Source: Tropicimonas isoalkanivorans (GTDB lineage: Bacteria; Pseudomonadota; Alphaproteobacteria; Rhodobacterales; Rhodobacteraceae). From it: 64,000 nt of DNA. The first letter of the stretch is position 1, and every line of letters begins with the position of its first letter. The stretch lies in contig NZ_FOLG01000008.1 of NCBI RefSeq assembly GCF_900112335.1, forward strand, positions 124,001 to 188,000, read 5' to 3'. The position numbers and the translations under genes are program-made. The notes under the pieces were generated by a model that had not been told where the DNA came from, did no database searches, and saw only the letters and a program-made list of their open reading frames with translations. Positions 1 through 64,000 of this stretch are shown here, piece after piece.

Positions 1-479
1 TGGCCCCGTACTACCGCGATATCGCCGACGAACTGATCGCGGGCGCGAAGGCGGAGATCGAGGCCGCCGGCGGAACCTGGGAACTGGTCGAGGTGCCCGG
101 CGCCCTCGAGGTGCCCATCGCGATCCGCATCGCCTACAGGCAGTCGAACTTCGACGGGTTCGTCGCGCTCGGCTGTGTCATCCGGGGGGAGACCACCCAC
201 TACGATACCGTCTGCAACGACAGCTCCCGCGCCTTGACCCTTCTGGGCCTGGACGGCGCCTGCATCGGAAACGGCATCCTGACGGTCGAGACCCGCGCCC
301 AGGCGGAAGTGCGCGCCGAAGCGCAAGGGCAGAACAAGGGTGGCCACGCGGCAGCGGCGGCGATGCACCTGATCGCCCTCTCCCGGCGGTTCGGCCTTGA
401 AGAAAAACGTATCGGTTTCAAACCTCTGCGGGATGAAATTCAGCTTGCAGGCGAGGCCGAGGGGCCAACCCGCGCATGA
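1..479 (+). CDS. ribH: 6,7-dimethyl-8-ribityllumazine synthase (5' end missing)
   Basis: Penultimate enzyme of riboflavin synthesis, condensing the ribityl-amino-pyrimidine with dihydroxybutanone phosphate in the cytoplasm. The window opens inside the gene; the frame is open from base 3, so the start lies upstream. Family signatures are visible: PGALEVP early, the substrate loop VIRGETTHYD, then GILTVET and NKGGHAAAAA (the active-site and phosphate-binding region), ending with a usual-length C-terminus. Its stop overlaps the nusB start by 4 bases (ATGA), which implies translational coupling; ribH-nusB is a common alphaproteobacterial pair. No riboswitch can be assessed because the leader is outside the window. 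Confidence 0.95.
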   Translation, partial: APYYRDIADELIAGAKAEIEAAGGTWELVEVPGALEVPIAIRIAYRQSNFDGFVALGCVIRGETTHYDTVCNDSSRALTLLGLDGACIGNGILTVETRAQAEVRAEAQGQNKGGHAAAAAMHLIALSRRFGLEEKRIGFKPLRDEIQLAGEAEGPTRA

Positions 480-931
480 GCGACCGACGGCAAAGACGAT
501 CCGCCGCGCGGCTCTATGCGGTGCAGGCGCTGTTTCAGATGGAGATCTCCGGCCAGACCACCGACGCGGTGGAAAAGGAGTTCGAGGACTATCGCTTCGG
601 TGCCGAGTACGAGGGTATCGAGATGGCCGAGGGCGACCCGGCCACATTCCGTGCGCTGGTGGACCGGGCGGTGAACGAACAGGCGCGTATCGACCAGATG
701 ACGGACCGCGCCCTCGTCGCCAAATGGCCGATCGATCGGATCGACCCGACGCTGCGTGCCCTTTTCCGGGCGGCCGGCGCCGAACTGGTCGCGGCGGAGA
801 CCCCGCCGAAAGTGGTGATTACGGAATTCGTGGACATCGCAAAGGCATTCTTCCCCGAAGGTCGTGAGCCCAAGTTCGTGAACGCCGTGCTGGACCACAT
901 GGCGCGGGAGGCGCAGCCGGAGAAGTTCTGA
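476..931 (+). CDS. nusB: transcription antitermination factor NusB
   Basis: All-helical RNA-binding protein that, with NusE (S10), binds boxA RNA for antitermination on rRNA operons. The 151-residue length is usual. The basic N-terminus with RRSAARLYAVQALFQME and the C-terminal block VVITEFVDIAKAF followed by FVNAVLDHMA are typical of NusB. The ATG overlaps the ribH stop. Nothing recognisable follows for over 700 bases, so this is probably the operon end, although only weak GC-rich inverted repeats (around 941-954) and no clear U-tract terminator are visible. Confidence 0.95.
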   Translation: MSDRRQRRSAARLYAVQALFQMEISGQTTDAVEKEFEDYRFGAEYEGIEMAEGDPATFRALVDRAVNEQARIDQMTDRALVAKWPIDRIDPTLRALFRAAGAELVAAETPPKVVITEFVDIAKAFFPEGREPKFVNAVLDHMAREAQPEKF

Positions 932-1675
932 CCCGGCTCCGGCGGGCTCCCGCCCCTGTTCCGCGCCCTTTCGGGCTTGAAGTCAGGGTTGGGCCGGGCG
1001 CGCTTCGCGCGCGGTTGCGCGGGAGACCTGCCGCTTACCAGTGTATTTGATCCGTTTTCCCCGCCAGAATTGCGGAATCAGGGTCGTCGTAGAGCGGACG
1101 CTGATTGTCGCTCTCTCGCATGGGCGTTTCGCGCGGACGTCCGACAACGTCCCTTTGATTTGGTCACCGTCTTAGTACGACCGCCGCGCGCGAATGCACG
1201 CGGCATGGCCCAACAGGAGGCGCGGTATCGAAGATGCCGCAACGACGGGCGGGAGCCCTACCGAGGAGCTGACGTGCCTTTAGGTCACTCGCCTTTCAAC
1301 AAGATCTTGAACCCGCCGAAGATCATGAGGCTCACGTCGAAAGGCATGGCTTCGGGTCCGAAATCCTTCCATCTAAGATCGGTCTCCATTGCTGGATCTC
1401 AGGCCGGACGCCGGCGGCTGGTGCTTACGGAGGCGGGACGCAACCTATCCCGGTCTCGCGTGCAACGCAGGACGCCGTGGAATCGTATTTGGCAGACCTG
1501 ACGGACGAAATTCGGCGGGAGCTTAATGCGGTGCGTTCCCCGGCCAGATTGTTCCCACGAACCGCCCCGTAACGTTCCATGCGCGACTCAACTTAGGTAG
1601 GCCGCGAACGATGACGTAGGGTCGGCGGGCCGAACAGGTCAGCCAGGACTTCGCATCTGAGTTCCGCCGTCCGCG
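932..1675. other. long gene-poor stretch after nusB with a possible gene remnant
   Basis: A 744-base stretch with no convincing intact gene. A long plus-strand frame from 977 has an unnatural composition (Arg-rich, no domain) and looks like GC-driven chance. Toward the end (about 1385-1572) two adjacent plus frames give protein-like text: one reads RRRLVLTEAGR, then the next frame reads DAVESYLADLTDEIRREL and stops at 1570-1572. Together they resemble the wing and C-terminal helix of a MarR-type regulator split by a frameshift. No complete regulator can be rebuilt, so this is only a weak suggestion of a decayed gene. Confidence 0.4.
1385..1572 (+). pseudogene. possible frameshifted remnant of a MarR-like regulator
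   Basis: In frame 2 the text around 1405-1440 reads RRRLVLTEAGR, like the wing and following turn of MarR-family regulators, where LT..G is common. In frame 1, from about 1471, it continues as DAVESYLADLTDEIRREL and stops at 1570-1572. The handover needs a single frameshift near 1445-1470. No N-terminal helix-turn-helix can be traced upstream, so if real this is a 3' fragment. Chance cannot be excluded in such GC-rich DNA. Confidence 0.22.
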
Positions 1676-2794
1676 TCAGTCAGAAATAACGTCGGCCACA
1701 TGCTCTGCGATGGCGAGGGAGGCGGTAAGCCCCGGGCTCTCGATCCCGAACAGGTTCACGAGGCCGGACACCCCATGTGTGCTGGCGGTCTCGATGGTGA
1801 AATCGGCAGCGGTCGCGCCGGGTGTGCTCAGCTTCGGGCGTATCCCGGAATAGTCCGGGTACAACGCGCCGTCCGGCAGCGCCGGCCAGTAACGGCGGAC
1901 AGCCTCGTAGAACGCAATTCCACGGGCAGGGGGCACCCGGTAGTCAAGGTCCGCCTCCGCCAGATTGTCCAGCCACTCCACGTCCGGCCCGAACCGAACA
2001 CGACCGGCCATGTCGATGGTCGCATGGACCCCGAGCCCGCCATCTACCGGCGCGGGATAGACCAAACGTTTGAAAGGCGCCCGCCCCTGCAGGCCGAAAT
2101 AGCAGCCTTTGGCATAGCGCAAATCCGGGACCTCACCCGACACACGCCCGCCGATGAGGGTGGCAACCTCTGTGGCCGAAAGGCCGGCGGCGTTCACCAA
2201 GACGCTGGCCGTCACCTCCGTCGGATCGTCTCCGTCGGTCCAGACGCGAAACCCCTCGCCCTCCGGCTCGGCGCGGATGAACGGCGTCCGCAACGCAACA
2301 TGGCCGCCCTGGGCCTCGATCCTTGCGACCAGCGTCAGCATGAAGGCGTGGCTGTCGAACACCCCCGTCTCCGGCGAGAGCATCGCCGCCACAGCGGAGA
2401 CTTCGGGCTCGAGTTGGTGCAACTCGCCCTCACTCAGCATCCGTATGCCCTCGACGCCGTTTTCCCGCGCCCGGGCGGCCAGCGCTTCGATCGCCGGGAT
2501 TTCCGTAGTTTGCGTCGCGACAACGATTTTTCCGCACTTCCGGTAAGGAACGCCACACGACTCCAAGGTGTCGTAGAGCATCCGCCGCCCGCGCACGCAG
2601 AGGCGGTGCTTCAGGCTGCCGGTCGGATAGTAGAGCCCGGCATGGATAACCTCGCTGTTCCGCGAAGAGATCCCCGCACCCACCGTCGGCTCCCGCTCGA
2701 GGACGAGCGCAGGCCGGCCCGCTTCCCCGAGCGCAGACGCACAGGCAAGGCCAACGACGCCGCCTCCAATGACGATGGCACCGAAATCGGGCAT
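1676..2794 (-). CDS. FAD-dependent oxidoreductase of the L-2-hydroxyglutarate oxidase (LhgO/L2HGDH) type
   Basis: Flavoprotein of the DAO fold, 372 residues. The N-terminus carries the Rossmann FAD motif VIGGGVVGLACA (residues 8-19). The block SSRNSEVIHAGLYY (residues 43-56, His51) and the following SLKHRLCVRGRRMLYD are highly characteristic of L-2-hydroxyglutarate dehydrogenases/oxidases, which convert L-2-hydroxyglutarate to 2-oxoglutarate. A C-terminal FGIESPGLTASLAI flavin-contact segment closes it. The start at 2794 follows GGAGG by 4 bases; an open extension to 2959 lacks family similarity and was rejected. It stands alone, divergent from a small membrane protein gene. The exact hydroxyacid substrate is inferred from family only. 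Confidence 0.85.
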   Translation of the reverse strand: MPDFGAIVIGGGVVGLACASALGEAGRPALVLEREPTVGAGISSRNSEVIHAGLYYPTGSLKHRLCVRGRRMLYDTLESCGVPYRKCGKIVVATQTTEIPAIEALAARARENGVEGIRMLSEGELHQLEPEVSAVAAMLSPETGVFDSHAFMLTLVARIEAQGGHVALRTPFIRAEPEGEGFRVWTDGDDPTEVTASVLVNAAGLSATEVATLIGGRVSGEVPDLRYAKGCYFGLQGRAPFKRLVYPAPVDGGLGVHATIDMAGRVRFGPDVEWLDNLAEADLDYRVPPARGIAFYEAVRRYWPALPDGALYPDYSGIRPKLSTPGATAADFTIETASTHGVSGLVNLFGIESPGLTASLAIAEHVADVISD

Positions 2795-2986
2795 CTGACC
2801 TCCATCCAGTTCGTGCGCAGGCCTGATCCGTCTATGCCGCCTGGCGCGCGATGGAGCAAGAGCGGGGCCGGAATCGCACTGGCGTTCGGCTGGGAAGCGG
2901 CCATCACATTCATGAAACCGATTGGAAAGGCAGCCCGGATGCGCTACCCTCGTATCCATTCACAGCGAGGTTTGGGGGAACATCAA

Positions 2987-3310
2987 ATGCCAGAACTTGT
3001 CCGCCTGTATATCCGCCAGGTCATCGTCGGTTTCGGGCTGTCCGCGGCGTTCGTGACCTTGCTCCTGTGGTTGAACGTCGCCAACCTCTGGCACCTCGTC
3101 ACGCACGCACAGGGCGGCTGGATCGCCTTGCTCATGCTCTGGGTCTTCAACGGCATCGTCTTTGCCGGGGTGCAGTTCGGTATATCGATCATGCGGATGA
3201 GTCAGAACGACGACGATACGGGACGCGGCAAGCGTATCACATTCGCAACCCCGACGGTGCCGCGTGACGGCCCCGTCGCTGTGCGATCCGGAGACAGCTC
3301 CACGTCCTGA
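2987..3310 (+). CDS. small two-helix inner-membrane protein, function unknown
   Basis: 107 residues with two hydrophobic helices (about residues 10-34 and 44-66) and a polar C-terminal tail of about 40 residues containing a DDD acidic patch. I do not recognise a named family; similar short conserved membrane proteins occur in Rhodobacterales. The start at 2987 was chosen because the helices begin right after it; GGGGGAA lies 8-14 bases upstream. A long open frame upstream of this start is antisense to the oxidoreductase and is not coding. It is divergent from the oxidoreductase (192 bases apart), which suggests a shared promoter region but no functional link. Confidence 0.65.
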   Translation: MPELVRLYIRQVIVGFGLSAAFVTLLLWLNVANLWHLVTHAQGGWIALLMLWVFNGIVFAGVQFGISIMRMSQNDDDTGRGKRITFATPTVPRDGPVAVRSGDSSTS

Positions 3311-3679
3311 AGTTCGGCGCTGAAGGACATGCCGCCGTTTCAAGAACGGGTTGGCGGGGAGGATGCGTCTCAAAATCCTGAAAGTCTCAGCCCACTCCCC
3401 CGCCGCCGAAACGGCTGAGCGGGGGACGTGGGATTGCGGCGGGGACCGTACGCGACCGTGAGGGTGTTTCATTCCCGAGGACCTGTATATACAGGTGGGC
3501 GCCGGGTAACCGGACCAGGATCCGGACAGAGCCAACTCCCTCGGAATTGCTTAAGGCCACCGGAATTTAGCCCCGGCACGGGAAGGACAGATCCGCCAAA
3601 CCCCTAGGTAGGAGAAGGTCCTGCCCCCGGCAAGGGGGATCGAAAGAAATTGCGAGCCGCTTTGTCGGCCTTGCAAAGT
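3311..3679. other. intergenic region between small membrane protein and mmcB
   Basis: No protein-like frame is seen. It contains a perfect 16-base palindrome at 3481-3496 and a short GC hairpin at 3624-3638 (CCCCC-GGCAA-GGGGG), then the LexA box of mmcB just beyond. It may hold the transcription end of the upstream membrane protein gene and the mmcB promoter. Confidence 0.5.
3481..3496. repeat. perfect 16-bp palindrome ACCTGTATATACAGGT
   Basis: Both halves match exactly, with an AT-rich centre that stands out against its GC-rich surroundings. It could be a dimeric regulator's operator. It is not a canonical lux box (the CT-AG spacing is 8, not 12) and not an E. coli SOS box (CTGT-N4-ACAG rather than N8). 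About one perfect 16-mer palindrome is expected by chance in 64 kb. Confidence 0.4.
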
Positions 3680-3694
3680 GTTCTCATATTGTTC
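3680..3694 (+). promoter_or_regulatory. LexA (SOS) box upstream of mmcB
   Basis: The sequence is GTTC-TCATATT-GTTC, an exact match to the alphaproteobacterial LexA operator, the direct repeat GTTC-N7-GTTC. It ends 11 bases before the mmcB ATG, where bound LexA would block transcription or the early transcribed region. mmcB is a known SOS gene in Caulobacter, so motif and gene identity support each other. Confidence 0.85.
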
Positions 3695-3705
3695 ACATTC
3701 ACCGC

Positions 3706-4191
3706 ATGTCGGCTCCACCCACCTCTCCGCTCGACCTCCTCATGCCCGGTCAGCTTTTGGCGCGGGGCGTATGCCGTCATCTTGTGGGCCACGGCTTCGT
3801 CACTGTGGAGGAGCTGGTGCCGCGCCCTGGATTGCGGGTGGATGTTATGGCGCTCGGGCCCAAGGGCGAGATCTGGATTGTGGAATGCAAATCGAGCCGG
3901 GCCGATTTCATGACCGACCAGAAATGGCATGGCTACCTGGAATGGTGCGACCGTTTCTTCTGGGCCGTCGATTCCGATTTCCCGACCGAATTACTGCCGG
4001 CGGAGTCCGGCCTCATTCTGGCTGACCCCTACGACGCCGAAATCCTTCGAATGGGGCCGGAGAGCAAGCTGGCGGGGGCGCGGCGCAAGGTCATGACGCA
4101 GAAATTCGCCCGCCACGCGGCGCGCAGACTACAGGCGTTCCGCGACCCCGGAGTCCGCGCCCTTCTGCCGGACGAGACGCCGCCCGGCTGA
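3706..4191 (+). CDS. mmcB: MmcB-family DNA repair protein (PD-(D/E)XK nuclease-like)
   Basis: 161 residues. The core RVDVMALGPKGEIWIVECKSS-like block gives Asp46, Glu60 and Lys62 in a D-x13-E-x-K arrangement, the metal-binding signature of PD-(D/E)XK nucleases, followed by KWHGYLEWCDRFFWAV, which is typical of MmcB (PF06319). In Caulobacter the family is SOS-induced and contributes to mitomycin C (interstrand crosslink) resistance. An exact LexA box lies just upstream of the ATG, so SOS control is likely. The stop is two bases from the stop of the convergent DUF6324-like gene. Nuclease activity is inferred from the motif only. Confidence 0.9.
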   Translation: MSAPPTSPLDLLMPGQLLARGVCRHLVGHGFVTVEELVPRPGLRVDVMALGPKGEIWIVECKSSRADFMTDQKWHGYLEWCDRFFWAVDSDFPTELLPAESGLILADPYDAEILRMGPESKLAGARRKVMTQKFARHAARRLQAFRDPGVRALLPDETPPG

Positions 4192-4193
4192 GC

Positions 4194-4388
4194 CTACTTC
4201 CGCTTGCCCATCTCGCGCGCACGCATGGCGGCGGCGCGAAGTTCCTCGGCGATCTCCTCGGCCTCCTCGGGATCGAAATCGAGCGGGAGGTCGATTCCCT
4301 CCCCCTCAAGATAGATCCGCACCATGCCGAGCGACGTCGGACCGATTTGCAGGTTGGCAGTGACGTCGCTTTCCTTGTTGATGCCCAT
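4194..4388 (-). CDS. small acidic protein of DUF6324 type
   Basis: 64 residues: MGINKESDVTANLQIGP at the start, then a short strand region (GMVRIYLEGEGIDLPLDF) and an acidic/basic helix (EEAEEIAEELRAAAMRA) ending in KRK. This resembles a short, widely conserved Rhodobacterales family I believe is DUF6324; its role is unknown. The start at 4388 was chosen because this conserved N-terminus begins there; an open extension to 4478 looks non-coding. It is convergent with mmcB with only two bases between the stops. Confidence 0.7.
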   Translation of the reverse strand: MGINKESDVTANLQIGPTSLGMVRIYLEGEGIDLPLDFDPEEAEEIAEELRAAAMRAREMGKRK

Positions 4389-4574
4389 TGCGGAAGCTCC
4401 CCGATATCTGGCCGTCCGGCAGTCACATGCCGCGCCCGGCTGGGTGCTCCCTCTATCGCGCCCGTGCCCGGACGACAAGCATGCAGGCCCCGGGCGGGAG
4501 GCGTCGAAAACGTCCGCCCAAGATGGACCGGGGGCTTGCGCTTACCCGCATCCCAAGCTAAATGACCGCCCTGT

Positions 4575-4651
4575 GCCGCCTTAGCTCAGTTGGTTAGAGC
4601 GCTGGATTGTGGATCCAGAGGTCCCCTGTTCAAGCCAGGGAGGCGGTACCA
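4575..4651 (+). tRNA. tRNA-His (anticodon GTG)
   Basis: Full cloverleaf of 77 bases including encoded CCA: acceptor GCCGCCT/AGGCGGT, D-loop TAGCTCAGTTGGTTAGAGC, anticodon stem CTGGA/TCCAG with loop TTGTGGA (anticodon GTG), T-arm with GTTCAAG. The discriminator base is A73 and the base before position 1 is T, so the G-1 found in most bacterial tRNA-His genes is absent. That absence is known for a large alphaproteobacterial clade that includes Rhodobacterales. Confidence 0.96.
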
Positions 4652-4848
4652 CCTCCCCCCCCGGCATACGTTCCCGCATCCGCCAGACCGTTGTCATTGG
4701 CGACAAGATCGCGGGTATGGACATTGCGGCGCTCCGTAAGCCACGTGAGCAAGCGCGCGACCACGACAGGACTTCGCGTCAGGCGTCCGACGTCTGGACC
4801 CTGCCCCGCAACGCTCCTAAGTTGCGCCGCGCTTTAACGGAGATTCAC

Positions 4849-5712
4849 ATGGCGGTCGGCACAAACATCCGCACCTATTTCGAAGGCACCTGGCACGACG
4901 GGGACGTGCCGATCATGCGCGCGGCCGATCACGCCACATGGCTTGGCAGCTCGGTTTTCGACGGTGCGCGCATGTTCGAGGGCGTCACACCGGACCTCGA
5001 TGCCCACTGCGCCCGCGTCAACCGCTCCGCCGAAGCGTTGATGATCACGCCGACGGTTTCGGTCGAGGACATGATGGCGATCATCCATGAGGGCCTCGCG
5101 GCCTATGGACCCGGCGCGGCAGTCTACATCCGCCCGATGTATTGGGCGCTGGAAGGCAACGAGCTCGGCGTACTGCCGCTGCCTGGGGCCACCGGCTTCG
5201 CGGTCTGCCTCGAAGAGATGCCCATGCCGCCCGCGCACAAGGCCACCACCCTCACCCGGACGCGCTTCTGCCGCCCAGTGATGGAATCGAGCGTCTGCAA
5301 CGCCAAGGCGGGCTGCCTTTATCCCAACAACGCGCGCATGTTGGCGGAGGCCCAGGCCAAGGGCTTCGGCAACGCATTGGTGGCCGACGCGCTCGGCAAT
5401 GTCGCCGAAACGGCGACGGCGAATGTTTTCATGGTGAAGGACGGCGCGGTCTTCACTCCGATCGCCAACGGCACGTTCCTCTCGGGCATCACCCGCGCCC
5501 GACACATCGCGAATTTGCGCGCGGATGGGGCCGACGTGATCGAGACCGTTTTGACCTTTGAGGATTTCGAGGCTGCCGACGAGGTATTCCTCACCGGCAA
5601 CCTTTCGAAGATCACCCCAGTCACGGCGTTTGACGACGTCACCTACCAGGTTGGCCCTGTCGCCCGACGTGCCCGTGACCTCTATTGGGACTGGGCGCTT
5701 TCAGCCGCTTAA
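4849..5712 (+). CDS. ilvE: branched-chain amino acid aminotransferase (PLP fold type IV)
   Basis: 287 residues, PLP-dependent class IV transaminase moving amino groups between glutamate and branched-chain keto acids. Visible signatures: GSSVFDGARMFEG near the N-terminus, a Lys in the NAKAG segment with the following YPNNARMLAEAQ block (Schiff-base region), VAETATANVFMV and TFLSGITRARHI (phosphate-binding cup). The start at 4849 is preceded by CGGAG at about 8 bases; the longer open frame would begin inside tRNA-His and was rejected. The stop overlaps the stop of the convergent membrane protein gene by 4 bases. D-amino-acid or 4-amino-4-deoxychorismate activity cannot be excluded by sequence alone. 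Confidence 0.85.
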   Translation: MAVGTNIRTYFEGTWHDGDVPIMRAADHATWLGSSVFDGARMFEGVTPDLDAHCARVNRSAEALMITPTVSVEDMMAIIHEGLAAYGPGAAVYIRPMYWALEGNELGVLPLPGATGFAVCLEEMPMPPAHKATTLTRTRFCRPVMESSVCNAKAGCLYPNNARMLAEAQAKGFGNALVADALGNVAETATANVFMVKDGAVFTPIANGTFLSGITRARHIANLRADGADVIETVLTFEDFEAADEVFLTGNLSKITPVTAFDDVTYQVGPVARRARDLYWDWALSAA

Positions 5713-6464
5713 CGATACCGGCGGCTGACGCGGTCGGCCGTCGTCGCCCACAGGACGTAGAGCGTAAAGGACAGGAAGCCCATTCCCAGCAGCAGCTCGA
5801 ACGGCTCCTGCTCCTTGCCCGACACCATCTGCGGCTTCAGGAACTCCGCCACGCTCATGCCTTGCGGGATGGCGTAGAGATGGGGAACCAGCTCGTAGTA
5901 GATGTAGAGCAGCGCCGGCAGCAGGAAGTACAGCATCAACAGTGTCGGCGCCGTGAGCAGCTCGAGCACCCTGGGCGCTCTGTCCCGCAACAGCGGCGTG
6001 AGGAGCAAACGCGCGAAGGCTCCGTAAAGGCCGATGAAGATGAAGGCGCTGTGGAGCGGGAACCCCTTCATGTTATGGAGGTTGAACTCGTTCTTCTGGT
6101 TTATCTGTGCGACGGCTTCGGGCGTGCCATAATCGAAGATCCGTTGCCCCCAGCTCGCCTCCTCGCCCGCGATCACGAACAGGCCGGCTGCGAATACGAG
6201 ATAGAGCGCGAAGAGCACCCAGCTCTCACGGCGGATGCGAAATGCGACCACAATGGCAATCACAGACGCCGCAACGTAGGCCAGGGCCGTCAGCCATTCG
6301 ACAGGCCCGTCTTCGCGAATGATCCAGAGGTACTTCTGGGCGTTGCTCGCCTTCATCCCGAAGATCAGAATGGTCGCCAAAAGCGGCAGGCATGCCACGG
6401 CGGCAGCGACAGGTTTGTTAAGGGTGGGGTACGCGAGCGGCGCAATACGTTCCGCAGTCATCAT
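5709..6464 (-). CDS. multi-span membrane protein with conserved EEASWGQR motif, function unknown
   Basis: 251 residues with about six hydrophobic segments (roughly 18-38, 52-72, 80-102, 134-156, 168-192, 222-242). Between helices it carries a charged motif, GEEASWGQRIF, followed by NQKNEFNLHN, too polar for a plain linker and reminiscent of an active site in a membrane hydrolase or transferase. I cannot name a family. The start at 6464 follows AGGA at about 8 bases (an ATG three bases on is equally possible). It is convergent with ilvE, and its upstream region is shared with the divergent universal stress gene. Confidence 0.75.
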   Translation of the reverse strand: MMTAERIAPLAYPTLNKPVAAAVACLPLLATILIFGMKASNAQKYLWIIREDGPVEWLTALAYVAASVIAIVVAFRIRRESWVLFALYLVFAAGLFVIAGEEASWGQRIFDYGTPEAVAQINQKNEFNLHNMKGFPLHSAFIFIGLYGAFARLLLTPLLRDRAPRVLELLTAPTLLMLYFLLPALLYIYYELVPHLYAIPQGMSVAEFLKPQMVSGKEQEPFELLLGMGFLSFTLYVLWATTADRVSRRYR

Positions 6465-6692
6465 GATTGTCCTCGTTACTACACACGCCAAATCGGCGGT
6501 CGGTCAAAGTTAGGTCGGCGGAATGAACATCATGGGGGCCGACACGAATGTCATAAAACATTTAACGATTTATGCATCATGGCGATTCGGGTTTGCAAGG
6601 GGTATCTGGCGCATAGCGGAACGCGGCTGGAAAAGGCCCATTGAATGCGGCACATGCCTCGTCCAACATCCGCCTGCCGGAGGGAGTAGCCG

Positions 6693-7148
6693 ATGCGCAA
6701 GTTTCTCGTCGTTCTCGACGATACCCGTGAGTGCCTGAACGCGATGCGATTCGCGGCGATGCGGGCGGCACATACCGGAGGGGGCGTGGAGATCCTGTCG
6801 GTGATTCCGCCGGATGAATTCCAGCACTGGATCGGTGTGGCGGACATCATGCGAGCGGAGGCGCGCGAGCGGATCGAGGCGCATTTCGAGGTCTTTGCGA
6901 AGTGGATGCGCGACCGCCAGGGCGTGGACCCGCATCTCATCATCCGGGAGGGGGACCCGGTGCCCGAACTGCTGGCTCAGATCAAGGACGACCCCGCAAT
7001 CGGTGTGCTTGTTCTTGGCGCGGGCACTGGCAAGGGCGGGCCCGGTCCGCTCGTCAGCCAACTGGTACGAAGCGCGGGAACGTTGCCCATCCCGATCACC
7101 ATCGTACCCGGCGGGTTGTCCAAGGATCAGCTCGAAGCCGTGACCTGA
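6693..7148 (+). CDS. universal stress protein (UspA family)
   Basis: 151 residues, single Usp domain. The N-terminus MRKFLVVLDDT matches the first strand with its conserved Asp. The C-terminal half carries GAGTGKGGPGPLVSQLV, the ATP-binding G-2x-G-9x-G(S/T)-like loop of ATP-binding Usp proteins, and ends with IPITIVPGG. A GGAGGG ribosome site lies just upstream of the ATG. Such proteins support stress or stationary-phase survival; the specific role is unknown. It precedes nfu by 88 bases, but the Irr-like box between them suggests separate control. Confidence 0.9.
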   Translation: MRKFLVVLDDTRECLNAMRFAAMRAAHTGGGVEILSVIPPDEFQHWIGVADIMRAEARERIEAHFEVFAKWMRDRQGVDPHLIIREGDPVPELLAQIKDDPAIGVLVLGAGTGKGGPGPLVSQLVRSAGTLPIPITIVPGGLSKDQLEAVT

Positions 7149-7158
7149 CACGGCTTAG

Positions 7159-7175
7159 TTTACAATTATTCTAAG
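7159..7175 (+). promoter_or_regulatory. probable Irr box (iron control element) upstream of nfu
   Basis: The sequence TTTACAATTATTCTAAG matches the palindromic alphaproteobacterial Irr/ICE consensus TTTAGAA-N3-TTCTAAA at 12 of 14 defined positions. It is an AT-rich island in GC-rich DNA, placed 62 bases before the ATG of an iron-sulfur scaffold gene, where iron-dependent control is expected. Not experimentally shown. Confidence 0.65.
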
Positions 7176-7236
7176 TTATTGACTTGCCGCCATCGAAGGC
7201 GCATATACCACTGACTCTTTCAGAGAGGCTTGCCCC

Positions 7237-7803
7237 ATGTTTATCCAGACCGAATCCACCCCCAACCCGGCAACGCTCAAGTTCCTGCCTGGGCAGACCG
7301 TTCTCGAGACCGGAACGGCAGACTTTCCGTCAGCCGACGGCGCAAGCGGCTCGCCGCTAGCTGCGCGAATCTTCGACGTGGGCGGTGTGACGGGCGTGTT
7401 CTTCGGCACCGACTTCGTGACCGTCACGAAATCCGACGAGGTCGATTGGGAGCATGTGAAGCCCGCCATTCTCGGCGCGATCATGGAGCACTTCCAGTCC
7501 GGCAAGCCGGTGATGGCGGAAGGGTCCGGCGCGGCGTCCGGCGGGCATGCGCTCCACGACGGAGAGGACGCGGAGATCGTCACCCAGATCAAGGAACTGC
7601 TCGACACGCGGGTTCGCCCGGCGGTGGCGCAGGACGGCGGCGATATCACCTTCCACGGCTTCGACAGGGGCGTGGTCTACCTTCACATGCAGGGCGCCTG
7701 CGCCGGCTGCCCTTCCTCGACGCTCACCCTCAAAATGGGCATCGAAAATCTGCTCCGTCACTATATCCCGGAGGTGGTAGAGGTTCGCCCCGTTGCGGTC
7801 TGA
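7237..7803 (+). CDS. nfu: Nfu-type iron-sulfur cluster carrier
   Basis: 188 residues with the two-domain Nfu layout. The N-terminal Nfu_N domain (from MFIQTESTPNPATLKFLPG) is followed by a NifU-like C-terminal domain containing DTRVRPAVAQDGGDI and the cluster-binding motif CAGC (Cys155, Cys158). It carries [4Fe-4S] clusters from the scaffold to target apoproteins. A putative Irr box lies upstream. Its stop at 7801-7803 overlaps the start of tsaB, so nfu-tsaB-rimI probably form one transcript. Confidence 0.93.
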   Translation: MFIQTESTPNPATLKFLPGQTVLETGTADFPSADGASGSPLAARIFDVGGVTGVFFGTDFVTVTKSDEVDWEHVKPAILGAIMEHFQSGKPVMAEGSGAASGGHALHDGEDAEIVTQIKELLDTRVRPAVAQDGGDITFHGFDRGVVYLHMQGACAGCPSSTLTLKMGIENLLRHYIPEVVEVRPVAV

Positions 7804-8464
7804 CCCTACGATCCTGGCGTTCGACACATCGGCCGCGCATTGCGCGGCCGCTTTGCTGAGCGCGGGCGAAATTCGGGCCGAAAAGACCCTGGAGATGGGA
7901 CGCGGGCAGGCCGAAGCGCTCATGCCGCTCTTGGAAGAGGTGCTGGCCCAGAGCGGTCTGGCAATGAGCCATCTCGACGCGATTGGTGTCGGCATCGGGC
8001 CCGGCAACTTCACAGGCATCCGGATTTCCGTCGCCGCCGCGCGTGGTCTTTCGCTGGCGCTCGGGGTGCCGGCGGTCGGGGTGTCGATGTTCGAGGTGAT
8101 GGCCTCGGAAACGCCCGAAGGCGGTGCCCTCGTCAGCCTCCCGGCCCCCCGCGGGATGACCTACGTTCAACCGTTTCACGACGGCCGACCGAATGGGCCG
8201 GCCCAGCTTTTCAACCCGGGCGGACCACCGGAGCCAGGATTCGCCGGTCTGACCGTGATCGGCGCGGCGTCAGAGGAGATCGCCCGCCTGCACCACGGTG
8301 TCACTGCACCGGCAGACGCCCCCCCGATCGCGCCTCAAATCGCGCGCATCGCGGCTTCCCGCCTCGCTGAAGGCCACGCCCGCGGTGAACGACCCTGCCC
8401 GCTCTATGTCCGGCCCGCGGACGCGGCTCCGCCGGCAGATCCGCCGCCTGCCATCCTGCAGTGA
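7793..8464 (+). CDS. tsaB: tRNA t6A threonylcarbamoyltransferase partner TsaB
   Basis: 223 residues of the ASKHA fold: ILAFDTSAAHCAAAL at the N-terminus and GIGPGNFTGIRISVAAARGL, the hallmark TsaB/YeaZ loop. TsaB dimerises with TsaD to form N6-threonylcarbamoyladenosine on ANN-decoding tRNAs. An in-frame TAG at 7778 and the lack of another start leave TTG at 7793 as the only plausible start, overlapping the nfu stop by 11 bases. The stop overlaps the GTG of rimI. The pairing with rimI is the common bacterial order. Confidence 0.9.
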   Translation: MRSDPTILAFDTSAAHCAAALLSAGEIRAEKTLEMGRGQAEALMPLLEEVLAQSGLAMSHLDAIGVGIGPGNFTGIRISVAAARGLSLALGVPAVGVSMFEVMASETPEGGALVSLPAPRGMTYVQPFHDGRPNGPAQLFNPGGPPEPGFAGLTVIGAASEEIARLHHGVTAPADAPPIAPQIARIAASRLAEGHARGERPCPLYVRPADAAPPADPPPAILQ

Positions 8465-8874
8465 CGCCCGAAGAACTCGCCGCACTTCACGTCCGCTGTT
8501 TCGAGACACCTCGTCCCTGGACGGCCGCAGAGTTTCGGAACCTGCTCACCATGACCGGCGTTTTTCTCAACGCGACCGACGCCGGCTTCGCCCTCGGCAG
8601 GGTTATCGTGGACGAGGCGGAACTGCTCACGCTCGCCGTCGACCCACCGGCCCGCAGGCACGGCCTCGGCCGTGCACTTCTCGCCGACTTCGAGACGTCC
8701 GCCGCTAGCCGTGGCGCAACCTCGGCGCTGCTCGAAGTCAGCGCCGCCAACGCCCCGGCCATCGCGCTCTACACAGCCGCAGGCTTCCTGCGCACCGGCC
8801 ACCGGCCGGGTTACTACCGCACCCCGCACGGCGCCCGCATAGACGCACTCCTGTTAGCCAAAGCGCTGTCCTGA
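8461..8874 (+). CDS. rimI: ribosomal-protein-alanine N-acetyltransferase (GNAT)
   Basis: 137 residues, GNAT fold. The acetyl-CoA loop is ARRHGLGRALL (R/Q-x2-G-x-G/A), with ALLEVSAANAPAIALYTAAGF, which is nearly diagnostic for RimI, and YYRTPHGARIDALLL at the end. It acetylates the N-terminal Ala of S18 in E. coli (S18 is encoded at 20.1 kb here). GTG start, with 4 bases overlapping the tsaB stop. Confidence 0.9.
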   Translation: MTPEELAALHVRCFETPRPWTAAEFRNLLTMTGVFLNATDAGFALGRVIVDEAELLTLAVDPPARRHGLGRALLADFETSAASRGATSALLEVSAANAPAIALYTAAGFLRTGHRPGYYRTPHGARIDALLLAKALS

Positions 8875-9039
8875 CGCAGGTTTCCGGCCCCCGGTCGCCT
8901 TGCGTAAACCGAAAAACCGGTTGACCCCCTCCGTTCGCTGCGGCCTTAATCGTCGCGTGATCCGAAAGAGATCCTTCAAGTTTGTCGCGTCGGGCCAGTC
9001 GGCCCTTCGCGTGAATAATATCCAACCGGGAGACACCCT

Positions 9040-10038
9040 ATGACTTTCATGCGGAGCATCCTCGGCGCGGCTGCAAGCCTTGCGCTGATCGCCGGAGCGG
9101 CCTCGGCCGAACCCGCCGTCATTTTCGACCTCGGCGGCAAGTTCGACAAGTCGTTCAACGAGTCGGCCTACACCGGCGCCAAACGCTGGGCCGAGAAGAC
9201 CGGCGAGAGCTTCAAGGAAATCGAGATGCAGTCCGAAGCGCAGCGCGAGCAGGCGCTGCGCCGGCTGGCCGAGGCTGGCGCGAACCCGATCGTTATGACG
9301 GGCTTCGCGTTCGGCAATGTGTTGACCGAGGTCGCGCCGGATTATCCCGACACGTCCTTCGCCATCATCGACGCCGTGGTCGAAGGGCCGAACATCCGCT
9401 CTGTGATCTTCTCGGAGCATGAAGGCTCCTACCTCGTCGGCACGCTGGCGGGGGAAGCTTCCAAATCCGGCACCGTCGGCTTCATCGGCGGGATGGACAT
9501 TCCGTTGATCCGCAGATTCGCCTGCGGCTACGCGCAAGGCGTGCTGGATGTGAACCCGGAAGCAACCGTGCTGTCCAACATGACCGGCACCACGCCCGCC
9601 GCCTGGAACGACCCGGTGAAGGGCTCCGAGTTGACCAAGGCGCAGATCTCGCAAGGCGCTGATGTCATCTATTCCGCGGCCGGCGGCACCGGCGTGGGCG
9701 TTCTGCAGGCCGCGGCGGACGCGGACGGTGTGCTTTCCATTGGTGTGGACAGCAACCAGAACCACCTGCATCCGGGCAAGGTGCTGACTTCCATGGTCAA
9801 ACGGGTCGACAACGCGGTGGAGAAAGCCTTCGACGACGGTCCCGGTTTCGAGACGGGCGTGATGGTCATGGGGCTGGACAACGAGGGTGTCGGCTACGCC
9901 ATGGATGAAAACAACGGCGACATAGTTGACGCCAACTGGAAGGCCGCCGCCGACGAGGCTGCCAAGAAGATCGCCGCCGGCGAACTCGAGGTTCACGACT
10001 ACTACGACGACAACGCCTGTCCCTATCTGCAGTTCTGA
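9040..10038 (+). CDS. BMP-family substrate-binding protein of a nucleoside ABC importer
   Basis: 332 residues with a Sec signal peptide (cleavage expected after ASA, residue 23); no lipobox Cys, so likely periplasmic and soluble. The mature start EPAVIFDLGGKFDKSFNESAY contains the BMP/PnrA (PF02608) purine-nucleoside contact GGKFDKSFN, with GFIGGMDIPLI and VLSIGVDSNQNH further on. With the following ATPase and two permeases it forms a complete importer of the BmpA/NupA type. A strong hairpin follows the stop at 10067, which may set excess expression of the binding protein. The ligand is inferred from family. Confidence 0.92.
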   Translation: MTFMRSILGAAASLALIAGAASAEPAVIFDLGGKFDKSFNESAYTGAKRWAEKTGESFKEIEMQSEAQREQALRRLAEAGANPIVMTGFAFGNVLTEVAPDYPDTSFAIIDAVVEGPNIRSVIFSEHEGSYLVGTLAGEASKSGTVGFIGGMDIPLIRRFACGYAQGVLDVNPEATVLSNMTGTTPAAWNDPVKGSELTKAQISQGADVIYSAAGGTGVGVLQAAADADGVLSIGVDSNQNHLHPGKVLTSMVKRVDNAVEKAFDDGPGFETGVMVMGLDNEGVGYAMDENNGDIVDANWKAAADEAAKKIAAGELEVHDYYDDNACPYLQF

Positions 10039-10066
10039 TACCCGTCAGTCTGGAACGTGACAAAAT

Positions 10067-10095
10067 GGGCCGCGTAGCGCGAGGCCGCGCGGCCC
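10067..10095 (+). terminator. intercistronic hairpin after the binding-protein gene
   Basis: An 8-bp perfect GC stem GGGCCGCG/CGCGGCCC (10067-10074 with 10088-10095) in the gap between the binding-protein gene and the ATPase gene. No U-tract follows, so it fits an mRNA-stabilising or attenuating hairpin better than a full terminator. Confidence 0.6.
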
Positions 10096-10119
10096 GTTGA
10101 AAAATGCGAGGTGTGGTCG

Positions 10120-11703
10120 ATGAAGGACCTGGCAGAAAACTCTGGTCCAACGCCCGACGCGGGCCCGGACGCTCCCCCGGCGATCGAACTGCGCGGCATC
10201 TCGAAAGCGTTTGGCCCGGTTCAGGCGAACAAGGACATCTCGTTGAAGGTGGCCAAGGGTACGATCCACGGCATCATCGGTGAGAACGGCGCCGGCAAGT
10301 CGACGCTGATGTCCATCCTCTACGGCTTCTACAAGGCCGACTCCGGTGAGATCCTCATCGACGGCAAGCCCACCGAGATCCCTGACAGCCAGGCGGCCAT
10401 CGCGGCCGGCATCGGAATGGTGTTCCAGCACTTCAAGTTGGTGGAAAATTTCTCGGTGCTGGAAAACGTGGTGCTGGGCGCCGAGGACGGCGCGCTGCTC
10501 CGGCCGACGCTTTCCAAGGCGCGCAAGCACCTGACCCAGATCGCCAAAGAATACGAGATGAACGTCGACCCCGACGCCCTGATCGAGGAGATCGGCGTCG
10601 GAATGCAGCAGCGGGTGGAGATCCTGAAGTCCCTCTACCGCCACGCCGACATCCTGATCCTCGATGAGCCCACCGGCGTGCTGACCCCGGCGGAAGCCGA
10701 CCACCTGTTCCGCATCCTTCGGGGCCTGAAGGACGAGGGGAAGACGATCATCCTCATCACCCACAAACTGCGAGAGATCATGGAAGTGACCGACACGGTC
10801 TCGGTTATGCGGCGCGGGGAGATGACGGCGACGGTGAAGACGGCGGAAACGTCGCCGGAGGAGCTGGCGGAGTTGATGGTAGGCCGCAAGGTTCTGCTCC
10901 GGGTGGACAAGACGCCCGCGACGCCCGGGAAGACAATTCTGAAGGTCGAAGATCTGAAGGTCGTCGATGAGGACGGTGTGGAGCGCCTGAAGGGTGTGTC
11001 CTTCGAGGTGCGCGCAGGTGAGATCCTGGGTATCGCAGGCGTGGCGGGCAACGGCCAGTCGGAACTGCTGGAGGTGCTGGGCGGCATGATGGCGGGCACC
11101 GGCCGGGTGGAACTCAATGGCGAGTCAATCGACCTCACCGGCAAGCATTCCGACGGGCTCTCGCGGCGTAAGCGGGGCATCTCCCATGTGCCGGAGGACC
11201 GTCAGCGCGAGGGGCTTATCATGGACTTCGCCGCCTGGGAAAACGTGGCTTTCGGATACCAATACGACGACAGTTACAAGTCCGGCTGGCTGATGGACAA
11301 CGCGGGCATCCGGCGGGACACCGAGGGCAAGATGGAACGCTTCGACGTGCGCCCGCCAAACCCGCAACTCGCCGCAAAGAACTTCTCCGGCGGCAACCAG
11401 CAAAAGATCGTTCTGGCCCGCGAGATCGAGCGGAACCCGGACCTGCTGCTGGTGGGCCAGCCGACGCGGGGTGTGGACATCGGGGCGATCGAGTTCATCC
11501 ACCAAAGCCTCATCCAACTGCGCGACGCCGGCAAGGCGATCCTGCTGGTCTCGGTGGAGCTGGACGAGATCATGGGTCTTTCCGACCGCATCGCCGTGAT
11601 GTTCGACGGCCGGATCATGGGCGAACGGCTGCCTGGCGAGACGACGGAGGGCGAACTGGGCCTCCTGATGGCGGGTGTTACTGACGGCGAAGGAGCGGCG
11701 TGA
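10120..11703 (+). CDS. tandem-domain ABC ATPase of the nucleoside importer
   Basis: 527 residues with two ABC domains. The first has Walker A GENGAGKSTL, a variant signature VGMQQRVEI and Walker B DILILDEPT; the second has the degenerate P-loop GVAGNGQSEL and signature FSGGNQQKIV, the standard layout of the BMP/ribose (YufO/RbsA) class. ATG at 10120 follows GAGG at a good distance and was preferred to GTG at 10111. It couples to the two permeases downstream; its stop overlaps the first permease start. Confidence 0.93.
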   Translation: MKDLAENSGPTPDAGPDAPPAIELRGISKAFGPVQANKDISLKVAKGTIHGIIGENGAGKSTLMSILYGFYKADSGEILIDGKPTEIPDSQAAIAAGIGMVFQHFKLVENFSVLENVVLGAEDGALLRPTLSKARKHLTQIAKEYEMNVDPDALIEEIGVGMQQRVEILKSLYRHADILILDEPTGVLTPAEADHLFRILRGLKDEGKTIILITHKLREIMEVTDTVSVMRRGEMTATVKTAETSPEELAELMVGRKVLLRVDKTPATPGKTILKVEDLKVVDEDGVERLKGVSFEVRAGEILGIAGVAGNGQSELLEVLGGMMAGTGRVELNGESIDLTGKHSDGLSRRKRGISHVPEDRQREGLIMDFAAWENVAFGYQYDDSYKSGWLMDNAGIRRDTEGKMERFDVRPPNPQLAAKNFSGGNQQKIVLAREIERNPDLLLVGQPTRGVDIGAIEFIHQSLIQLRDAGKAILLVSVELDEIMGLSDRIAVMFDGRIMGERLPGETTEGELGLLMAGVTDGEGAA

Positions 11704-12806
11704 TGGATGTGATGCCCAAATGGGCCGACGTGTTGCTGGTGCCGATCATCAGCCTGCTGCTGGCCTTCGCGATTTCGGCTCTGGTAATCCTCGGCATTGG
11801 CAAGGACCCGGTCGAAGCCGTCAAGCTGATGGTTTCTGGTGCCTTCGGCTCGACCTATGGCTGGGGCTACACGCTGTTCTATGCCACCAACTTCATCTTT
11901 ACGGGCCTCGCCTTCGCCGTCGCCTCCCACGCCAGCCTGTTCAACATCGGCTCCGAGGGTCAGGCAACGCTCGGTGGGCTTGGCGTGGCGCTCGTCTGCC
12001 TCGCCCTGCCGTGGCCGCACTGGACGTTGGCACTGCCCGCCGCGATGATCGGCGGCGCGCTTTTCGGGGCGGCGTGGGCCTTCATTCCCGCCTGGCTTCA
12101 GGCCAAACGCGGGAGCCACATCGTCATCACCACGATCATGTTCAACTTCATCGGCGCCGCGGTTTTGAACTACATGCTGGTCAACGTGATGCGCCCGGAA
12201 GGCTCCATGGACCCGGCCTCCGCGAAGTTTCCGCCGGGGGCCAGCCTTCCGACTTTGCACGACATTCTCGCCGTCTTCGGCATTCCGTTTTCCAAGTCCG
12301 CCCCCGCAAACATCAGTTTCCTGATCGCCCTGCTTGCCTGCGTTCTGGTTTGGCTGTTGATCTGGCGCACGCGCTTCGGGTTTGAACTGCGCGCCTACGG
12401 CAGATCCGAGTCCGCCGCCGTTTACGCGGGCATCTCGCCCTCGAAGATCATCATCGTCGCCATGCTGATTTCCGGCGGGCTGTCCGGCCTGATGGCGATC
12501 AACAATGTGATGGGCGAGGCCGAGCGGCTTGTGCTGAACTCCGTCGAAGGGGCGGGCTTCATCGGCATCGCGGTGGCGCTCATGGGGCGCAACCATCCCA
12601 TCGGCGTGGCCCTCGCGGCGATCCTGTTCGGTTTCCTCTACCAAGGCGGCGCAGAGCTCGCGCTCTGGATGTCGATCCCACGGGAGCTCATCGTGGTGAT
12701 CCAGGGGTTGGTGATCCTGTTCACCGGCGCACTCGACAACATGGTGCGAATGCCGATCGAGCGGATTTTCCTCGCCCGTCGCCTCAGCGCCAAGTCGGGA
12801 GAGTGA
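11703..12806 (+). CDS. ABC importer permease 1 (BMP/nucleoside type)
   Basis: 367 residues, about 8-10 transmembrane helices, BPD_transp_2 family (YufP-like). Typical features: NIGSEGQATLGG after the second helix region, ITTIMFNFIGAAVLNYML, and FIGIAVALMGRNHPIG in the coupling region. The ATG overlaps the ATPase stop (TGATG) and follows AGGAG at about 8 bases; a GTG three bases upstream is the alternative. It pairs with the next gene to form the pore. Confidence 0.9.
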   Translation: MDVMPKWADVLLVPIISLLLAFAISALVILGIGKDPVEAVKLMVSGAFGSTYGWGYTLFYATNFIFTGLAFAVASHASLFNIGSEGQATLGGLGVALVCLALPWPHWTLALPAAMIGGALFGAAWAFIPAWLQAKRGSHIVITTIMFNFIGAAVLNYMLVNVMRPEGSMDPASAKFPPGASLPTLHDILAVFGIPFSKSAPANISFLIALLACVLVWLLIWRTRFGFELRAYGRSESAAVYAGISPSKIIIVAMLISGGLSGLMAINNVMGEAERLVLNSVEGAGFIGIAVALMGRNHPIGVALAAILFGFLYQGGAELALWMSIPRELIVVIQGLVILFTGALDNMVRMPIERIFLARRLSAKSGE

Positions 12807-12809
12807 GCC

Positions 12810-13778
12810 ATGGACTTCTCCACCCTCATCCAGATCCTCGACTCCACGCTGCGCCTTGCCACGCCGCTGCTGCTGGCTTGCCTCGCCGGACTTTTCTCGG
12901 AGCGGTCGGGCATCTTCGACATCGGGCTGGAAGCCAAGATGCTGATCGCGGCCTTTTTCTCGGCCGCCGTTGCCTATGACAGCGGGTCGGTCTGGCTCGG
13001 GCTGCTGGCGGGCATCGCGGCCTCGATGGTATTTGCGGCCATTCACGGCGTTGCCTCCATCACCTTCCGTGGCAATCAACTCATCTCCGGCGTGGCGCTC
13101 AATTTCCTCGCTTCGGGCATGACGGTGCTAATTGCGCAGAACTGGTTCCAGCAAGGCGGCCGCACGCCATCGCTTCTTGGCAAGGCTCGGTTCGAGCCCC
13201 TCACCCTGCCCTTCGCCGACGCGCTGAAAGACGTGCCGATCCTCGGGCCGCTCTATTCGGATCTGCTGTCGGGCCACTCGATCCTCGTCTACGTCGCCTT
13301 GCTGGCGGTGCCGGCGTCGTGGTGGGTGCTGTTCCGAACCCGCTTCGGCCTGCGCTTGCGCGCGGTCGGCGAGAACCCGGCGGCCGTCGATACCGCGGGC
13401 GTCTCGGTGATCGGACTGCGGTATGCCGCCGTCGCTATCGCCGGGCTGCTCTGTGGCATCGCGGGCGCCTATCTCGCCACCGGCCTGCAGGCGGGCTTCG
13501 TGAAAGACATGACGGCCGGACGGGGCTACATCGCTCTTGCGGCGCTGATCTTCGCCAAATGGCGGCCGTGGTACGCGCTCGGCGCCTGCTTGCTCTTCGG
13601 TCTGCTTCAGGCGCTGGCGCTGAGGACGGACGTCGTCGCTGCGATCTTCCCGTTCAAGATGCCGGTACAACTGCTGGACAGCCTCCCCTACATCCTGACG
13701 GTCGTGATCCTCGCGGGCTTCGTCGGCAAGGCGATCCCGCCTCGGGCCGGTGGAGAGCCCTACGTCAAGGAACGGTAA
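12810..13778 (+). CDS. ABC importer permease 2 (BMP/nucleoside type)
   Basis: 322 residues, second BPD_transp_2 permease (YufQ-like), about 8 helices. Visible conserved parts: ERSGIFDIGLEAKML, GNQLISGVALNFLASG, AGRGYIALAALIFAKWRP near the C-terminus. It starts three bases after permease 1 stops and is the last gene of the importer operon; the 94-base gap before the next gene contains GC-rich repeats but no clean terminator. Confidence 0.9.
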   Translation: MDFSTLIQILDSTLRLATPLLLACLAGLFSERSGIFDIGLEAKMLIAAFFSAAVAYDSGSVWLGLLAGIAASMVFAAIHGVASITFRGNQLISGVALNFLASGMTVLIAQNWFQQGGRTPSLLGKARFEPLTLPFADALKDVPILGPLYSDLLSGHSILVYVALLAVPASWWVLFRTRFGLRLRAVGENPAAVDTAGVSVIGLRYAAVAIAGLLCGIAGAYLATGLQAGFVKDMTAGRGYIALAALIFAKWRPWYALGACLLFGLLQALALRTDVVAAIFPFKMPVQLLDSLPYILTVVILAGFVGKAIPPRAGGEPYVKER

Positions 13779-13872
13779 GGCAGGCAACCGCTCGGGCGTA
13801 GCGCGCCCGCGCGCCTTGTCCTAGACTCGCGCCTGAGGTGCGCGTGCAAGGGCGCCGGAGCAGGAGTGCAGG

Positions 13873-14793
13873 ATGCAGATCTACCTTCCGATCGCGGAGG
13901 TTTCGGTAAACGCCTTTTACCTGCTCGGCCTTGGCGGGATCGTCGGCATCCTGTCCGGCCTGTTCGGCGTCGGCGGCGGGTTTCTCCTTACGCCGCTCCT
14001 GTTCTTCATCGGCATCCCGCCTGCAGTGGCCGTGGCCACCGGCGCCAACCAGATCGTCGCGTCCTCCTATTCCGGGGTCCTCGCCCACTTGCGCAGAAAG
14101 ACGGTGGACCTGCGGATGGGCGTCGTCTTGCAGGTCGGCGGGGTCATCGGGGCGGCCCTCGGTATCTTGCTATTCAACCTGCTGAAGTCGCTCGGGCAGG
14201 TCGACCTTCTCATCACGCTAAGTTACGTGGTCTTTCTGGGGATCGTCGGCGGGCTGATGTTCGTCGAATCCCTCGTCGCCCTGCGCCGCTCCCGCAAGCA
14301 GGGCGCGGCGCAACGACCGCTCCACCGGCGGCAGCGCAACTGGGTGCATACGTGGCCGTTCAAGATGCGCTTCCGCACGTCCGGCCTTTATATCTCCGTG
14401 ATCCCGCCCATCCTCGTCGGCATGATGGTGGGGGTGCTGGCCGCGATCATGGGCGTGGGCGGCGGCTTTATCATGGTGCCGGCGATGATCTATATCCTGG
14501 GTATGCCGACAAAGGTCGTCGTCGGCACCTCGCTGTTCCAGATCATTCTCGTCGCGGCGTTCACAACGATGCTGCACGCCATCACCAACCATACCGTCGA
14601 CCTGCCGCTGGCGCTGCTCCTGCTGGTCGGCGGCGTGTTCGGCGCACAGATCGGCAGCCAGTTGGGAACGCGGCTGAAGGCGGAGCAGCTTCGCGTCCTT
14701 CTCGCCGCGCTGGTCCTACTGGTCTGCGGCAAGCTGGCGCTCGACCTTTTGCTTGAGCCGAGCGAGCTCTACTCCGTCGCGGTGTCGGCATGA
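13873..14793 (+). CDS. TSUP-family permease (TauE/SafE, sulfite/sulfonate exporter type)
   Basis: 306 residues, about eight membrane segments in two repeats. The repeated GGxxGxLSGLFGVGGGFLLTPLL-like glycine block (residues about 20-43) and its second copy MGVGGGFIMVPAMIYILG are the TauE/SafE hallmark. Likely exports a small sulfur oxyanion or organosulfonate. Its stop overlaps the start of the TIGR02186 gene by 4 bases, a recurrent alphaproteobacterial pair that suggests a shared function. Confidence 0.88.
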   Translation: MQIYLPIAEVSVNAFYLLGLGGIVGILSGLFGVGGGFLLTPLLFFIGIPPAVAVATGANQIVASSYSGVLAHLRRKTVDLRMGVVLQVGGVIGAALGILLFNLLKSLGQVDLLITLSYVVFLGIVGGLMFVESLVALRRSRKQGAAQRPLHRRQRNWVHTWPFKMRFRTSGLYISVIPPILVGMMVGVLAAIMGVGGGFIMVPAMIYILGMPTKVVVGTSLFQIILVAAFTTMLHAITNHTVDLPLALLLLVGGVFGAQIGSQLGTRLKAEQLRVLLAALVLLVCGKLALDLLLEPSELYSVAVSA

Positions 14794-15554
14794 GACGCTG
14801 GGTCGCCTGCCTGCTGCTCGTCCTTGGGATGGCCAGCGCCGCGCAGGCGCAACAGGTGGTCGCGGACCTGAGCCAGAGCCGCATTTCCATCACAACGAGC
14901 TTTGCCGGGTCGCATATCCTTGTCTTCGGTGCCGTGCGGGAAGACCGTGATGCACCGCAGGAGCCGTTCGACATCATCGTCACGGTCTCCGGCCCGGTGG
15001 AGCGCACGCTGGTCCGGAAGAAGGAGCGTGTCGCCGGTATCTGGGTCAACACCCGCTCCGCGACCATCAGTGCCGCCCCAACGTTCTACAAGGTCTCCAG
15101 CACCTCGACCCTCCATCACATCCTGTCGGAAGAAGCGGACGAACGCTATTCGATCACCATTCCGCGGGCGATCCGGGCCGTCGGCCTCGCAGACGATGCC
15201 CCCACGGGCGAACCCTTCACCAAGGCGCTCGTGCGGATCCGAGAGAAGGACGGCACCTACACTGTGGACGAAGGCGGCGTGACCATGATCGGTGACGTGC
15301 TGTTCCGGGCCGACATCGAGCTTCCGTCGAACATCGTGGAGGGCAACTATTTCGCACGGATATTCGTGATGCGGGACGGCGAGGTCCTCGCATCCTTCAC
15401 CGATCTTCTGGGGGTGCAAAAGGTTGGGCTGGAGCGCTGGATCTATGCGCTGGCGCAGGAACAGGCGGCGATCTACGGGCTGCTCTCGCTGGCCATTGCC
15501 ATCGCCGCGGGCTGGGCGGCGTCGGCAGTTTTCACCTACCTGCGAAAGAGCTGA
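14790..15554 (+). CDS. TIGR02186-family exported membrane-anchored protein
   Basis: 254 residues: signal peptide (residues 1-20, cleaved near AQA), a beta-rich periplasmic domain (VVADLSQSRISITTSFAG at its start, then GIWVNTRSA) and one C-terminal transmembrane helix (about 224-246). It matches the putative transmembrane family TIGR02186 (PF09608), restricted to alphaproteobacteria and of unknown role. The overlap with the TauE/SafE gene suggests it is an accessory subunit or periplasmic sensor of that exporter; this is inference from context. Confidence 0.82.
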   Translation: MRRWVACLLLVLGMASAAQAQQVVADLSQSRISITTSFAGSHILVFGAVREDRDAPQEPFDIIVTVSGPVERTLVRKKERVAGIWVNTRSATISAAPTFYKVSSTSTLHHILSEEADERYSITIPRAIRAVGLADDAPTGEPFTKALVRIREKDGTYTVDEGGVTMIGDVLFRADIELPSNIVEGNYFARIFVMRDGEVLASFTDLLGVQKVGLERWIYALAQEQAAIYGLLSLAIAIAAGWAASAVFTYLRKS

Positions 15555-15587
15555 GACCGTTTCGCCGGCACCGCGGCGGTGAAGGCC

Positions 15588-16088
15588 TCACGCCAGACGG
15601 CTCAGCCGCTCTTCGAGCACCTCGAAGGGCACCGCAGGTTCGTTCTTTGCGTCCCGGATCACGAGCGACGTCTTGACGCTCGCCACGTTCGGAGCTGCCG
15701 TAAGCTGGCCGGTCAGAAAAGACTGGAAGGTCGATAGATCAGGCGCGACGCATTTCAGGATGAAGTCGATCTCGCCGTTCAGCATGTGGCACTCACGCAC
15801 CAGCGGCCACTCCCGGCATTGCTGCTCAAACGCGGACAGGTCCGACTCCGCCTGGCTATTGAGGCCCACCATAGCGAACACCTGCACTTCAAAGCCCAAT
15901 TTCCGAGGATCGACCTCCGCGTGATAGCCGCGAATGTATCCGGCTTCCTCCAGCGTGCGGACCCGGCGGAGGCACGGCGGCGCAGATATTCCGACCCGCC
16001 GCGCAAGTTCGACATTGGTCATCCGACCGTCGGCCTGCAACTCGGACAGGATATGACGGTCGATGGGGTCAAGTTTGCCACCCGACAT
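15588..16088 (-). CDS. Lrp/AsnC-family transcriptional regulator
   Basis: 166 residues. The N-terminal winged helix starts LDPIDRHILSELQADGRMT and has the recognition segment VELARRVGISAPPCLRRVRTLEEAGYI, followed by an Lrp-type ligand domain (RAM) with VRECHMLNGEIDFILKCVAPDL. It probably senses an amino acid. It is divergent from trxB with a 199-base gap holding a 12-bp palindrome (16153-16164), so autoregulation and control of trxB are plausible. Confidence 0.92.
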   Translation of the reverse strand: MSGGKLDPIDRHILSELQADGRMTNVELARRVGISAPPCLRRVRTLEEAGYIRGYHAEVDPRKLGFEVQVFAMVGLNSQAESDLSAFEQQCREWPLVRECHMLNGEIDFILKCVAPDLSTFQSFLTGQLTAAPNVASVKTSLVIRDAKNEPAVPFEVLEERLSRLA

Positions 16089-16152
16089 TCAGCCCTCCAG
16101 TGAATTTTGCAAACCTTAGCGAGACCCCGCAATGAGCGCAACAAAGTTTCAC

Positions 16153-16164
16153 AGTTGCGCAACT
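16153..16164. promoter_or_regulatory. candidate operator: palindrome AGTTGCGCAACT between lrp and trxB
   Basis: A perfect 12-bp palindrome, flanked by a further imperfect inverted match (ACAAAGTT at 16141-16148 and AACTTTTGT at 16161-16169). It sits between the divergent Lrp-type regulator and trxB. Lrp proteins bind such short inverted repeats. Several 12-mer palindromes are expected by chance per window, so position is the main support. Confidence 0.4.
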
Positions 16165-16191
16165 TTTGTCGGGTTTGTGCTGACCGCATAG

Positions 16192-17292
<1,101 letters not shown>

Positions 17293-17559
17293 CAGTCTCT
17301 GTAAGTTCAGCGAGAGGACGCGCCGCTTCGAACGAACTCGCACGGGTCAACAAGGCAGGCGGTTCGGCCATGTCTGTCCCGAAGCGGGACACAACGGCGG
17401 CCTCGGTACGCGAAAAAGCGCGGCCTTTTCGCCGCACCTCCGCGCGTCCTCAGCGAACGGCTTGAACTCCCCTCCAAACCGGTCCTATAGGCGCGCAGCA
17501 CGGGCCGGACGGGAGGCCGGTTTACGTCCGTATTGAATCAACGATAGCCGAGAGTTTAG

Positions 17560-19272
17560 ATGTCCATAAATCAGCACGCTCCGATCCCGGAACTTTACGT
17601 TTCCTACGACAGCGCCCAGAAATTGAAGGTCGAAGCCGGTGACCTGCCGAGCTGGGACCTCACCCCCCGACAGCTCTGCGATCTGGAACTGCTGATGAAC
17701 GGCGGCTTCAGCCCCCTGAAGGGGTTCCTGACGGAGGACGACTACAACGGCGTCGTGGAGAACATGCGTCTCGCCGACGGTTCGCTCTGGCCGATCCCGA
17801 TCACCCTCGACGTGAGCCAGGAGTTCGCCGATAGCATCGAGATCGACCAGGACATCGCCCTGCGCGACCCGGAAGGCGTGATCCTGGCGATCATGTCCAT
17901 CTCCGACCGCTGGACGCCGGACAAATCGCGCGAGGCCGAAACGGTGTTCGGTGCCGACGACATTGCGCACCCGGCGGTGAACTACCTGCATCACCACGCG
18001 GGTCCCGTCTATCTCGGTGGCCCCGTCACCGGCATCCAGGCGCCGATGCACTATGATTTCCGCGCCCGCCGCGACACGCCCAACGAACTGCGCGCCTACT
18101 TCCGCAAGCTCGGCTGGCGCAAGGTCGTCGCGTTCCAGACGCGCAACCCCCTGCACCGCGCCCACCAGGAGCTGACCTTCCGCGCTGCGAAGGAAAGCCA
18201 GGCGAACCTGCTGATCCACCCCATCGTCGGCATGACGAAGCCGGGCGACATCGACCACTTCACGCGCGTGCGCTGCTACGAGGCGGTACTGGACCAATAC
18301 CCGGCCGCCACCACCACGATGAGCCTGTTGAACCTCGCAATGCGCATGGCCGGCCCCCGCGAGGCGGTTTGGCACGGGCTGATCCGCAAGAACCACGGCG
18401 TGACCCACTTCATCGTCGGCCGCGACCACGCTGGCCCGGGCAAGAACAGCAAGGGCGAGGACTTCTACGGCCCCTACGACGCGCAGGAGCTCTTCAAGCA
18501 GTACGAAGAGGAAATGGGCATCGAGATGGTGCCGTTCAAACACATGGTCTACGTCCAGGACCGTGCCCAGTACGAGCCGGCTGACGAGATCGAAGAGGGC
18601 GTCACCGTCCTGAACATCTCCGGCACCGAGCTGCGCCGCCGCCTGGCCGAAGGGCTGGAGATTCCCGAGTGGTTCTCGTTCCCCGACGTGGTCAAGGAAC
18701 TGCGCCGCACACGGCCGCCGCGGTCCAGGCAGGGCTTCACGGTGTTCTTCACCGGCTTCTCCGGCTCCGGCAAGTCCACCATCGCGAACGCTCTGATGAT
18801 CAAGCTGATGGAGATGGGCGGACGTCCGACCACCCTGCTCGACGGCGACATCGTGCGGAAGAACTTGTCCAGCGAACTGGGCTTCTCCAAGGAGCACCGG
18901 GACCTCAACATTCGCCGTATCGGCTACGTGGCCTCGGAGATTACCAAGAACGGCGGTATCGCCATCTGCGCCCCCATCGCACCCTATGCGACCACCCGTC
19001 GTGCGGTGCGTGAGGAGATCGAGCAGTACGGCGCCTTCGTCGAAGTGCACGTTGCCACGTCCATCGAGGAATGCGAACGGCGGGACCGCAAGGGCCTCTA
19101 CAAGCTCGCCCGCGAAGGCAAGATCAAGGAATTCACCGGTATCTCTGACCCCTACGACGTCCCCGAGAACCCGGAGCTGAGCCTCGACACGGAGACCGTG
19201 GACGTGGATTATTGTGCCCAGCAAGTGCTGCTGAAGCTGGAAAGCATGGGGTTGATCGGCGCCGAATCCTGA
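17560..19272 (+). CDS. sat-cysC: bifunctional sulfate adenylyltransferase / adenylylsulfate kinase
   Basis: 570 residues. The N-terminal PUA-like and ATP sulfurylase domains (to about residue 385) carry QTRNPLHRAHQEL (His199, His202, the adenylyl-transfer motif) and GRDHAGPG. The C-terminal APS kinase domain has P-loop GFSGSGKS (399-406) and DGDIVRKNLSSELGFS. Product is PAPS, used for cysteine synthesis after reduction and as the universal sulfate donor of sulfotransferases; three sulfotransferase-like genes lie at 29-34 kb. The gene stands alone and ends in a clear intrinsic terminator. Confidence 0.95.
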   Translation: MSINQHAPIPELYVSYDSAQKLKVEAGDLPSWDLTPRQLCDLELLMNGGFSPLKGFLTEDDYNGVVENMRLADGSLWPIPITLDVSQEFADSIEIDQDIALRDPEGVILAIMSISDRWTPDKSREAETVFGADDIAHPAVNYLHHHAGPVYLGGPVTGIQAPMHYDFRARRDTPNELRAYFRKLGWRKVVAFQTRNPLHRAHQELTFRAAKESQANLLIHPIVGMTKPGDIDHFTRVRCYEAVLDQYPAATTTMSLLNLAMRMAGPREAVWHGLIRKNHGVTHFIVGRDHAGPGKNSKGEDFYGPYDAQELFKQYEEEMGIEMVPFKHMVYVQDRAQYEPADEIEEGVTVLNISGTELRRRLAEGLEIPEWFSFPDVVKELRRTRPPRSRQGFTVFFTGFSGSGKSTIANALMIKLMEMGGRPTTLLDGDIVRKNLSSELGFSKEHRDLNIRRIGYVASEITKNGGIAICAPIAPYATTRRAVREEIEQYGAFVEVHVATSIEECERRDRKGLYKLAREGKIKEFTGISDPYDVPENPELSLDTETVDVDYCAQQVLLKLESMGLIGAES

Positions 19273-19297
19273 TCGCCGCACTTTCAAAGTTAGAGAC

Positions 19298-19330
19298 GCG
19301 CCCCGTTCGATGGACGGGGCGCTTTCTTTT
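19298..19330 (+). terminator. rho-independent terminator after sat-cysC
   Basis: Stem GCGCCCCG/CGGGGCGC (19298-19305 with 19315-19322), loop of 9, followed by TTTCTTTT. Confidence 0.9.
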
Positions 19331-19392
19331 GCGATTACCTTTCCGGTCAACCGCCCTGCCCCGGATTTGACCCTCAGCCGGACCGTCATGCC

Positions 19393-19426
19393 AAAAAAAT
19401 GGCGCGCCGCCGAAGCGACGCGCCAT
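19393..19426 (-). terminator. rho-independent terminator of the rpsF-rpsR-rplI operon
   Basis: On the minus strand an 8-bp stem ATGGCGCG/CGCGCCAT (19426-19419 with 19406-19399) is followed by seven T. It lies 54 bases beyond the rplI stop. Confidence 0.88.
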
Positions 19427-19479
19427 TCAAAACTCTGCGGTGTGGCCGCACGCTTAGGTGCGACCGTCTCCCGTCAAGA

Positions 19480-20103
19480 TCAGTCCTCGATCGGTTCCTG
19501 AGGAGCTTCCTCGGAGGTCGCGCCACGCAGGTCTTCGTCGTCCACGGCAGCAGAGCCGATGTCGTCGAACAACTCGGCGATCTCGAATTCCGCGGCGGCT
19601 TCCTCTTCCTGCGCAAGTTCCTGGATGGACTTGCCGGAAGCTTGCAGCTCGGCCTCTTCTTGGGACCGGGCGACGTTCATGACGATGGTCACTTCCACTT
19701 CGGGGTGGAGGATGACGTGCACGTCATGCAGGCCAAGTTCCTTGATCGGCTTGGCAAGCGCGACCTGCTTGCGGTCCAACGAGAAGCCACCGTCGGTGGC
19801 AGCGTCCGCGGCGTCGCGGGTCGTGACAGAGCCGTAGAGCGCGCCGGAATCCGACGCAGAGCGAATCACGATGAACTGCTTGCCTTCGAGATCCTGGGCG
19901 AGCTTCTCGGCCTCTTGCTTGGACTCGAGGTTGCGGGCTTCGAGCTGCGCCTTCTCGGCCTCGAAGCGGGCCTTGTTGGCCTCCGAAGCACGCAGGGCCT
20001 TGCCCTGGGGCAGCAGGAAGTTGCGGGCAAAGCCCTCCTTGACGGAGACGACCTCACCCATCTGGCCAAGCTTGGCCACGCGTTCCAGTAGGATAACGTC
20101 CAT
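19480..20103 (-). CDS. rplI: 50S ribosomal protein L9
   Basis: 207 residues. The N-terminal rRNA-binding domain [19 protein letters not shown] and [13 protein letters not shown], the long connecting helix (residues about 40-75) and the C-terminal domain are standard. The family is usually about 150 residues; here an extra acidic tail of about 50 residues ([16 protein letters not shown] and onward) follows, as often seen in Rhodobacterales L9. Last gene of the rpsF-rpsR-rplI operon. Confidence 0.96.
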
Positions 20104-20115
20104 GGGTCTGGCTCC

Positions 20116-20343
20116 TTACTTCACGGCGTAGGGAAGCAGGGCGAGGAAGCGGGCGCGCTTGATCGCGCGGGCCAGCTCACGCTGCTTCTTGGCCGAGACG
20201 GCGGTGATGCGGGAGGGCACGATCTTGCCGCGCTCAGAGATGTAGCGTTGCAGCAGACGGGTGTCCTTGTAGTCGATCTTGGGCGCGTTCTCACCGGAGA
20301 ACGGGCAGACCTTGCGGCGGCGGAAAAACGGTTTCGTGGCCAT
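20116..20343 (-). CDS. rpsR: 30S ribosomal protein S18
   Basis: 75 residues, standard S18 with [33 protein letters not shown] and [14 protein letters not shown]. It binds S6 in the small-subunit platform, and its gene lies directly after rpsF. Its N-terminal Ala is the family substrate of RimI (encoded at 8.5 kb). Confidence 0.97.
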
Positions 20344-20372
20344 GGTTTATGCTCCTTGTCTCAGGTGATGGT

Positions 20373-20729
20373 TCAGCGGCGGTCGCGACGGCGGTCGTCG
20401 CGGTCGTCGCGCTTCTGCATCTGAATCGACGGGCCTTCGGCATGCTCGTCAACCTTGATGGTCAGAACGCGCATGACATCGTCGTGCAGACGCATGAGGC
20501 GCTCCATCTCCTGAATGGCCGGCGCGGGAGCGTCGGTCCGAAGGAAGGAATAGTGGCCCTTGCGGTTCTTGTTGATCTTGTAGGCCATGGTCTTGACGCC
20601 CCAGTACTCCTGGTCGACGACCTTGCCCCCGTTATCGGCGAGAACCGTGCCGAAGTGCTCGATCAGCCCCTCGGCCTGCGCGTTGGACAGATCCTGACGC
20701 GCGATGAAGACATGCTCGTAAAGCGGCAT
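20373..20729 (-). CDS. rpsF: 30S ribosomal protein S6
   Basis: 118 residues: MPLYEHVFIARQDLSN at the start, EYWGVKTMAYKINKNRKGHY in the middle and a charged KRDDRDDRRRDRR tail. First gene of the S6-S18-L9 operon. The start at 20729 follows AGGAG at 6 bases; an open extension to 20864 has no similarity and was rejected. The operon promoter should lie in the 250-base gap shared with the divergent yceI-like gene. Confidence 0.97.
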   Translation of the reverse strand: MPLYEHVFIARQDLSNAQAEGLIEHFGTVLADNGGKVVDQEYWGVKTMAYKINKNRKGHYSFLRTDAPAPAIQEMERLMRLHDDVMRVLTIKVDEHAEGPSIQMQKRDDRDDRRRDRR

Positions 20730-20982
20730 GCGTGCTCCTGTCATTTCTATAGCGGCCTTCATAGGGCGGGCGTCCGGCTCCGCGGCCCGTCCACGAGAGG
20801 TGCCGCTGGTCACATTCGTATCGCGGAGATGCGGGCTGGTACGCCAATTGTGGGCTTGATGCAAGGCCGAAGGCGCTGCGCGCGGAGTGTAGCGACCCTG
20901 TGCGGCAGTGCGGAATTTCCCTGAGCGAAAATGCTGCCATGTCTTGGGGCGTCAAGACATTCACAGAAAATAGGACGACCTG

Positions 20983-21564
20983 ATGACGCCCTTTACCAAG
21001 ATCGCCACCCTGGCCGCGGCGACCACCCTTGCGATGACCGTTGCGGCTTCGGCCGAAAAATATGTGCTGGACCCCAGCCACAGCCAGGTGGTGTTCACCT
21101 ACAACCACCTCGGATTCTCCACCACCACTGGCATGTTCTCCGGCTTCGAAGGTGAGATCGACTTCAATGCCGACGATCCGGCGACGAGTTCGGTCTCCGT
21201 TTCTTTGCCCGTGTCGGCGATGTTCACCGGCTGGGAAGCGCGTGACGATCACTTCGAGACCGAGGACTTTTTCGGGATCGAGGAGAACGACACTGTGACC
21301 TTCGTCTCCACCAGCATCGAAGTGACCGGCGAAGATACCGCGGAGATCACCGGCGATCTGACCATGAACGGCGTCACCAAGGAAGTCGTTCTGGATGCCA
21401 AGCTGAACACGATGGGCATGCACCCGATGGAGGAAAAGGAATGGGCCGGCTTCAACGCCACCACCACCGTCCTGCGGTCCGATTTCGACATGGGGATGTT
21501 CGCGCCGTATGTCAGCGATGAAGTCCAAGTCGCCATCTCGATCGAGGCGATGAAGGCCGAGTAA
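20983..21564 (+). CDS. YceI-family periplasmic lipid-binding protein
   Basis: 193 residues: signal peptide (cleavage after ASA, near residue 24), then the YceI lipocalin-like barrel beginning KYVLDPSHSQVVFTYNHLGFS, with DHFETEDFFGIEE and GDLTMNGVTKEVVLD, the family's conserved blocks. YceI proteins bind isoprenoid-type lipids in the periplasm; the ligand here is unknown. It stands alone and ends in a strong terminator. Confidence 0.92.
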   Translation: MTPFTKIATLAAATTLAMTVAASAEKYVLDPSHSQVVFTYNHLGFSTTTGMFSGFEGEIDFNADDPATSSVSVSLPVSAMFTGWEARDDHFETEDFFGIEENDTVTFVSTSIEVTGEDTAEITGDLTMNGVTKEVVLDAKLNTMGMHPMEEKEWAGFNATTTVLRSDFDMGMFAPYVSDEVQVAISIEAMKAE

Positions 21565-21588
21565 GGCGCCTCTCACCCCGCATCATTG

Positions 21589-21625
21589 GGCCACCGCCGG
21601 CAAGCTCCGGCGGTGGCCTTTTCTT
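21589..21625 (+). terminator. rho-independent terminator after the yceI-like gene
   Basis: A 12-bp perfect stem GGCCACCGCCGG/CCGGCGGTGGCC with a 6-base loop, followed by TTTTCTT. It overlaps the stop of the convergent cbpM-like gene. Confidence 0.92.
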
Positions 21626-21986
21626 ATTGTTCGTCTGGCTCCGCCACTCCATGCCGTTGGTAGAGGATCGACTGAACCTCACGGCGGAGGGCATCCGGGC
21701 CTGCGTCCACCAGCGACAAAACCGCGTGAAGATCGGCCCGCAGCGCGTGGACCTGGTCGATCAGCCCCATGACGACGGCCAGTGCGTCCTCCTGCAGCTC
21801 CAGGCAGTCACCCAGTTCGCAAGCCAGCCGCAAGCGCGCCACGTCGATTTCCCGGAAGATGGGGGTGGCGCGGGTCGGCGCCTGAACCGGGATCACGACT
21901 TCCGCCGCGACGAACCGCACCAGCATGGCCCGGTCGAGTTGCGGCACTTCGGCCAGCACCTGCTCTTCGGTATATTCCATCATCAT
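21624..21986 (-). CDS. cbpM: chaperone modulator CbpM
   Basis: 120 residues with a MerR-like N-terminal fold: MEYTEEQVLAEVPQLDRAML, then FREIDVARLRLACELGDCLELQEDAL and a helical C-terminus. CbpM binds the J-domain of CbpA and blocks its DnaK co-chaperone activity. The start overlaps the stop of the cbpA gene by 4 bases, the usual order for this antagonist pair. Confidence 0.85.
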   Translation of the reverse strand: MMMEYTEEQVLAEVPQLDRAMLVRFVAAEVVIPVQAPTRATPIFREIDVARLRLACELGDCLELQEDALAVVMGLIDQVHALRADLHAVLSLVDAGPDALRREVQSILYQRHGVAEPDEQ

Positions 21987-22918
21987 GCCGTCATTCCCTT
22001 ACGCGGATCGTAGGAATTCTTCTTGCGCCAGTCCGCCATGAAATCGGCGAGAGCGTCGTCTACCTTTGGCGGGGCGACGATCTTCAGCTCCACCAGTTGG
22101 TCGCCGCGCGCGTCCTTTCCCCTTAGCGCCACCCCGCGCCCCCGCAGGCGCAGCACCTGGCCCGAACTGGCGCCCTTCGGCACCGTCACGTTGACCGGCC
22201 CGCTGATCGTGGGAACCTCCACCTTGGCGCCCAGTATCGCCTCGTCGATCGTGATGGGCAGTGTCACGCGAATGTTGTCCCCCTCCCGGCGAAAGAGCTT
22301 GTGCGGGGCCACTGACACCGTGATGAGCGCGTCGCCCGGCCGCCCCTTGCCGATGGGCGCCCCCCCCTTGCCGCGCAGGCGGATCGTCTGGCCGTCCGCG
22401 ATGCCGCGCGGGATCTGCACCTCTAGCGAGGCGCCGTCCGGCAAGGTGATCCGGGTCGACCCGCCCAAAGCGGCATCCATGAAGGAGACTTCCAAACGGT
22501 ATCGCATATCCGCCCCATCGGCGTGGAAGCCGCCATGCATATGATCGTGCCCTGCCCCGCCCCGCTCGGCGCGAGCCCCTCGGGTGAAGCTGGCAAAGAA
22601 ATCGGACAGGTCCTCGTAGTCGTCAAAACCCTGGGTGCCCCTGTATGGGTTGTCCTGTGCGCCGGCATATTGGCGATAGAAGTGCTGTTCCGGCCGCTCC
22701 TGACCGGACGCATCGATCTCGCCCCGGTCGAAGCGGGCGCGCTTTTCGGGGTCCTTCAGCAGGTCGTAGGCCGCCGCCGCGGCCTTGAACCGCTCCTCGC
22801 CGGCCTTGTCGCCGGGGTTGATGTCGGGATGGCTCTCCTTGACGATCTTGCGGTAGGCCTTCTTGATCTCCGCCGCCGTCGCCGTCTTGCTCACCCCCAA
22901 AGCTTCATACGGATCCAT
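21983..22918 (-). CDS. cbpA: CbpA-type DnaJ co-chaperone
   Basis: 311 residues. N-terminal J-domain MDPYEALGVSKTATAAEIKK with the catalytic HPD (residues 30-32), a Gly/Phe/His-rich linker without a zinc-finger, and DnaJ C-terminal beta domains (ALGGSTRITLPDG, LFRREGDNIRVTLPITIDEA, RLRGRGVALRG). The lack of the CxxCxGxG zinc region makes it class B/CbpA rather than DnaJ. The start at 22918 is the family start; an upstream extension to 23110 was rejected. Translationally coupled to cbpM. Confidence 0.92.
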   Translation of the reverse strand: MDPYEALGVSKTATAAEIKKAYRKIVKESHPDINPGDKAGEERFKAAAAAYDLLKDPEKRARFDRGEIDASGQERPEQHFYRQYAGAQDNPYRGTQGFDDYEDLSDFFASFTRGARAERGGAGHDHMHGGFHADGADMRYRLEVSFMDAALGGSTRITLPDGASLEVQIPRGIADGQTIRLRGKGGAPIGKGRPGDALITVSVAPHKLFRREGDNIRVTLPITIDEAILGAKVEVPTISGPVNVTVPKGASSGQVLRLRGRGVALRGKDARGDQLVELKIVAPPKVDDALADFMADWRKKNSYDPRKGMTA

Positions 22919-23060
22919 TGGTGTTCCTATGCGAATGGGTTGCAGCAACGCGGAAGGCACACCGCGCGCGTTGCCCTTTGATATTGTACCGGAACGGGCC
23001 GTTTTGAAGTGCGCCCGAACGGCGCGCTTCCAGTCATCGTGCTCGGAAAAGAGACCTCGC

Positions 23061-23092
23061 AAAAAGAAAACCCGGCCAGAGCGGCCGGGCTT
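23061..23092 (-). terminator. rho-independent terminator after tig
   Basis: On the minus strand: stem CCCGGCC/GGCCGGG (23089-23083 with 23077-23071), 5-base loop, then TTTTCTTTTT. Located 34 bases beyond the tig stop. Confidence 0.9.
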
Positions 23093-23125
23093 TGCATGTC
23101 TTGGTCTCACGGACGTGGAGAAGGA

Positions 23126-24457
23126 TCACTCCTCGTCGAGCTTCTCGACGGCTTCCTTCAGGGCGTCTTTATCGGCTTCGACTTCTTCGATGGTCGCCAG
23201 TTCGAAGACATAGTCAACGACCTTGTCTTCGAAGAGCGGCGCACGGATCTGCTGCTGCACCTGCTGGTTCTGCTGCACGAACTCGAAGAACTCCCGCTCC
23301 TTGCCCGGGTACTGCCGCGCCTGGTTCAGGATCGCCTGGGTCATCTCGGCGTCGGAGACCTTGATCTCGTTCTTGGTGCCGAGTTCCGCCAACAGGAGCC
23401 CAAGTTTCACGCGCCGTTCGGCGAGCTTGGTGTGCTCCTCGGTGGTCTCGATTTCCGGATGGTCATGGCCGTGCACCTCCGGATTTTCCTCGTGCCACAG
23501 CTGGTGGGCGATCTGGCTGGCCTCCGCTTCGACGAGGGTCGGCGGCAGGTCGAAGGTCACCAGGTCGTCGAGCTTGTCCAGCAGGCCGCGCTTCATCACC
23601 GCGCGAGCAGCACCGGCATATTCGGCCTCAAGCCGTTCCTTGATCTGCTCTTTCAGCGCGTCAAGGCTCTCGGCACCGAACTGCTTGGCCAGGTCGTCGT
23701 TCAGCTCCGGCGCGGCGGGCGACTTGACGGCCTTGATGGTGCAGGTGAACTCGGCTTCCTTGCCGGCCAGATGGCTCGCACCATACTCCTCGGGGAAGGT
23801 CACGGTGACGACCTTTTCCTCGCCGACCTTTGCCCCAACGAGTTGCTCCTCGAAGCCCGGAATGAACTGGCCCGATCCGAGTTCCAGCGGGAAGTCCTCC
23901 GCGGAGCCACCTTCGAAGGCTTCGCCATCGACCCGGCCCACGAAATCAATTGTGACCTGGTCGCCATTCTCCGCCGCTTCGCCCTCGGCGCGGTCTTCGA
24001 AGTTCCGGGCCTGCTCGGCGAGCCCGTTCAGGGCCTCGTCGATCGCGGTATCGTCGGCCTTCACCACCAGTTTCTGCAGCGTGACCTGCGACAGGTCTGG
24101 CTGGTCGATCTCCGGCAGCTTCTCATAGGACATGGAGACAACGATATCGTCGCCTTCCTTCCAGTCCTCGCCTTCCATCTTGATCTCGGGCTGCATCGCA
24201 GGACGGTCGCCGGATTGCTCGAGGTGGTCGCTCATCGCGCCATCGACGGCTTCCTGCATAGCTTCGCCCAGAAGGCGCGTGCCGAACTGCTTCTTCAGAA
24301 GCGCCATCGGCACCTTGCCCTTGCGAAAGCCTTTCATCTCGATCCCGGGCTGGGCCTCGGTCAGTTTTTCGTTGACCTTGGCATCCAGTTCGTCCGCAGT
24401 GATGGTAATCTGGTACCCGCGTTTCAGGCCGTCGTTCAGGGTCTCGGTGACCTGCAT
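23126..24457 (-). CDS. tig: trigger factor (ribosome-associated chaperone and prolyl isomerase)
   Basis: 443 residues with all three domains: ribosome-binding N-terminus ([18 protein letters not shown], with the tail-motif region [17 protein letters not shown]), FKBP-like PPIase ([20 protein letters not shown]) and a long helical C-terminal chaperone domain with a His/Asp/Glu-rich segment ([15 protein letters not shown]). It binds nascent chains at the ribosomal exit tunnel through L23. Single gene with its own terminator; a tRNA-Leu gene lies immediately upstream on the same strand. Confidence 0.96.
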
Positions 24458-24483
24458 GGCTCTTTATTCCTTCCTCACGTTCC

Positions 24484-24568
24484 TGGTGCGGGTGAAGGGA
24501 CTCGAACCCCCACGCCTTGCGGCGCCAGAACCTAAATCTGGTGCGTCTACCAGTTCCGCCACACCCGC
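24484..24568 (-). tRNA. tRNA-Leu (anticodon TAG)
   Basis: 85 bases on the minus strand including encoded CCA. Acceptor GCGGGTG/CACCCGC, anticodon stem CCAGA/TCTGG with loop TTTAGGT (anticodon TAG), a long variable arm typical of class II tRNAs (GGCGCCGCAAGGCGT) and T-arm GGGGGTTCGAGTCCC. Reads CUN codons. Confidence 0.96.
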
Positions 24569-24778
24569 GCTGTTCTGAAACCGGAAGCGACCGCGCGCCG
24601 TTTCCAGCACCGCAGCCGCCCGATCCAAATTCGCGCCCTTCTATCAAGGGTGATGGCCGGATGCGAGAGGAAAAACATCCCTGCAACGGTCGCCGAAATA
24701 GTTAACATCCGTCTGGCGAGATGCGCCGCGCGGGCCTAATCTTATTGACAAAATCATAAGGGCCATCCGAGCAGAGCC

Positions 24779-25252
24779 ATGCATATTCCCTTCTTCCGCG
24801 GAGCCGCGGCGCGCAATCTCGGCGCATCGGTGCTGCCTGCGCCCGACCGAGCCGTCGGAATCACCGGCTCCATCATGCTCTATACGGCAAACGGAGCGGT
24901 CCCGGCCGAGCACCTGACGCCGGGGGATCGGATCATCACCCGCTCCAGCGGACAGGTGGTTTTGCGGGATGTGCGCGTCACGGAGGTACATGGCCTGATG
25001 GTCCGCGTCGGCCCGGCCACGCTCGGTCGCGCACGACCGGAGACCTTCGTGCTGCTTCCGCCCGACCAGAAGGTTGTCCTTCGCACCGCCACCGGCGCCG
25101 GGCGCGACGGCATCTTTGCTGCCCGGGCGCTGATCGACGACACGCATGTGACATGGCACGAGACCAAGGCCCCGGTCCGGATCGTGCACCTTTTCTTCGA
25201 CGGCCCGGAAATCGTCCATGCCGGTGGCCTGGAACTGGTCATCGACGGCTGA
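24779..25252 (+). CDS. stand-alone Hint-domain protein (Hint_2 type), probably non-splicing
   Basis: 157 residues. The core GITGSIMLYTANGAVPAEHLTPGDRIITRSSG matches the first half of Hint (Hedgehog/intein) domains of the Rhodobacterales Hint_2 type (G-T/S, then VE-x-L-xxGD-x-I-x-T), and the later HVTWHETKAPVRIVHLFFDGPEIVHAGGLELVIDG resembles its second half. The cysteine that starts the self-cleaving block in inteins and Hedgehog has no counterpart, so autoprocessing is unlikely. Usually such domains end large secreted adhesins; here it is alone. The role is unknown. Confidence 0.72.
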   Translation: MHIPFFRGAAARNLGASVLPAPDRAVGITGSIMLYTANGAVPAEHLTPGDRIITRSSGQVVLRDVRVTEVHGLMVRVGPATLGRARPETFVLLPPDQKVVLRTATGAGRDGIFAARALIDDTHVTWHETKAPVRIVHLFFDGPEIVHAGGLELVIDG

Positions 25253-25325
25253 TCGGCCCTGCACGGCTTGCAGTGCCTTTCGCGCCCGCCCATAACGATG
25301 CGCGACCCCTGCCTGAGAGCCTGTA

Positions 25326-26627
25326 ATGGATACCGCCACATTCGCCGACGTCACCTTCTGGATCACCGCCGGGGCGATCCTCGTGCTTCTGGTCCTGTCC
25401 GGATTCTTCTCGGGCTCGGAAACAGCATTGACCGCGGCCTCCCGTGGGCGGCTGCGCAGCGCAGCAGACAAGGGCGATGCGGGCGCGCAAGCGGCCTTGG
25501 CACTGAAGGAGGACAATGAACGGCTGATCGGCGGTATCCTCCTTGGCAACAACCTCGTCAACATCCTCGCCACATCGTTGGCAACCGCCGCCTTCACCCG
25601 CGCCTTCGGAGACAGCGGCGTTGCGCTGGCAACGCTGGTGATGACGCTGCTGGTGCTGATCTTCGCGGAGGTGCTTCCCAAGACCTATTCGATCTCCGAC
25701 CCCGAGCGCGCCGCCGCCCGCAGTGCCCCCCTGATTGGCCCCGTCATAACGGTACTTTCGCCGATGGTGACCGTGGTTCGGGTCATCGTGCGCGGAGTGC
25801 TGCGGATCTTCGGAATGCGGGTCGACCCGGATTCGATGCTGAGCGTCCGAGAAGAGATCGTTGGGGCGTTGCAAATCGGCCATTCGGAAGGCGTGGTCGA
25901 AAAGGAAGATCGCGACCGCCTGCTCGGTGCGCTCGACCTGAGCGAGCGGACCGTGGAGGAGATCATGCTGCACCGCTCCCAGATCGAGATGATCGACGCC
26001 GAGGCGGCCCCCGAGGAGATGGTGCGCCAGGTGCTGTCCTCCGCCTATACCCGCCTGCCGGTCTTTCGCGGAGAGCAGGAGAACATCGTCGGCGTGGTCC
26101 ACGCCAAGGACCTGCTCCGGGCGCTGGAACAACTGATGCGCCAGTCCGAGTCGATAGACGCGGCAATGGAAAAGTTCGACGTGATGGCCGTGGCCAAGGC
26201 CCCGTACTTTGTGCCGGAGACGACGACGCTGGACGACCAGATGCGCCAGTTCCTCCGCCGCCACACGCATTTTGCGCTGGTCGTGGACGAATACGGTGCT
26301 CTGCAAGGGCTCATCACGCTGGAGGATATCCTTGAGGAAATCGTCGGCGAGATCACCGATGAGTTCGATGTGGATGCCGAGCACCCGATCCGACGGACGG
26401 AAACGGGCGATTTCCTGGTTGACGGCGCGATGACCATCCGCGACCTGAACCGGGCCAAGGACTGGCACCTGCCGGACGACGAAGCGAATACGGTCGCCGG
26501 CCTCGTCATCCACGAAGCACAGACGATCCCGACCCCCGGGCAGGTCTTTTCCTTCCACGGATTCCGCTTCGAGGTCGTCGCCCGCGAACAGAACCGCCTG
26601 ACCCGGTTGAAGATCCGTCCGCTTTGA
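25326..26627 (+). CDS. CNNM/CBS-domain membrane protein (HlyC/CorC family)
   Basis: 433 residues. CNNM transmembrane domain with FFSGSETALTAASRGRLR and LLGNNLVNILATSLATAAF (residues about 15-180), a CBS pair (MLHRSQIEMIDA to LVVDEYGALQGLITLEDILEEIVGEI, about 210-335), and a C-terminal CorC_HlyC domain (FLVDGAMTIRDLN onward). The family is linked to Mg2+/Co2+ export; the older hemolysin name is misleading. It is the last plus-strand housekeeping gene before the glycan island. Confidence 0.9.
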   Translation: MDTATFADVTFWITAGAILVLLVLSGFFSGSETALTAASRGRLRSAADKGDAGAQAALALKEDNERLIGGILLGNNLVNILATSLATAAFTRAFGDSGVALATLVMTLLVLIFAEVLPKTYSISDPERAAARSAPLIGPVITVLSPMVTVVRVIVRGVLRIFGMRVDPDSMLSVREEIVGALQIGHSEGVVEKEDRDRLLGALDLSERTVEEIMLHRSQIEMIDAEAAPEEMVRQVLSSAYTRLPVFRGEQENIVGVVHAKDLLRALEQLMRQSESIDAAMEKFDVMAVAKAPYFVPETTTLDDQMRQFLRRHTHFALVVDEYGALQGLITLEDILEEIVGEITDEFDVDAEHPIRRTETGDFLVDGAMTIRDLNRAKDWHLPDDEANTVAGLVIHEAQTIPTPGQVFSFHGFRFEVVAREQNRLTRLKIRPL

Positions 26628-26941
26628 GCCGATCGGTGGCGGAGTCGAGGGGTACGGACCTAGGTGCTTGCCCCGAACCTAGGGCTAACGGCACGAATGA
26701 ATAGCAGCCGGGTCGAATCCATCGTGTCGCACGTCCTATCAAATGCGCTCGGAGTTGCAGAGGAGCAAAAACAAGGGCGAAAGCTTCGTATTGGTCACGC
26801 CTTTCGGCGGGTGCTACTGAGCTTGCAAGCCCGTGCCGGACGTGCCTGCCGAGTAGGATAAGCCGTCCTCTCGAGTGCTAGGACATCCGGGACCGGCATC
26901 GCCACCCGTCGGTTTGACCTACAGCCGCAGGCCCTCTGCCG
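26628..26941. other. intergenic region between convergent corC-like and GT2 genes
   Basis: No convincing frame on either strand. It contains an inverted repeat CCTAGGT/ACCTAGG (26659-26665 with 26677-26683, 11-base loop) about 30 bases after the corC-like stop, which may end that transcript although no T-run follows. It marks the left edge of the accessory glycan island; no tRNA, integrase or direct repeats were seen. Confidence 0.5.
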
Positions 26942-28792
26942 TCAGGGCGACGGACGCTCACCGAGCTTTAGCGTTCGCTCCCAATAATCATCGGTGGCGA
27001 TTCGCCTATACCCAGCCTGCCAGTCCTGTCTCAATCGGCCATAGCAGCGGATGAATCGGAGACCATTGCGCACCATTCTGCGGCTCTGGCGGAAAGCGCG
27101 GGACTTGGAATGGCTGACGCTAATCGAGGTATTCTCGACACGATTGAGATAGATTGCATGCTTTGCGCCCCAGATCCGGCAGAGCATCGCCTGTTCACCG
27201 GCGAGCAACACCTTTCGCGTCGCGAAGGCCCGGAAGAATGGCAGGAGGTGGCCGTTTAACGTGAACTTCATCAACAGCACCGTCCAGCGGCCTGCGTCGT
27301 CAGCGTCAGGTGTACGGGGGGGCATCGCGCCATCATGCTGGCTATAGCCTTCCGCCTTGGTCAGCGCCTTGATGTCGGCGCGACGTCTGGCAATGTCAGC
27401 GTTCCGAGCGAAGAAGTCCGGCCCTTCCATCACGTCCTCGATCGCTAAGTTCAGAGCCTCCAGCGTCTCGTAGCGACAGTAGCACATCGCCCTGGCGAAG
27501 AACCAAGCCGCGATCTTGACAGTACGCAGAGCGCCGATGTCCATCGACGGCAATGACAGGTGGTGCACCATATGGCTGCGCAAGTCGAGGTATTCTGTCA
27601 GGGGGGTAATTTTGTCAGTAAAATCGGCGTCTTGAAAAGTGATTACTCCGGGTAGGGTCGTCATACGAAAGCCGTTGGCCAGCGAAAAGCTGACGTCGTC
27701 GCCACGAACAAAGAACGGAAATGGGGGGTGCTCTACACAGGCGGTGGGAAATGCGAAGTACCACCATCCTCCGTAAAAGTTCCAAGGGACCCCGATGCTC
27801 TCGGCTTCCATTGACAACAAGTGATGGAAATTGCGCATGTCGACGTCGCCAAACAATCGATTGCACTTGGCGAGAAACGTGGCGCCGTTTTCCCAAAGGG
27901 CCCACTTGTCGGTTGCCCGCGCAAGCGCGCCGGCGATGGCAGTACGCTCATCCTTGGCATAGGCGAGGAAGGTCCAGGTACGTTCGATCGAGGACATATG
28001 GATCTTGGCTTCGTCATCCATAAAGAGGGTATGGGTCGCGCCCCGCCTGCGTGCCTCGATCAAGCCCCGCGCGAAACCGCCCGATCCACCGAGGTTCTCG
28101 TTGTCCATCGGGGACACGTACTGGTCTGCCTCGATACCGGCGCTCTTACCGTTATCCACCACGATGACATGGACATGCTCCCCAATAGAGGAACTGGCAA
28201 GATAGTGCCTAAACCGGTCGACCGCTTTCCGCACGGCTTCCTCGCGCCGGAACGTCGTGATGACGACAGCTATTTCGGGAGTCCGTACCGGGGCTTGTGC
28301 CGTCATCCAGTTGGCCGATTTTAGGCGTCCAATGCCGAGAGACCGAAGTTCGAAGAAGAGGACTCCACCATTCGCTATCGACGGGATCCCGGAAATGTCC
28401 AGCTCGAACGGCTCATCCGGCTGGAAGGTTATCAGTTCGTTGTACACCCTTTCGTGCGAGCTATCGGCAATCGCCTGCGTCACCCTAAGTTCAAAGGTGC
28501 CCTCGCCAATGAGTACGAGCCTTATATCCGTCAACCCACAATGGTGCTGCCACTTCCCGAGGCTGAAGAGGTTGAATAAGGTATCGAATTCAGCCACGCC
28601 GCCGGGACCAAAGACGACATGGCCGCTTTCACGCGAAACGGCGCAGGCACCGCGTTGACGGACGTAAAGATCTGGTTCGGTGCAGATGCCGGTTTCCGCA
28701 TGGACGAGTCCTTGCAGCAGGTTGAGTTGCCCCGTCGTCTCCTCGTCCAGCAATGGAAGTTTACTCGAATGATGCATCTGTCCCATCAGCAT
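26942..28792 (-). CDS. GlfT2-like GT2 glycosyltransferase (galactofuranosyltransferase type)
   Basis: 616 residues. An N-terminal beta-rich domain (to about 165) is followed by a GT-A domain starting IAVVITTFRREEAVRKAVDRF, with NLGGSGGFARGL and the metal-binding acid motif FMDDEA (near residue 255), then a W-W-Y region (FYGGWWYFAFP) and a helical C-terminus (about 430-616). This layout matches GlfT2, the polymerising galactofuranosyltransferase of mycobacteria, and its proteobacterial relatives that use UDP-Galf or a related sugar. ATG at 28792 follows GAGG; its start is overlapped by the end of a broken upstream frame. No UDP-galactopyranose mutase is in the window. Confidence 0.82.
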   Translation of the reverse strand: MLMGQMHHSSKLPLLDEETTGQLNLLQGLVHAETGICTEPDLYVRQRGACAVSRESGHVVFGPGGVAEFDTLFNLFSLGKWQHHCGLTDIRLVLIGEGTFELRVTQAIADSSHERVYNELITFQPDEPFELDISGIPSIANGGVLFFELRSLGIGRLKSANWMTAQAPVRTPEIAVVITTFRREEAVRKAVDRFRHYLASSSIGEHVHVIVVDNGKSAGIEADQYVSPMDNENLGGSGGFARGLIEARRRGATHTLFMDDEAKIHMSSIERTWTFLAYAKDERTAIAGALARATDKWALWENGATFLAKCNRLFGDVDMRNFHHLLSMEAESIGVPWNFYGGWWYFAFPTACVEHPPFPFFVRGDDVSFSLANGFRMTTLPGVITFQDADFTDKITPLTEYLDLRSHMVHHLSLPSMDIGALRTVKIAAWFFARAMCYCRYETLEALNLAIEDVMEGPDFFARNADIARRRADIKALTKAEGYSQHDGAMPPRTPDADDAGRWTVLLMKFTLNGHLLPFFRAFATRKVLLAGEQAMLCRIWGAKHAIYLNRVENTSISVSHSKSRAFRQSRRMVRNGLRFIRCYGRLRQDWQAGYRRIATDDYWERTLKLGERPSP

Positions 28793-29091
28793 TTGCCAAC
28801 CTCATTTTGAAATCTGCGTTCGGACATGGGGAAGAATTCGCCGAGGACGCTTGGTTGATCCGAACGGAGCGACGCAGACGCCTGTAGGATGGACGGCTTC
28901 GCGAGCTCCAGCGCCGAAATGATCGACATTTCGTTCGCGTCCCACATGAATGGCAACGTCCAGTTGATCCACTTCGATGCCCCTGCTCGAGTATCGCGCT
29001 TCTCCGGTGCACGCCTATCAGCAATCTGTACCGGAACGCCCTTGTTTGCACCAACACATGCAGCAACTCGGAACGCAAAGACAAGCAGGTT
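28786..29091 (-). pseudogene. 3' remnant of a protein-coding gene, cut off by an in-frame stop
   Basis: A minus-strand frame of 101 codons reads like real protein (for example SKWINWTLPFMWDANEMS and SALELAKPSILQASASLR, then GEFFPMSERRFQNEVGKC) and its TGA (28788-28786) overlaps the start of the GT2 gene, as in coupled operon genes. It has no usable start: an in-frame TGA (29094-29092) interrupts it, and the same frame upstream continues as VVILGPSVAGLS. This looks like the tail of a gene lost by deletion or nonsense mutation between the sulfotransferase and the GT2 gene. I do not recognise the family. Confidence 0.45.
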
Positions 29092-29172
29092 TCAGGACAA
29101 GCCAGCAACCGACGGACCTAAAATTACGACAGATGCTGACAACCTCCGCGGTACGGCCTCAGGTCGCGACAC

Positions 29173-30282
29173 TCAATGCCCAGCGGCCAGCTTTCGCAAC
29201 AACTCCCAGGCCGGCGGTTGCGGGCGCGCTCTTTCGGGAAGCTCCAAAAGCAGTTCCAGAGCGGCCCGGCTGGCGACCTCCTCCGGCACAGGATGGGCAA
29301 TTCGCATTTCGTCGATGTCAGGAAAGAACGGCGAGCGGTTCGCGACCTGGCCGACATAGGAGTGGATCGGCTCAAAGGCGTCCGCCAGAAAGGTGCGCGC
29401 TCCCTGCCCTAGCACTTCCACCTCGGCGTTTTTGTGGACCTCCTTGGCGATGTTCGTCGATTCGAGGAAGTGCATGAAGCGCTCCGCATCGGGACGATCC
29501 AACTCTTGGTTCGCTCGGCGCATGATGTCGTAGAAGGCATACGGGATGCTTTTGTTGGCCCGCGGCGCGGGTACGAGTCCGCTCGGAAAATCGATCCCAA
29601 CCTGCTGGACGAAATCCTCGCAGGACCCACCTACCGCGAGGACATCGGAGTAATTCCTGATGTGGAAGACCGCATCGGGAAAGGCCTCCGTCCAGGGTTG
29701 GAGGAGCGTCTGATAGTCGAAGTGAACAGTGTGGATGTACTTCTTGGCCACCTCGCCCTCCAGACGCCCCCACCTGTAGCCGAAGCGGAACCGTTGACCG
29801 TGCCAAGACGCGAGATACTCGTCTGGGCGGCGCAGCGTTAGGTAGATTTCGAAAGAGGCGCCCGGAAAGAAACTTCTCAGTTGCTGGGTCAGGGCCGGTG
29901 ACTCGTGACCAAAATTCGACATCACCTCCGAGCACAGCACGACGGCTCTTGGCGAAAGGTTGTCGATTTGCTCCCGGATCGCACGGGCCATCTGAAACAC
30001 GGCGGGAGGCCGGTCGATGAAGGCCGGCAGCTTAAAGCCTCCAGCTTCCGCGATCATTTTGAAAACGAGAGTGTTGTGAGGCTCTCGTTCATTGAGAGTC
30101 AGATCGCCGTCGTCGTCTTTGCCGGCCATTGCCCGGGCAAGGCAATTCGCCATGCCTTCAAATTCGACCATCGGATAAAGGATGCCGCCATCCCGGATGA
30201 GCTTCAGCCAGTTGCGGGAAAGATAGGTCTGCAACGCGGTCGAGCCGACCTTGTGGTGCCCGATGTAGATGATAACTTTCAT
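29173..30282 (-). CDS. sulfotransferase-fold protein 1
   Basis: 369 residues. The N-terminal strand and loop VIIYIGHHKVGSTALQTYL is a 5'-phosphosulfate-binding P-loop variant as in PAPS-dependent sulfotransferases (K-x-G-S/T-T/S), and YLTLRRPDEYLASWHGQRF fits the 3'-phosphate contact (R...S). Expected role: transfer of sulfate from PAPS to a surface glycan or lipid. ATG at 30282 was preferred to a TTG 12 bases upstream. It sits with a second sulfotransferase-like gene upstream (40 bases apart), in the same direction as the GT2 gene. Confidence 0.75.
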   Translation of the reverse strand: MKVIIYIGHHKVGSTALQTYLSRNWLKLIRDGGILYPMVEFEGMANCLARAMAGKDDDGDLTLNEREPHNTLVFKMIAEAGGFKLPAFIDRPPAVFQMARAIREQIDNLSPRAVVLCSEVMSNFGHESPALTQQLRSFFPGASFEIYLTLRRPDEYLASWHGQRFRFGYRWGRLEGEVAKKYIHTVHFDYQTLLQPWTEAFPDAVFHIRNYSDVLAVGGSCEDFVQQVGIDFPSGLVPAPRANKSIPYAFYDIMRRANQELDRPDAERFMHFLESTNIAKEVHKNAEVEVLGQGARTFLADAFEPIHSYVGQVANRSPFFPDIDEMRIAHPVPEEVASRAALELLLELPERARPQPPAWELLRKLAAGH

Positions 30283-30321
30283 GATCTTCGCCAATTCTAG
30301 CCGAGCGAGGCTCGCAGTCAG

Positions 30322-31455
30322 TCAGCCATCGCCGTGCATCTCGGCCAGCCGCCGCTTATGGAAATACTTGACCCACGGCGTTTCGCCGTTCCCCAACATC
30401 TCCTCGATAATCTGTGAACACAGCAGGAGGCTGCGTATCTCCGAAGCTGAGAAGATATCCTCGGCGCAGGAGGCTTGCGGCACCGAGCATGCGCTATCGA
30501 TATCAGCCTGAATGGTCTTTTCCATTAAGGGAGCCCCCCCGAACATTGCCTTGTCAAGTTCGCGGGCGTCCTCGAGGTAGTGCTCGCCGGCACGTTCGGC
30601 CAAGTCCCGGTGAATGCGCACCTTGGTTGTCGTCTCCCCGTTGGGCATCGCTCCAATGACCCGTGCTAGCATCCATCCGTAGTTGTGATGGAAGCCGCCT
30701 CCTTTCTGGCCGATCTTCCCGTGCAGGTATTTCACTCGGAGAAGATCCTCCAACGAGAGGGACTCGTTCTGGTTATCGGACTGCGCCAGTGTGAAATCGA
30801 CCTGCCCTAGCGAGGCTACGATGAAGTCATCGAGAAGCGACCCGTTTTCGAGTGCCGAGCGCAGAAACGGACGCAGCACAAAGTCGTCGCCAAAGACCTC
30901 GCACCATTGTTTGAAGCGTGGGGCGTAGAGGAACAGCTTTTCTCTCATGCAGAGATCGAAAAAGGATTCCAGATCATCGGAATACGCGCCGATTTTGATA
31001 CGCTCCGCATGGCTGGACACCAGACGTTGAAGATGTGGGCGAACGTAGGCGACAATCCGGATCCGGTCGAACGAGCCGCCGAAATACTTGTTGAGTAGTT
31101 GATGCAGGCGAACCGGATTGAACGCCTCGAACTGCTCGGCCGAGATTACCGAGACGCGGGGACCCGGTTCAGCCAACTTCTCGGCGAGTTGCGAGAGGCG
31201 CTGATGCGCCTTCTTACCGTCGGGACTGTTTGGAGTGTCCAGAACCGCACGGAACAATCCCGGAAGGTAGTTGTGGTTGAGCGGCGACGTGTAGACCGGG
31301 CATTCCCCTCCGATCAGCACCTGTTTCTTGGCGAAAGCGTGCTGGATCGTCGTAGAGCCGGTCTTGTGATCCCCGACATGAACGATCAGCGTCTTTTGGG
31401 CGAGGGAAGCAGAAACATCCCCCTCCACGTTGGCTTGCGCGCCTCCAGTTTGCAT
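30322..31455 (-). CDS. sulfotransferase-fold protein 2
   Basis: 377 residues. P-loop LIVHVGDHKTGSTTIQHAF near residue 22, the same K-x-G-S-T pattern as the neighbour, and RIVAYVRPHLQRLVSSHAERI in the position of the 3'-phosphate-binding Arg/Ser. The rest is divergent between the two, so they are probably paralogues with different acceptors rather than a recent duplication. Start at 31455 (MQTGGAQAN) follows AGGA; longer starts lack ribosome sites. Likely co-transcribed with sulfotransferase 1 and the GT2 gene. Confidence 0.72.
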   Translation of the reverse strand: MQTGGAQANVEGDVSASLAQKTLIVHVGDHKTGSTTIQHAFAKKQVLIGGECPVYTSPLNHNYLPGLFRAVLDTPNSPDGKKAHQRLSQLAEKLAEPGPRVSVISAEQFEAFNPVRLHQLLNKYFGGSFDRIRIVAYVRPHLQRLVSSHAERIKIGAYSDDLESFFDLCMREKLFLYAPRFKQWCEVFGDDFVLRPFLRSALENGSLLDDFIVASLGQVDFTLAQSDNQNESLSLEDLLRVKYLHGKIGQKGGGFHHNYGWMLARVIGAMPNGETTTKVRIHRDLAERAGEHYLEDARELDKAMFGGAPLMEKTIQADIDSACSVPQASCAEDIFSASEIRSLLLCSQIIEEMLGNGETPWVKYFHKRRLAEMHGDG

Positions 31456-31549
31456 GATTCCTGCTCCGACGGGCCGTTGGTGCTCAATTTTCATCCTGTT
31501 AGCGCATCTGCATTTTTCGCACAACGCGCTCTCGCCTTCGTCGGCAGGA

Positions 31550-32719
31550 CTAGTTCCTCACGTCATCAAACTCGCACGCCGGCCCACCCAGAACAAATTT
31601 TTCCAAGATGTCGGGCGTGAAATTCGTGCAGCGGAGGATGTCATTCTCCTTGTCTCCGCTCTCTTTCGATCCGCGTTGCCTGGCATGAAAAATGATATCG
31701 ACGAGCTTTCCGTCCCCATCTGTCACCGGGAAAGGCCTCCCGATATGGGTATAGTTCTTCGAGCTCTCAGCTACGAACGGCCTTACGTCGCTCCCGTCGC
31801 TCCGCAAGACCTTTTCGCAGCCCGCCATGGGAGAGGCGCAGACGGCGACAAAGCCGCCGTAGTTGCTCTCGGAGCGGTACGCGCCGGCAGAATAGAGCAA
31901 GAAATGCGTCCCGTTCGGGGAGGCATAGCCCCACGCACCTTCTATGAGGCTGCCATTGCTTTCCAGACGGATCTCGGAGGGCATCGGGCGCGCCCGGTCC
32001 CACCCGGTTTTGTCCACTTTTTTCGGAACCTTTCTGCCAGGGCACAACAGCGCCTTTCCCTTGTCCTGTACGACGAGGTCGGACTGCACCTGTTGCACGC
32101 GAATACAGGTAATCCAGTCATCGTCGCCCCTAAGGTCCCGGCGGTCGTCGATGTAGACATAGACATTTCCGCGGTGCACGAACGGGTCGCCATTGTATGT
32201 GGACTTTATCATCGGCGTATTATCGCGCATCTTCCAATCGAGGGGAAAACCGCCTTCGGTGCGCCGCGTGTCGCCTCGCGGTTCGAACACGTAGACGCTT
32301 CGCCCTCGTTTCTTCGGCTCGTCCCTGTCAAAGTCGGACGCCTGCTGCAATGAGGCGATCAGCACCACCCCGTCGGACGAGCGAAAGAACTTCTTGCCCC
32401 ACGCGTTGAAGCCGGATTTGCGTAACAGCCGTTTGCCGTTGGGAGAGAAGAGCCGAATTCTATATGGCGTCCCGTCGTCGGCGTTGAAGGTGCCAGGACG
32501 CACGTCGGGGTATTCGATGATATTGGAATTGGTGCCAGAGAGGATGTATGTGCCGCCGTCCGCTCGGAAGACATTTGGGTCCCGCAGCCAGACAGTTCCC
32601 TCGCCTTTCCAGACGATCGGGGAGACCTCCTGGCTCCACCCCGACCCCGTTGACAGGGAGATCGACAGCCCTGCGAGAAGCATCGCCGTTGCCCATGTGA
32701 AACCTGTGGATCTGCGCAC
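31550..32719 (-). CDS. secreted beta-propeller protein (GH43-like fold), function unknown
   Basis: 389 residues with a signal peptide (hydrophobic TAMLLAGLSISLS, cleavage near GWSQ). The mature protein shows five-bladed propeller features: WLRDPNVFRADGGTYILSG early, PMIKSTYNGDPFVHRGNVYVY, and LIEGAWGYASPNGTHFLLYSAG, the latter like the EGP-W...YYLFYS strand of GH43/GH62 glycosidases. Catalytic acids are not firmly identified, so glycoside cleavage or binding is only an inference. GTG at 32719 follows GAGGG; the preceding TTG-initiated extension breaks the signal peptide. It sits upstream of the sulfotransferases in the same direction. Confidence 0.6.
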   Translation of the reverse strand: MRRSTGFTWATAMLLAGLSISLSTGSGWSQEVSPIVWKGEGTVWLRDPNVFRADGGTYILSGTNSNIIEYPDVRPGTFNADDGTPYRIRLFSPNGKRLLRKSGFNAWGKKFFRSSDGVVLIASLQQASDFDRDEPKKRGRSVYVFEPRGDTRRTEGGFPLDWKMRDNTPMIKSTYNGDPFVHRGNVYVYIDDRRDLRGDDDWITCIRVQQVQSDLVVQDKGKALLCPGRKVPKKVDKTGWDRARPMPSEIRLESNGSLIEGAWGYASPNGTHFLLYSAGAYRSESNYGGFVAVCASPMAGCEKVLRSDGSDVRPFVAESSKNYTHIGRPFPVTDGDGKLVDIIFHARQRGSKESGDKENDILRCTNFTPDILEKFVLGGPACEFDDVRN

Positions 32720-33056
32720 GTTATGGCCCTCGCCTGCATCATCGAAACTTCGGGCACTATGTAGCGGTTCCGCAGCCAAAGGAACCGGGAAGTGGGCGTC
32801 TGGTCTGCCTTAAACAAATGGGGCCCGGACGGCGCTCGCGTTCGCCACCTATTATGATGACTGAGGGACCGGATGAGACAAAACCGGTAGAGCAGGTGAT
32901 GGTCGCCAAGGTCTTTACCGGGTTCAACACGTGCGGCACCAGCGCCTGACATGGCGGCTTCGCCGCGGTCATGCTCTCCCAAGAGGGTACCTTGTCCGCT
33001 CAGGGTCGATACAGTAGTAGTTGCTGCGCCATAGGAACGACAGGGACAACTCTCCG
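32720..33056. other. divergent promoter region inside the glycan island
   Basis: 337 bases between the minus-strand propeller gene and the plus-strand sulfotransferase 3. Open frames here are short and unconvincing. It should contain promoters for both transcripts; no clear operator was recognised. Confidence 0.45.
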
Positions 33057-33812
33057 ATGACGGCACCCAGGCCGGCGCAACTGGCTCCCACGCTGGAAGC
33101 CTTTCAGTTCTTACGCCGAAACTCCGCGATCCCAGAGACATTTTTCGTAATGGGAGAGCGTTGTTCGGGCACAAATTTCCTCAATGCGGTCGTGCGCCGG
33201 AACCTGCCGGTAAAGCCGATAGAGTTCCACTTCTGGAAACACGGTTTCCCTACGTTCGACGTGATCGGTGAGACAACGGTCATTCTGATTTCCTACCGCA
33301 ATGCAGCGTCATGGGTGCGCAGCCTTTACGTAAGCCCTTGGCACGCCAGCGAGGAGATGCAGGCCCTGGATTTCTCGGCCTTCCTGCGCTGCCCATGGGA
33401 CACCGTCATCGATAACCGCTTCATGCGCCGGAAATACAAGGGCTCGCCGCTCCTCGGTTTGCCCCTGCAGATGGATCGCCACCCAATTACGGGCGAAGTA
33501 TTCGAGAACGTTTTCCAAATGCGAACTGCGAAACTGCGGGCCCTCGAGGGGATGCGCAACCGCGGCTGCAACGTGGTTTACGTTCGGTTGGAGGATGTCG
33601 TCTCCCGTACGGATGCCTTCCTCGACCAATTCAGCGAGGCCTTTGGTACATTGCGCACGCGGAACTCCACCTTCATCCCCGAAAAGCGTCTAGGCGGGTG
33701 GCCGGAGGACAAGAAGCGGACGTCGGTACAAGCGCTGTCAGATGACGACTGGTCATTCATGAAGAGTCAACTCGACCTCGAACTGGAAGCCCGCTTCGGT
33801 TACCAGTACTGA
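33057..33812 (+). CDS. sulfotransferase-fold protein 3
   Basis: 251 residues. P-loop ETFFVMGERCSGTNFLNAVV (G-x3-S-G-T-N) near residue 30 and VILISYRNAASWVRSLY in the position of the 3'-phosphate site, as in compact bacterial sulfotransferase-like proteins. It belongs to a different subtype from the two minus-strand genes. The start at 33057 is the first ATG near the conserved core; the ribosome site is weak. Followed 47 bases later by a GT2-like gene in the same direction. Confidence 0.68.
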   Translation: MTAPRPAQLAPTLEAFQFLRRNSAIPETFFVMGERCSGTNFLNAVVRRNLPVKPIEFHFWKHGFPTFDVIGETTVILISYRNAASWVRSLYVSPWHASEEMQALDFSAFLRCPWDTVIDNRFMRRKYKGSPLLGLPLQMDRHPITGEVFENVFQMRTAKLRALEGMRNRGCNVVYVRLEDVVSRTDAFLDQFSEAFGTLRTRNSTFIPEKRLGGWPEDKKRTSVQALSDDDWSFMKSQLDLELEARFGYQY

Positions 33813-33859
33813 GCGATCCTGCGCATTCCGGATCATTCACCCCAAGGAAACCAAACCTG

Positions 33860-34846
33860 ATGACTGAGCCGAGACGGATCGCTTGCCTGACCATGCTGCG
33901 GGACGAAGAATTCTTCTTCCCGATCTGGTATCGTTACTACGCGTCGTTGTTCGGTCCGCAAAACTTGTTTGTCATAGATCACAAGTCGCGCCGTCGGCCG
34001 ACAGCGCCGGAGACCGGGCATAACCTGAATATCGTGACAGTGCCGTTCGAACACGCACTCGACAAGAACCGCAAGCCACGAAAGCTCGACGGATCTCGCT
34101 TTCAGCTTATATCGCGACTGGCAGAGGGTCTCCTAACGTACTACGATGCTGTCATTTTTAACGACACCGACGAGATCTTCGTCGTGGACCCGGCACGCTT
34201 CGCCAATCTGAAGGACTTTCTGAACAGCCCCGAAGGCCAGGCGCCGGTCCTGGCAGGCATGGGACTGGATGTAATTCAAGATCCGGAGGAAGAAACTCCA
34301 CTGGACCTGACCCAGCCAGTTCTGCGCCAGCGCCGTCATTTCGTCTATTCGCCGGTGTGGGCAAAGCCACACATCATCGCGGAGCCCTGCAACATCGCCC
34401 CGCACGGCGTTTCAATTCCATTCCGCTATCACCCCGATCTCTACCTGGTGCATCTGAAGAACGCCGATCTCGCGGAAATCATGAAACGGCAGGCCGAGCG
34501 GCAAGGCGCAGTCGATGCGAATACCATTGCAGTGAACTGCACCTGGCGGATGACAGCCGAGCAGAAAAAAAGCGAACTCGCCAGCCTGCTCGACCTCCCG
34601 CAGAAATTTGGGGAACTATCCCATCGTGAAATGATCAAAGACGACTTCGATGGCAAAGATGGTTTGCTCGGTGGCGATGACGGTCCCAGCCGGCGTCGTA
34701 AGGCAAAGTTCTTTCCGTGGGCGTACAAAGTACGTGAGTTCCTGACGCCGAACACGGTAAGCGCCCTACAATCGCACCGGTACCTCCTTCCAGCACGCTT
34801 CCAAAGCGCGTCAGACTTTTTGGAGACCGATGCAAGTCGCGATTGA
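33860..34846 (+). CDS. GT2-like glycosyltransferase (Glyco_tranf_2_4 type)
   Basis: 328 residues. The N-terminal GT-A start ACLTMLRDEEFFFPIWYRYY, followed by a strand NLFVIDHKS and the acidic metal motif FNDTDEIFVVDP (near residue 100), matches the PF13704-like glycosyltransferase group often found near sulfotransferases in capsule and exopolysaccharide islands. Downstream, VHLKNADLAEIMKRQ resembles the His-x-K end of the catalytic domain. Codon use is visibly less GC-biased than in flanking genes (for example AAAAAAAGC runs), in line with acquisition. The sugar donor is unknown. Confidence 0.7.
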   Translation: MTEPRRIACLTMLRDEEFFFPIWYRYYASLFGPQNLFVIDHKSRRRPTAPETGHNLNIVTVPFEHALDKNRKPRKLDGSRFQLISRLAEGLLTYYDAVIFNDTDEIFVVDPARFANLKDFLNSPEGQAPVLAGMGLDVIQDPEEETPLDLTQPVLRQRRHFVYSPVWAKPHIIAEPCNIAPHGVSIPFRYHPDLYLVHLKNADLAEIMKRQAERQGAVDANTIAVNCTWRMTAEQKKSELASLLDLPQKFGELSHREMIKDDFDGKDGLLGGDDGPSRRRKAKFFPWAYKVREFLTPNTVSALQSHRYLLPARFQSASDFLETDASRD

Positions 34847-35172
34847 CGCGGTGCAAGGCGTCGCAACGGACTAGTTCGGGCCAGTGTAAGCCTCGGTTTT
34901 GGTCTCTAGGCTCGAAGCAGTTCCGGTTGCCAACCAATTAACGATCTCGCGGACCGATTACAGATGCGTAAAAAAAAATCTGCCGGAACGGGCCCGGATA
35001 ACTAGCTTTTCCTCTTGTCGGCGTCCGGTGCAGATCCATCGTGACATAAATCTTCTGAAGAAGCAGAGGAGCCCGGTGGATTACCGAAATATTTGGGCTG
35101 CGCGAAGATCTGAGTCGCGACTTCGCGTTGCCCGCGAGAAAACGAAAGGGCGACACTGAAGGAGCGTTCCGC
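34847..35172. other. intergenic region at the right edge of the glycan island
   Basis: 326 bases, AT-richer than the next gene, with a run of A at 34970-34977. No convincing frame, terminator or attachment site was seen. It presumably carries the promoter of the SLC13-type permease. Confidence 0.45.
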
Positions 35173-36954
35173 ATGACTGCCGACCAGATCATCCTCTTTT
35201 GCCTGTTCGGCACCGTCTTCGCGCTCCTCCTTTGGGGCAGGCTGCGCTACGACCTGATTGCCTTTTCGGCGTTGATGGCCGCGGTGGTGCTCGGGGTCCT
35301 GACACCGGAGGAGGCCTTTGCCGGGTTCGGCCATCCCGCCACGCTGGTTGTCGCGCTCGTCCTGGTGGTCTCCGCCGGGCTTGTGCGCTCAGGCGCGATC
35401 TATCTCATCACCCGGACCCTGGTGGATTCGTCCCGCAGCCTCGGCGCGCATATCGCCTTCATGGGCGCTATTGGGGGGGCGCTTTCGGCCTTCATGAACA
35501 ACGTTGCGGCCCTGGCGCTGCTGATGCCGGTGGACGTCCAGACTGCCCGCAAGGCCGGGCGGTCCGCGCGGCTGTCCCTGATGCCACTATCCTTCTGCAC
35601 CATCCTGGGCGGCATGGTCACGCTGATCGGAACGCCGCCCAATATCGTCATCGCAACGATCCGACGCGACCAGTTGGGCGAGAGCTTCGGTATGTTCGAC
35701 TTTGCCCCCGTGGGAGCGGTCGTCGCGGTGGCCGGGCTCTTTTTCGTGGCGATCGTGGGCTGGCGTCTGATCCCGCGGGCTACGGGCGCGGGGGCACTCG
35801 CGGAAGCACGGGAACGGGTGAAGGACTACATTGCCGAACTGAAGATTCCGACCGACTCCGACCTGATCGGCAAGCGCCTGTTCGAGTTCTACGAGACGGC
35901 CGAGAAAAACGACGTTGCGATCTTGGGCCTGACGCGCGCCGGCAAACGGCGCTACGGCATGCAGCGCAACACGGTGCTGGAGGAAGGCGACGCCTTGGTG
36001 ATCGAAGCCCGGCCCGAAGCGTTGGACGAGTTCCGCGCGGCGCTGGCGCTGGAATTCACGGATAGCGACGAGGCGGAGCACCTCGGCATCGCTGGGGAAG
36101 GCATGAGCATCGTCGAAGCCGTCGTCCCGGAGGGGGCACGGATCGTCGGCAAGACAGCACGAAGCCTCAACCTCGCCCGTGGACAGAGGACGGTCCTGCT
36201 GGGCATTTCGCGCCGTGGGCGTGGTATCACCAAGGAAGTTCGCCAGACGGTTGTCCGCGCGGGCGACATCCTGCTTTTGTTGACGCCGGAGGGGGATGAC
36301 GATGTCGTAACGGACTGGCTGGGCGTCCTGCCCCTGGCGGGGCGCGGCCTCGTGGTCACGGATTTCCGCAAGGTCTGGTTGGCGATAGGGATCTTTGCGG
36401 CGGCGGTCGCGGCGGCGTCGTTTGGTTTGCTCTATCTGCCCGTGGCCCTCGGGATCGTCATCATTGCTTACGTTCTGACCGGCATTCTGCCACTGGCGGA
36501 TATCTACACCCATATCGAATGGCCCGTGGTGGTGCTGCTCGGCTCGATGATCCCGCTCGGCGCGGCGCTCGATAACGCGGGCGGCACCGCGCTGATCGCG
36601 AACGCCATCGTGGGGTTCACAGCCGGCTGGCCCGCATGGGGTGTCCTGACCGTCCTGATGGTGGTGACCATGTCCCTGTCGGACGTCCTGAACAACACGG
36701 CGACTGCGGTCGTGGCGGCGCCGGTGGGGATTCAGGTGGCCCAGGGGCTCGGCACCAACCCCGACCCGTTCCTGATGGCCGTCGCGGTCGCCGCCTCCTG
36801 CGCCTTTCTCACCCCGATCGGGCACAAGAACAACACCCTCATCCTCGGGCCCGGCGGCTATGCCTTCGGCGACTACTGGCGCATGGGCCTGCCGTTGGAA
36901 ATCCTTGTCGTCGCGGTGGCTGTTCCGATGATCCTGCTGGTCTGGCCGCTCTGA
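35173..36954 (+). CDS. SLC13-family anion permease with two RCK_C (TrkA-C) domains
   Basis: 593 residues. An N-terminal membrane half (about 1-205, including FSAFMNNVAALALLMPV and GGMVTLIGTPPNIVIATI, the SLC13/CitT signature), two central cytoplasmic RCK_C domains (about 210-292 and 305-385, each ending in GDALVIE/GDILLLL), then a membrane half with DVLNNTATAVVAAPVGIQ and LTPIGHKNNTLILGPGGY. Such proteins carry dicarboxylates, sulfate or similar anions; the RCK domains suggest ligand gating. Sulfate is attractive given Sat-CysC and the sulfotransferases, but unproven. Start at 35173 follows AAGGAG. Confidence 0.9.
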   Translation: MTADQIILFCLFGTVFALLLWGRLRYDLIAFSALMAAVVLGVLTPEEAFAGFGHPATLVVALVLVVSAGLVRSGAIYLITRTLVDSSRSLGAHIAFMGAIGGALSAFMNNVAALALLMPVDVQTARKAGRSARLSLMPLSFCTILGGMVTLIGTPPNIVIATIRRDQLGESFGMFDFAPVGAVVAVAGLFFVAIVGWRLIPRATGAGALAEARERVKDYIAELKIPTDSDLIGKRLFEFYETAEKNDVAILGLTRAGKRRYGMQRNTVLEEGDALVIEARPEALDEFRAALALEFTDSDEAEHLGIAGEGMSIVEAVVPEGARIVGKTARSLNLARGQRTVLLGISRRGRGITKEVRQTVVRAGDILLLLTPEGDDDVVTDWLGVLPLAGRGLVVTDFRKVWLAIGIFAAAVAAASFGLLYLPVALGIVIIAYVLTGILPLADIYTHIEWPVVVLLGSMIPLGAALDNAGGTALIANAIVGFTAGWPAWGVLTVLMVVTMSLSDVLNNTATAVVAAPVGIQVAQGLGTNPDPFLMAVAVAASCAFLTPIGHKNNTLILGPGGYAFGDYWRMGLPLEILVVAVAVPMILLVWPL

Positions 36955-36969
36955 CCCCGGCGCCGAGGC

Positions 36970-38028
36970 CTACCCCAAACGCTCCGCCGCCAGCGTATCG
37001 AGCACCGCCCCCGCCAGCCGCGCCTGGTCCGCCCAGCTCGGCGCATCGGCCCCTGCCCTCAACGCGGCTTCGGCAAGGGTCGCGCGCAAGTCTCGGTCCT
37101 GGAGAAGGCGGGCGAGAGCGGCGGCGAAGGCGTCCGGATCGTCTGCGGGCACCAGCATGCCGGACGAAGAAGGAACCGTGTCCGGCACCGCCCCCGTGCG
37201 GCAGGACACGATGGGCAATCCATGGCTGAGAGCCTCGTCGAACACGATCCCGTAGCCTTCGTACCGCGTGGCGAGCGCGAAGATAGCGGCCGTTTGGTAG
37301 AGGTCTTGCAGCTCCTCTGCCGGAACCTTCCCGGCCAGGCGCACCCTGCCGCCAAGATCCAGCTGGTCGATCTGGCGCTCCAAGGCCACCGCAAAGTCCG
37401 GGTCCCACGCGTTCCCAACGATGACGGCACGCCACTCCAGCTGTCGAATCCTGTCCAGCGCATCGATCAGCACGTTGTGCCCTTTCCGCGGGTGCAGGAT
37501 GCCCACGGACAGGATCAGAGGCGGCTCTGCGGGTCGCGGTGGGCCCGAGGGCGGCTCGACCCCGGGCCGGATGACCGTGATGCGCTCCGACTTCGCGTCG
37601 TACTGCTCGACCAGCACACGCCGGGTGTGGGGGCTCGGAACGAAGACATGGGCGGCGAGGGTCAGGTTGTCCCGCTCGGTCCGGAACAGGTGGATCCGGC
37701 TGGCCTCGTCGAGCCCGCTTTCGAGGGCGAGCGGGTGGTGGATCATTGCGACGATGGGCGCCCGGACGCGCGACAAGCCCGCCGTATCGATGGCGCCAAA
37801 GACGAGCCCGTCCACGATCAGCGGGCGCGTCGGCTCTACGTCTTCGAGCGCAGCTATGGCGGCGGCCATATCCTCGTCGGAGGGGGCGGGAAACGTCTCC
37901 GCCAGGCGGATGTGCTGCACGCCGTGTCCGGCGGCGCGCAGGCCCTCCAGCAAGCGCCTTTCGTAGATGAACCCGCCCGTGAGCGTTTCGATGTCGCCCG
38001 GAATCGCGAACGCGGCGGGCACGGTCAT
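36970..38028 (-). CDS. GT4-family glycosyltransferase
   Basis: 352 residues, GT-B fold. The C-terminal domain shows ILSVGILHPRKGHNVLIDAL, VRLAGKVPAEELQDLYQTAAIFALATRYEGYGIVFDEALSHGLP, i.e. the E-x7-E retaining motif (EGYGIVFDE), and an N-terminal domain beginning FAIPGDIETLTGGFIYERRL. Its ATG overlaps the permease stop (ATGA), so it is translated with the NMT1-type ABC importer, an unusual partner for a glycosyltransferase. The sugar and acceptor are unknown. Confidence 0.88.
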   Translation of the reverse strand: MTVPAAFAIPGDIETLTGGFIYERRLLEGLRAAGHGVQHIRLAETFPAPSDEDMAAAIAALEDVEPTRPLIVDGLVFGAIDTAGLSRVRAPIVAMIHHPLALESGLDEASRIHLFRTERDNLTLAAHVFVPSPHTRRVLVEQYDAKSERITVIRPGVEPPSGPPRPAEPPLILSVGILHPRKGHNVLIDALDRIRQLEWRAVIVGNAWDPDFAVALERQIDQLDLGGRVRLAGKVPAEELQDLYQTAAIFALATRYEGYGIVFDEALSHGLPIVSCRTGAVPDTVPSSSGMLVPADDPDAFAAALARLLQDRDLRATLAEAALRAGADAPSWADQARLAGAVLDTLAAERLG

Positions 38029-39617
38029 CGGGTCATCTGCTCGGCGGCATAGACCGACAGGACCCGCCGTTCGACGGCCCCGACCCCCGCGTAGCCCGCC
38101 ACGGACAAAAGCGCCACGATCACCACCGAACTCCACAGCATGTCGTAGTCCGAAAGCGAGGCGGAGAGCGCCATCAGGCTGCCGATGCCGCGCCCCGTGG
38201 CAAGCCACTCGACCACCGTGACCGCCAGAACCGAGGCCGGTACACTCATGCGGGCGGCGGCGAAGAACGCTGGCAGCATCGCCGGCAGCTGCACGTGCCA
38301 GAGCCGCGCGATTGGTCCGGCGGCGTAGCTGTCGAGCACGTCGATCACCTGCCCCGGCGCCTGCCGCAGCCCGTGCAGGCAGGCAACGAAGGTCGGGAAA
38401 AAGACCATGACGGCCACCAGCACGATGGTCCCGACCGCACCCCGCCCCAGCAGCAGCACGACGAGCGGCGCCGTGGTGACGATGGGAACAGACCGCAGCG
38501 CCACCGCCACGGCAGTTGCCCCTGCGCCGATCGCGGGCAGCAGCGTCAGGGCGACGGCCATTCCCGTGCCGAGCGCCAGACCAGCCGCAAAGCCGGGCAG
38601 CAAGTAGACCGACGTCTCCCGCAAAGCCTGCGCCAGCGTTGCGCGGGTTTCGGCCGCGTCAGGGGCGGTAACGAGCGCCGCCCAGACATCGTCAGGCCGC
38701 TTGGCGAAGAAGCGGTTGAGGTCGAACAGCTCCATCGCCCCCCACCACAGCAGCAGCGCGAACCCAAGGACTGCGGCGGTCGTCAGCACGATGGCCCTGC
38801 CCCGAGCGCCGCCCGTCCGCGGCATGGGAGGTGGTGACAGAATGACCGGTGGCGGCTCCGTCAGCACGGCGCGGGCAATCACTCCGACCGCGGCGTAGAC
38901 GGCCATGGATGCCGCCGCAGCGACCGTGGCAAGCGCCCAGATTGCGTCCACGTCCAGTGCCCGCGTGGCGCGGATCGTCAGCACGCCCATACCTCGCTCT
39001 GCGCCGGTGAACTCGCCCACCATGGCCCCCAGAAACGCCGCCGGCGCCGCGATCTGGAGCCCGGCGAACAGATACGGCAACGCGGCGGCGGCGCGGATGT
39101 GGACAAGCTCCGCCATCGCGCCCCGGCCGTAGCTCCGCACGAGGTCGAACCAACTCGATGGCGCGGCGCGCAGGCCCACCAGCAACGGCACAAAGGTGGT
39201 GTAGTAGACGGCCAACGCCGCGAGGGTGATTTGGGGGCCCGGTCCGGGACCGTAAAGCACCCGCAAGATCGGCCCCGTCGCCACCAGCGGCAGGCAAAAG
39301 ATGAGCAACGCAAGGCCCGCGATGACACGCTCACCCCGTGGCCAGGCCAGCGCGAGCGCCGCCAGCATAACCGCCGCCAGATTGCCGGCCACGAACCCGG
39401 CCGCGGCATTGCCCAAGGTCACCCGGAACGCCCGCCCGAGAAGGCCGGCGTTCTGCACGATCCAGACCGCAACGTCCGAAGGGGCGGCGAGGATGAATGC
39501 CCCTTCCAGCGCGCGCGCCGCAAGTTCCCATCCGACAACAAGCGACACTACGCCGAGCAGGCCCGTGAACCGGCGCGCGGTTGTGGGGGCTACGCCATGG
39601 TCTGCAGCGGCGCTCAT
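38025..39617 (-). CDS. ABC importer permease, two permease domains fused in tandem
   Basis: 530 residues. Two BPD_transp_1 domains of the SsuC/TauC type are joined head to tail: domain 1 about residues 15-265 (coupling-helix region ELVHIRAAAALPYLFAGLQIAAPAAFLGAMVGEFTG) and domain 2 about 290-520 (LWHVQLPAMLPAFFAAARMSVPASVLAVTVVEW), separated by a Pro-rich linker PPPVILSPPPMPR. Relatives are normally about 250 residues and dimerise, so one chain here may form the whole pore. It overlaps the ATPase and GT4 genes by 4 bases each. Confidence 0.88.
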   Translation of the reverse strand: MSAAADHGVAPTTARRFTGLLGVVSLVVGWELAARALEGAFILAAPSDVAVWIVQNAGLLGRAFRVTLGNAAAGFVAGNLAAVMLAALALAWPRGERVIAGLALLIFCLPLVATGPILRVLYGPGPGPQITLAALAVYYTTFVPLLVGLRAAPSSWFDLVRSYGRGAMAELVHIRAAAALPYLFAGLQIAAPAAFLGAMVGEFTGAERGMGVLTIRATRALDVDAIWALATVAAAASMAVYAAVGVIARAVLTEPPPVILSPPPMPRTGGARGRAIVLTTAAVLGFALLLWWGAMELFDLNRFFAKRPDDVWAALVTAPDAAETRATLAQALRETSVYLLPGFAAGLALGTGMAVALTLLPAIGAGATAVAVALRSVPIVTTAPLVVLLLGRGAVGTIVLVAVMVFFPTFVACLHGLRQAPGQVIDVLDSYAAGPIARLWHVQLPAMLPAFFAAARMSVPASVLAVTVVEWLATGRGIGSLMALSASLSDYDMLWSSVVIVALLSVAGYAGVGAVERRVLSVYAAEQMTR

Positions 39618-40417
39618 TGCGCGGCGAGGGGCGTCGTCGAAGCCATCCCCCTGGCGAGCCCGGCCGACACCTCCTGCACCGCCGCGCGGAAGGCCGGCGT
39701 GCTATCAATGCCAGCGGGCCGCGGGCGCGGCAGATCGACCGGGATGTCCTCCACGATCTTGGCCGGTCGAGGCGACAGCACGAGAATGCGGTCGGACAGC
39801 ATCACGGCCTCGCTAACCGAGTGGGTCACGAGCACCGTGGTGGTGCGACGCGGCTCCCATATGCGCGGCAGATCCTCGGCCAGTTGCCGGCGGGTTAGCT
39901 CGTCGACGGCCCCGAACGGCTCGTCAAGCAGCAGCAGGCGCGGCTCCGTTACCATGGAGCGTGCGATTGCCACCCGCTGGCGCATCCCGCCGGAAAGCGC
40001 CGCCGGGCGGGTGTCTGCAAAGCCTTCCAGCCCTACAAGGCGGATCAGGTCATCCACCTTGCGCGGGTCGGGCGGCTTGCGGGCGAGCTTGAGCGCAAGT
40101 TCGATATTGCCGCGAACCGTCCGCCAAGGAAGCAGCGACGGGTCCTGAAACGCCACTGCAAGGGCAGCTTCCCGAAGGATGACAGAGGGTGGCGCGCCGC
40201 CGATAAGGATTTCGCCAGCGGTCGGTGCCTCAAGCCCCGCGATCAGGCGAAGCAGCGTTGACTTCCCGCAGCCGGACGGGCCGACAAGCGCGGTCGTCTG
40301 ACCGCCCTCCAAGGTCACGTCGAGTGGCCGGAGAACCTCCACACCGCCGGGGAACACCTTGCTTACGCCACGGCAGACGATGCCGGGCGACGTCGGTATC
40401 TCGGCGTCAGCTCCCAT
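39614..40417 (-). CDS. ABC importer ATPase (NitT/TauT type)
   Basis: 267 residues, one ABC domain: Walker A GPSGCGKSTLL, Q-loop FQDPSLLPWRTV, signature LSGGMRQRVAIARS, Walker B LLLLDEPFGAVD, H-loop VTHSVSEA. The PFGAVDELTR segment is typical of nitrate/sulfonate/taurine-type importers. It powers the tandem permease that follows (4-base overlap) and overlaps the binding-protein gene upstream by 11 bases. Confidence 0.92.
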   Translation of the reverse strand: MGADAEIPTSPGIVCRGVSKVFPGGVEVLRPLDVTLEGGQTTALVGPSGCGKSTLLRLIAGLEAPTAGEILIGGAPPSVILREAALAVAFQDPSLLPWRTVRGNIELALKLARKPPDPRKVDDLIRLVGLEGFADTRPAALSGGMRQRVAIARSMVTEPRLLLLDEPFGAVDELTRRQLAEDLPRIWEPRRTTTVLVTHSVSEAVMLSDRILVLSPRPAKIVEDIPVDLPRPRPAGIDSTPAFRAAVQEVSAGLARGMASTTPLAAQ

Positions 40418-41405
40418 GGACCTCTTCTAGAATGGAGCGGTCCCACAGGTCCGGCGTGACCGTGCGCCCCAGCAGGGCAAGGGTTGCGATATTCTCCGCC
40501 ACGGCCTCGTCGGTCCACCAGCCAAAGCCGTGGGTATCGGTCAGTTCAGAGAACATCAGCGGCACCTGTCGCTCCGCCTGCAGCTTCTGGGTCTCCAGGT
40601 CCAGTCCCGCGTCGGGGAACATCTCGACCGTCAGGGCCGCGGCTGCGTCGGTGTCCTCGCGATAGGCTTCCCAGCCACGCACCTCCCCCGACAGCAGCGC
40701 CACCAGCTCGCCGCGGCGGTTGGCAAGGCTGTCCTCAGTCGCGATGTAGGTCTGCGAATGCACGGCGTAGCCATGATCGGCCATCAGCATTGTCACGCTT
40801 TCGATGCCCTGAATGGCCATCGCCACGGGCAAGTCCGTCTCCCAGCACAACAGGCAGTCGACCTCTCCGGAGGTCAGCGGCTGTGCCGAGTATTGCGTGG
40901 GCACCACCTCGATCTTGTCGATATCAACGTCGTTCAACGTACAAAGCGCCTGCAAAACCGGCGTATTGGCGAGTGCCATGCCGATCTTCTTGCCCTCCAG
41001 ATCGGCGGGCACCTTCACCGGATTGTCCGGCAATGACGCGATGACGAACGGGTTCTTTTGCATGGCCACCGCGATGATCTTGAACGGCGCGCCCTGTTCG
41101 ACGGCAGCAGCGGTATAATCCGCCGCGGAAATGCCGACCAGCGCCGCGCCGGAGACCACCGGCGGCTCCACGGGCGCGTTCGGCCCGCCCTGGAGGAGCG
41201 ACACGTCGAGGCCGGCTTCTTTCCACCAGCCGCGCTGCAGGGCGATGTAGCTGCCGGCGAACTGGACGGAATGGAGCCACGACAGTTGCAGGCTGACGGG
41301 TGACTGCGCAAAGGCGCGGGGCGCGCGCAGGCCCAGGCCCGCTGCCGCCAGGCCGGCGGTACCCGAGGCGAGAACGGCGCGGCGCGAAATCAGGGGTCTG
41401 GTCAT
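40407..41405 (-). CDS. NMT1/THI5-type substrate-binding protein (Tat signal)
   Basis: 332 residues. The N-terminus SRRAVLASG followed by a hydrophobic stretch and APRAFAQ is a twin-arginine export signal. The mature part starts SLQLSWLHSVQFAGSYIALQRGWWKEAGLDV, the NMT1/THI5-like fold used for thiamine precursors (HMP), nitrate, sulfonates and similar ligands. ATG at 41405 follows AAGGAGG. No TPP riboswitch is visible in the 54 bases upstream, so a thiamine link is unsupported; the ligand is unknown. Confidence 0.88.
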   Translation of the reverse strand: MTRPLISRRAVLASGTAGLAAAGLGLRAPRAFAQSPVSLQLSWLHSVQFAGSYIALQRGWWKEAGLDVSLLQGGPNAPVEPPVVSGAALVGISAADYTAAAVEQGAPFKIIAVAMQKNPFVIASLPDNPVKVPADLEGKKIGMALANTPVLQALCTLNDVDIDKIEVVPTQYSAQPLTSGEVDCLLCWETDLPVAMAIQGIESVTMLMADHGYAVHSQTYIATEDSLANRRGELVALLSGEVRGWEAYREDTDAAAALTVEMFPDAGLDLETQKLQAERQVPLMFSELTDTHGFGWWTDEAVAENIATLALLGRTVTPDLWDRSILEEVHGS

Positions 41406-41459
41406 GCTACCTCCTTTGGTCACACTAAGAGCTTAGCGGTTGTGGGAGGCGCGGCAAGC

Positions 41460-42425
41460 TCAGAGGCGCCCTCGACCCTCAGGAATGCCGACGGGCAGCG
41501 GAGTGCGGCCACCGTAAAGGATCAGCGCGCCGGGCAGCACGCTCGCCAGAAACACCAGCCCAAAGGCAACGCTCGCGGCGAGCCCGGCGGAGGCACTGGC
41601 GCCGGCAAGCGGGAACAGCGCCGCAGCCGCGCCTTCGCGAAAGCCCCAGCCGCTGACGGAGGCGGGGATCAGCATGGCAAGCAGGATCAGGGGCACGAGC
41701 GCCATGACCGCAGACGGCGCCAACGCGGTGCCGGTTGCGCGCGCGCAAAAGGCAAAGGCCAGCAGGTTGCAGGCAGTCGTGCCAATGCTCAGCAGGAGTT
41801 GTGCCGTCACCGCGTGGCGCCCACCGAAGGCCTGCCCCAAAGCGCGATGCAGGTTGGCGCCTGCCCGTCCCAATCGGCCAGGAAGCGCCGGTGCGAGCCT
41901 CAGGGCGACGCAAACCACTGCAGCCACCGCTCCGGTTACGGCGACGAGGCCGAGCGTCCATGTTGGCAGAATTGCCCCGTGGTGAGTGATCGCCACCCAC
42001 CCCAAGCCAACGACCATGGCGATAACCAGCATCGCCTGCCCGGCCACCCGCTCGAAGATCACCGCCTGACTGGAGGTGAGCAGCCCGCCGCTCTGCCGTG
42101 CCCGGTAGGCGCGGCTGGCGTCTCCGCCCATGCCGCCGGGCAGAGTCTGGTTCAGGAACTGCGCGAGGTAGTACTCGCCAACTGCCCTGCGGAACGGAAG
42201 GACCTGCCCCAGCCGGGTCGCCGTGAACCGCCACCGCTGGGCCGAAAGCCACGTCTGCACGGTGAGGGCCGCCACGGCCGCAAGCAGCCAGCCGCCATCC
42301 GCCGAAGCGATCAGGCGCAGCGCCGCACGGCCGTCGACCGCCCGCCAGACCAGCACCACAAGGATGGGCGCGATCAGGAGCTGTCCAACAGAGAGGACCC
42401 GTTTCAGGGTCGGAAGTCGGTTCAT
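41460..42425 (-). CDS. UPF0104-type flippase-like membrane protein (LPG-synthetase TM family)
   Basis: 321 residues, about eight transmembrane helices, of the lysylphosphatidylglycerol-synthetase transmembrane-region family: AVGEYYLAQFLNQTLPGGMGGDASRAYR contains its G-G-x-GD-x-x-R hallmark, and LIPASVSGWGFREGAAA its second conserved loop. Relatives flip or host lipid-linked substrates. Start at 42425 has GGAGG six bases upstream (an in-frame ATG at 42431 lies on top of that site). It follows the LtaS-like gene without a gap, which suggests work on the same lipid product. Confidence 0.82.
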   Translation of the reverse strand: MNRLPTLKRVLSVGQLLIAPILVVLVWRAVDGRAALRLIASADGGWLLAAVAALTVQTWLSAQRWRFTATRLGQVLPFRRAVGEYYLAQFLNQTLPGGMGGDASRAYRARQSGGLLTSSQAVIFERVAGQAMLVIAMVVGLGWVAITHHGAILPTWTLGLVAVTGAVAAVVCVALRLAPALPGRLGRAGANLHRALGQAFGGRHAVTAQLLLSIGTTACNLLAFAFCARATGTALAPSAVMALVPLILLAMLIPASVSGWGFREGAAAALFPLAGASASAGLAASVAFGLVFLASVLPGALILYGGRTPLPVGIPEGRGRL

Positions 42426-42427
42426 TC

Positions 42428-44083
42428 TCATCCTCCGGCCCGGACTTCGGGCGCCGTACTGTAGGCGCGAAGGATCATGTCGCGCATGCGCGCCATCGGT
42501 ATCACCGGCGTGGGCGCCGGGACAAGACCTGCATTCCAGCCCCAATCCTCTGCCCGATCCACCAATGCGGGGGGACCAACGAGGTGAACGGGGACGTGCG
42601 GGCGCTCGTCCATCCCGATCCAGCCCGCCGTTTGGTGATCCCCGAGGATGACCATCAAGGGCGGATCGTCCGCCCGCCGCGCCGCATAGTCGAAGACCGC
42701 GTTCAGCGCGTAATCCAATGCCTTACGGTATTGAATCCTCACCCTTTCCTTGTCGCGCCATACGACGTCCGGCGGGTCGCCCGACGTAGCAACGGCGTCA
42801 AAGACCCGCCCATCGCCGAGTTCCTCCCACGCGACCAGCTCCGGCACCGGCACCCAGGGTGCGTGGGACGAGATGAGGGAAACTTCGGCAAAAATCGGCC
42901 GAGAATCGCTGTTTCCCGACATCAGGAGCCTGTCAGCCGCGGCCAAAGTGAACTGATCGGGCATGGTCACCCAATTGAACGGCTTGCCGCGATACCCGAG
43001 ATCCTTTGCCGCTAGGATGGTCTCGAACCCCATCTGCTCGGCCTCCGGCCACGCCATCGTGATCGCGGGGGCCACGACCGCCGTGTGGAACCCGTTCCGC
43101 TCCGCGATATGAAACAGCGTGTCCCGCCCGCTCGACAACGCCGCGAGGTAAAGCGCCTGATCGTCGATCCACAGGCCGTTCGCAAAGGTCGCATGCGACA
43201 GCCAGCTTTGCCCGCCGGTCGTGGGCGCCTCCAGAAAGGCGGATCGCATGGCCAGCCCCAGCCCTGACAGGCGCGCATCGGCGGCTTCGAGTGTTGCCTT
43301 GTGACGCTCGGCATAGAACGGCACGTCTAGGCTGGCACGGCCGTAACTCTCGACGAAGATCAACAGAAAATCGCGGTCGATGGCGTCGAGAAGACGGGGG
43401 ACGCTGGCGAAGGTGTCCTCGCGGGCGGCCTTGGCGAAGTCGCGCAATCCCATAGCCGTCTCCTGTGCCTGTTCCGCCTTTGCGGCAGCGAAGCGGAGGG
43501 CGAATGCATCTCCCGGAACCTGCCTGCCGTTCCAGCGCGGCGACAGCAGGCCCGCATCTGCAGAGCTTACCACAATCGCCGACACACAGCCCGCGGCAGC
43601 TGCCCAGCGGGTTGGCGCGGGCAGCCGGAGTCGCGACCACACGCCGGTTGCCCACCAGACGGCAGCCGCCACGCCCACGATGATAAGCAGAGCGCAAACC
43701 ACCGCGCCGAGCGCCGCGACCATGCCGAAGGAGCCCGCGATCAGCCGCACCCCTGCATCGACCAAGGTGAGGTCGGCCACTGGATTGAAACTTCGGCCGA
43801 GCGCCGCATATGCGGCGGCATCTGCAGTCCGGAGAATAAAAATCCCCGTGATCGCTAGGACCGTTCCGGCACGGACCATGCGGCCCACCGCGCTGTTTAC
43901 TGAGGCAACCAGAGCCAAAAGGATCGCCGGCAGTTCCAGCGGGACGCGCCAGAGCGCGCGGAAGTCGAAACCGGACGGATGGGCCGGCTGGACGAGCAGC
44001 AGGTGCAGCACAAGCACCGCCAGACCGGCACGGAGCCACGCCACCACCGGCCGGCTCCTCGTCACCGGCGCGCCCGGAGCCAT
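42428..44083 (-). CDS. LtaS/EptA-like membrane phosphotransferase of the sulfatase fold
   Basis: 551 residues. About five N-terminal membrane helices (to about 175) precede a periplasmic alkaline-phosphatase-superfamily domain. Visible metal and nucleophile positions: FLLIFVESYGRASLDV (Glu), EAPTTGGQSWLSHATF (Thr nucleophile region) and MVILGDHQTAG (Asp-His), which line up with the E/T/DH set of lipoteichoic acid synthase; the S/C-x-P-x-R motif of true sulfatases is absent. So transfer of a phospholipid head group (phosphoglycerol or phosphoethanolamine) is likelier than sulfate removal. Its start lies 22 bases inside the CDP-alcohol transferase gene. Confidence 0.78.
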   Translation of the reverse strand: MAPGAPVTRSRPVVAWLRAGLAVLVLHLLLVQPAHPSGFDFRALWRVPLELPAILLALVASVNSAVGRMVRAGTVLAITGIFILRTADAAAYAALGRSFNPVADLTLVDAGVRLIAGSFGMVAALGAVVCALLIIVGVAAAVWWATGVWSRLRLPAPTRWAAAAGCVSAIVVSSADAGLLSPRWNGRQVPGDAFALRFAAAKAEQAQETAMGLRDFAKAAREDTFASVPRLLDAIDRDFLLIFVESYGRASLDVPFYAERHKATLEAADARLSGLGLAMRSAFLEAPTTGGQSWLSHATFANGLWIDDQALYLAALSSGRDTLFHIAERNGFHTAVVAPAITMAWPEAEQMGFETILAAKDLGYRGKPFNWVTMPDQFTLAAADRLLMSGNSDSRPIFAEVSLISSHAPWVPVPELVAWEELGDGRVFDAVATSGDPPDVVWRDKERVRIQYRKALDYALNAVFDYAARRADDPPLMVILGDHQTAGWIGMDERPHVPVHLVGPPALVDRAEDWGWNAGLVPAPTPVIPMARMRDMILRAYSTAPEVRAGG

Positions 44084-44814
44084 ATGATGTCACGCGCGAA
44101 GGAGCCGAGGACCGCGACGGAGGCGAAGACCGCGAGCCACGTGAACGCCGGCCCGGTCAGCGGCGGCGCCAAAAAGGCGACCAGCACGCTGATCTGGAGA
44201 ACGCAGACGGCCTTGCGGCTGAACCGTTCCGGCAAGGGGCGCCCCAGCCAAGGGTAGACCGAAATGGCCGCCACGAAGACATAACGGGTGCAGCCGAGGA
44301 CGACGGCCAGAGGCCACGGCATGCCGTTCGCCAAGGCATTCATCGCCAGCGCGAGGGCGAGCAGTGAATCCGCCTCCATGTCGAACCGCGCGCCATAGCG
44401 GGAGGTCAGCCCGGTGCGCCGCGCCAACCAGCCGTCCACGGCGTCAAGCGACAGCGCAACAGCCGCAAGAGCAAACACGGTCCAACCGGCGGCACTCCCG
44501 GCGGCCGCCGGTGTCAACAGAACCGCTGCGAGCGCCCCGCGAAACAGGGTCGCCGTGTTGCAGGCGCCGAACCGGTCATGCGGGAAATGCGCCGCCAAAT
44601 GTCGGTCCAGAACCCAATAGCCTGTCACGAGAACGGCGAGCGCGAGAGTCCACAGCGGCACAGGGACATCCGCGAAGGCGACTAAGTGCACCGCCGCCGC
44701 CATCACAAGGGCGGCGCCACCGGCAGCCATCAAGCCGCGACGCGGGTTCGGCTTGGGCGGACGTTCTCTGACGCGCCCTACCTCCGGTGGTATGCCTTGG
44801 TGAACAAATGCCAT
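44062..44814 (-). CDS. CDP-alcohol phosphatidyltransferase family protein
   Basis: 250 residues, about six helices. Contains the full family motif DG-x2-AR-x8-G-x3-D-x3-D, reading DAVDGWLARRTG then YGARFDMEAD (near residues 123-147), where the Asp residues bind the metals for CMP displacement. The N-terminal Pro/Arg-rich segment is cytoplasmic. It would make a phospholipid or related lipid from a CDP-activated donor and heads the chain of envelope genes on this strand. Which alcohol it uses cannot be read from sequence. Confidence 0.86.
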   Translation of the reverse strand: MAFVHQGIPPEVGRVRERPPKPNPRRGLMAAGGAALVMAAAVHLVAFADVPVPLWTLALAVLVTGYWVLDRHLAAHFPHDRFGACNTATLFRGALAAVLLTPAAAGSAAGWTVFALAAVALSLDAVDGWLARRTGLTSRYGARFDMEADSLLALALAMNALANGMPWPLAVVLGCTRYVFVAAISVYPWLGRPLPERFSRKAVCVLQISVLVAFLAPPLTGPAFTWLAVFASVAVLGSFARDIIWLRARR

Positions 44815-44910
44815 GTCGTGTTATAGTTCGTTTCAGATCCTGCATTCGGATCATATTCAACACCATGACAGCCGATCCTTGAGCGGCCGTCCAGCGGGAA
44901 GCAGCGTCGG

Positions 44911-45459
44911 ATGATAGAACAACGGCAGGGATATTCCACGACCGCCCGGGTGATGCACTGGATCATCGCCGTACTTGTTCTGCTGATGATCCCGGCCGGG
45001 ATCACGATGATTCAGGAAGGGATCAGCCGGCCGCTGCAGGACACGCTCTTTCTGTTCCACAAGAATACCGGCGTCATTGTCTTGCTCCTGATGGTGGCGC
45101 GCCTGCTTTACCGCCGAGCAAAGCCGCCCCCGCCCTTGCCCGCGACCGTCCCAGACTGGCAGCGCCGCGCGGCCGGCCTTTCGCACGGCGCGCTCTACGT
45201 CCTGCTCTTCGTGATGCCAATTTCTGGGTACGTGCGGGTCCGAGCCGAGCGTTATCCTATCGAGGGGCTCGACGCGCTTGGCATCGGCACGCTGCTGCCG
45301 CACTCAAAAGCCCTCGCCGGCTTTGCCCAAGGGCTGCATCAGGCGGCCGCTTTCCTCCTCATAGCGGTGCTGCTCGTCCACATCGGGGCGGCGCTACAAC
45401 ACGCCTTCATCCGCAAGGATGGCGTGTTTTCCCGGATGTGGCCACCGTTCGAGCGCTGA
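44911..45459 (+). CDS. cytochrome b561-family membrane protein
   Basis: 182 residues with four helices and His residues in the b561/CybB pattern: MHWIIAVLVLLMIPAG (His16), LFHKNTGVIVLLLMVARLLYR (His50), LSHGALYVLLFVMPISGYV (His91) and LHQAAAFLLIAVLLVHIGAALQH near the end. It should bind two b hemes and pass electrons between the quinone pool and a periplasmic partner. Divergent from the CDP-alcohol transferase gene, 96 bases apart; no partner gene nearby. Confidence 0.88.
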   Translation: MIEQRQGYSTTARVMHWIIAVLVLLMIPAGITMIQEGISRPLQDTLFLFHKNTGVIVLLLMVARLLYRRAKPPPPLPATVPDWQRRAAGLSHGALYVLLFVMPISGYVRVRAERYPIEGLDALGIGTLLPHSKALAGFAQGLHQAAAFLLIAVLLVHIGAALQHAFIRKDGVFSRMWPPFER

Positions 45460-45638
45460 GGCCGCTCGCTGGCAATGCTCCATTTCGTAGCATTCGCAAA
45501 CATCCTCGCCCACTGCACGGGCGCCCATCGCCGGCCTTGCCCCAAACGCCGCAGCGCAGCGGTCCTGGTCTGGCAAGCCAGTTTCCCTTCCGGCACCCTG
45601 ATGGCAAGGAGGTCCCGCTTCGCAAGAAGGAGCGCACC

Positions 45639-45833
45639 ATGTGCCTGACCACCGAAGCCTTGTTTCTCTTCCTGAGCCTGCTGCCGCCGGACATCGTCGA
45701 GTCGTCGGAGTCTCGGATTATCGTGCGTTCCGAAGTCCGAGATGCCGTATGGGAGCCGCGCGACGGCATGTGGTGCACCCGGGCACCCAAGATCGACTCC
45801 CAACTGAGGTTGAAGCAGGGCGAAGAGGTCTGA
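45639..45833 (+). CDS. possible small protein, 64 residues, unknown
   Basis: ATG at 45639 has AAGGAG at 7 bases. The product begins MCLTTEALFLFLSLLPPDI (a short hydrophobic stretch) and continues as a mixed-charge segment with ESRIIVRSEV and DGMWCTRAPK. No family is recognised. It lies in a 407-base gap between the b561 and channel genes; the good ribosome site is the main support, and the frame may be open by chance. Confidence 0.33.
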   Translation: MCLTTEALFLFLSLLPPDIVESSESRIIVRSEVRDAVWEPRDGMWCTRAPKIDSQLRLKQGEEV

Positions 45834-45866
45834 GCCGGCACCCCGACGGGCGCCCTGCACTTTCGC

Positions 45867-46628
45867 CTACAAATTCCCTTCCGTGGGGATGTGAATGACC
45901 GTGCCGCAGTGCTTGCAGTGCACGGCATCCGGGTCGTGCAGAACGAGGCCGCAGACCTCGCATTCATGCCGCACCTTCGGCGGGCGGAACAGCACCTGAA
46001 GCAGCCGCAAAAACAGCGTGACGCCGAAGATCATCACCGCGACGGCAAGCAGCCGGCCCCACGTCCCCTCCAGGATGATGTCGCCAAAGCCGGTCGTCGT
46101 CAGCGTCGTTACCGTGAAGTAGAGTGCATCCAGGTAGTTGCCGATATCCGGGTTTATGTTGACCTGCGAGGCATAGATCAGCCCCGTCATCACGAACAGG
46201 AACACGCCCAGATTGATCGAGGCGAGGATGATGTCCTCGTGCTTCCGGAAGAAGCTGAAATCCTGCCGTAGCCTTACCAGCAGCTGGTAGGTGTGCAGCA
46301 ATCGCAGCGTCCGCACGATCCGCAGGAAACCCACACCCTCCCCGGCAATGGGGGCAAGGAAGGACAGGATCGACGCAATGTCGGCCCAGGTGGACAAGCG
46401 CAACAGAAACCGCCCGCGTTCCGCTTGCAGCCAGACGCGGATCACGAAGTCGATCAGGATCAGAATGCCGAAGACCGCATCTGCCGTCTCCACCCCACGG
46501 TTTCGCGGGAAAAAAGACGTGACGATGACGAAAAGAATGGTAACGATATCAAACGCTAACAGAGCATAGCGAAACTGATGCGCCGCCGGAGTGTCGCCCT
46601 CGTAAAGCGATCTGATGCGGTCGAACAC
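45867..46628 (-). CDS. voltage-gated-like potassium channel with C-terminal zinc ribbon
   Basis: 253 residues. A voltage-sensor-like four-helix region (about 20-150) with an Arg-bearing segment FLRIVRTLRLLHTYQLL is followed by the pore: LYFTVTTLTTTGFGDIILEG, where TTTGFGD is a K+ selectivity filter, then the inner helix VMIFGVTLFLRLLQVLF. After it comes a short cytoplasmic zinc ribbon with two CxxC pairs (CEVC and CKHC). GTG at 46628 has a good ribosome site and matches the typical beginning; an ATG at 46715 is the alternative. The zinc ribbon is an unusual end for such a channel. Confidence 0.82.
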   Translation of the reverse strand: MFDRIRSLYEGDTPAAHQFRYALLAFDIVTILFVIVTSFFPRNRGVETADAVFGILILIDFVIRVWLQAERGRFLLRLSTWADIASILSFLAPIAGEGVGFLRIVRTLRLLHTYQLLVRLRQDFSFFRKHEDIILASINLGVFLFVMTGLIYASQVNINPDIGNYLDALYFTVTTLTTTGFGDIILEGTWGRLLAVAVMIFGVTLFLRLLQVLFRPPKVRHECEVCGLVLHDPDAVHCKHCGTVIHIPTEGNL

Positions 46629-46792
46629 GGGCTTCCCCTTCTCGGGCCGGACACGGGCCGCGGCAGACGTACGTCGCCGGCACACGGGCCCGGGATTGGG
46701 CGCCAAGCCCTTCATATCGCAGCAAACCCCGGCACCCCTGAAAGGTCAAGCGCTGCTATTTTCCGGATCAGGTAGGGCGGCGAACGCACCCC

Positions 46793-47824
46793 TCAAGCCG
46801 CCCCGATCGGGATCGTGTCCTCCGCGTCCCAGCTCAGCCACACTGCGGCCCCCTCCGGAAGCTGTGGCAAATCGGGATCGCGGTCGATGACCTTCCAGGT
46901 CCCCCCGCCGCCGATATCGACCACGCATGTCGCCATCGACCCCGCGAAGACCCGCTGGACCAGCCGTCCCGGCAGGGCGTTGACGTCATCCTCCGGCGGC
47001 GTCGGCGTCAGGGTGAGCGCTTCGGGACGCACGGCATAGGCTGCAGCCCCCTCAGGCAGGGCGAGGCGCGCGCCCTCGGCAAACGTGTCGGGCAGCGGCG
47101 AGGGAAGCAGGTTGGCCTCCCCCAGAAACCGCGCGGCGAAACTGTCCACTGGCGCGTTATAAACCTCCCGCGGTGGCCCGGCCTGTACCAGACGCCCATC
47201 GCGCAAAATGCCGATGCGGTCGGCCAGCGTCAGCGCCTCCTCCTGATCGTGCGTCACGAAGATCGTGGTGATGCCCACCTCCCGCTGGATGCGCTTCAGC
47301 TCGATCTGCATGTCCACGCGGAGCGCCTTGTCCAGCGCGGAGAGCGGCTCGTCCAGCAACAGCACCTTGGGATTGGTGACGATGGCCCGCGCCAGGGCCA
47401 CCCGCTGGCGCTGCCCACCCGACAATTCCTTCGGCCGTCTCCGGCCGAGGCCTTCCAGCTGCACGAGTTCCAACACCTCGCCCACCCGCCGCCGTTCCTC
47501 GGCGCGGTCCACATGGCGCACGCGAAGGCCGAAGCCCACGTTCTCCGCCACGGTGAGGTTCGGAAAGAGCGCGTAATTCTGAAACATCATCCCGATCTCG
47601 CGCTTCTCTACCGGCACCCGCTCCACCGGCTGACCCGCTATCCGAACCTCGCCTTCGTCGGGAAACAGGAATCCCGCGATCACTCGCAACAGCGTGGTCT
47701 TGCCGCTCCCGGACGGACCCAGAAGGGCGAAAAAGCCGCCATCCACGAAATCCAGTGTCACGTCGTCCAGAGCCTTGAGCTCGCCGAAGCGCATGGTCAC
47801 GCCCCGCACCGACACCTCGGCCAT
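46793..47824 (-). CDS. ABC importer ATPase (PotA-like)
   Basis: 343 residues: ABC domain with Walker A GPSGSGKTTLL, Q-loop FQNYALFPNLTV, signature LSGGQRQRVALARA, Walker B VLLLDEPLSALD, and a C-terminal TOBE domain (about 265-343) that is usual for spermidine/putrescine and iron importers. Last gene of the operon running from 52.5 kb; the ATG overlaps the preceding permease stop by a single base. No terminator with a T-run was found in the 160 bases beyond its stop. Confidence 0.92.
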   Translation of the reverse strand: MAEVSVRGVTMRFGELKALDDVTLDFVDGGFFALLGPSGSGKTTLLRVIAGFLFPDEGEVRIAGQPVERVPVEKREIGMMFQNYALFPNLTVAENVGFGLRVRHVDRAEERRRVGEVLELVQLEGLGRRRPKELSGGQRQRVALARAIVTNPKVLLLDEPLSALDKALRVDMQIELKRIQREVGITTIFVTHDQEEALTLADRIGILRDGRLVQAGPPREVYNAPVDSFAARFLGEANLLPSPLPDTFAEGARLALPEGAAAYAVRPEALTLTPTPPEDDVNALPGRLVQRVFAGSMATCVVDIGGGGTWKVIDRDPDLPQLPEGAAVWLSWDAEDTIPIGAA

Positions 47825-48603
47825 CAGCGATGCCCCCCGAAGCTGAAGAACCGCGCCACCACCAGCATCAGCGCCATGGAGGCGCCGATGATGAGGGTGG
47901 AGACGGCGTTGATTTCGGGCGTGAAGCCCTTGCGGATCGCGGTGTAAATCAGCACGGGCAACGTCGCGTCGCCCGGTTTGGCGAGGAAGTAGGACACAAC
48001 GAACTGATCGAAGCTGACCGCGAAAGCAAAGAGCGCACCGGCCACCACACCCGGTGCGATCCAGGGCAGCGTCACGCGCCGCGTCACCGTCCACGGGCCG
48101 GCGCCGAGCGCGCGCGCGGCCTCCTCCAGTGTTCGGTCGAAACTGGCGAGGCGGGCATTCACGACGACAATGACATAGGGCAGCGCGAGCGCGACATGCC
48201 CGATCAGCACCGCCGGCGTGCCGCGCCCAAGCCCGATGGCAAAGAAGAAGATCAGCATCGCCGTGCCGGTGATGAGCCAGGGGATCGCGATGGGCGGGAA
48301 GAGCAGCACCTGCAACACCCGCTTGCCCCGAAAGTCATAACGGAAAAGCGCCAGCGCCGCAGCCGTGCCGAGCACGGTGGCAATGGTCATGGCGGCGAGC
48401 GCGATCAGCACCGAGCGGGTCGCGGCGGCGCGTATTGCAGTGTTGGCGGCAAGATCCTCGTACCAGCGGAAGGACGCCTCGAACGGGAGCTGGTAAAACG
48501 GCGAGGCGTTGAAGCTCATCGCCGCCATGACGAAGATCGGCGCGTAGAGGAACACCAATACCAACGCGAGCCAGGCGTATCCGGCAATCCGAAGCCCACT
48601 CAT
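47824..48603 (-). CDS. ABC importer permease (PotC-like)
   Basis: 259 residues, six helices, BPD_transp_1. N-terminal MSGLRIAGYAWLALVLVFLYAPIF is typical of PotC; the coupling loop is LEEAARALGAGPWTVTRRVTLP (EAA...G). The start at 48603 overlaps the PotB-like stop by 4 bases; a longer open frame into that gene was rejected. Confidence 0.9.
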   Translation of the reverse strand: MSGLRIAGYAWLALVLVFLYAPIFVMAAMSFNASPFYQLPFEASFRWYEDLAANTAIRAAATRSVLIALAAMTIATVLGTAAALALFRYDFRGKRVLQVLLFPPIAIPWLITGTAMLIFFFAIGLGRGTPAVLIGHVALALPYVIVVVNARLASFDRTLEEAARALGAGPWTVTRRVTLPWIAPGVVAGALFAFAVSFDQFVVSYFLAKPGDATLPVLIYTAIRKGFTPEINAVSTLIIGASMALMLVVARFFSFGGHR

Positions 48604-49463
48604 TGCAGCCCCTTTCGCAGGATCGGGCTGGACAGGGCGAGGATCAGCAGGACGACCGCGAGCAGGATAAATGACAACGCCGCGCCGAGGGGCCAGTTGA
48701 AGACGGCCACAAACTGATCCTCGACAACCGTGCCGTAATAGGTCCCGAACCGGCCGCCGAGAATGCGGGGCTCCATGAAGGAACCGACGACGGGGACGAA
48801 GATCAGCACCGCCCCTGCCAGCAAGCCCGACAGCGACAAGGGCAGAACGAGGCGGCGCAAGATGGTCAGCCGCCCTGCCCCGAGGGAGCGCGCAGCCGCG
48901 ATGATATCGTCGTCGATGGCCTGCAACGCCAGGTAGCTGGTGAGGATGACGTACGGGAGATAGGAGTGCACCAGCCCGATCACCACCGCCGCCGGCGTGA
49001 ACATCAGCCCCAGCCGCACGTCGCCGGGCCATACGAGGTCCAGAGCCCGCTCCAGGACACCATTGCCGCGCAGCACGATGGCCCAGGAGAATATCCGCAC
49101 CAGCGAGTTCGACCAGAACGGCAGGATGACGAGCAGGAACAACGCTTCCCGCGCACGACCCCGGATCTGCTTCGCCAGGACCAGCGCGCAGGGGTAGCCG
49201 ATGAGGATGCACAGCCCCGTGACCCACAAGCCCAACTTCACGGACTTCCACAAGAGACGCCCGTAAGTACCTGTTTCAAAAAAGGCAAAGTAGTTTGCAA
49301 GTGTCGCCGCAACTGGCTCGTTCCCGAACGGCGGCGCGGTAAGGAAGCTGAAAAAGAGCATGGCCGAGAGCGGCATGAACACCGCGAGCGTCAGCCACAG
49401 GTAGGCTGGAGCGAGAAGCCCCGCCGCCCTGCGGCCCTCGCCCGCATTCAACGTCCCGGCCAT
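48600..49463 (-). CDS. ABC importer permease (PotB-like)
   Basis: 287 residues, six helices, BPD_transp_1, with AAARSLGAGRLTILRRLVLP as the EAA coupling loop and LLAPAYLWLTLAVFMPLSAMLFFSF at the N-terminus, as in PotB. Pairs with the PotC-like subunit. It starts 11 bases after the binding-protein gene stops, in the standard D-B-C-A order. Confidence 0.9.
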   Translation of the reverse strand: MAGTLNAGEGRRAAGLLAPAYLWLTLAVFMPLSAMLFFSFLTAPPFGNEPVAATLANYFAFFETGTYGRLLWKSVKLGLWVTGLCILIGYPCALVLAKQIRGRAREALFLLVILPFWSNSLVRIFSWAIVLRGNGVLERALDLVWPGDVRLGLMFTPAAVVIGLVHSYLPYVILTSYLALQAIDDDIIAAARSLGAGRLTILRRLVLPLSLSGLLAGAVLIFVPVVGSFMEPRILGGRFGTYYGTVVEDQFVAVFNWPLGAALSFILLAVVLLILALSSPILRKGLQ

Positions 49464-49473
49464 GCCCGCGGCC

Positions 49474-50505
49474 TTACTGGCGCGCCTTCAGACCCTGCCA
49501 GAGCGCCAGGTATTTTTCCCGCGTGGCATCGTCCACCGGGTCCTGGAACTGTATCCGCATGACGACCTCGGGATCGCCTAGAACCTGCTTGTTGAAGGAA
49601 TCGTCCGGCAGCGCTTCGGCGGCGGCGGCGTTAGCGGAGGCCGGGGCGCCTTCCGCGTCCCATTTCACGTAGAACTCCGGGTCGATCATCCAGTCGATAA
49701 AGGCAACGGCGGCCTCCTTTTTGGTGGAGCTGTCGGGCACCGACAGCCCGTCGAGCCACGCGACCGCTCCTTCCTTCGGCACGACGAACTGCACCGGCAG
49801 CCCCATGTCGGCGGACCGCGCAGCGGAGCCGGACCAATAGGTGGCCACGTCCAATTCGCCTGCTGCCATGAACTGGTTCCAGTCGTTCTCCGAACTCCAG
49901 AACGTCCGGATCTGCGGCATCAGCTCGGCCAGCTTGGCCTCCACCACGTCGAGGTCGGTAATTTCGTTGACATCCTGTCCAGTGGCGAGAGCGCCGAACT
50001 GCACCGCCTCAAGCGCGTCGTCGCGGATCGACACGCGGCCCTCGTGGGCAGGGTCCCAGAACACCTGAATCGTGTCAGGAGCATCCTCGAAGGCATTCGT
50101 ATTGATTGCAAAAGATGTCAGGCCCCAAGTCCACGGCACGCCATAGACATCGCCGTCGATCACCAGTTCGCCCTCCTTGAAGCTCTCCGACACCGTGTCG
50201 AAGTTCTTCATGCCGGAGGTATCGATTGGTCCGATCAACCCCTCGTCCTTGGCCTGGCGGGTGAAGGCGGCGTTGATGAGAACAACGTCGTAAGCACCTG
50301 GATTCGTGCGGAGTTTCGTCAACATCTCCTGTTCGGAGGTGAAGTATTCGTGCACGACGCTGTGGCCCGTCGCTTCTGTGAACGCTTCAGTCGCCCAGTC
50401 CAGATCGGTGCCGTAGCCCTGCCAGTTCAGGACGCGGATCTCGTCGGCCATCGCGCCGCCAGCCGTCAGGGCAAGCAGCGAGGTGAGCAGAAGTCGTTTG
50501 GTCAT
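49474..50505 (-). CDS. PotD/PotF-like substrate-binding protein
   Basis: 343 residues with a Sec signal peptide (LLLTSLLALTAGGAMA, cleavage near residue 20). The mature start DEIRVLNWQGYGTDLDWATEAF resembles PotD/PotF-type proteins (V-L-N-W-x-x-Y); VPWTWGLTSFAINTNAF and VFWDPAHEGRVSIRDD are further family blocks. True PotD/F proteins bind polyamines, but this fold also takes other ligands, and the linked hydrolase and kinase point to a ribosyl or sugar compound. ATG at 50505 follows GAGGAGG. Confidence 0.88.
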   Translation of the reverse strand: MTKRLLLTSLLALTAGGAMADEIRVLNWQGYGTDLDWATEAFTEATGHSVVHEYFTSEQEMLTKLRTNPGAYDVVLINAAFTRQAKDEGLIGPIDTSGMKNFDTVSESFKEGELVIDGDVYGVPWTWGLTSFAINTNAFEDAPDTIQVFWDPAHEGRVSIRDDALEAVQFGALATGQDVNEITDLDVVEAKLAELMPQIRTFWSSENDWNQFMAAGELDVATYWSGSAARSADMGLPVQFVVPKEGAVAWLDGLSVPDSSTKKEAAVAFIDWMIDPEFYVKWDAEGAPASANAAAAEALPDDSFNKQVLGDPEVVMRIQFQDPVDDATREKYLALWQGLKARQ

Positions 50506-50539
50506 TCTGGTGTCCTCCTCGTGGGATATGGAGAAATGT

Positions 50540-51460
50540 CTAACCGGTTTCGACGGAAGACAGCAATGAAAGGACGCGGTTTTGCTCCGGAGCGGTCGCC
50601 GGTCCCTTGGCCGTGGTAGAAAGTGCTGCGGCGATGTTCGCGTAGCGGGCAGCGGCAAGCGCGTCGCCCGTTGCGTCCAGCCGGGCGAGAAAGCTGCCGA
50701 TATGTGCGTCCCCGGCGCCGTTCGTGTCCACCGGCGCGACCGGGTATGGCTCTACGTGGGTGACCGCGCCGCCCGTGGCCAGCCAACACCCCACCGCCCC
50801 GGCCCGCAGGACAGCTCCTTCGCGGCCTTCGGCAAGCACTGCCACGGCCGCCTCGGGGTCCGCCTCTCCGGTCAGGTGGGTCGCCTCCCGCGCGTTGGCA
50901 CTGATCCAAGCCGCACGGCTCAAGACTGGGTTCAGAATGCCTGTCGGGATTTCCGCCACCAGCGGGCACGGGTCCAACAGCAGGGGTGGGAGATTGGGGG
51001 AGGTCTCTATCCAGCGCACCAGCGCCGCCCCCGCCCCGCGATAGAGCAGAGTGTAACCTGAGACCATGACATAGCTGACGCCGGAAAGGTCCATGGCCAG
51101 CAGATCCGCCAAGGTCAGATGACCCTCCGCCCCCTCGGCGGCGACGAACGTGCGCTCACCCGACGGCTCGATCATGACCGTACAGCAGCCGGTGTCGCGC
51201 CCCGGATCGCGTGGTCGGGCCACGGCGATGCACTCGGCCGCCATCCCGGCTAGCACAAGCTCCGAGAATGGTCCCGTCCCGATACTGCCGCCGCAAATCG
51301 CCGCCATTCCGGCCCGCCGCGCGGCAACCATGGCGTTGTAGCCGCCCCCGGGGGCCATGGCGAAGCCGGTGACCACCGCTTCCTCTCCCGAACGTGGAAC
51401 GGCGGCGACGTCGTAAAGCAGGTCCACCACAGGACCCGTCATTTGGAGGAGCGCGCTCAC
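50540..51460 (-). CDS. PfkB-family sugar/nucleoside kinase (YegV-like)
   Basis: 306 residues. Ribokinase fold with APGGGYNAMVAARRAG (substrate Gly-Gly motif) near residue 35 and the C-terminal PfkB signature PVDTNGAGDAHIGSFLA (Asp base, anion hole). It phosphorylates a sugar or nucleoside with ATP. GTG at 51460 overlaps the hydrolase stop (GTGA), so the two are coupled, in the same order of functions as E. coli yegU-yegV. Substrate unknown. Confidence 0.87.
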   Translation of the reverse strand: MSALLQMTGPVVDLLYDVAAVPRSGEEAVVTGFAMAPGGGYNAMVAARRAGMAAICGGSIGTGPFSELVLAGMAAECIAVARPRDPGRDTGCCTVMIEPSGERTFVAAEGAEGHLTLADLLAMDLSGVSYVMVSGYTLLYRGAGAALVRWIETSPNLPPLLLDPCPLVAEIPTGILNPVLSRAAWISANAREATHLTGEADPEAAVAVLAEGREGAVLRAGAVGCWLATGGAVTHVEPYPVAPVDTNGAGDAHIGSFLARLDATGDALAAARYANIAAALSTTAKGPATAPEQNRVLSLLSSVETG

Positions 51461-52500
51461 TCTGCCGAACCGTGCTGCGCCGAGCGAGTTCGGAGCGCCA
51501 GCAATCCCTCGGCGGACCCGTCGAGACCAAGGGTGTTTGCAGCGCGAAGGCGGGCCACCTTGTCCGCCGGCATAGCCGCCGCGCCGGAACAGGCGCCGCA
51601 AATCGCCCCGGCGATGGCGCCGATGGTATCTGTGTCGTCCCCCAGATTGGCCGCGAGGCAACCGGCGCGCCATGCGTCCCCATCTGCCGCGGCCACCACG
51701 GCGAACGCCGCCGGAACGGACTCGTAGCTCGCAACGGATGTCCCGATCCGGTCGGCAATCGTCCCGGGATCGCCCGCGCCGATTTTCAGCGCCGCCTCGA
51801 TCCGGTCTGCCATATCCCGCACGCCCTCGCGTGCACCTTCCGCCTGCCCCAGCCGTGCAGCCTGCATCGCCTGCGGTATCGCCCCGCGCCAGTCCGACCC
51901 GTCCACGCCCGCACTCACCATTGCGGCGACAGCCGCTGCCCCCGCTATGGCCTCCCCGGTGTTGTGGGTAACCTGGCAAGTCTCCGCCACGCGCGCAACG
52001 AGCGCCGAAAGCTCGTCGCACGGGGTCGCGATGCCAACGGGGGCAATCCGCATCGCCGCGCCGTTCGTCGTCCCCTTCCGCCCGGTCTCGGACGCGGGCG
52101 TGCCCGCAAGCAGCGACGTGAGCGCCGCCTTGGTCGATGGCCCCAGCAGGTCCCGCAGGCCACGTTCCCGAACGTCCGCCTCCCAGGCCAGCAGGTCACG
52201 CGCCCAGGCGTCCGCGTCGAACCGCTCGGGCGAGGCGATCAGCCGGTTGGCCAGCAGCAGCGCCTGTTCCGTGTCGTCCGTCACTTGCGCGGCGGCAAGC
52301 CCATGGGAAACAGGATGATCGTCGAACGGCGCCACGAAATCCACGATCACGCCATAGCGGTCGAGGATCTCCTGCCGGGTCAGGGTCTGGGACGGCATTC
52401 CAAGCGCATCACCGAGGGCCAGCCCCTGCAGCGCGCCTCGGGCGCGGTCGACCGCGTGCGGGGCTCCCGGCGCAAGGTCGCCCTCTAAGCTCTTCGTCAT
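51457..52500 (-). CDS. ADP-ribosylglycohydrolase-family protein (YegU-like)
   Basis: 347 residues, all-helical DraG/ARH fold: RGALQGLALGDALGMPSQ at the start, TDDTEQALLLA (first metal-binding TDDT), and NLGDDTDTIGAIAGAICGA (second metal-binding DD-T-D) near the C-terminus, so both Mg2+ sites are intact. The family cleaves N- or O-glycosidic bonds to ribose. Coupled to a PfkB kinase and an ABC importer, it probably acts on an imported ribosyl compound rather than on protein. First gene of the operon, divergent from hmgA. Confidence 0.88.
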   Translation of the reverse strand: MTKSLEGDLAPGAPHAVDRARGALQGLALGDALGMPSQTLTRQEILDRYGVIVDFVAPFDDHPVSHGLAAAQVTDDTEQALLLANRLIASPERFDADAWARDLLAWEADVRERGLRDLLGPSTKAALTSLLAGTPASETGRKGTTNGAAMRIAPVGIATPCDELSALVARVAETCQVTHNTGEAIAGAAAVAAMVSAGVDGSDWRGAIPQAMQAARLGQAEGAREGVRDMADRIEAALKIGAGDPGTIADRIGTSVASYESVPAAFAVVAAADGDAWRAGCLAANLGDDTDTIGAIAGAICGACSGAAAMPADKVARLRAANTLGLDGSAEGLLALRTRSAQHGSAE

Positions 52501-52697
52501 GCGCGATATTCCCAGCAGCGGAAAGCCGTGGCATCGAACGCGGGTTTGTCCGGACTGTCAATGCGTTTCCCCAAAGACGATCCATGGCCAGAGCGTTTTG
52601 CGCCGTCCCCAAGCAAGGGAAACGCCGCTCCCGCCGACACCACTCTGCCATTGCCGGAAGCGCGTGCTAACATGGCCCAGAATCCAGGGAGGCAGAT

Positions 52698-54068
52698 GTG
52701 AACGAACAGCCGAAATTCTCCAGCCTAACCAGTGCCGGGACGCCCGTGGGCACCGAACCCGGCTACATGCCCGGCTTCGGCAACGACTTCGAGACCGAAG
52801 CCCTGCCGGGCGCGCTACCGCAGGGGATGAATTCGCCCCAGAAGTGCGCCTACGGGCTTTATGGTGAGCAGCTTACGGGTACCGCGTTCACCGCGCCCAG
52901 CCACCAGAACGAGCGCACCTGGTGCTACCGCATCCGACCGTCGGTCAAGCACGTCGGCCGGTTCCACAAGATCGACGTGCCTTATTGGAAATCCGCCCCC
53001 TGCGTCGACCCCGACGTGATCTCCCTCGGCCAGTACCGCTGGGACCCGGTGCCCCACGGCGACACGGAACTCAGCTGGGTGACGGGCATGCGCACCATGA
53101 CCACGGCGGGCGACGTGCACACGCAGGCCGGAATGGCCGCGCACATCTACCTCGTCACGGCCTCGATGGAGGATACATATTTCTTTTCCGCCGACAGCGA
53201 GCTTCTGGTCGTGCCGCAGGAAGGCCGGCTGAGGTTCTGCACGGAGCTCGGCGTGATCGACCTGGAGCCGAAGGAGATCGCCATCCTGCCGCGTGGACTG
53301 GTCTACCGGGTCGAACTGATCGACGGGCCGGCGCGGGGCTTCGTCTGCGAAAACTATGGGCAGAAGTTCGAACTGCCCGGTCGCGGGCCGATCGGGGCCA
53401 ACTGCATGGCCAACCGGCGCGACTTCAAGACACCGGTCGCCGCCTTTGAGGACCGCGACGTGGAAAGTCGCGTCATCATCAAGTGGCAGGGCCAGTTTCA
53501 CGAGACGACCATCGACCACAGCCCGCTCGACGTGGTCGCCTGGCACGGCAACTACGCCCCAGTGAAATACGACCTGAGCACCTACTGCCCAATCGGCGCG
53601 ATCCTGTTCGATCACCCGGACCCGTCGATCTTCACCGTCCTGACCGCGCCCTCCAGCGTGCCCGGCACCGCGAACATCGACTTCGTGCTGTTCCGCGAGC
53701 GCTGGATGGTGATGGAGGACACCTTCCGCCCGCCGTGGTACCACAAGAACGTCATGTCCGAGTTGATGGGCAACATCTATGGCGAGTATGACGCCAAGCC
53801 ACAGGGATTCGTTCCCGGTGGCGTGTCGCTGCACAACATGATGCTCCCCCACGGGCCGGACAACGAAGCCTTCGAGAAGGCGACCTTCGCGGATCTGCAA
53901 CCGAACAAGCTCGACAATACCATGTCCTTTATGTTCGAAACCCGCTTCCCGCAGCACCTGACGCCCTTCGCCGCCACGGAGGCACCGCTGCAGGACGATT
54001 ACATCGACTGCTGGGACAGCCTGAAGAAGAGGTTCGACGGCACGCCCGAGGGGAACTGGACCGACTGA
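52698..54068 (+). CDS. hmgA: homogentisate 1,2-dioxygenase
   Basis: 456 residues, ring-opening Fe(II) enzyme of tyrosine/phenylalanine breakdown. [18 protein letters not shown] near the N-terminus and [19 protein letters not shown] (iron-ligand region) followed by [20 protein letters not shown] are diagnostic. GTG at 52698 follows AGGAGG. Usually maleylacetoacetate isomerase and fumarylacetoacetase genes are adjacent; neither is in the window. Followed by a strong inverted repeat at 54077-54107. Confidence 0.96.
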
Positions 54069-54076
54069 TTCAATTT

Positions 54077-54107
54077 GGGCCGACGCGTCTGTGGACGCGT
54101 CCGGCCC
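54077..54107 (+). terminator. hairpin after hmgA
   Basis: GGGCCGACGCGTC pairs with GACGCGTCCGGCCC (one bulged base, 4-base loop). No T-run follows, so it is a probable but atypical terminator. Confidence 0.55.
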
Positions 54108-54203
54108 GAGCGGCTTAAGCGCCGTCGCGCGCGACGGGGAGTGTGCAACCGGGTCGCGTGAGCAGCGCGCTCCCTATTTCGGCGCCCTATCTCGAGAGCA
54201 CTG

Positions 54204-54227
54204 CCGGCCCCGATGGTTCGGGGCCGG
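54204..54227 (-). terminator. hairpin after the large DUF4082/cadherin gene
   Basis: Stem CCGGCCCC/GGGGCCGG (54204-54211 with 54220-54227), 8-base loop, 20 bases beyond the minus-strand stop. No T-run on either strand; a possible transcript end for the large gene. Confidence 0.45.
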
Positions 54228-54246
54228 ACAATCTGAAATGTGCGCC

Positions 54247-57200
54247 CTACACGATTGCCAGCGGATCGACCGTCAGATCGACCCAGTAGTTCGATGCATT
54301 GTAGGACTGCGTCGGGAAATCGCCGGTCGAACCAGCGCTGAAGACGCCGTTGCCGCCGCTCGACGGCGCGGTCAGGTTCCCGTCGGGGCCGGTCCAGTCG
54401 GTATCGAAGAAATTCCCGGTGAAGGCGTAGTTCTGCGTCGTGCCGTAGGACACGACGTAGATCTCGTCGGCGGCGATCTCCACCGGCGCGGACAGGATGC
54501 CGGACTGCCAACCGGACTCGCCGGGATCGGACTGAACCACCACGGAGGCCAGCTTGTTGCCAGCCGCATCCCAGAGGTTGAGCGTGCGCACGTCGGTGTC
54601 CGTCGCATCCGCCGCGCCGCGATAGTAGCGCAGACTAGTGACCTGACCGGCGGCGGCCGAGGTGAACTCGACCCCAAGCTCATAATCCGTCGGATCATAG
54701 GTGACGATGGCATCCGGCACTGCCGTCGGCCCGAAGAGAGACCAGCCGCCAGCGATGGCCTCGTCTACGTCGGCGACGTTGATGAGCAGCGACTGTTCGA
54801 CTGCAGGATTGATCCCGTCGCTGACCGCGACGAGCAGTTCGTAGGCGTTGTCGCCATTGGCATCGGCCGGCGCCTCGTAGTCCGGTGCGGAGGCGAACGT
54901 CAGGAGGCCGGTATTCGGATTTATGACGAACTGGAACTCATCCGCCCCGCCGGCGATGGCGTAGGTCAGCGCATCGCCGTCCGGGTCGGACGCCGTGAGG
55001 GTCAGCGCGCCGGTCTGGTTCTCGTCCACCGTCACGGTGGTGGAGGCCAGCGTGAAAGTCGGCGGGTCGTTCGGGATCGTCTCGTCGATGTCCGCCACGT
55101 TCACCACGAGCGCCTGCGTCACCGCCGGGTTGACCCCGTCGCTGACCGACACCGTCACCTCGTAGGCGTTGTTGCCGTTCGCGTCCGCCGGGGCCTCGAA
55201 GTCCGGGGCGGAGGCAAAGCGCAGCACGCCGGTCGTCGCGTTGATGACGAAGGCCGACGCATCCACCCCGCCCGCGATGGCGTAGGTCAGCGTGTCGCCG
55301 TCCGGGTCCGATGCCGTCAGCGTCAGCGCGCCGGTCTGGTTCTCGTTCACCGTCACGTCGGTGGAGGCCAGCGTGAAGGCGGGGGCGTCGTTGGTGACCA
55401 CACCGGGCGTGAACTCCACGTCCGTCCAGTAGTTGGAGGCGTTCCACGTGCCCGTGGGGAAGATCCCCACCCCGCCCTGCGCGAAGACCCCGTTCGCCTC
55501 GCCGCCGCCACTGGCGGGCGCGATAAGGGAGCCGTCGGCGCTGGCGTGGGCCGTCGAGAAGAAGCCGGCGTCCGCCACGTAGTTGCCCGTCGTGCCGTAG
55601 GAGACGACGTAGGTTTGCCCGGCCACCAGCCCAACCGACGAGGTGAGCGCACCGGTCTGCCATCCGGACTGCCCCGGAAGCGAGGTCACCGCGACCGACG
55701 CCAGCAGGGTGCCGGTATCGCTCCACAGGTTCAGGGTGCGCGTGTCGGTATCGCCGGAGTCCCCGGTGCCGCGGTAGTAGCGCAGGCCCGAGATCTCGCC
55801 GCTCACGGTCGCTTCGAACCGCGTGCCGAGCTCATAGGTGACGAAATCGTTGAAGACCGTCCCGGTGGGCTGGGTTGACGGACCGAAAAGCGACACCGTC
55901 GCACCACCGCTCTCGTCCAGATCGGTGACGTTCACGACGAGCGCCTGCGTCACCGCCGGGTCGATCCCGTCGCTGACCGAGACCGTCACCTCGTAGGCAT
56001 TGTCGCCGTTCGCATCCCCAGGCGCCTCGTAGTCCGGCGCCGATGCAAAGCTCAGAACCCCGGTCGACGCATTGATCACGAAAAGCCCGGCATCATCGCC
56101 GCCCGCAATGGCGTAGGTCAACAGATTGCCATTGGAATCGGTCGCCGTCACCTGACCGGCGACCGCGGTGTTCTCCACCATTGAGAAGCTGGAGGGCGAG
56201 GTGATGATTGGCGGAACGTTCACAACGTCGCCCACTGCGAAGGTCACGTCCACCCAGTAGTTTTCGGTGTTATAAGTCTGCTGCGGGTAGACGGCCCCAG
56301 AACCGCTCGCAAAGGCATAGACACCGTTGATGCCGCCGGGCGCCGACAGGATGCCATAGGGTTCGGTGTAGCTCGTTGAGAAGAACCCCTGGGAGCTGAC
56401 GTAGTTGTCGTCTGTACGGTAGGAGACGGTATATTCCTGGCCGACCTGCAGGGAGATGGGGGTGTCGAGCGTGGCCAGTTGCCAGCCTGTTTCACCGGGT
56501 GTCGAGGTGAAGGTTACGGTCGCGAGGAGTTGACCGTTGGAGTCCCAAAGGTGGCCTTCGCGGACGTCGGTGTCGCCGGAGTCGCCTTCGGCCCGGTAAT
56601 AACGCAGCTGGGTAACTTCCCCTGCCTGGTTAGCCGTGAACCGCATGCCCAATTCATAGGACGTGCCTTCCGCGTTCATACCGCCGTTGAATGCGGTGAA
56701 GGGCTCGAACAGGCTGACAGAGCTCGGAATGACCGGTGCCGTGACGGTGACCAATTCGGAGTCCAGCCCCGTCAGGTTCGGCATGTTGAGACTATCGTCG
56801 ATGGCCCGCACGAGGATGTCGAAATCGCCCTCCGTGGTGGGCACCCACGAATAGCTCCAGTTCGTCGTGCCCTGGGCGGTGCGCCAGGTCTGGCCGCCGT
56901 CGAAGGAGACTTCGACCAACGCCACAACGCCGTCCTCGGTTGCGGCATTGCCATCGTCGTCGGTGGCGGTGCCGGTGATCGTCACAGTGCTGAGGGCGGA
57001 CACGTCGGCGGGCAGATCGTCAATGGTGGCCGTCGCGGCGACCCCATCGTTGGAGGCCGTGGCGCGCACCAGCCCCTGCGAGGCGAGGACAGCGTCCGCG
57101 ACGGCGGGTTGAATCCCCATATCCGCGAACAGGTTCACAACGAACTGCTGCAGGTCCGTGTTTTCGATGTTCGCGATGTAGGGTTCGCCGTCGTGGACGT

Positions 57201-58665
57201 CGCTCAGCGCCCAGGACCAGAACACCGTGCCGGCGCCAAAGACCAGCGCCCCGCTTTCCGCGCGATAAAGCGAGAGGTTGTGGGTTTCCACGCCGGGCGC
57301 GACGGTATTGCCCTCGTCGACGAGAATGCCCGACCAGGGAAGGGTCGTCTCCGACAGCTTGATCAAGCCGTCCGGCGTGTATTCGTCATCGAGGACAACG
57401 TTCCATTCGTACCCGATGATGCCTTCCGCGATGTCGAGCGCGCCACCGTTGGCGATGCTCGTGTCGCGCCAGACGCGCAACCCGGAATACTCCTCCGGGA
57501 CGTCCAGTGCGCCGCCGAATTCGCCCGTCCCGTCGGGGCCGAAAAGCTGGCCGGTGAGCGAGTTCTCAGGCTCGTTATCTCCGCCGGCAAGCGGGTTCTC
57601 GACGAAGCGCACGTCGCGCCACGTGCCCGTCCATTCGTTCGCCGGGTCGAGATTGTAGTAATCTTCGGGGTTGTTGCCGGACTGGTTTGCCCATGTCTCC
57701 TTGTAGCAGACCAGCGTGCGGTACTCGACGCCATCCACGATGCTCGTCTCGTAGCGGGTTTTCCAGTAGACCTCGTTGCCGCTCCAAAAGAGCAGGTTCA
57801 CCCCGGAGTCCCGGGCCTCCTCGACGTTGGAGCGTTGGTCGCCCGACCAGTATTCGTCGTGGCCCACGGAAATGTAGGCGTCGTACTTTTTCAGGTAGTC
57901 AGCGCCGAGACGGTCGGTATCGACACCGGAAATGTAGGAGACGTCGTAGCCGTTCTGCTCCAGCCACTGGATGGCGGCATAGTCCGCCCCGAACAGGTAG
58001 TCCTGAGCTCCCGCTGCCGGACCACCCTGCGAGCCTTCGATTCCGCGGGTGATGAACGGGCGGTTATAGCTGACGGCATAGGCGCGAGGAGTCTCGATCT
58101 CGCCGCTGGCGTCCCCGTAGAAGTTGGCACCGATCTGGCCATTATTCCCGAACCAGCCGTTATACGCATGCCACGTGGTATCCGACGTCTGGAGGACGAC
58201 GTCGGCCGGACGATCGTCCTCCCGCAAAATGAAGGGAATCTGGTTCGCGGCGCCGTCGATGGGATCGCCATTGTTGTCGAGCCGCTGGACTCGCGCGAGG
58301 TACACGCCAGAAACAGCGTCCGTCGGGGTCAGCCAACTGTCCGTAACGGACCAGTTGCCGGCATCGACCAATGCTCGCTCCGCGTCATACGCCGCATCGG
58401 GTTGCACCGTGGCATCGGAATTGACCCATTCGGCAACTTTGCGTGCGCCGGCACCTCCGTAGTAGCCGAGGCGAAAGACTTCGACGAGGTAGTCGCTGCC
58501 CGCGCCGCCATTCACGTTGATCTTGAAATCGATCTGGTCACCGGCGTTCACGCTGAAATCGGTCGTGAAGCCTTCGATTTGCGTCGAGTGCGGCACATCC
58601 CAATAGGATTTTGCCGTCACCCCATCTGTACGGGCGTTCTCGAGTGTAATTGCGTTGTCTGCCAT
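54247..58665 (-). CDS. giant modular protein: dimethylformamidase-beta-like domain, three DUF4082, three cadherin repeats
   Basis: 1472 residues. Residues about 15-530 resemble the large subunit of N,N-dimethylformamidase (blocks such as SVGHDEYWSGDQRSNVE and LLFWSGNEVYWKTRYE), 543-635 an Ig-like domain (TVTITGTATDDDGN), then DUF4082 (648-810), cadherin (815-916), DUF4082 (920-1088), two cadherins (1090-1194, 1202-1303) and a final DUF4082 (1308-1472). DUF4082 and cadherin units suggest an extracellular, perhaps glycan-binding, role. No signal peptide and no RTX repeats are seen, so export is unexplained. Start at 58665 follows GGAGG; a TTG 15 bases upstream overlaps that site. It lies downstream of polysaccharide export genes on the same strand. 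Confidence 0.85.
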   Translation of the reverse strand: MADNAITLENARTDGVTAKSYWDVPHSTQIEGFTTDFSVNAGDQIDFKINVNGGAGSDYLVEVFRLGYYGGAGARKVAEWVNSDATVQPDAAYDAERALVDAGNWSVTDSWLTPTDAVSGVYLARVQRLDNNGDPIDGAANQIPFILREDDRPADVVLQTSDTTWHAYNGWFGNNGQIGANFYGDASGEIETPRAYAVSYNRPFITRGIEGSQGGPAAGAQDYLFGADYAAIQWLEQNGYDVSYISGVDTDRLGADYLKKYDAYISVGHDEYWSGDQRSNVEEARDSGVNLLFWSGNEVYWKTRYETSIVDGVEYRTLVCYKETWANQSGNNPEDYYNLDPANEWTGTWRDVRFVENPLAGGDNEPENSLTGQLFGPDGTGEFGGALDVPEEYSGLRVWRDTSIANGGALDIAEGIIGYEWNVVLDDEYTPDGLIKLSETTLPWSGILVDEGNTVAPGVETHNLSLYRAESGALVFGAGTVFWSWALSDVHDGEPYIANIENTDLQQFVVNLFADMGIQPAVADAVLASQGLVRATASNDGVAATATIDDLPADVSALSTVTITGTATDDDGNAATEDGVVALVEVSFDGGQTWRTAQGTTNWSYSWVPTTEGDFDILVRAIDDSLNMPNLTGLDSELVTVTAPVIPSSVSLFEPFTAFNGGMNAEGTSYELGMRFTANQAGEVTQLRYYRAEGDSGDTDVREGHLWDSNGQLLATVTFTSTPGETGWQLATLDTPISLQVGQEYTVSYRTDDNYVSSQGFFSTSYTEPYGILSAPGGINGVYAFASGSGAVYPQQTYNTENYWVDVTFAVGDVVNVPPIITSPSSFSMVENTAVAGQVTATDSNGNLLTYAIAGGDDAGLFVINASTGVLSFASAPDYEAPGDANGDNAYEVTVSVSDGIDPAVTQALVVNVTDLDESGGATVSLFGPSTQPTGTVFNDFVTYELGTRFEATVSGEISGLRYYRGTGDSGDTDTRTLNLWSDTGTLLASVAVTSLPGQSGWQTGALTSSVGLVAGQTYVVSYGTTGNYVADAGFFSTAHASADGSLIAPASGGGEANGVFAQGGVGIFPTGTWNASNYWTDVEFTPGVVTNDAPAFTLASTDVTVNENQTGALTLTASDPDGDTLTYAIAGGVDASAFVINATTGVLRFASAPDFEAPADANGNNAYEVTVSVSDGVNPAVTQALVVNVADIDETIPNDPPTFTLASTTVTVDENQTGALTLTASDPDGDALTYAIAGGADEFQFVINPNTGLLTFASAPDYEAPADANGDNAYELLVAVSDGINPAVEQSLLINVADVDEAIAGGWSLFGPTAVPDAIVTYDPTDYELGVEFTSAAAGQVTSLRYYRGAADATDTDVRTLNLWDAAGNKLASVVVQSDPGESGWQSGILSAPVEIAADEIYVVSYGTTQNYAFTGNFFDTDWTGPDGNLTAPSSGGNGVFSAGSTGDFPTQSYNASNYWVDLTVDPLAIV
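54757..55060 (-). repeat. cadherin repeat unit 3 (tandem DNA repeat)
   Basis: Encodes PPTFTLASTTVTVDENQTGA to NVADVDE. Near-identical in DNA to unit 2 (55084-55395), including the blocks for TLTASDPDGD and FASAPDYEAPADANG, so recent duplication or gene conversion is likely. Confidence 0.8.
55084..55395 (-). repeat. cadherin repeat unit 2 (tandem DNA repeat)
   Basis: Encodes APAFTLASTDVTVNENQTGA to NVADIDE; directly adjoins unit 3 and shares long identical DNA stretches with it and with unit 1. Confidence 0.8.
55918..56221 (-). repeat. cadherin repeat unit 1
   Basis: Encodes PPIITSPSSFSMVENTA to NVTDLDE. Its second half is almost the same as units 2 and 3 (EVTVSVSDGIDPAVTQALVV); the first half has diverged. 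Separated from unit 2 by a DUF4082 domain. Confidence 0.75.
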
Positions 58666-58780
58666 AATCGTCGCCTCCAAGACGTCTCAAATCAGGTCTG
58701 CGGACGTTGCCGCGTTGGTTCGGGCACGTTGCCCGGGCCGGTTTCTTATTGGGCGCACGCCGTCATGGCGCGCGCCACAG

Positions 58781-59062
58781 TCACCTCGGCACCGAGGTCA
58801 GGGGCAAAATTGCCGGCCAGTCGAACCCGGGACGCGATCCGGCAACGCCAAGCTCACCGAGGTCGTTCTTCGCACCCGTCCAGGACGAACCCTTTGTCCG
58901 CAGCGCGGCATTCGAAAATCTTGGATCGGGACCTCGTATCGTCGCCACCCGAGCGAACGGCGGTGCCGCATCTAGAATGCCCGCCGACTGCAGGCCTTCA
59001 AACGCAGCACCCTGCCGATCCATCGCAAGACCCCCCTCCCACTGTCCCGCTCCCACGATCAT
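58781..59062 (-). CDS. possible small protein coupled to the Wzz-like gene, 93 residues
   Basis: The ATG at 59062 overlaps the stop of the Wzz-like gene in an ATGA arrangement. The product (MIVGAGQWEGGLAMDRQG at the start, GPDPRFSNAALRTKGSSW in the middle) has an ordinary composition but no recognised domain, signal or helix. It fills most of the 393-base gap between the Wzz-like gene and the giant gene. No strong ribosome site apart from coupling; it may be a chance frame. Confidence 0.33.
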   Translation of the reverse strand: MIVGAGQWEGGLAMDRQGAAFEGLQSAGILDAAPPFARVATIRGPDPRFSNAALRTKGSSWTGAKNDLGELGVAGSRPGFDWPAILPLTSVPR

Positions 59063-61251
59063 CTTACCACCTTTTGTCTCCCGCGAGCCGCCAGACTGAT
59101 CCTGTCGGTAAATCCGTAGAGGCGGTGGCGACGGAAATTCACGTCCGTTATCAGCGAAAATACCTTCTTTATCCGCGCCTTCCCCAGGAGGCCGGCCAGC
59201 AGTTCCGCCTCCGGGCGTTGTGTGCGCCCCCACCGCATCACGAGCAGCGTTCGGGCAACGTGCTGTGCAATCCGAATCGCCACCCCGTCGTGGAGGGACG
59301 GTCCGTCTACAAGGGTCACGTATCCCTCGGCATGGGCGTGGAAGAGCAGGTCATCGAAGGATTGGCGGGTCTGTGCATCGCGGAAGAAGTTTTCGTCGAG
59401 CACCAGCCGCGCCAGTCCGGTTTCCGGGTTATGCAGGATCTGGCGCGAGAGCTGACCGCCATCCGCGTTCGCCTGACGGCCTGCGCCATGCCCATGGTGT
59501 CCTGCAACGACATCCACGAGCAGCACCTGGCGGCCCGTCGCGATGAGCTCCATTGCCAGCCATTCCGACACTCGATTGCCAGCCTCTTCGGTGCCGACGA
59601 CCAGAAGGCTCGACGGAAAAGTGCCATCGTCGGCGCACTCGATCATGAAGACAGTGTCGCTCAGCCATTCCGTAACCGGGCTTCGTGCACGGGATCGGAT
59701 AGTCTCCGGCAGGTTCTTCTTCTCCTGCCGGCGCAGTTTCGGCAGGAAGCCAACCGGGACAAACTGATCGAGATACGACAACTCTTCATGCGAGCGCACG
59801 GTATGGTCGCGCATCTCGCGGATCGCGGCAGCGGTCAGCCCAAGCAACAGCCCCGCAAAAGCAGCCCCGAGTAGCAGCGACTTCCTGCTCTTGCCGGACG
59901 GTGCCATCGGGACGGTTGCGGGCGACAAGATGTCGATCCGCATGGGCGAGATATGGCTTTGTGCGACCAGTGTTTCCCTGTGAAGCTCCAGCTTCGACAC
60001 CGCCTCTGCCTGATCGACGGAGGTCTTGATCAGCAAGCCGAGGTCCGGGACGGCGAGGCGCTGCGTTTCAAGCATCGTGCGCAGCTCCGAGAACTCCCGC
60101 TCCAGATCGCGTGCGCGTGCGTCGAGGTCTGCGTCGCGCGCCTCAAGCGATTTGCCATACCGAGCGAGTTCGCCAGAAAGCTCCGACCGCAGCGCCTCGA
60201 TACTGGCCCGGCGGGAGGCGATCCCGTCGTATCTCTCGCCGAAGGTAGACAGCAGTCCATCGAGTTCCTGCTGCTTCTTCTGCAGGTCCTTGCGCAGGTT
60301 GGAGACCGTCGGCGGCTCATCGGCCAGAACCATCGTCTCCGGCGATCCATTTGTCGCCGAAATCGCATTCAACGGCTCGCGCAGATCGAACCGTTCGCGC
60401 GCAATCTGGTCCAGTTCCTCCTGGATCGCGCGGATGCGGTCGCGGTTATCGATCGTGGCATTTTCCAGGGTAAGCTGCGACCGGTATCGCATCTCCGCCA
60501 GCAGGGCGCGCGTACTTTCAAGCTGGTCCTTGGCGGCAGCAATCTGAGAGTCCAACCATTCCGTCGCCCCCTTCACCTCCGCCTGCCAGCGTTCATCGCT
60601 GCGCGTCTGGTCTATCTCGGCGATCGCGTTCGGGATGGCGGCTGCCAGCTCGGGATCCTCGGATCGGAAGCTGATCGTCACCACGTCTATGTCCTCCTGC
60701 CGCGAGATCGACAGAGCGCCATAGTAATTCAGCAGAATGGTGTTTGTGTCGTCCGCGGCCGCGTCCTCTTCCTCCAGTTCATCGGACGAAAACTGGGACA
60801 ACAGGAACCCCCGAACCGCGTCTTCCAAGGCCCCGAGGGGGCCCGCCTCCTCCGGTGCGGGATTGAACTCTTCCCTCTCGTCGAGGTTGAAACGTTCGAT
60901 CACCGCCAGCGCCATGTCGCGCGACCACAGGCGCTGGATCTGCGTTTCGACCTCCAACTCTTCCTTGTCGGAAATGATGTCTTGCCGAGGCTGCGCGAGG
61001 TCGAAGGTCTTCGACTGGATATACAGCACGCGGGCCTGGCCGGAGTACGTGACCTCCTTGCCGAGGATCAGCGGCAGCGCGATGAGGATGGTAATGAAAG
61101 CGACCGTGAACACCAGTTTCCAGCGGCGTCGAAACAGGGCGAAGATCGACAGGAACTTCAGGTCGCCGTCGTGCCCCCGCAGCGGCTCCGGCGCCGCGGA
61201 GGACAGGGAGATGAACTTGTTCGGGGTTCCGACGTTGAAAGGCGACGTCAT
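59059..61251 (-). CDS. Wzz/GumC-type polysaccharide co-polymerase with inactive BY-kinase domain
   Basis: 730 residues. N-terminal cytoplasmic segment, membrane helix 1 (about 45-65), a long periplasmic region with coiled coil (about 220-440: AKDQLESTRALLAEM, LRKDLQKKQQELDGLLSTFG), a Pro-rich end and helix 2 (about 465-487). The cytoplasmic tail (about 535-730) keeps the BY-kinase outline SLLVVGTEEAGNRVSEWLA...VLLVDV, but the Walker A lysine and Ser/Thr (GKT/S) are missing and no Tyr-rich tail is present, so kinase activity is unlikely. Controls chain length and export with the Wza-like protein. The ATG overlaps the GT4 stop by 4 bases. Confidence 0.88.
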   Translation of the reverse strand: MTSPFNVGTPNKFISLSSAAPEPLRGHDGDLKFLSIFALFRRRWKLVFTVAFITILIALPLILGKEVTYSGQARVLYIQSKTFDLAQPRQDIISDKEELEVETQIQRLWSRDMALAVIERFNLDEREEFNPAPEEAGPLGALEDAVRGFLLSQFSSDELEEEDAAADDTNTILLNYYGALSISRQEDIDVVTISFRSEDPELAAAIPNAIAEIDQTRSDERWQAEVKGATEWLDSQIAAAKDQLESTRALLAEMRYRSQLTLENATIDNRDRIRAIQEELDQIARERFDLREPLNAISATNGSPETMVLADEPPTVSNLRKDLQKKQQELDGLLSTFGERYDGIASRRASIEALRSELSGELARYGKSLEARDADLDARARDLEREFSELRTMLETQRLAVPDLGLLIKTSVDQAEAVSKLELHRETLVAQSHISPMRIDILSPATVPMAPSGKSRKSLLLGAAFAGLLLGLTAAAIREMRDHTVRSHEELSYLDQFVPVGFLPKLRRQEKKNLPETIRSRARSPVTEWLSDTVFMIECADDGTFPSSLLVVGTEEAGNRVSEWLAMELIATGRQVLLVDVVAGHHGHGAGRQANADGGQLSRQILHNPETGLARLVLDENFFRDAQTRQSFDDLLFHAHAEGYVTLVDGPSLHDGVAIRIAQHVARTLLVMRWGRTQRPEAELLAGLLGKARIKKVFSLITDVNFRRHRLYGFTDRISLAARGRQKVVR

Positions 61252-62363
61252 GCCGACCGCACCTCCTCCAAGCGTTGCCCGGAGAGAGACGTGAGCAAAG
61301 CTTCCAGCCGCCGAACATATCCGTCCATGCTGAATTCGGAGAGGAACAGACGCCGCCCCTCCTCAGCTAGGCGGTCCCGAAGGTGCGCATCCTCGATAAG
61401 TTCGGACAGGGCTGCCGCAAGGGCGGGCACGTCGCCCACGGGCACGAAGAGGCAGGTCCGTTCGTGCTCCAGCAACTCGTCATGCGCTCCCACCCGCGTG
61501 GCAACCACGGCGAGGCCATGCGCCAGCCCCTCCAATATGGCCATCGCAAAGCCTTCTCCGTGGGAGGGCAGCACCAGGATGTCGGCCGAGGCGCACAGGG
61601 CGTGCGTCGTGTCGCTGTCGAGCCAGCCTGGCAAGGACACCCGGTCGCCAAGGCCGCGGGATTGCACCTCCGCCGTATATTTCTCCACGTCGCCGTCGCC
61701 TGCGAGCGTGGCGCTCCATCCCGCTTGCGGCATCGCTGCGTCGGAGAACGCTGCCAGCAGCTCGGGAACCCCCTTGCGCTCGCCGAGTGTCCCGAGGAAC
61801 AGAATCCTGACTGTGTCGCCGGGTTCAGTCGGCGCCTTCCTCCCCGGATCCGTGACGCAGTTGCGCAGCACCGAAACGCGATCCCGCGGCACGCCGAGGA
61901 GCGTCTCCACGGTGGCACGGTCACGTTCGCCAAGAACGATCACATGCTGCGCGCCCCCGAACAGATTCCGTATCAGGCCGCGCTGCCAGTCGGGGCGGCG
62001 CTCGAAATCTGTCGCGTAGTCATAGTCGTGCAGGTGAAGCACATATCGGGCACCGATCGCCTGTGCGGCAAGCCCCAGCACGACCTTGCGCGCCGTGCTC
62101 CCCCGTCCGGCGACGTGGAGATGATGCACCGCTCCGGGGTCCATCACCCGGCCGCTGACCAGTGCACCCAAGGCACGGGCCAACATCAACGGCGAGGCCA
62201 GCGCACTCCACCGGGGACCACGCGTATCGACGACTTCGTGGCGCAGCGAAAGGTCCGGCGCGGTCTGGATATACCTCACAAGCCGCCCGATACCACCACC
62301 GTGTTCGGTGCCTCCGGGGAGGTAATGTCGGACCACATTCGCCTCCGAATGAAAGACACTCAT
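61248..62363 (-). CDS. GT4-family glycosyltransferase of the polysaccharide locus
   Basis: 371 residues, GT-B fold. N-terminal GGTEHGGGIGRLVRYIQ is the acceptor-side glycine loop; the C-terminal half has RILFLGTLGERKGVPELLAAF and LVLPSHGEGFAMAILEGLAHGL with the E-x7-E motif. ATG at 62363 follows AGGA; a TTG at 62384 is the alternative. Translationally coupled to the Wzz-like gene downstream; 161 bases after the Wza-like gene, with a small hairpin between. Confidence 0.88.
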   Translation of the reverse strand: MSVFHSEANVVRHYLPGGTEHGGGIGRLVRYIQTAPDLSLRHEVVDTRGPRWSALASPLMLARALGALVSGRVMDPGAVHHLHVAGRGSTARKVVLGLAAQAIGARYVLHLHDYDYATDFERRPDWQRGLIRNLFGGAQHVIVLGERDRATVETLLGVPRDRVSVLRNCVTDPGRKAPTEPGDTVRILFLGTLGERKGVPELLAAFSDAAMPQAGWSATLAGDGDVEKYTAEVQSRGLGDRVSLPGWLDSDTTHALCASADILVLPSHGEGFAMAILEGLAHGLAVVATRVGAHDELLEHERTCLFVPVGDVPALAAALSELIEDAHLRDRLAEEGRRLFLSEFSMDGYVRRLEALLTSLSGQRLEEVRSA

Positions 62364-62462
62364 GGGAAATCCTGAAATCGACAATCTCTACTACCTTGTC
62401 TCAAATATCGGCTTTGTCGCAATTCGCGTCTTTCGATCCGCGGTTCATCAATTTGACCTACC

Positions 62463-62479
62463 CGCCAGCTACGCTGGCG
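62463..62479 (-). other. perfect hairpin between the Wza-like and GT4 genes
   Basis: CGCCAGC-TAC-GCTGGCG, a 7-bp perfect stem with a 3-base loop in the 161-base intercistronic gap; no T-run. It could tune relative expression or protect mRNA ends. Confidence 0.4.
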
Positions 62480-62524
62480 ACTGTGCTGCGCATACGCCCC
62501 GACCGGCTCATTACGGCTCACCGG

Positions 62525-63772
62525 CTACCCCCCGATGAGAGCCGACTCGTCGAGGACCTTGATGTCGAGAACGTCCCCCGGTTCGACAGCGCTGTCGAAC
62601 GTGGCGTCGACCTTCTGAACCTTGCCGCCGACCGTCCGGTGGATCGTCACGTCCGCCGTCAACTCGGCCTTGGAGCCGTTGCCGGCAATCTGGACGCCGG
62701 CCGCCAATAGCCGTGCCCGCTGGCCCTCCAGCGCGGCCTCCTGCCGGACACGTTCCAGTTCCTCTTGCTGCAACTGTGCTTGCAACTCGATCTTCAACTG
62801 CGCACGCTCGTCCAACCGCTCGAACTGCGCCGTCTGCTTTGCCTGCCGCGCGCGGGCGGCATAGGCGTCAGTCGACAGGACATCGCGGCTAAGTTGCGAT
62901 TTCTCCCGCAACAGTTCCTGCAGTTGCTGTCGCGGCATAAGCCCGCGCTCGACCAGGGACCGGGCGTTCGCGACCTCGTCGGCCTGGAGCTGGATCTCCT
63001 CATCCTGAAGCTTACCCTGGTCGTCGAGCAGGTTGAGTTCGAGTTCGAGCAAGTCCAGCACGGCCTCCCGGTGTGCGCTGGCTCCGGTCTCCCTCTGCGC
63101 GCGTTGCTCCATCAGCGACCGTTCACGCTCCACGATCTTGGCACGGTCATCACGCGCGACCTCGGAGACTCCGGGGATGTCGTCACTGATGCTTTCCGCG
63201 TCGGCCAGTTCCGCCTCCAGTCGGGCGATGCGGGCGCGCGTCTGCATGAGTGCATAGGCGGAGGTGCGCAGTTCGGCGATCGCGCCGATCAGTTCGCCGG
63301 GGGGAATACGATCCTCCTCGAACGGCGATCCCAGCCCTCCCGCGACGACGACCGCCTGCCGAACCGTCATCCCGGGACTGAACTCGATGGCACGCGGTTC
63401 GGACACGTCTCCGTTGACGTAGACCGGACGGTACGCGGCAATTTCCACCAGAACGGTCGCGAACGGCATGATGTCCCGGTCGCGCAATTCGCGGGTGATC
63501 AAATCACGGATCTGGTCGACGTCCTTGCCGGCCACGTCCAGACCGCCTAGCATCGGCAACATGACACGCCCGTCCGCGTCCACGCGCGCATCCCGGGACA
63601 GGTCGGGCGCATTCAGCACCTCGACGCGCAGCGCGTCGCCCCTTGCGACTGCGGTGCCCGCCCAGAGCGGAGCGGCCGCAAAGGTCAGTGCGGCACACAG
63701 CACTGCAAGACCGGCCGCCAACCGGGCATGGGTGCGTTGCTGCGAAATGGACTGGCGCGTCAAGGCAATCAT
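62525..63772 (-). CDS. Wza/ExoF-type polysaccharide export protein
   Basis: 415 residues. Signal peptide (LAAGLAVLCAALTFAAAPLWA, cleavage near residue 39; no lipobox Cys), polysaccharide-export domain (VARGDALRVEVLNAPDLSRD, VDADGRVMLPMLGGL), SLBB-like segment (YRPVYVNGDVSEPRAIEFSPGMTV), then a long coiled coil (about 150-360) and a final beta strand region (PGDVLDIKVLDESALIGG). The coiled-coil extension is typical of ExoF-like proteins. ATG at 63772 was preferred to a TTG at 63787. First gene of the export transcript; its promoter should be in 63773-64000. Confidence 0.88.
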   Translation of the reverse strand: MIALTRQSISQQRTHARLAAGLAVLCAALTFAAAPLWAGTAVARGDALRVEVLNAPDLSRDARVDADGRVMLPMLGGLDVAGKDVDQIRDLITRELRDRDIMPFATVLVEIAAYRPVYVNGDVSEPRAIEFSPGMTVRQAVVVAGGLGSPFEEDRIPPGELIGAIAELRTSAYALMQTRARIARLEAELADAESISDDIPGVSEVARDDRAKIVERERSLMEQRAQRETGASAHREAVLDLLELELNLLDDQGKLQDEEIQLQADEVANARSLVERGLMPRQQLQELLREKSQLSRDVLSTDAYAARARQAKQTAQFERLDERAQLKIELQAQLQQEELERVRQEAALEGQRARLLAAGVQIAGNGSKAELTADVTIHRTVGGKVQKVDATFDSAVEPGDVLDIKVLDESALIGG

Positions 63773-64000
63773 CAGATTTCCACTCAAAAAAAATCGTCAC
63801 GTCATAGGCAATTCGCTAAGCGATCTTAGGAATCGGGCCGCAAAATCGGAAACTGGCCAATGGTTGAATGGCTCCGGCGAACCTACGTCTTTTGGTCGGT
63901 TCAAGCGCATCTAGGTGCCGAATGGTTGAAAGCCGCAGCCAATAAAACGAGTTTTCGCCGCCTCAGGGCGGACCGACACTCCGTGTCGTTATTTCGTGCG
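63773..64000. other. upstream region of the polysaccharide export genes
   Basis: No protein-like frame. It includes an AT-richer patch with a run of eight A (63786-63793) just before the Wza-like start. Probably the promoter and leader of the export transcript; no operator was identified. Confidence 0.4.

What the first reader, a model, noticed from the sequence alone, without database searches (positions are those of the whole stretch)
46793..52500. YegU-YegV-like hydrolase/kinase pair wired to a PotABCD-type ABC importer
Six minus-strand genes overlap or nearly touch: ADP-ribosylglycohydrolase-like (both metal-binding DD motifs intact), PfkB kinase (Asp base intact), then binding protein, two permeases and ATPase. 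In E. coli, yegU (ADP-ribosylglycohydrolase-like) and yegV (PfkB) sit with the nucleoside permease yegT. Here the same enzyme pair is joined to an ABC importer of polyamine type. The simplest reading is import of a ribosylated small molecule, glycosidic cleavage, and phosphorylation of the released sugar, or kinase then hydrolase. The substrate is unknown, and a polyamine annotation of the importer may be wrong.
Basis: partly seen in the sequence, partly recalled or inferred. Interest (0 to 1): 0.72.

Follow-up and report, generated by a model that had tools for sequence, protein, structure and literature searches.

The report
Probable nicotinamide-riboside import and cleavage operon
A six-gene bacterial operon pairs a sugar-bond-cutting enzyme and a kinase with an importer; in other bacteria the same enzyme pair keeps company with quite different importers and several times sits beside vitamin-B3 genes, so it may take in and break down nicotinamide-type ribosides, which would also explain the unsolved yegTUV genes of E. 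coli.

Summary
In detail: six minus-strand genes (46793-52500) encode an ADP-ribosylglycohydrolase-family enzyme (ARH), a PfkB kinase and a PotD/B/C/A-type importer, with overlaps of 1-4 bp or gaps of 10-34 nt. The neighbourhood test asked for was run and passed. In a 394-genome family sample all 10 genomes with the ARH also hold the binding protein (13 do); six-gene order is intact in 9 of 10. In a 397-genome phylum sample the 27 ARH loci outside the window's genome all carry a PfkB and one of three importers: MFS/YegT (10), this ABC type (10), NCS1 (7). The pair is a module with exchangeable importers. The importer is not a plain polyamine system: five recalled PotD spermidine contacts differ in all nine cassette binding proteins compared. 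Substrate clue: the module lies beside nicotinate-degradation (nic) genes in three lineages and NAPRT in L. plantarum; a sister importer sits inside a nic cluster; two family cassettes adjoin an isochorismatase-family gene. Best reading: import of nicotinamide or nicotinate riboside, phosphorylation, N-glycosidic cleavage to pyridine plus ribose-5-phosphate. The module is well supported; the substrate is inferred (about 0.5). The window's genome has no NicC match, so salvage rather than pyridine catabolism is likely there.

The parts
51457..52500 (-). ADP-ribosylglycohydrolase-family N-glycosidase (YegU-like)
   Evidence: PF03747 2.1e-60; metal motifs invariant; 35% identical to YegU
50540..51460 (-). 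PfkB-family kinase (YegV-like)
   Evidence: PF00294 6.7e-36; best of six E. coli kinases compared is YegV, 3.8e-28 against RbsK 8.8e-15; GAGD kept
49474..50505 (-). Periplasmic solute-binding protein, PotD-like but with an altered pocket
   Evidence: SBP_bac_8 1.6e-30; PotD 2.5e-40; pocket comparison
48600..49463 (-). ABC permease 1 (PotB-like)
   Evidence: PF00528 4.4e-15; PotB model 5.2e-52, below cut-off
47824..48603 (-). ABC permease 2 (PotC-like)
   Evidence: PF00528 3.2e-18; PotC model 1.1e-62, below cut-off
46793..47824 (-). ABC ATPase (PotA-like) with TOBE domain
   Evidence: PF00005 1.1e-37, TOBE_2 1e-12; potA subfamily 343.2 bits against a cut-off of 355.6
52501..52697 (.). Upstream gap to the divergent gene hmgA; lacks the GntR gene and the ACAGGT motif found in regulated relatives
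   Evidence: 0 motif copies in 200 bp upstream against 19 of 20 regulated ABC-type loci; no regulator hit in the window and only distant GntR proteins elsewhere in the genome, best match 27% identical

Best explanation
The operon is an import-and-degrade module for an N-ribosylated pyridine, most likely nicotinamide riboside or nicotinic acid riboside. The periplasmic protein captures the riboside, the ABC importer brings it in, the PfkB kinase phosphorylates the ribose (probably the 5'-OH of the intact riboside), and the ARH-family enzyme hydrolyses the N-glycosidic bond, giving the free pyridine and ribose-5-phosphate. The reverse order (cleave, then phosphorylate ribose) is possible. Shown by computation: the genes, conserved catalytic motifs, co-inheritance of importer and enzymes, importer exchange, and neighbouring nicotinate and NAD-salvage genes in some other bacteria. 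Inferred: substrate, order of steps, and fate of the pyridine (NAD salvage in this organism, whose genome gave no NicC match).
For: Co-inheritance: 10 of 10 ARH-bearing genomes of 394 hold the binding protein (13 of 394 do); hypergeometric 1.3e-17, not corrected for kinship. Three importer classes in 27 of 27 phylum loci; on the quick enzyme trees the importer label must change at least twice. Pyridine context: a nic cluster next to the full ARH-PfkB-ABC-GntR cassette in Burkholderia stagnalis, about 0.6 kb apart; nic genes about 8 kb from the cassette in G999, another class; nicCDEF-like and MFS genes next to yegTUV-like genes on two Pantoea plasmids (NicC 2.6e-190 to 6-hydroxynicotinate 3-monooxygenase, NicE 3.2e-115 to maleate isomerase); NAPRT plus weak NrtR-like and nicotinamidase-like genes beside ARH-NCS1-PfkB in L. 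plantarum; sister importer (52% identical binding protein) with an isochorismatase gene inside a nic cluster of Mesorhizobium AR07; isochorismatase-family gene directly after the ATPase gene in the full G355 cassette and after the importer of G323. In one search only three flanking families occur in at least 3 lineages: a generic SDR, a porin, and the MFS of the nic type. Cassette and sister binding proteins share G36, N83 and A293, and A85 but for one V. Rough chance figures on assumed nic frequency and genome size: 0.0002 (in-locus scan), 0.02 (G999). Order: in Listeria and Enterococcus a related ARH follows a PTS, which phosphorylates on entry (recalled), and no kinase is annotated nearby; 52 cassette kinases keep D16, G41, G42, N46 and D255 of RbsK but not K43 (0 of 52) and rarely E143 (3 of 52), both also missing in PsuK.
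Against: No NicC match at 1e-80 in the window's genome; 4 of 43 genomes searched have one (41 with the pair, 2 with the importer only), 1 of the 4 co-located; of 295 family genomes 10 have NicC and none of those bears the cassette. Nic adjacency is thus the exception. The L. plantarum context is one event (two plasmids, identical ARH) and is missing in the other lineage (L110; L111 shows too little upstream). Isochorismatase genes adjoin only 2 of the 10 family cassettes, and the four isochorismatase proteins given to NCBIfam reach no nicotinamidase cut-off. Four of six sister binding proteins lack E171, so the pockets are not identical. The cassette kinases also lack N14 (0 of 52), which PsuK keeps. 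Known ARH enzymes act on alpha-ADP-ribosyl bonds (recalled), whereas natural pyridine ribosides are mostly beta. The E. coli regulator GgaR was reported to respond to ADP-glucose (PMC10819704, passages read). Residue roles in PotD and RbsK are recalled.
Confidence: 0.5

Rival explanations
1. Same module, but the substrate is another riboside: a purine, pyrimidine or modified nucleoside, possibly cationic, or a ribosylated amine such as N-ribosyl-arginine.
For: Importers exchanged with it belong to nucleoside-type MFS (YegT), NCS1 and Pot-like ABC classes; ARH relatives include DraG, which cleaves ADP-ribosyl-arginine (recalled); nic genes are linked in a minority only.
Against: Nic or NAD-salvage neighbours occur with all three importer types; none of the three flanking families found in 3 or more lineages is a purine or pyrimidine gene. 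Of 22 families in exactly two lineages only some were identified, so this is a weak negative.
Confidence: 0.3
2. Polyamine import with two unrelated enzymes in the same operon.
For: Importer is closest to PotABCD models; D168, E171 and D257 of PotD are kept.
Against: Scores below curated cut-offs; five recalled PotD contacts changed in all nine cassette proteins; W34, W255 and D257 are kept in most of 14 paralogs and do not discriminate; the genome has another, PotF-like paralog (L131); importer and enzymes are inherited together.
Confidence: 0.07
3. Sugar-nucleotide or ADP-ribose-type role, as proposed for E. coli yegTUV with ADP-glucose and glycogen.
For: ADP-glucose reduced GgaR-DNA complexes and loss of ggaR raised glycogen (PMC10819704 passages); yegV is listed among deletions with a glycogen-deficient phenotype on ADP-glucose medium (PMC6195507 passage).
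Against: Pot-type and NCS1 importers are not known for sugar nucleotides (recalled). Glycogen genes near the cassette were not looked for specifically.
Confidence: 0.1

Closest known systems
E. coli yegTUVW (yegT, yegU, yegV, ggaR)
   Same: Same kind of hydrolase and kinase and, in relatives of the window's operon, a GntR regulator
   Different: MFS importer instead of ABC; the window lacks the regulator; the function of yegTUV is unknown
E. coli PotABCD spermidine importer
   Same: Same ABC family and four components
   Different: Changed ligand pocket, below equivalog cut-offs, tied to the enzyme pair
E. coli psuTKG pseudouridine module
   Same: Importer, PfkB kinase and glycosidase; K43 and E143 of RbsK missing in both kinases
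   Different: PsuG and PsuT are of other families (recalled); N14 kept in PsuK only
DraG / ARH3 / MJ1187
   Same: Sequence family
   Different: Catabolic operon context; the closest solved relative MJ1187 is labelled hypothetical
nic cluster (nicotinate catabolism)
   Same: Neighbour of the module or of its sister importer in some lineages
   Different: No NicC match in the window's genome

Membership tests
ADP-ribosylglycohydrolase superfamily (PF03747) | Profile match over cut-off | tested here: met
   205.3 bits against 26.2
ADP-ribosylglycohydrolase superfamily (PF03747) | Two acidic metal motifs intact | tested here: met
   TDDT and DTDT invariant in 13 sequences
DraG / Tri1 equivalogs | NCBIfam equivalog score | tested here: not met
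   77.9 against 337.05; 75.7 against 490
YegU/YegV module | ARH and PfkB together with an importer | tested here: met
   Window and 27 of 27 other phylum loci
YegU/YegV module | GntR regulator nearby | tested here: not met
   Missing in the window; present in 27 of 27 other phylum loci, but only in 6 of the 10 family-sample loci
Ribokinase equivalog | NCBIfam score and ribose contacts | tested here: not met
   100.7 against 299.65; K43 and E143 equivalents lost, roles recalled
PotABCD polyamine importer | Equivalog or subfamily scores of the components | tested here: not met
   All below cut-offs
PotABCD polyamine importer | Spermidine-contact residues | tested here: not met
   Positions 35, 36, 83, 85, 293 differ in all 9 cassette proteins; contact list recalled
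Pyridine-riboside degradation pathway | Turnover of nicotinamide or nicotinate riboside | not testable with these tools
   Needs an enzyme assay

The most novel reading that the evidence does not exclude
The ARH-PfkB pair is an undescribed pyridine-nucleoside degradation pathway: riboside to mononucleotide by the PfkB, then mononucleotide to pyridine plus ribose-5-phosphate by an ARH-family glycosidase, served by at least three interchangeable importer classes. It would be a small-molecule catabolic role for the ARH superfamily and would explain yegTUV; sister importers with glycoside hydrolases would handle nicotinate hexosides.
Probability: 0.4. Interest if true: 0.8.

Novelty: new variant of a known kind. 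Interest (0 to 1): 0.65.

Why it matters
The yegTUV genes of E. coli have no known substrate, and the enzyme pair was found here in Alpha- and Gammaproteobacteria, Burkholderiaceae and lactobacilli. The importer exchange and the nicotinate-gene neighbourhoods give a specific testable substrate class. If right, it adds a B3-riboside scavenging or degradation route and a metabolic function for a superfamily known for reversing protein ADP-ribosylation.

Tried and rejected
Class-wide search with the single protein found only the window's genome and G785 (2 of 387); the alignment query found far more in the phylum, so single-protein counts are lower bounds, as are large searches in which only about five or six candidates per genome were scored. 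Bacillota could not be surveyed by whole genomes. Clustering of flanking ORFs was refined by removing ORFs that overlap cassette genes: three families in at least 3 lineages (SDR, porin, MFS) and 22 in exactly two, of which seven representatives were given to Pfam; one of them is the isochorismatase of G355, the others gave no nucleobase or pyridine enzyme. Pfam on ten recurring neighbours gave nothing common. D257, W255 and W34 were dropped as evidence of amine binding because most paralogs keep them. PotD position 293 aligns as A or P depending on the alignment. The ACAGGT motif was picked from the same loci in which it was then counted, so its excess is descriptive. Trees are quick ones with warnings about long branches, L114 above all. 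Rows dropped: L099 ARH from the trees (my frame extension gave 23 residues); L090, L104, L106, L113 and the broken L052 were not put in; L114 (Yersinia) was kept and is one of the 52 kinases. L028 binding protein was in the wrong frame and redone. One probe (first molybdopterin gene of L148) was out of frame and only matched itself; molybdopterin calls rest on the L151 probe. Promoter and terminator scans gave no more than shuffles. No paper joining these genes to pyridine ribosides was seen in nine searches of the held library; passages of PMC10819704 and PMC6195507 were read, of other papers only listings with the start of the abstract. Literature outside that library was not searchable.
Full report
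Observation. The six genes are as described: ARH 52500-51457, PfkB 51460-50540, binding protein 50505-49474, permeases 49463-48600 and 48603-47824, ATPase 47824-46793, with overlaps of 4, 4 and 1 bp and gaps of 34 and 10 nt. Catalytic motifs are intact and invariant in the aligned relatives. Upstream, 197 bp away and divergent, is hmgA (644.2 bits against a cut-off of 510.75).

Co-inheritance. In 394 genomes of the family, 10 hold the ARH at 1e-40 and 13 the binding protein at 1e-90; all 10 hold both (1.3e-17 by hypergeometric; kinship not corrected). The kinase is adjacent in 10 of 10 and the six-gene order intact in 9 of 10; in G323 the importer is convergent, about 1.4 kb away, and followed by an isochorismatase-family gene. 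Of the three other importer genomes, G193 has the pair cut by the contig end, while G294 and G021 carry a sister importer with an isochorismatase gene and no pair beside it. Within the genus, G002 has the cassette intact and G006 has it split by about 12 kb that includes glycosyltransferase genes; the other six same-genus genomes lack a close ARH (G008 has a distant one).

Exchangeable importers. In 397 genomes of the phylum the ARH profile finds 28. The 27 loci outside the window's genome all carry PfkB and a GntR gene nearby and one importer: MFS/YegT type 10, Pot-type ABC 10, NCS1 type 7. Plasmid loci agree: ABC in Paracoccus albus, Rhizobium TH2, Mesorhizobium B1-1-8 and, by tblastn, Burkholderia stagnalis; MFS in Pantoea (32, 34); NCS1 in Paraburkholderia, Plesiomonas and lactobacilli (31, 36-38, 52, 53). 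On the enzyme-pair tree (51 rows, quick method) MFS needs one change, ABC two and NCS1 three, with at least two for ABC and two for NCS1 forced by starred branches; the ARH tree (53 rows) needs one, three and four, again at least two forced for ABC and NCS1. Both trees carry long-branch warnings. In Listeria and Enterococcus a more distant ARH follows a beta-glucoside-type PTS, with no kinase annotated nearby.

Regulation. A GntR/UTRA regulator directly precedes the ARH in many ABC-type relatives, in 6 of the 10 family-sample loci (one of them, L029, reads in two frames). An ACAGGT motif, often twice at a spacing of 10 or 13 bp, occurs near its start in 19 of 20 ABC-type loci with the regulator against 1.0 expected by shuffling, in 1 of 7 NCS1-type loci (0.38 expected), and in 0 of 7 loci without the regulator, the window among them. 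The motif was chosen from these same loci. The window's genus appears to have lost both; no close regulator is found elsewhere in its genome.

The importer. Scores fall below Pot cut-offs. Against E. coli PotD, at contact positions recalled from its structure, nine cassette proteins keep W34, Y37, D168, E171, W229, W255 and D257 but differ at 35, 36, 83, 85 and 293. W34, W255 and D257 are kept in most paralogs and prove nothing. The genome has five such binding proteins at 1e-15, one with a PotF-like pattern (L131).

Substrate. Nicotinate or NAD-salvage genes neighbour the module in several settings. Burkholderia stagnalis: NicA, C, D, E, F, X, molybdopterin-subunit and MarR homologs, an MFS gene, then the whole ABC cassette about 0.6 kb on. 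G999: MarR, MFS, NicC, NicA and molybdopterin-subunit homologs end about 8 kb from the cassette. Two Pantoea plasmids: nicC-F-like genes and an MFS gene beside nucleoside permease-ARH-PfkB-GntR. L. plantarum: NAPRT (over cut-off) with NrtR-like and nicotinamidase-like genes (both well under cut-off), then ARH-NCS1-PfkB. G355: an isochorismatase-family gene follows the ATPase gene of the full cassette by about 20 bp. Mesorhizobium AR07: the sister importer with isochorismatase inside a nic cluster whose NicC and NicX match solved enzymes at 2.6e-186 and 2e-96. In four Rhizobium/Shinella loci the sister importer lies with a molybdopterin-subunit gene, an isochorismatase, MarR and two glycoside hydrolases. 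A scan of 54 loci for nic-type genes flagged three clearly (L041, L045, L047; two lineages) and single or weaker hits in L028, L044, L099, L101 and L109. Of flanking families in at least three lineages, one is the nic-type MFS, the others a generic SDR and a porin. Cassette and sister binding proteins share G36, N83 and A293, and A85 but for one V; four of six sister proteins lack E171. Together this points to a glycosylated pyridine.

Limits. NicC at 1e-80 is found in 4 of 43 genomes and not in the window's; in the family sample 10 of 295 hold a match, none of them a cassette genome. In this organism the pyridine would thus go to salvage, an inference. The chance estimates rest on assumed frequencies. 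E. coli GgaR was reported to sense ADP-glucose.

Order of steps. The PTS-linked relatives suggest that an ARH of this kind can follow phosphorylation. The 52 kinases compared keep the D16, G41, G42, N46 and D255 equivalents of RbsK in all, but not N14 (0 of 52) or K43 (0 of 52) and rarely E143 (3 of 52); K43 and E143 are also missing in PsuK, N14 is not (residue roles and PsuK's action on an intact nucleoside recalled). A 5'-phosphorylated riboside also resembles the ADP-ribosyl group that this family recognises (established family knowledge). I favour kinase-first at about 60 to 40.

Verdict. A real, co-inherited module and the ABC variant of the YegUV module; polyamine transport is unlikely; pyridine-riboside use is the best current prediction.

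Noticed in passing
L112:5070-7975 and L053:4018-6927: Listeria and Enterococcus: beta-glucoside-type PTS followed by an ARH gene with no kinase annotated nearby, suggesting an ARH that cleaves a phosphorylated glycoside.
   Followed up: partly
L114:5207-11783: Yersinia frederiksenii plasmid: GntR, ARH, SIS-domain protein, kinase, phytase-like protein and UshA-type nucleotidase in a row, perhaps another glycoside pathway.
   Followed up: no
L151:46-17178, also L147, L149, L150: Sister importer with isochorismatase, molybdopterin-subunit gene, MarR and two glycoside hydrolases; possibly nicotinate hexoside use.
   Followed up: partly
L142:5800-17600: In G006 the cassette is split by about 12 kb including glycosyltransferase genes between PfkB and the binding protein.
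   Followed up: partly
L029:7571-8298: The GntR regulator of this cassette reads in two frames (frameshift or assembly error).
   Followed up: no
window 54247-58680: A 1477-aa minus-strand open reading frame with stretches that look repeated by eye; not searched against families.
   Followed up: no
window 45867-46715: Ion-channel-family gene (Ion_trans_2) directly downstream of the operon on the same strand.
   Followed up: no
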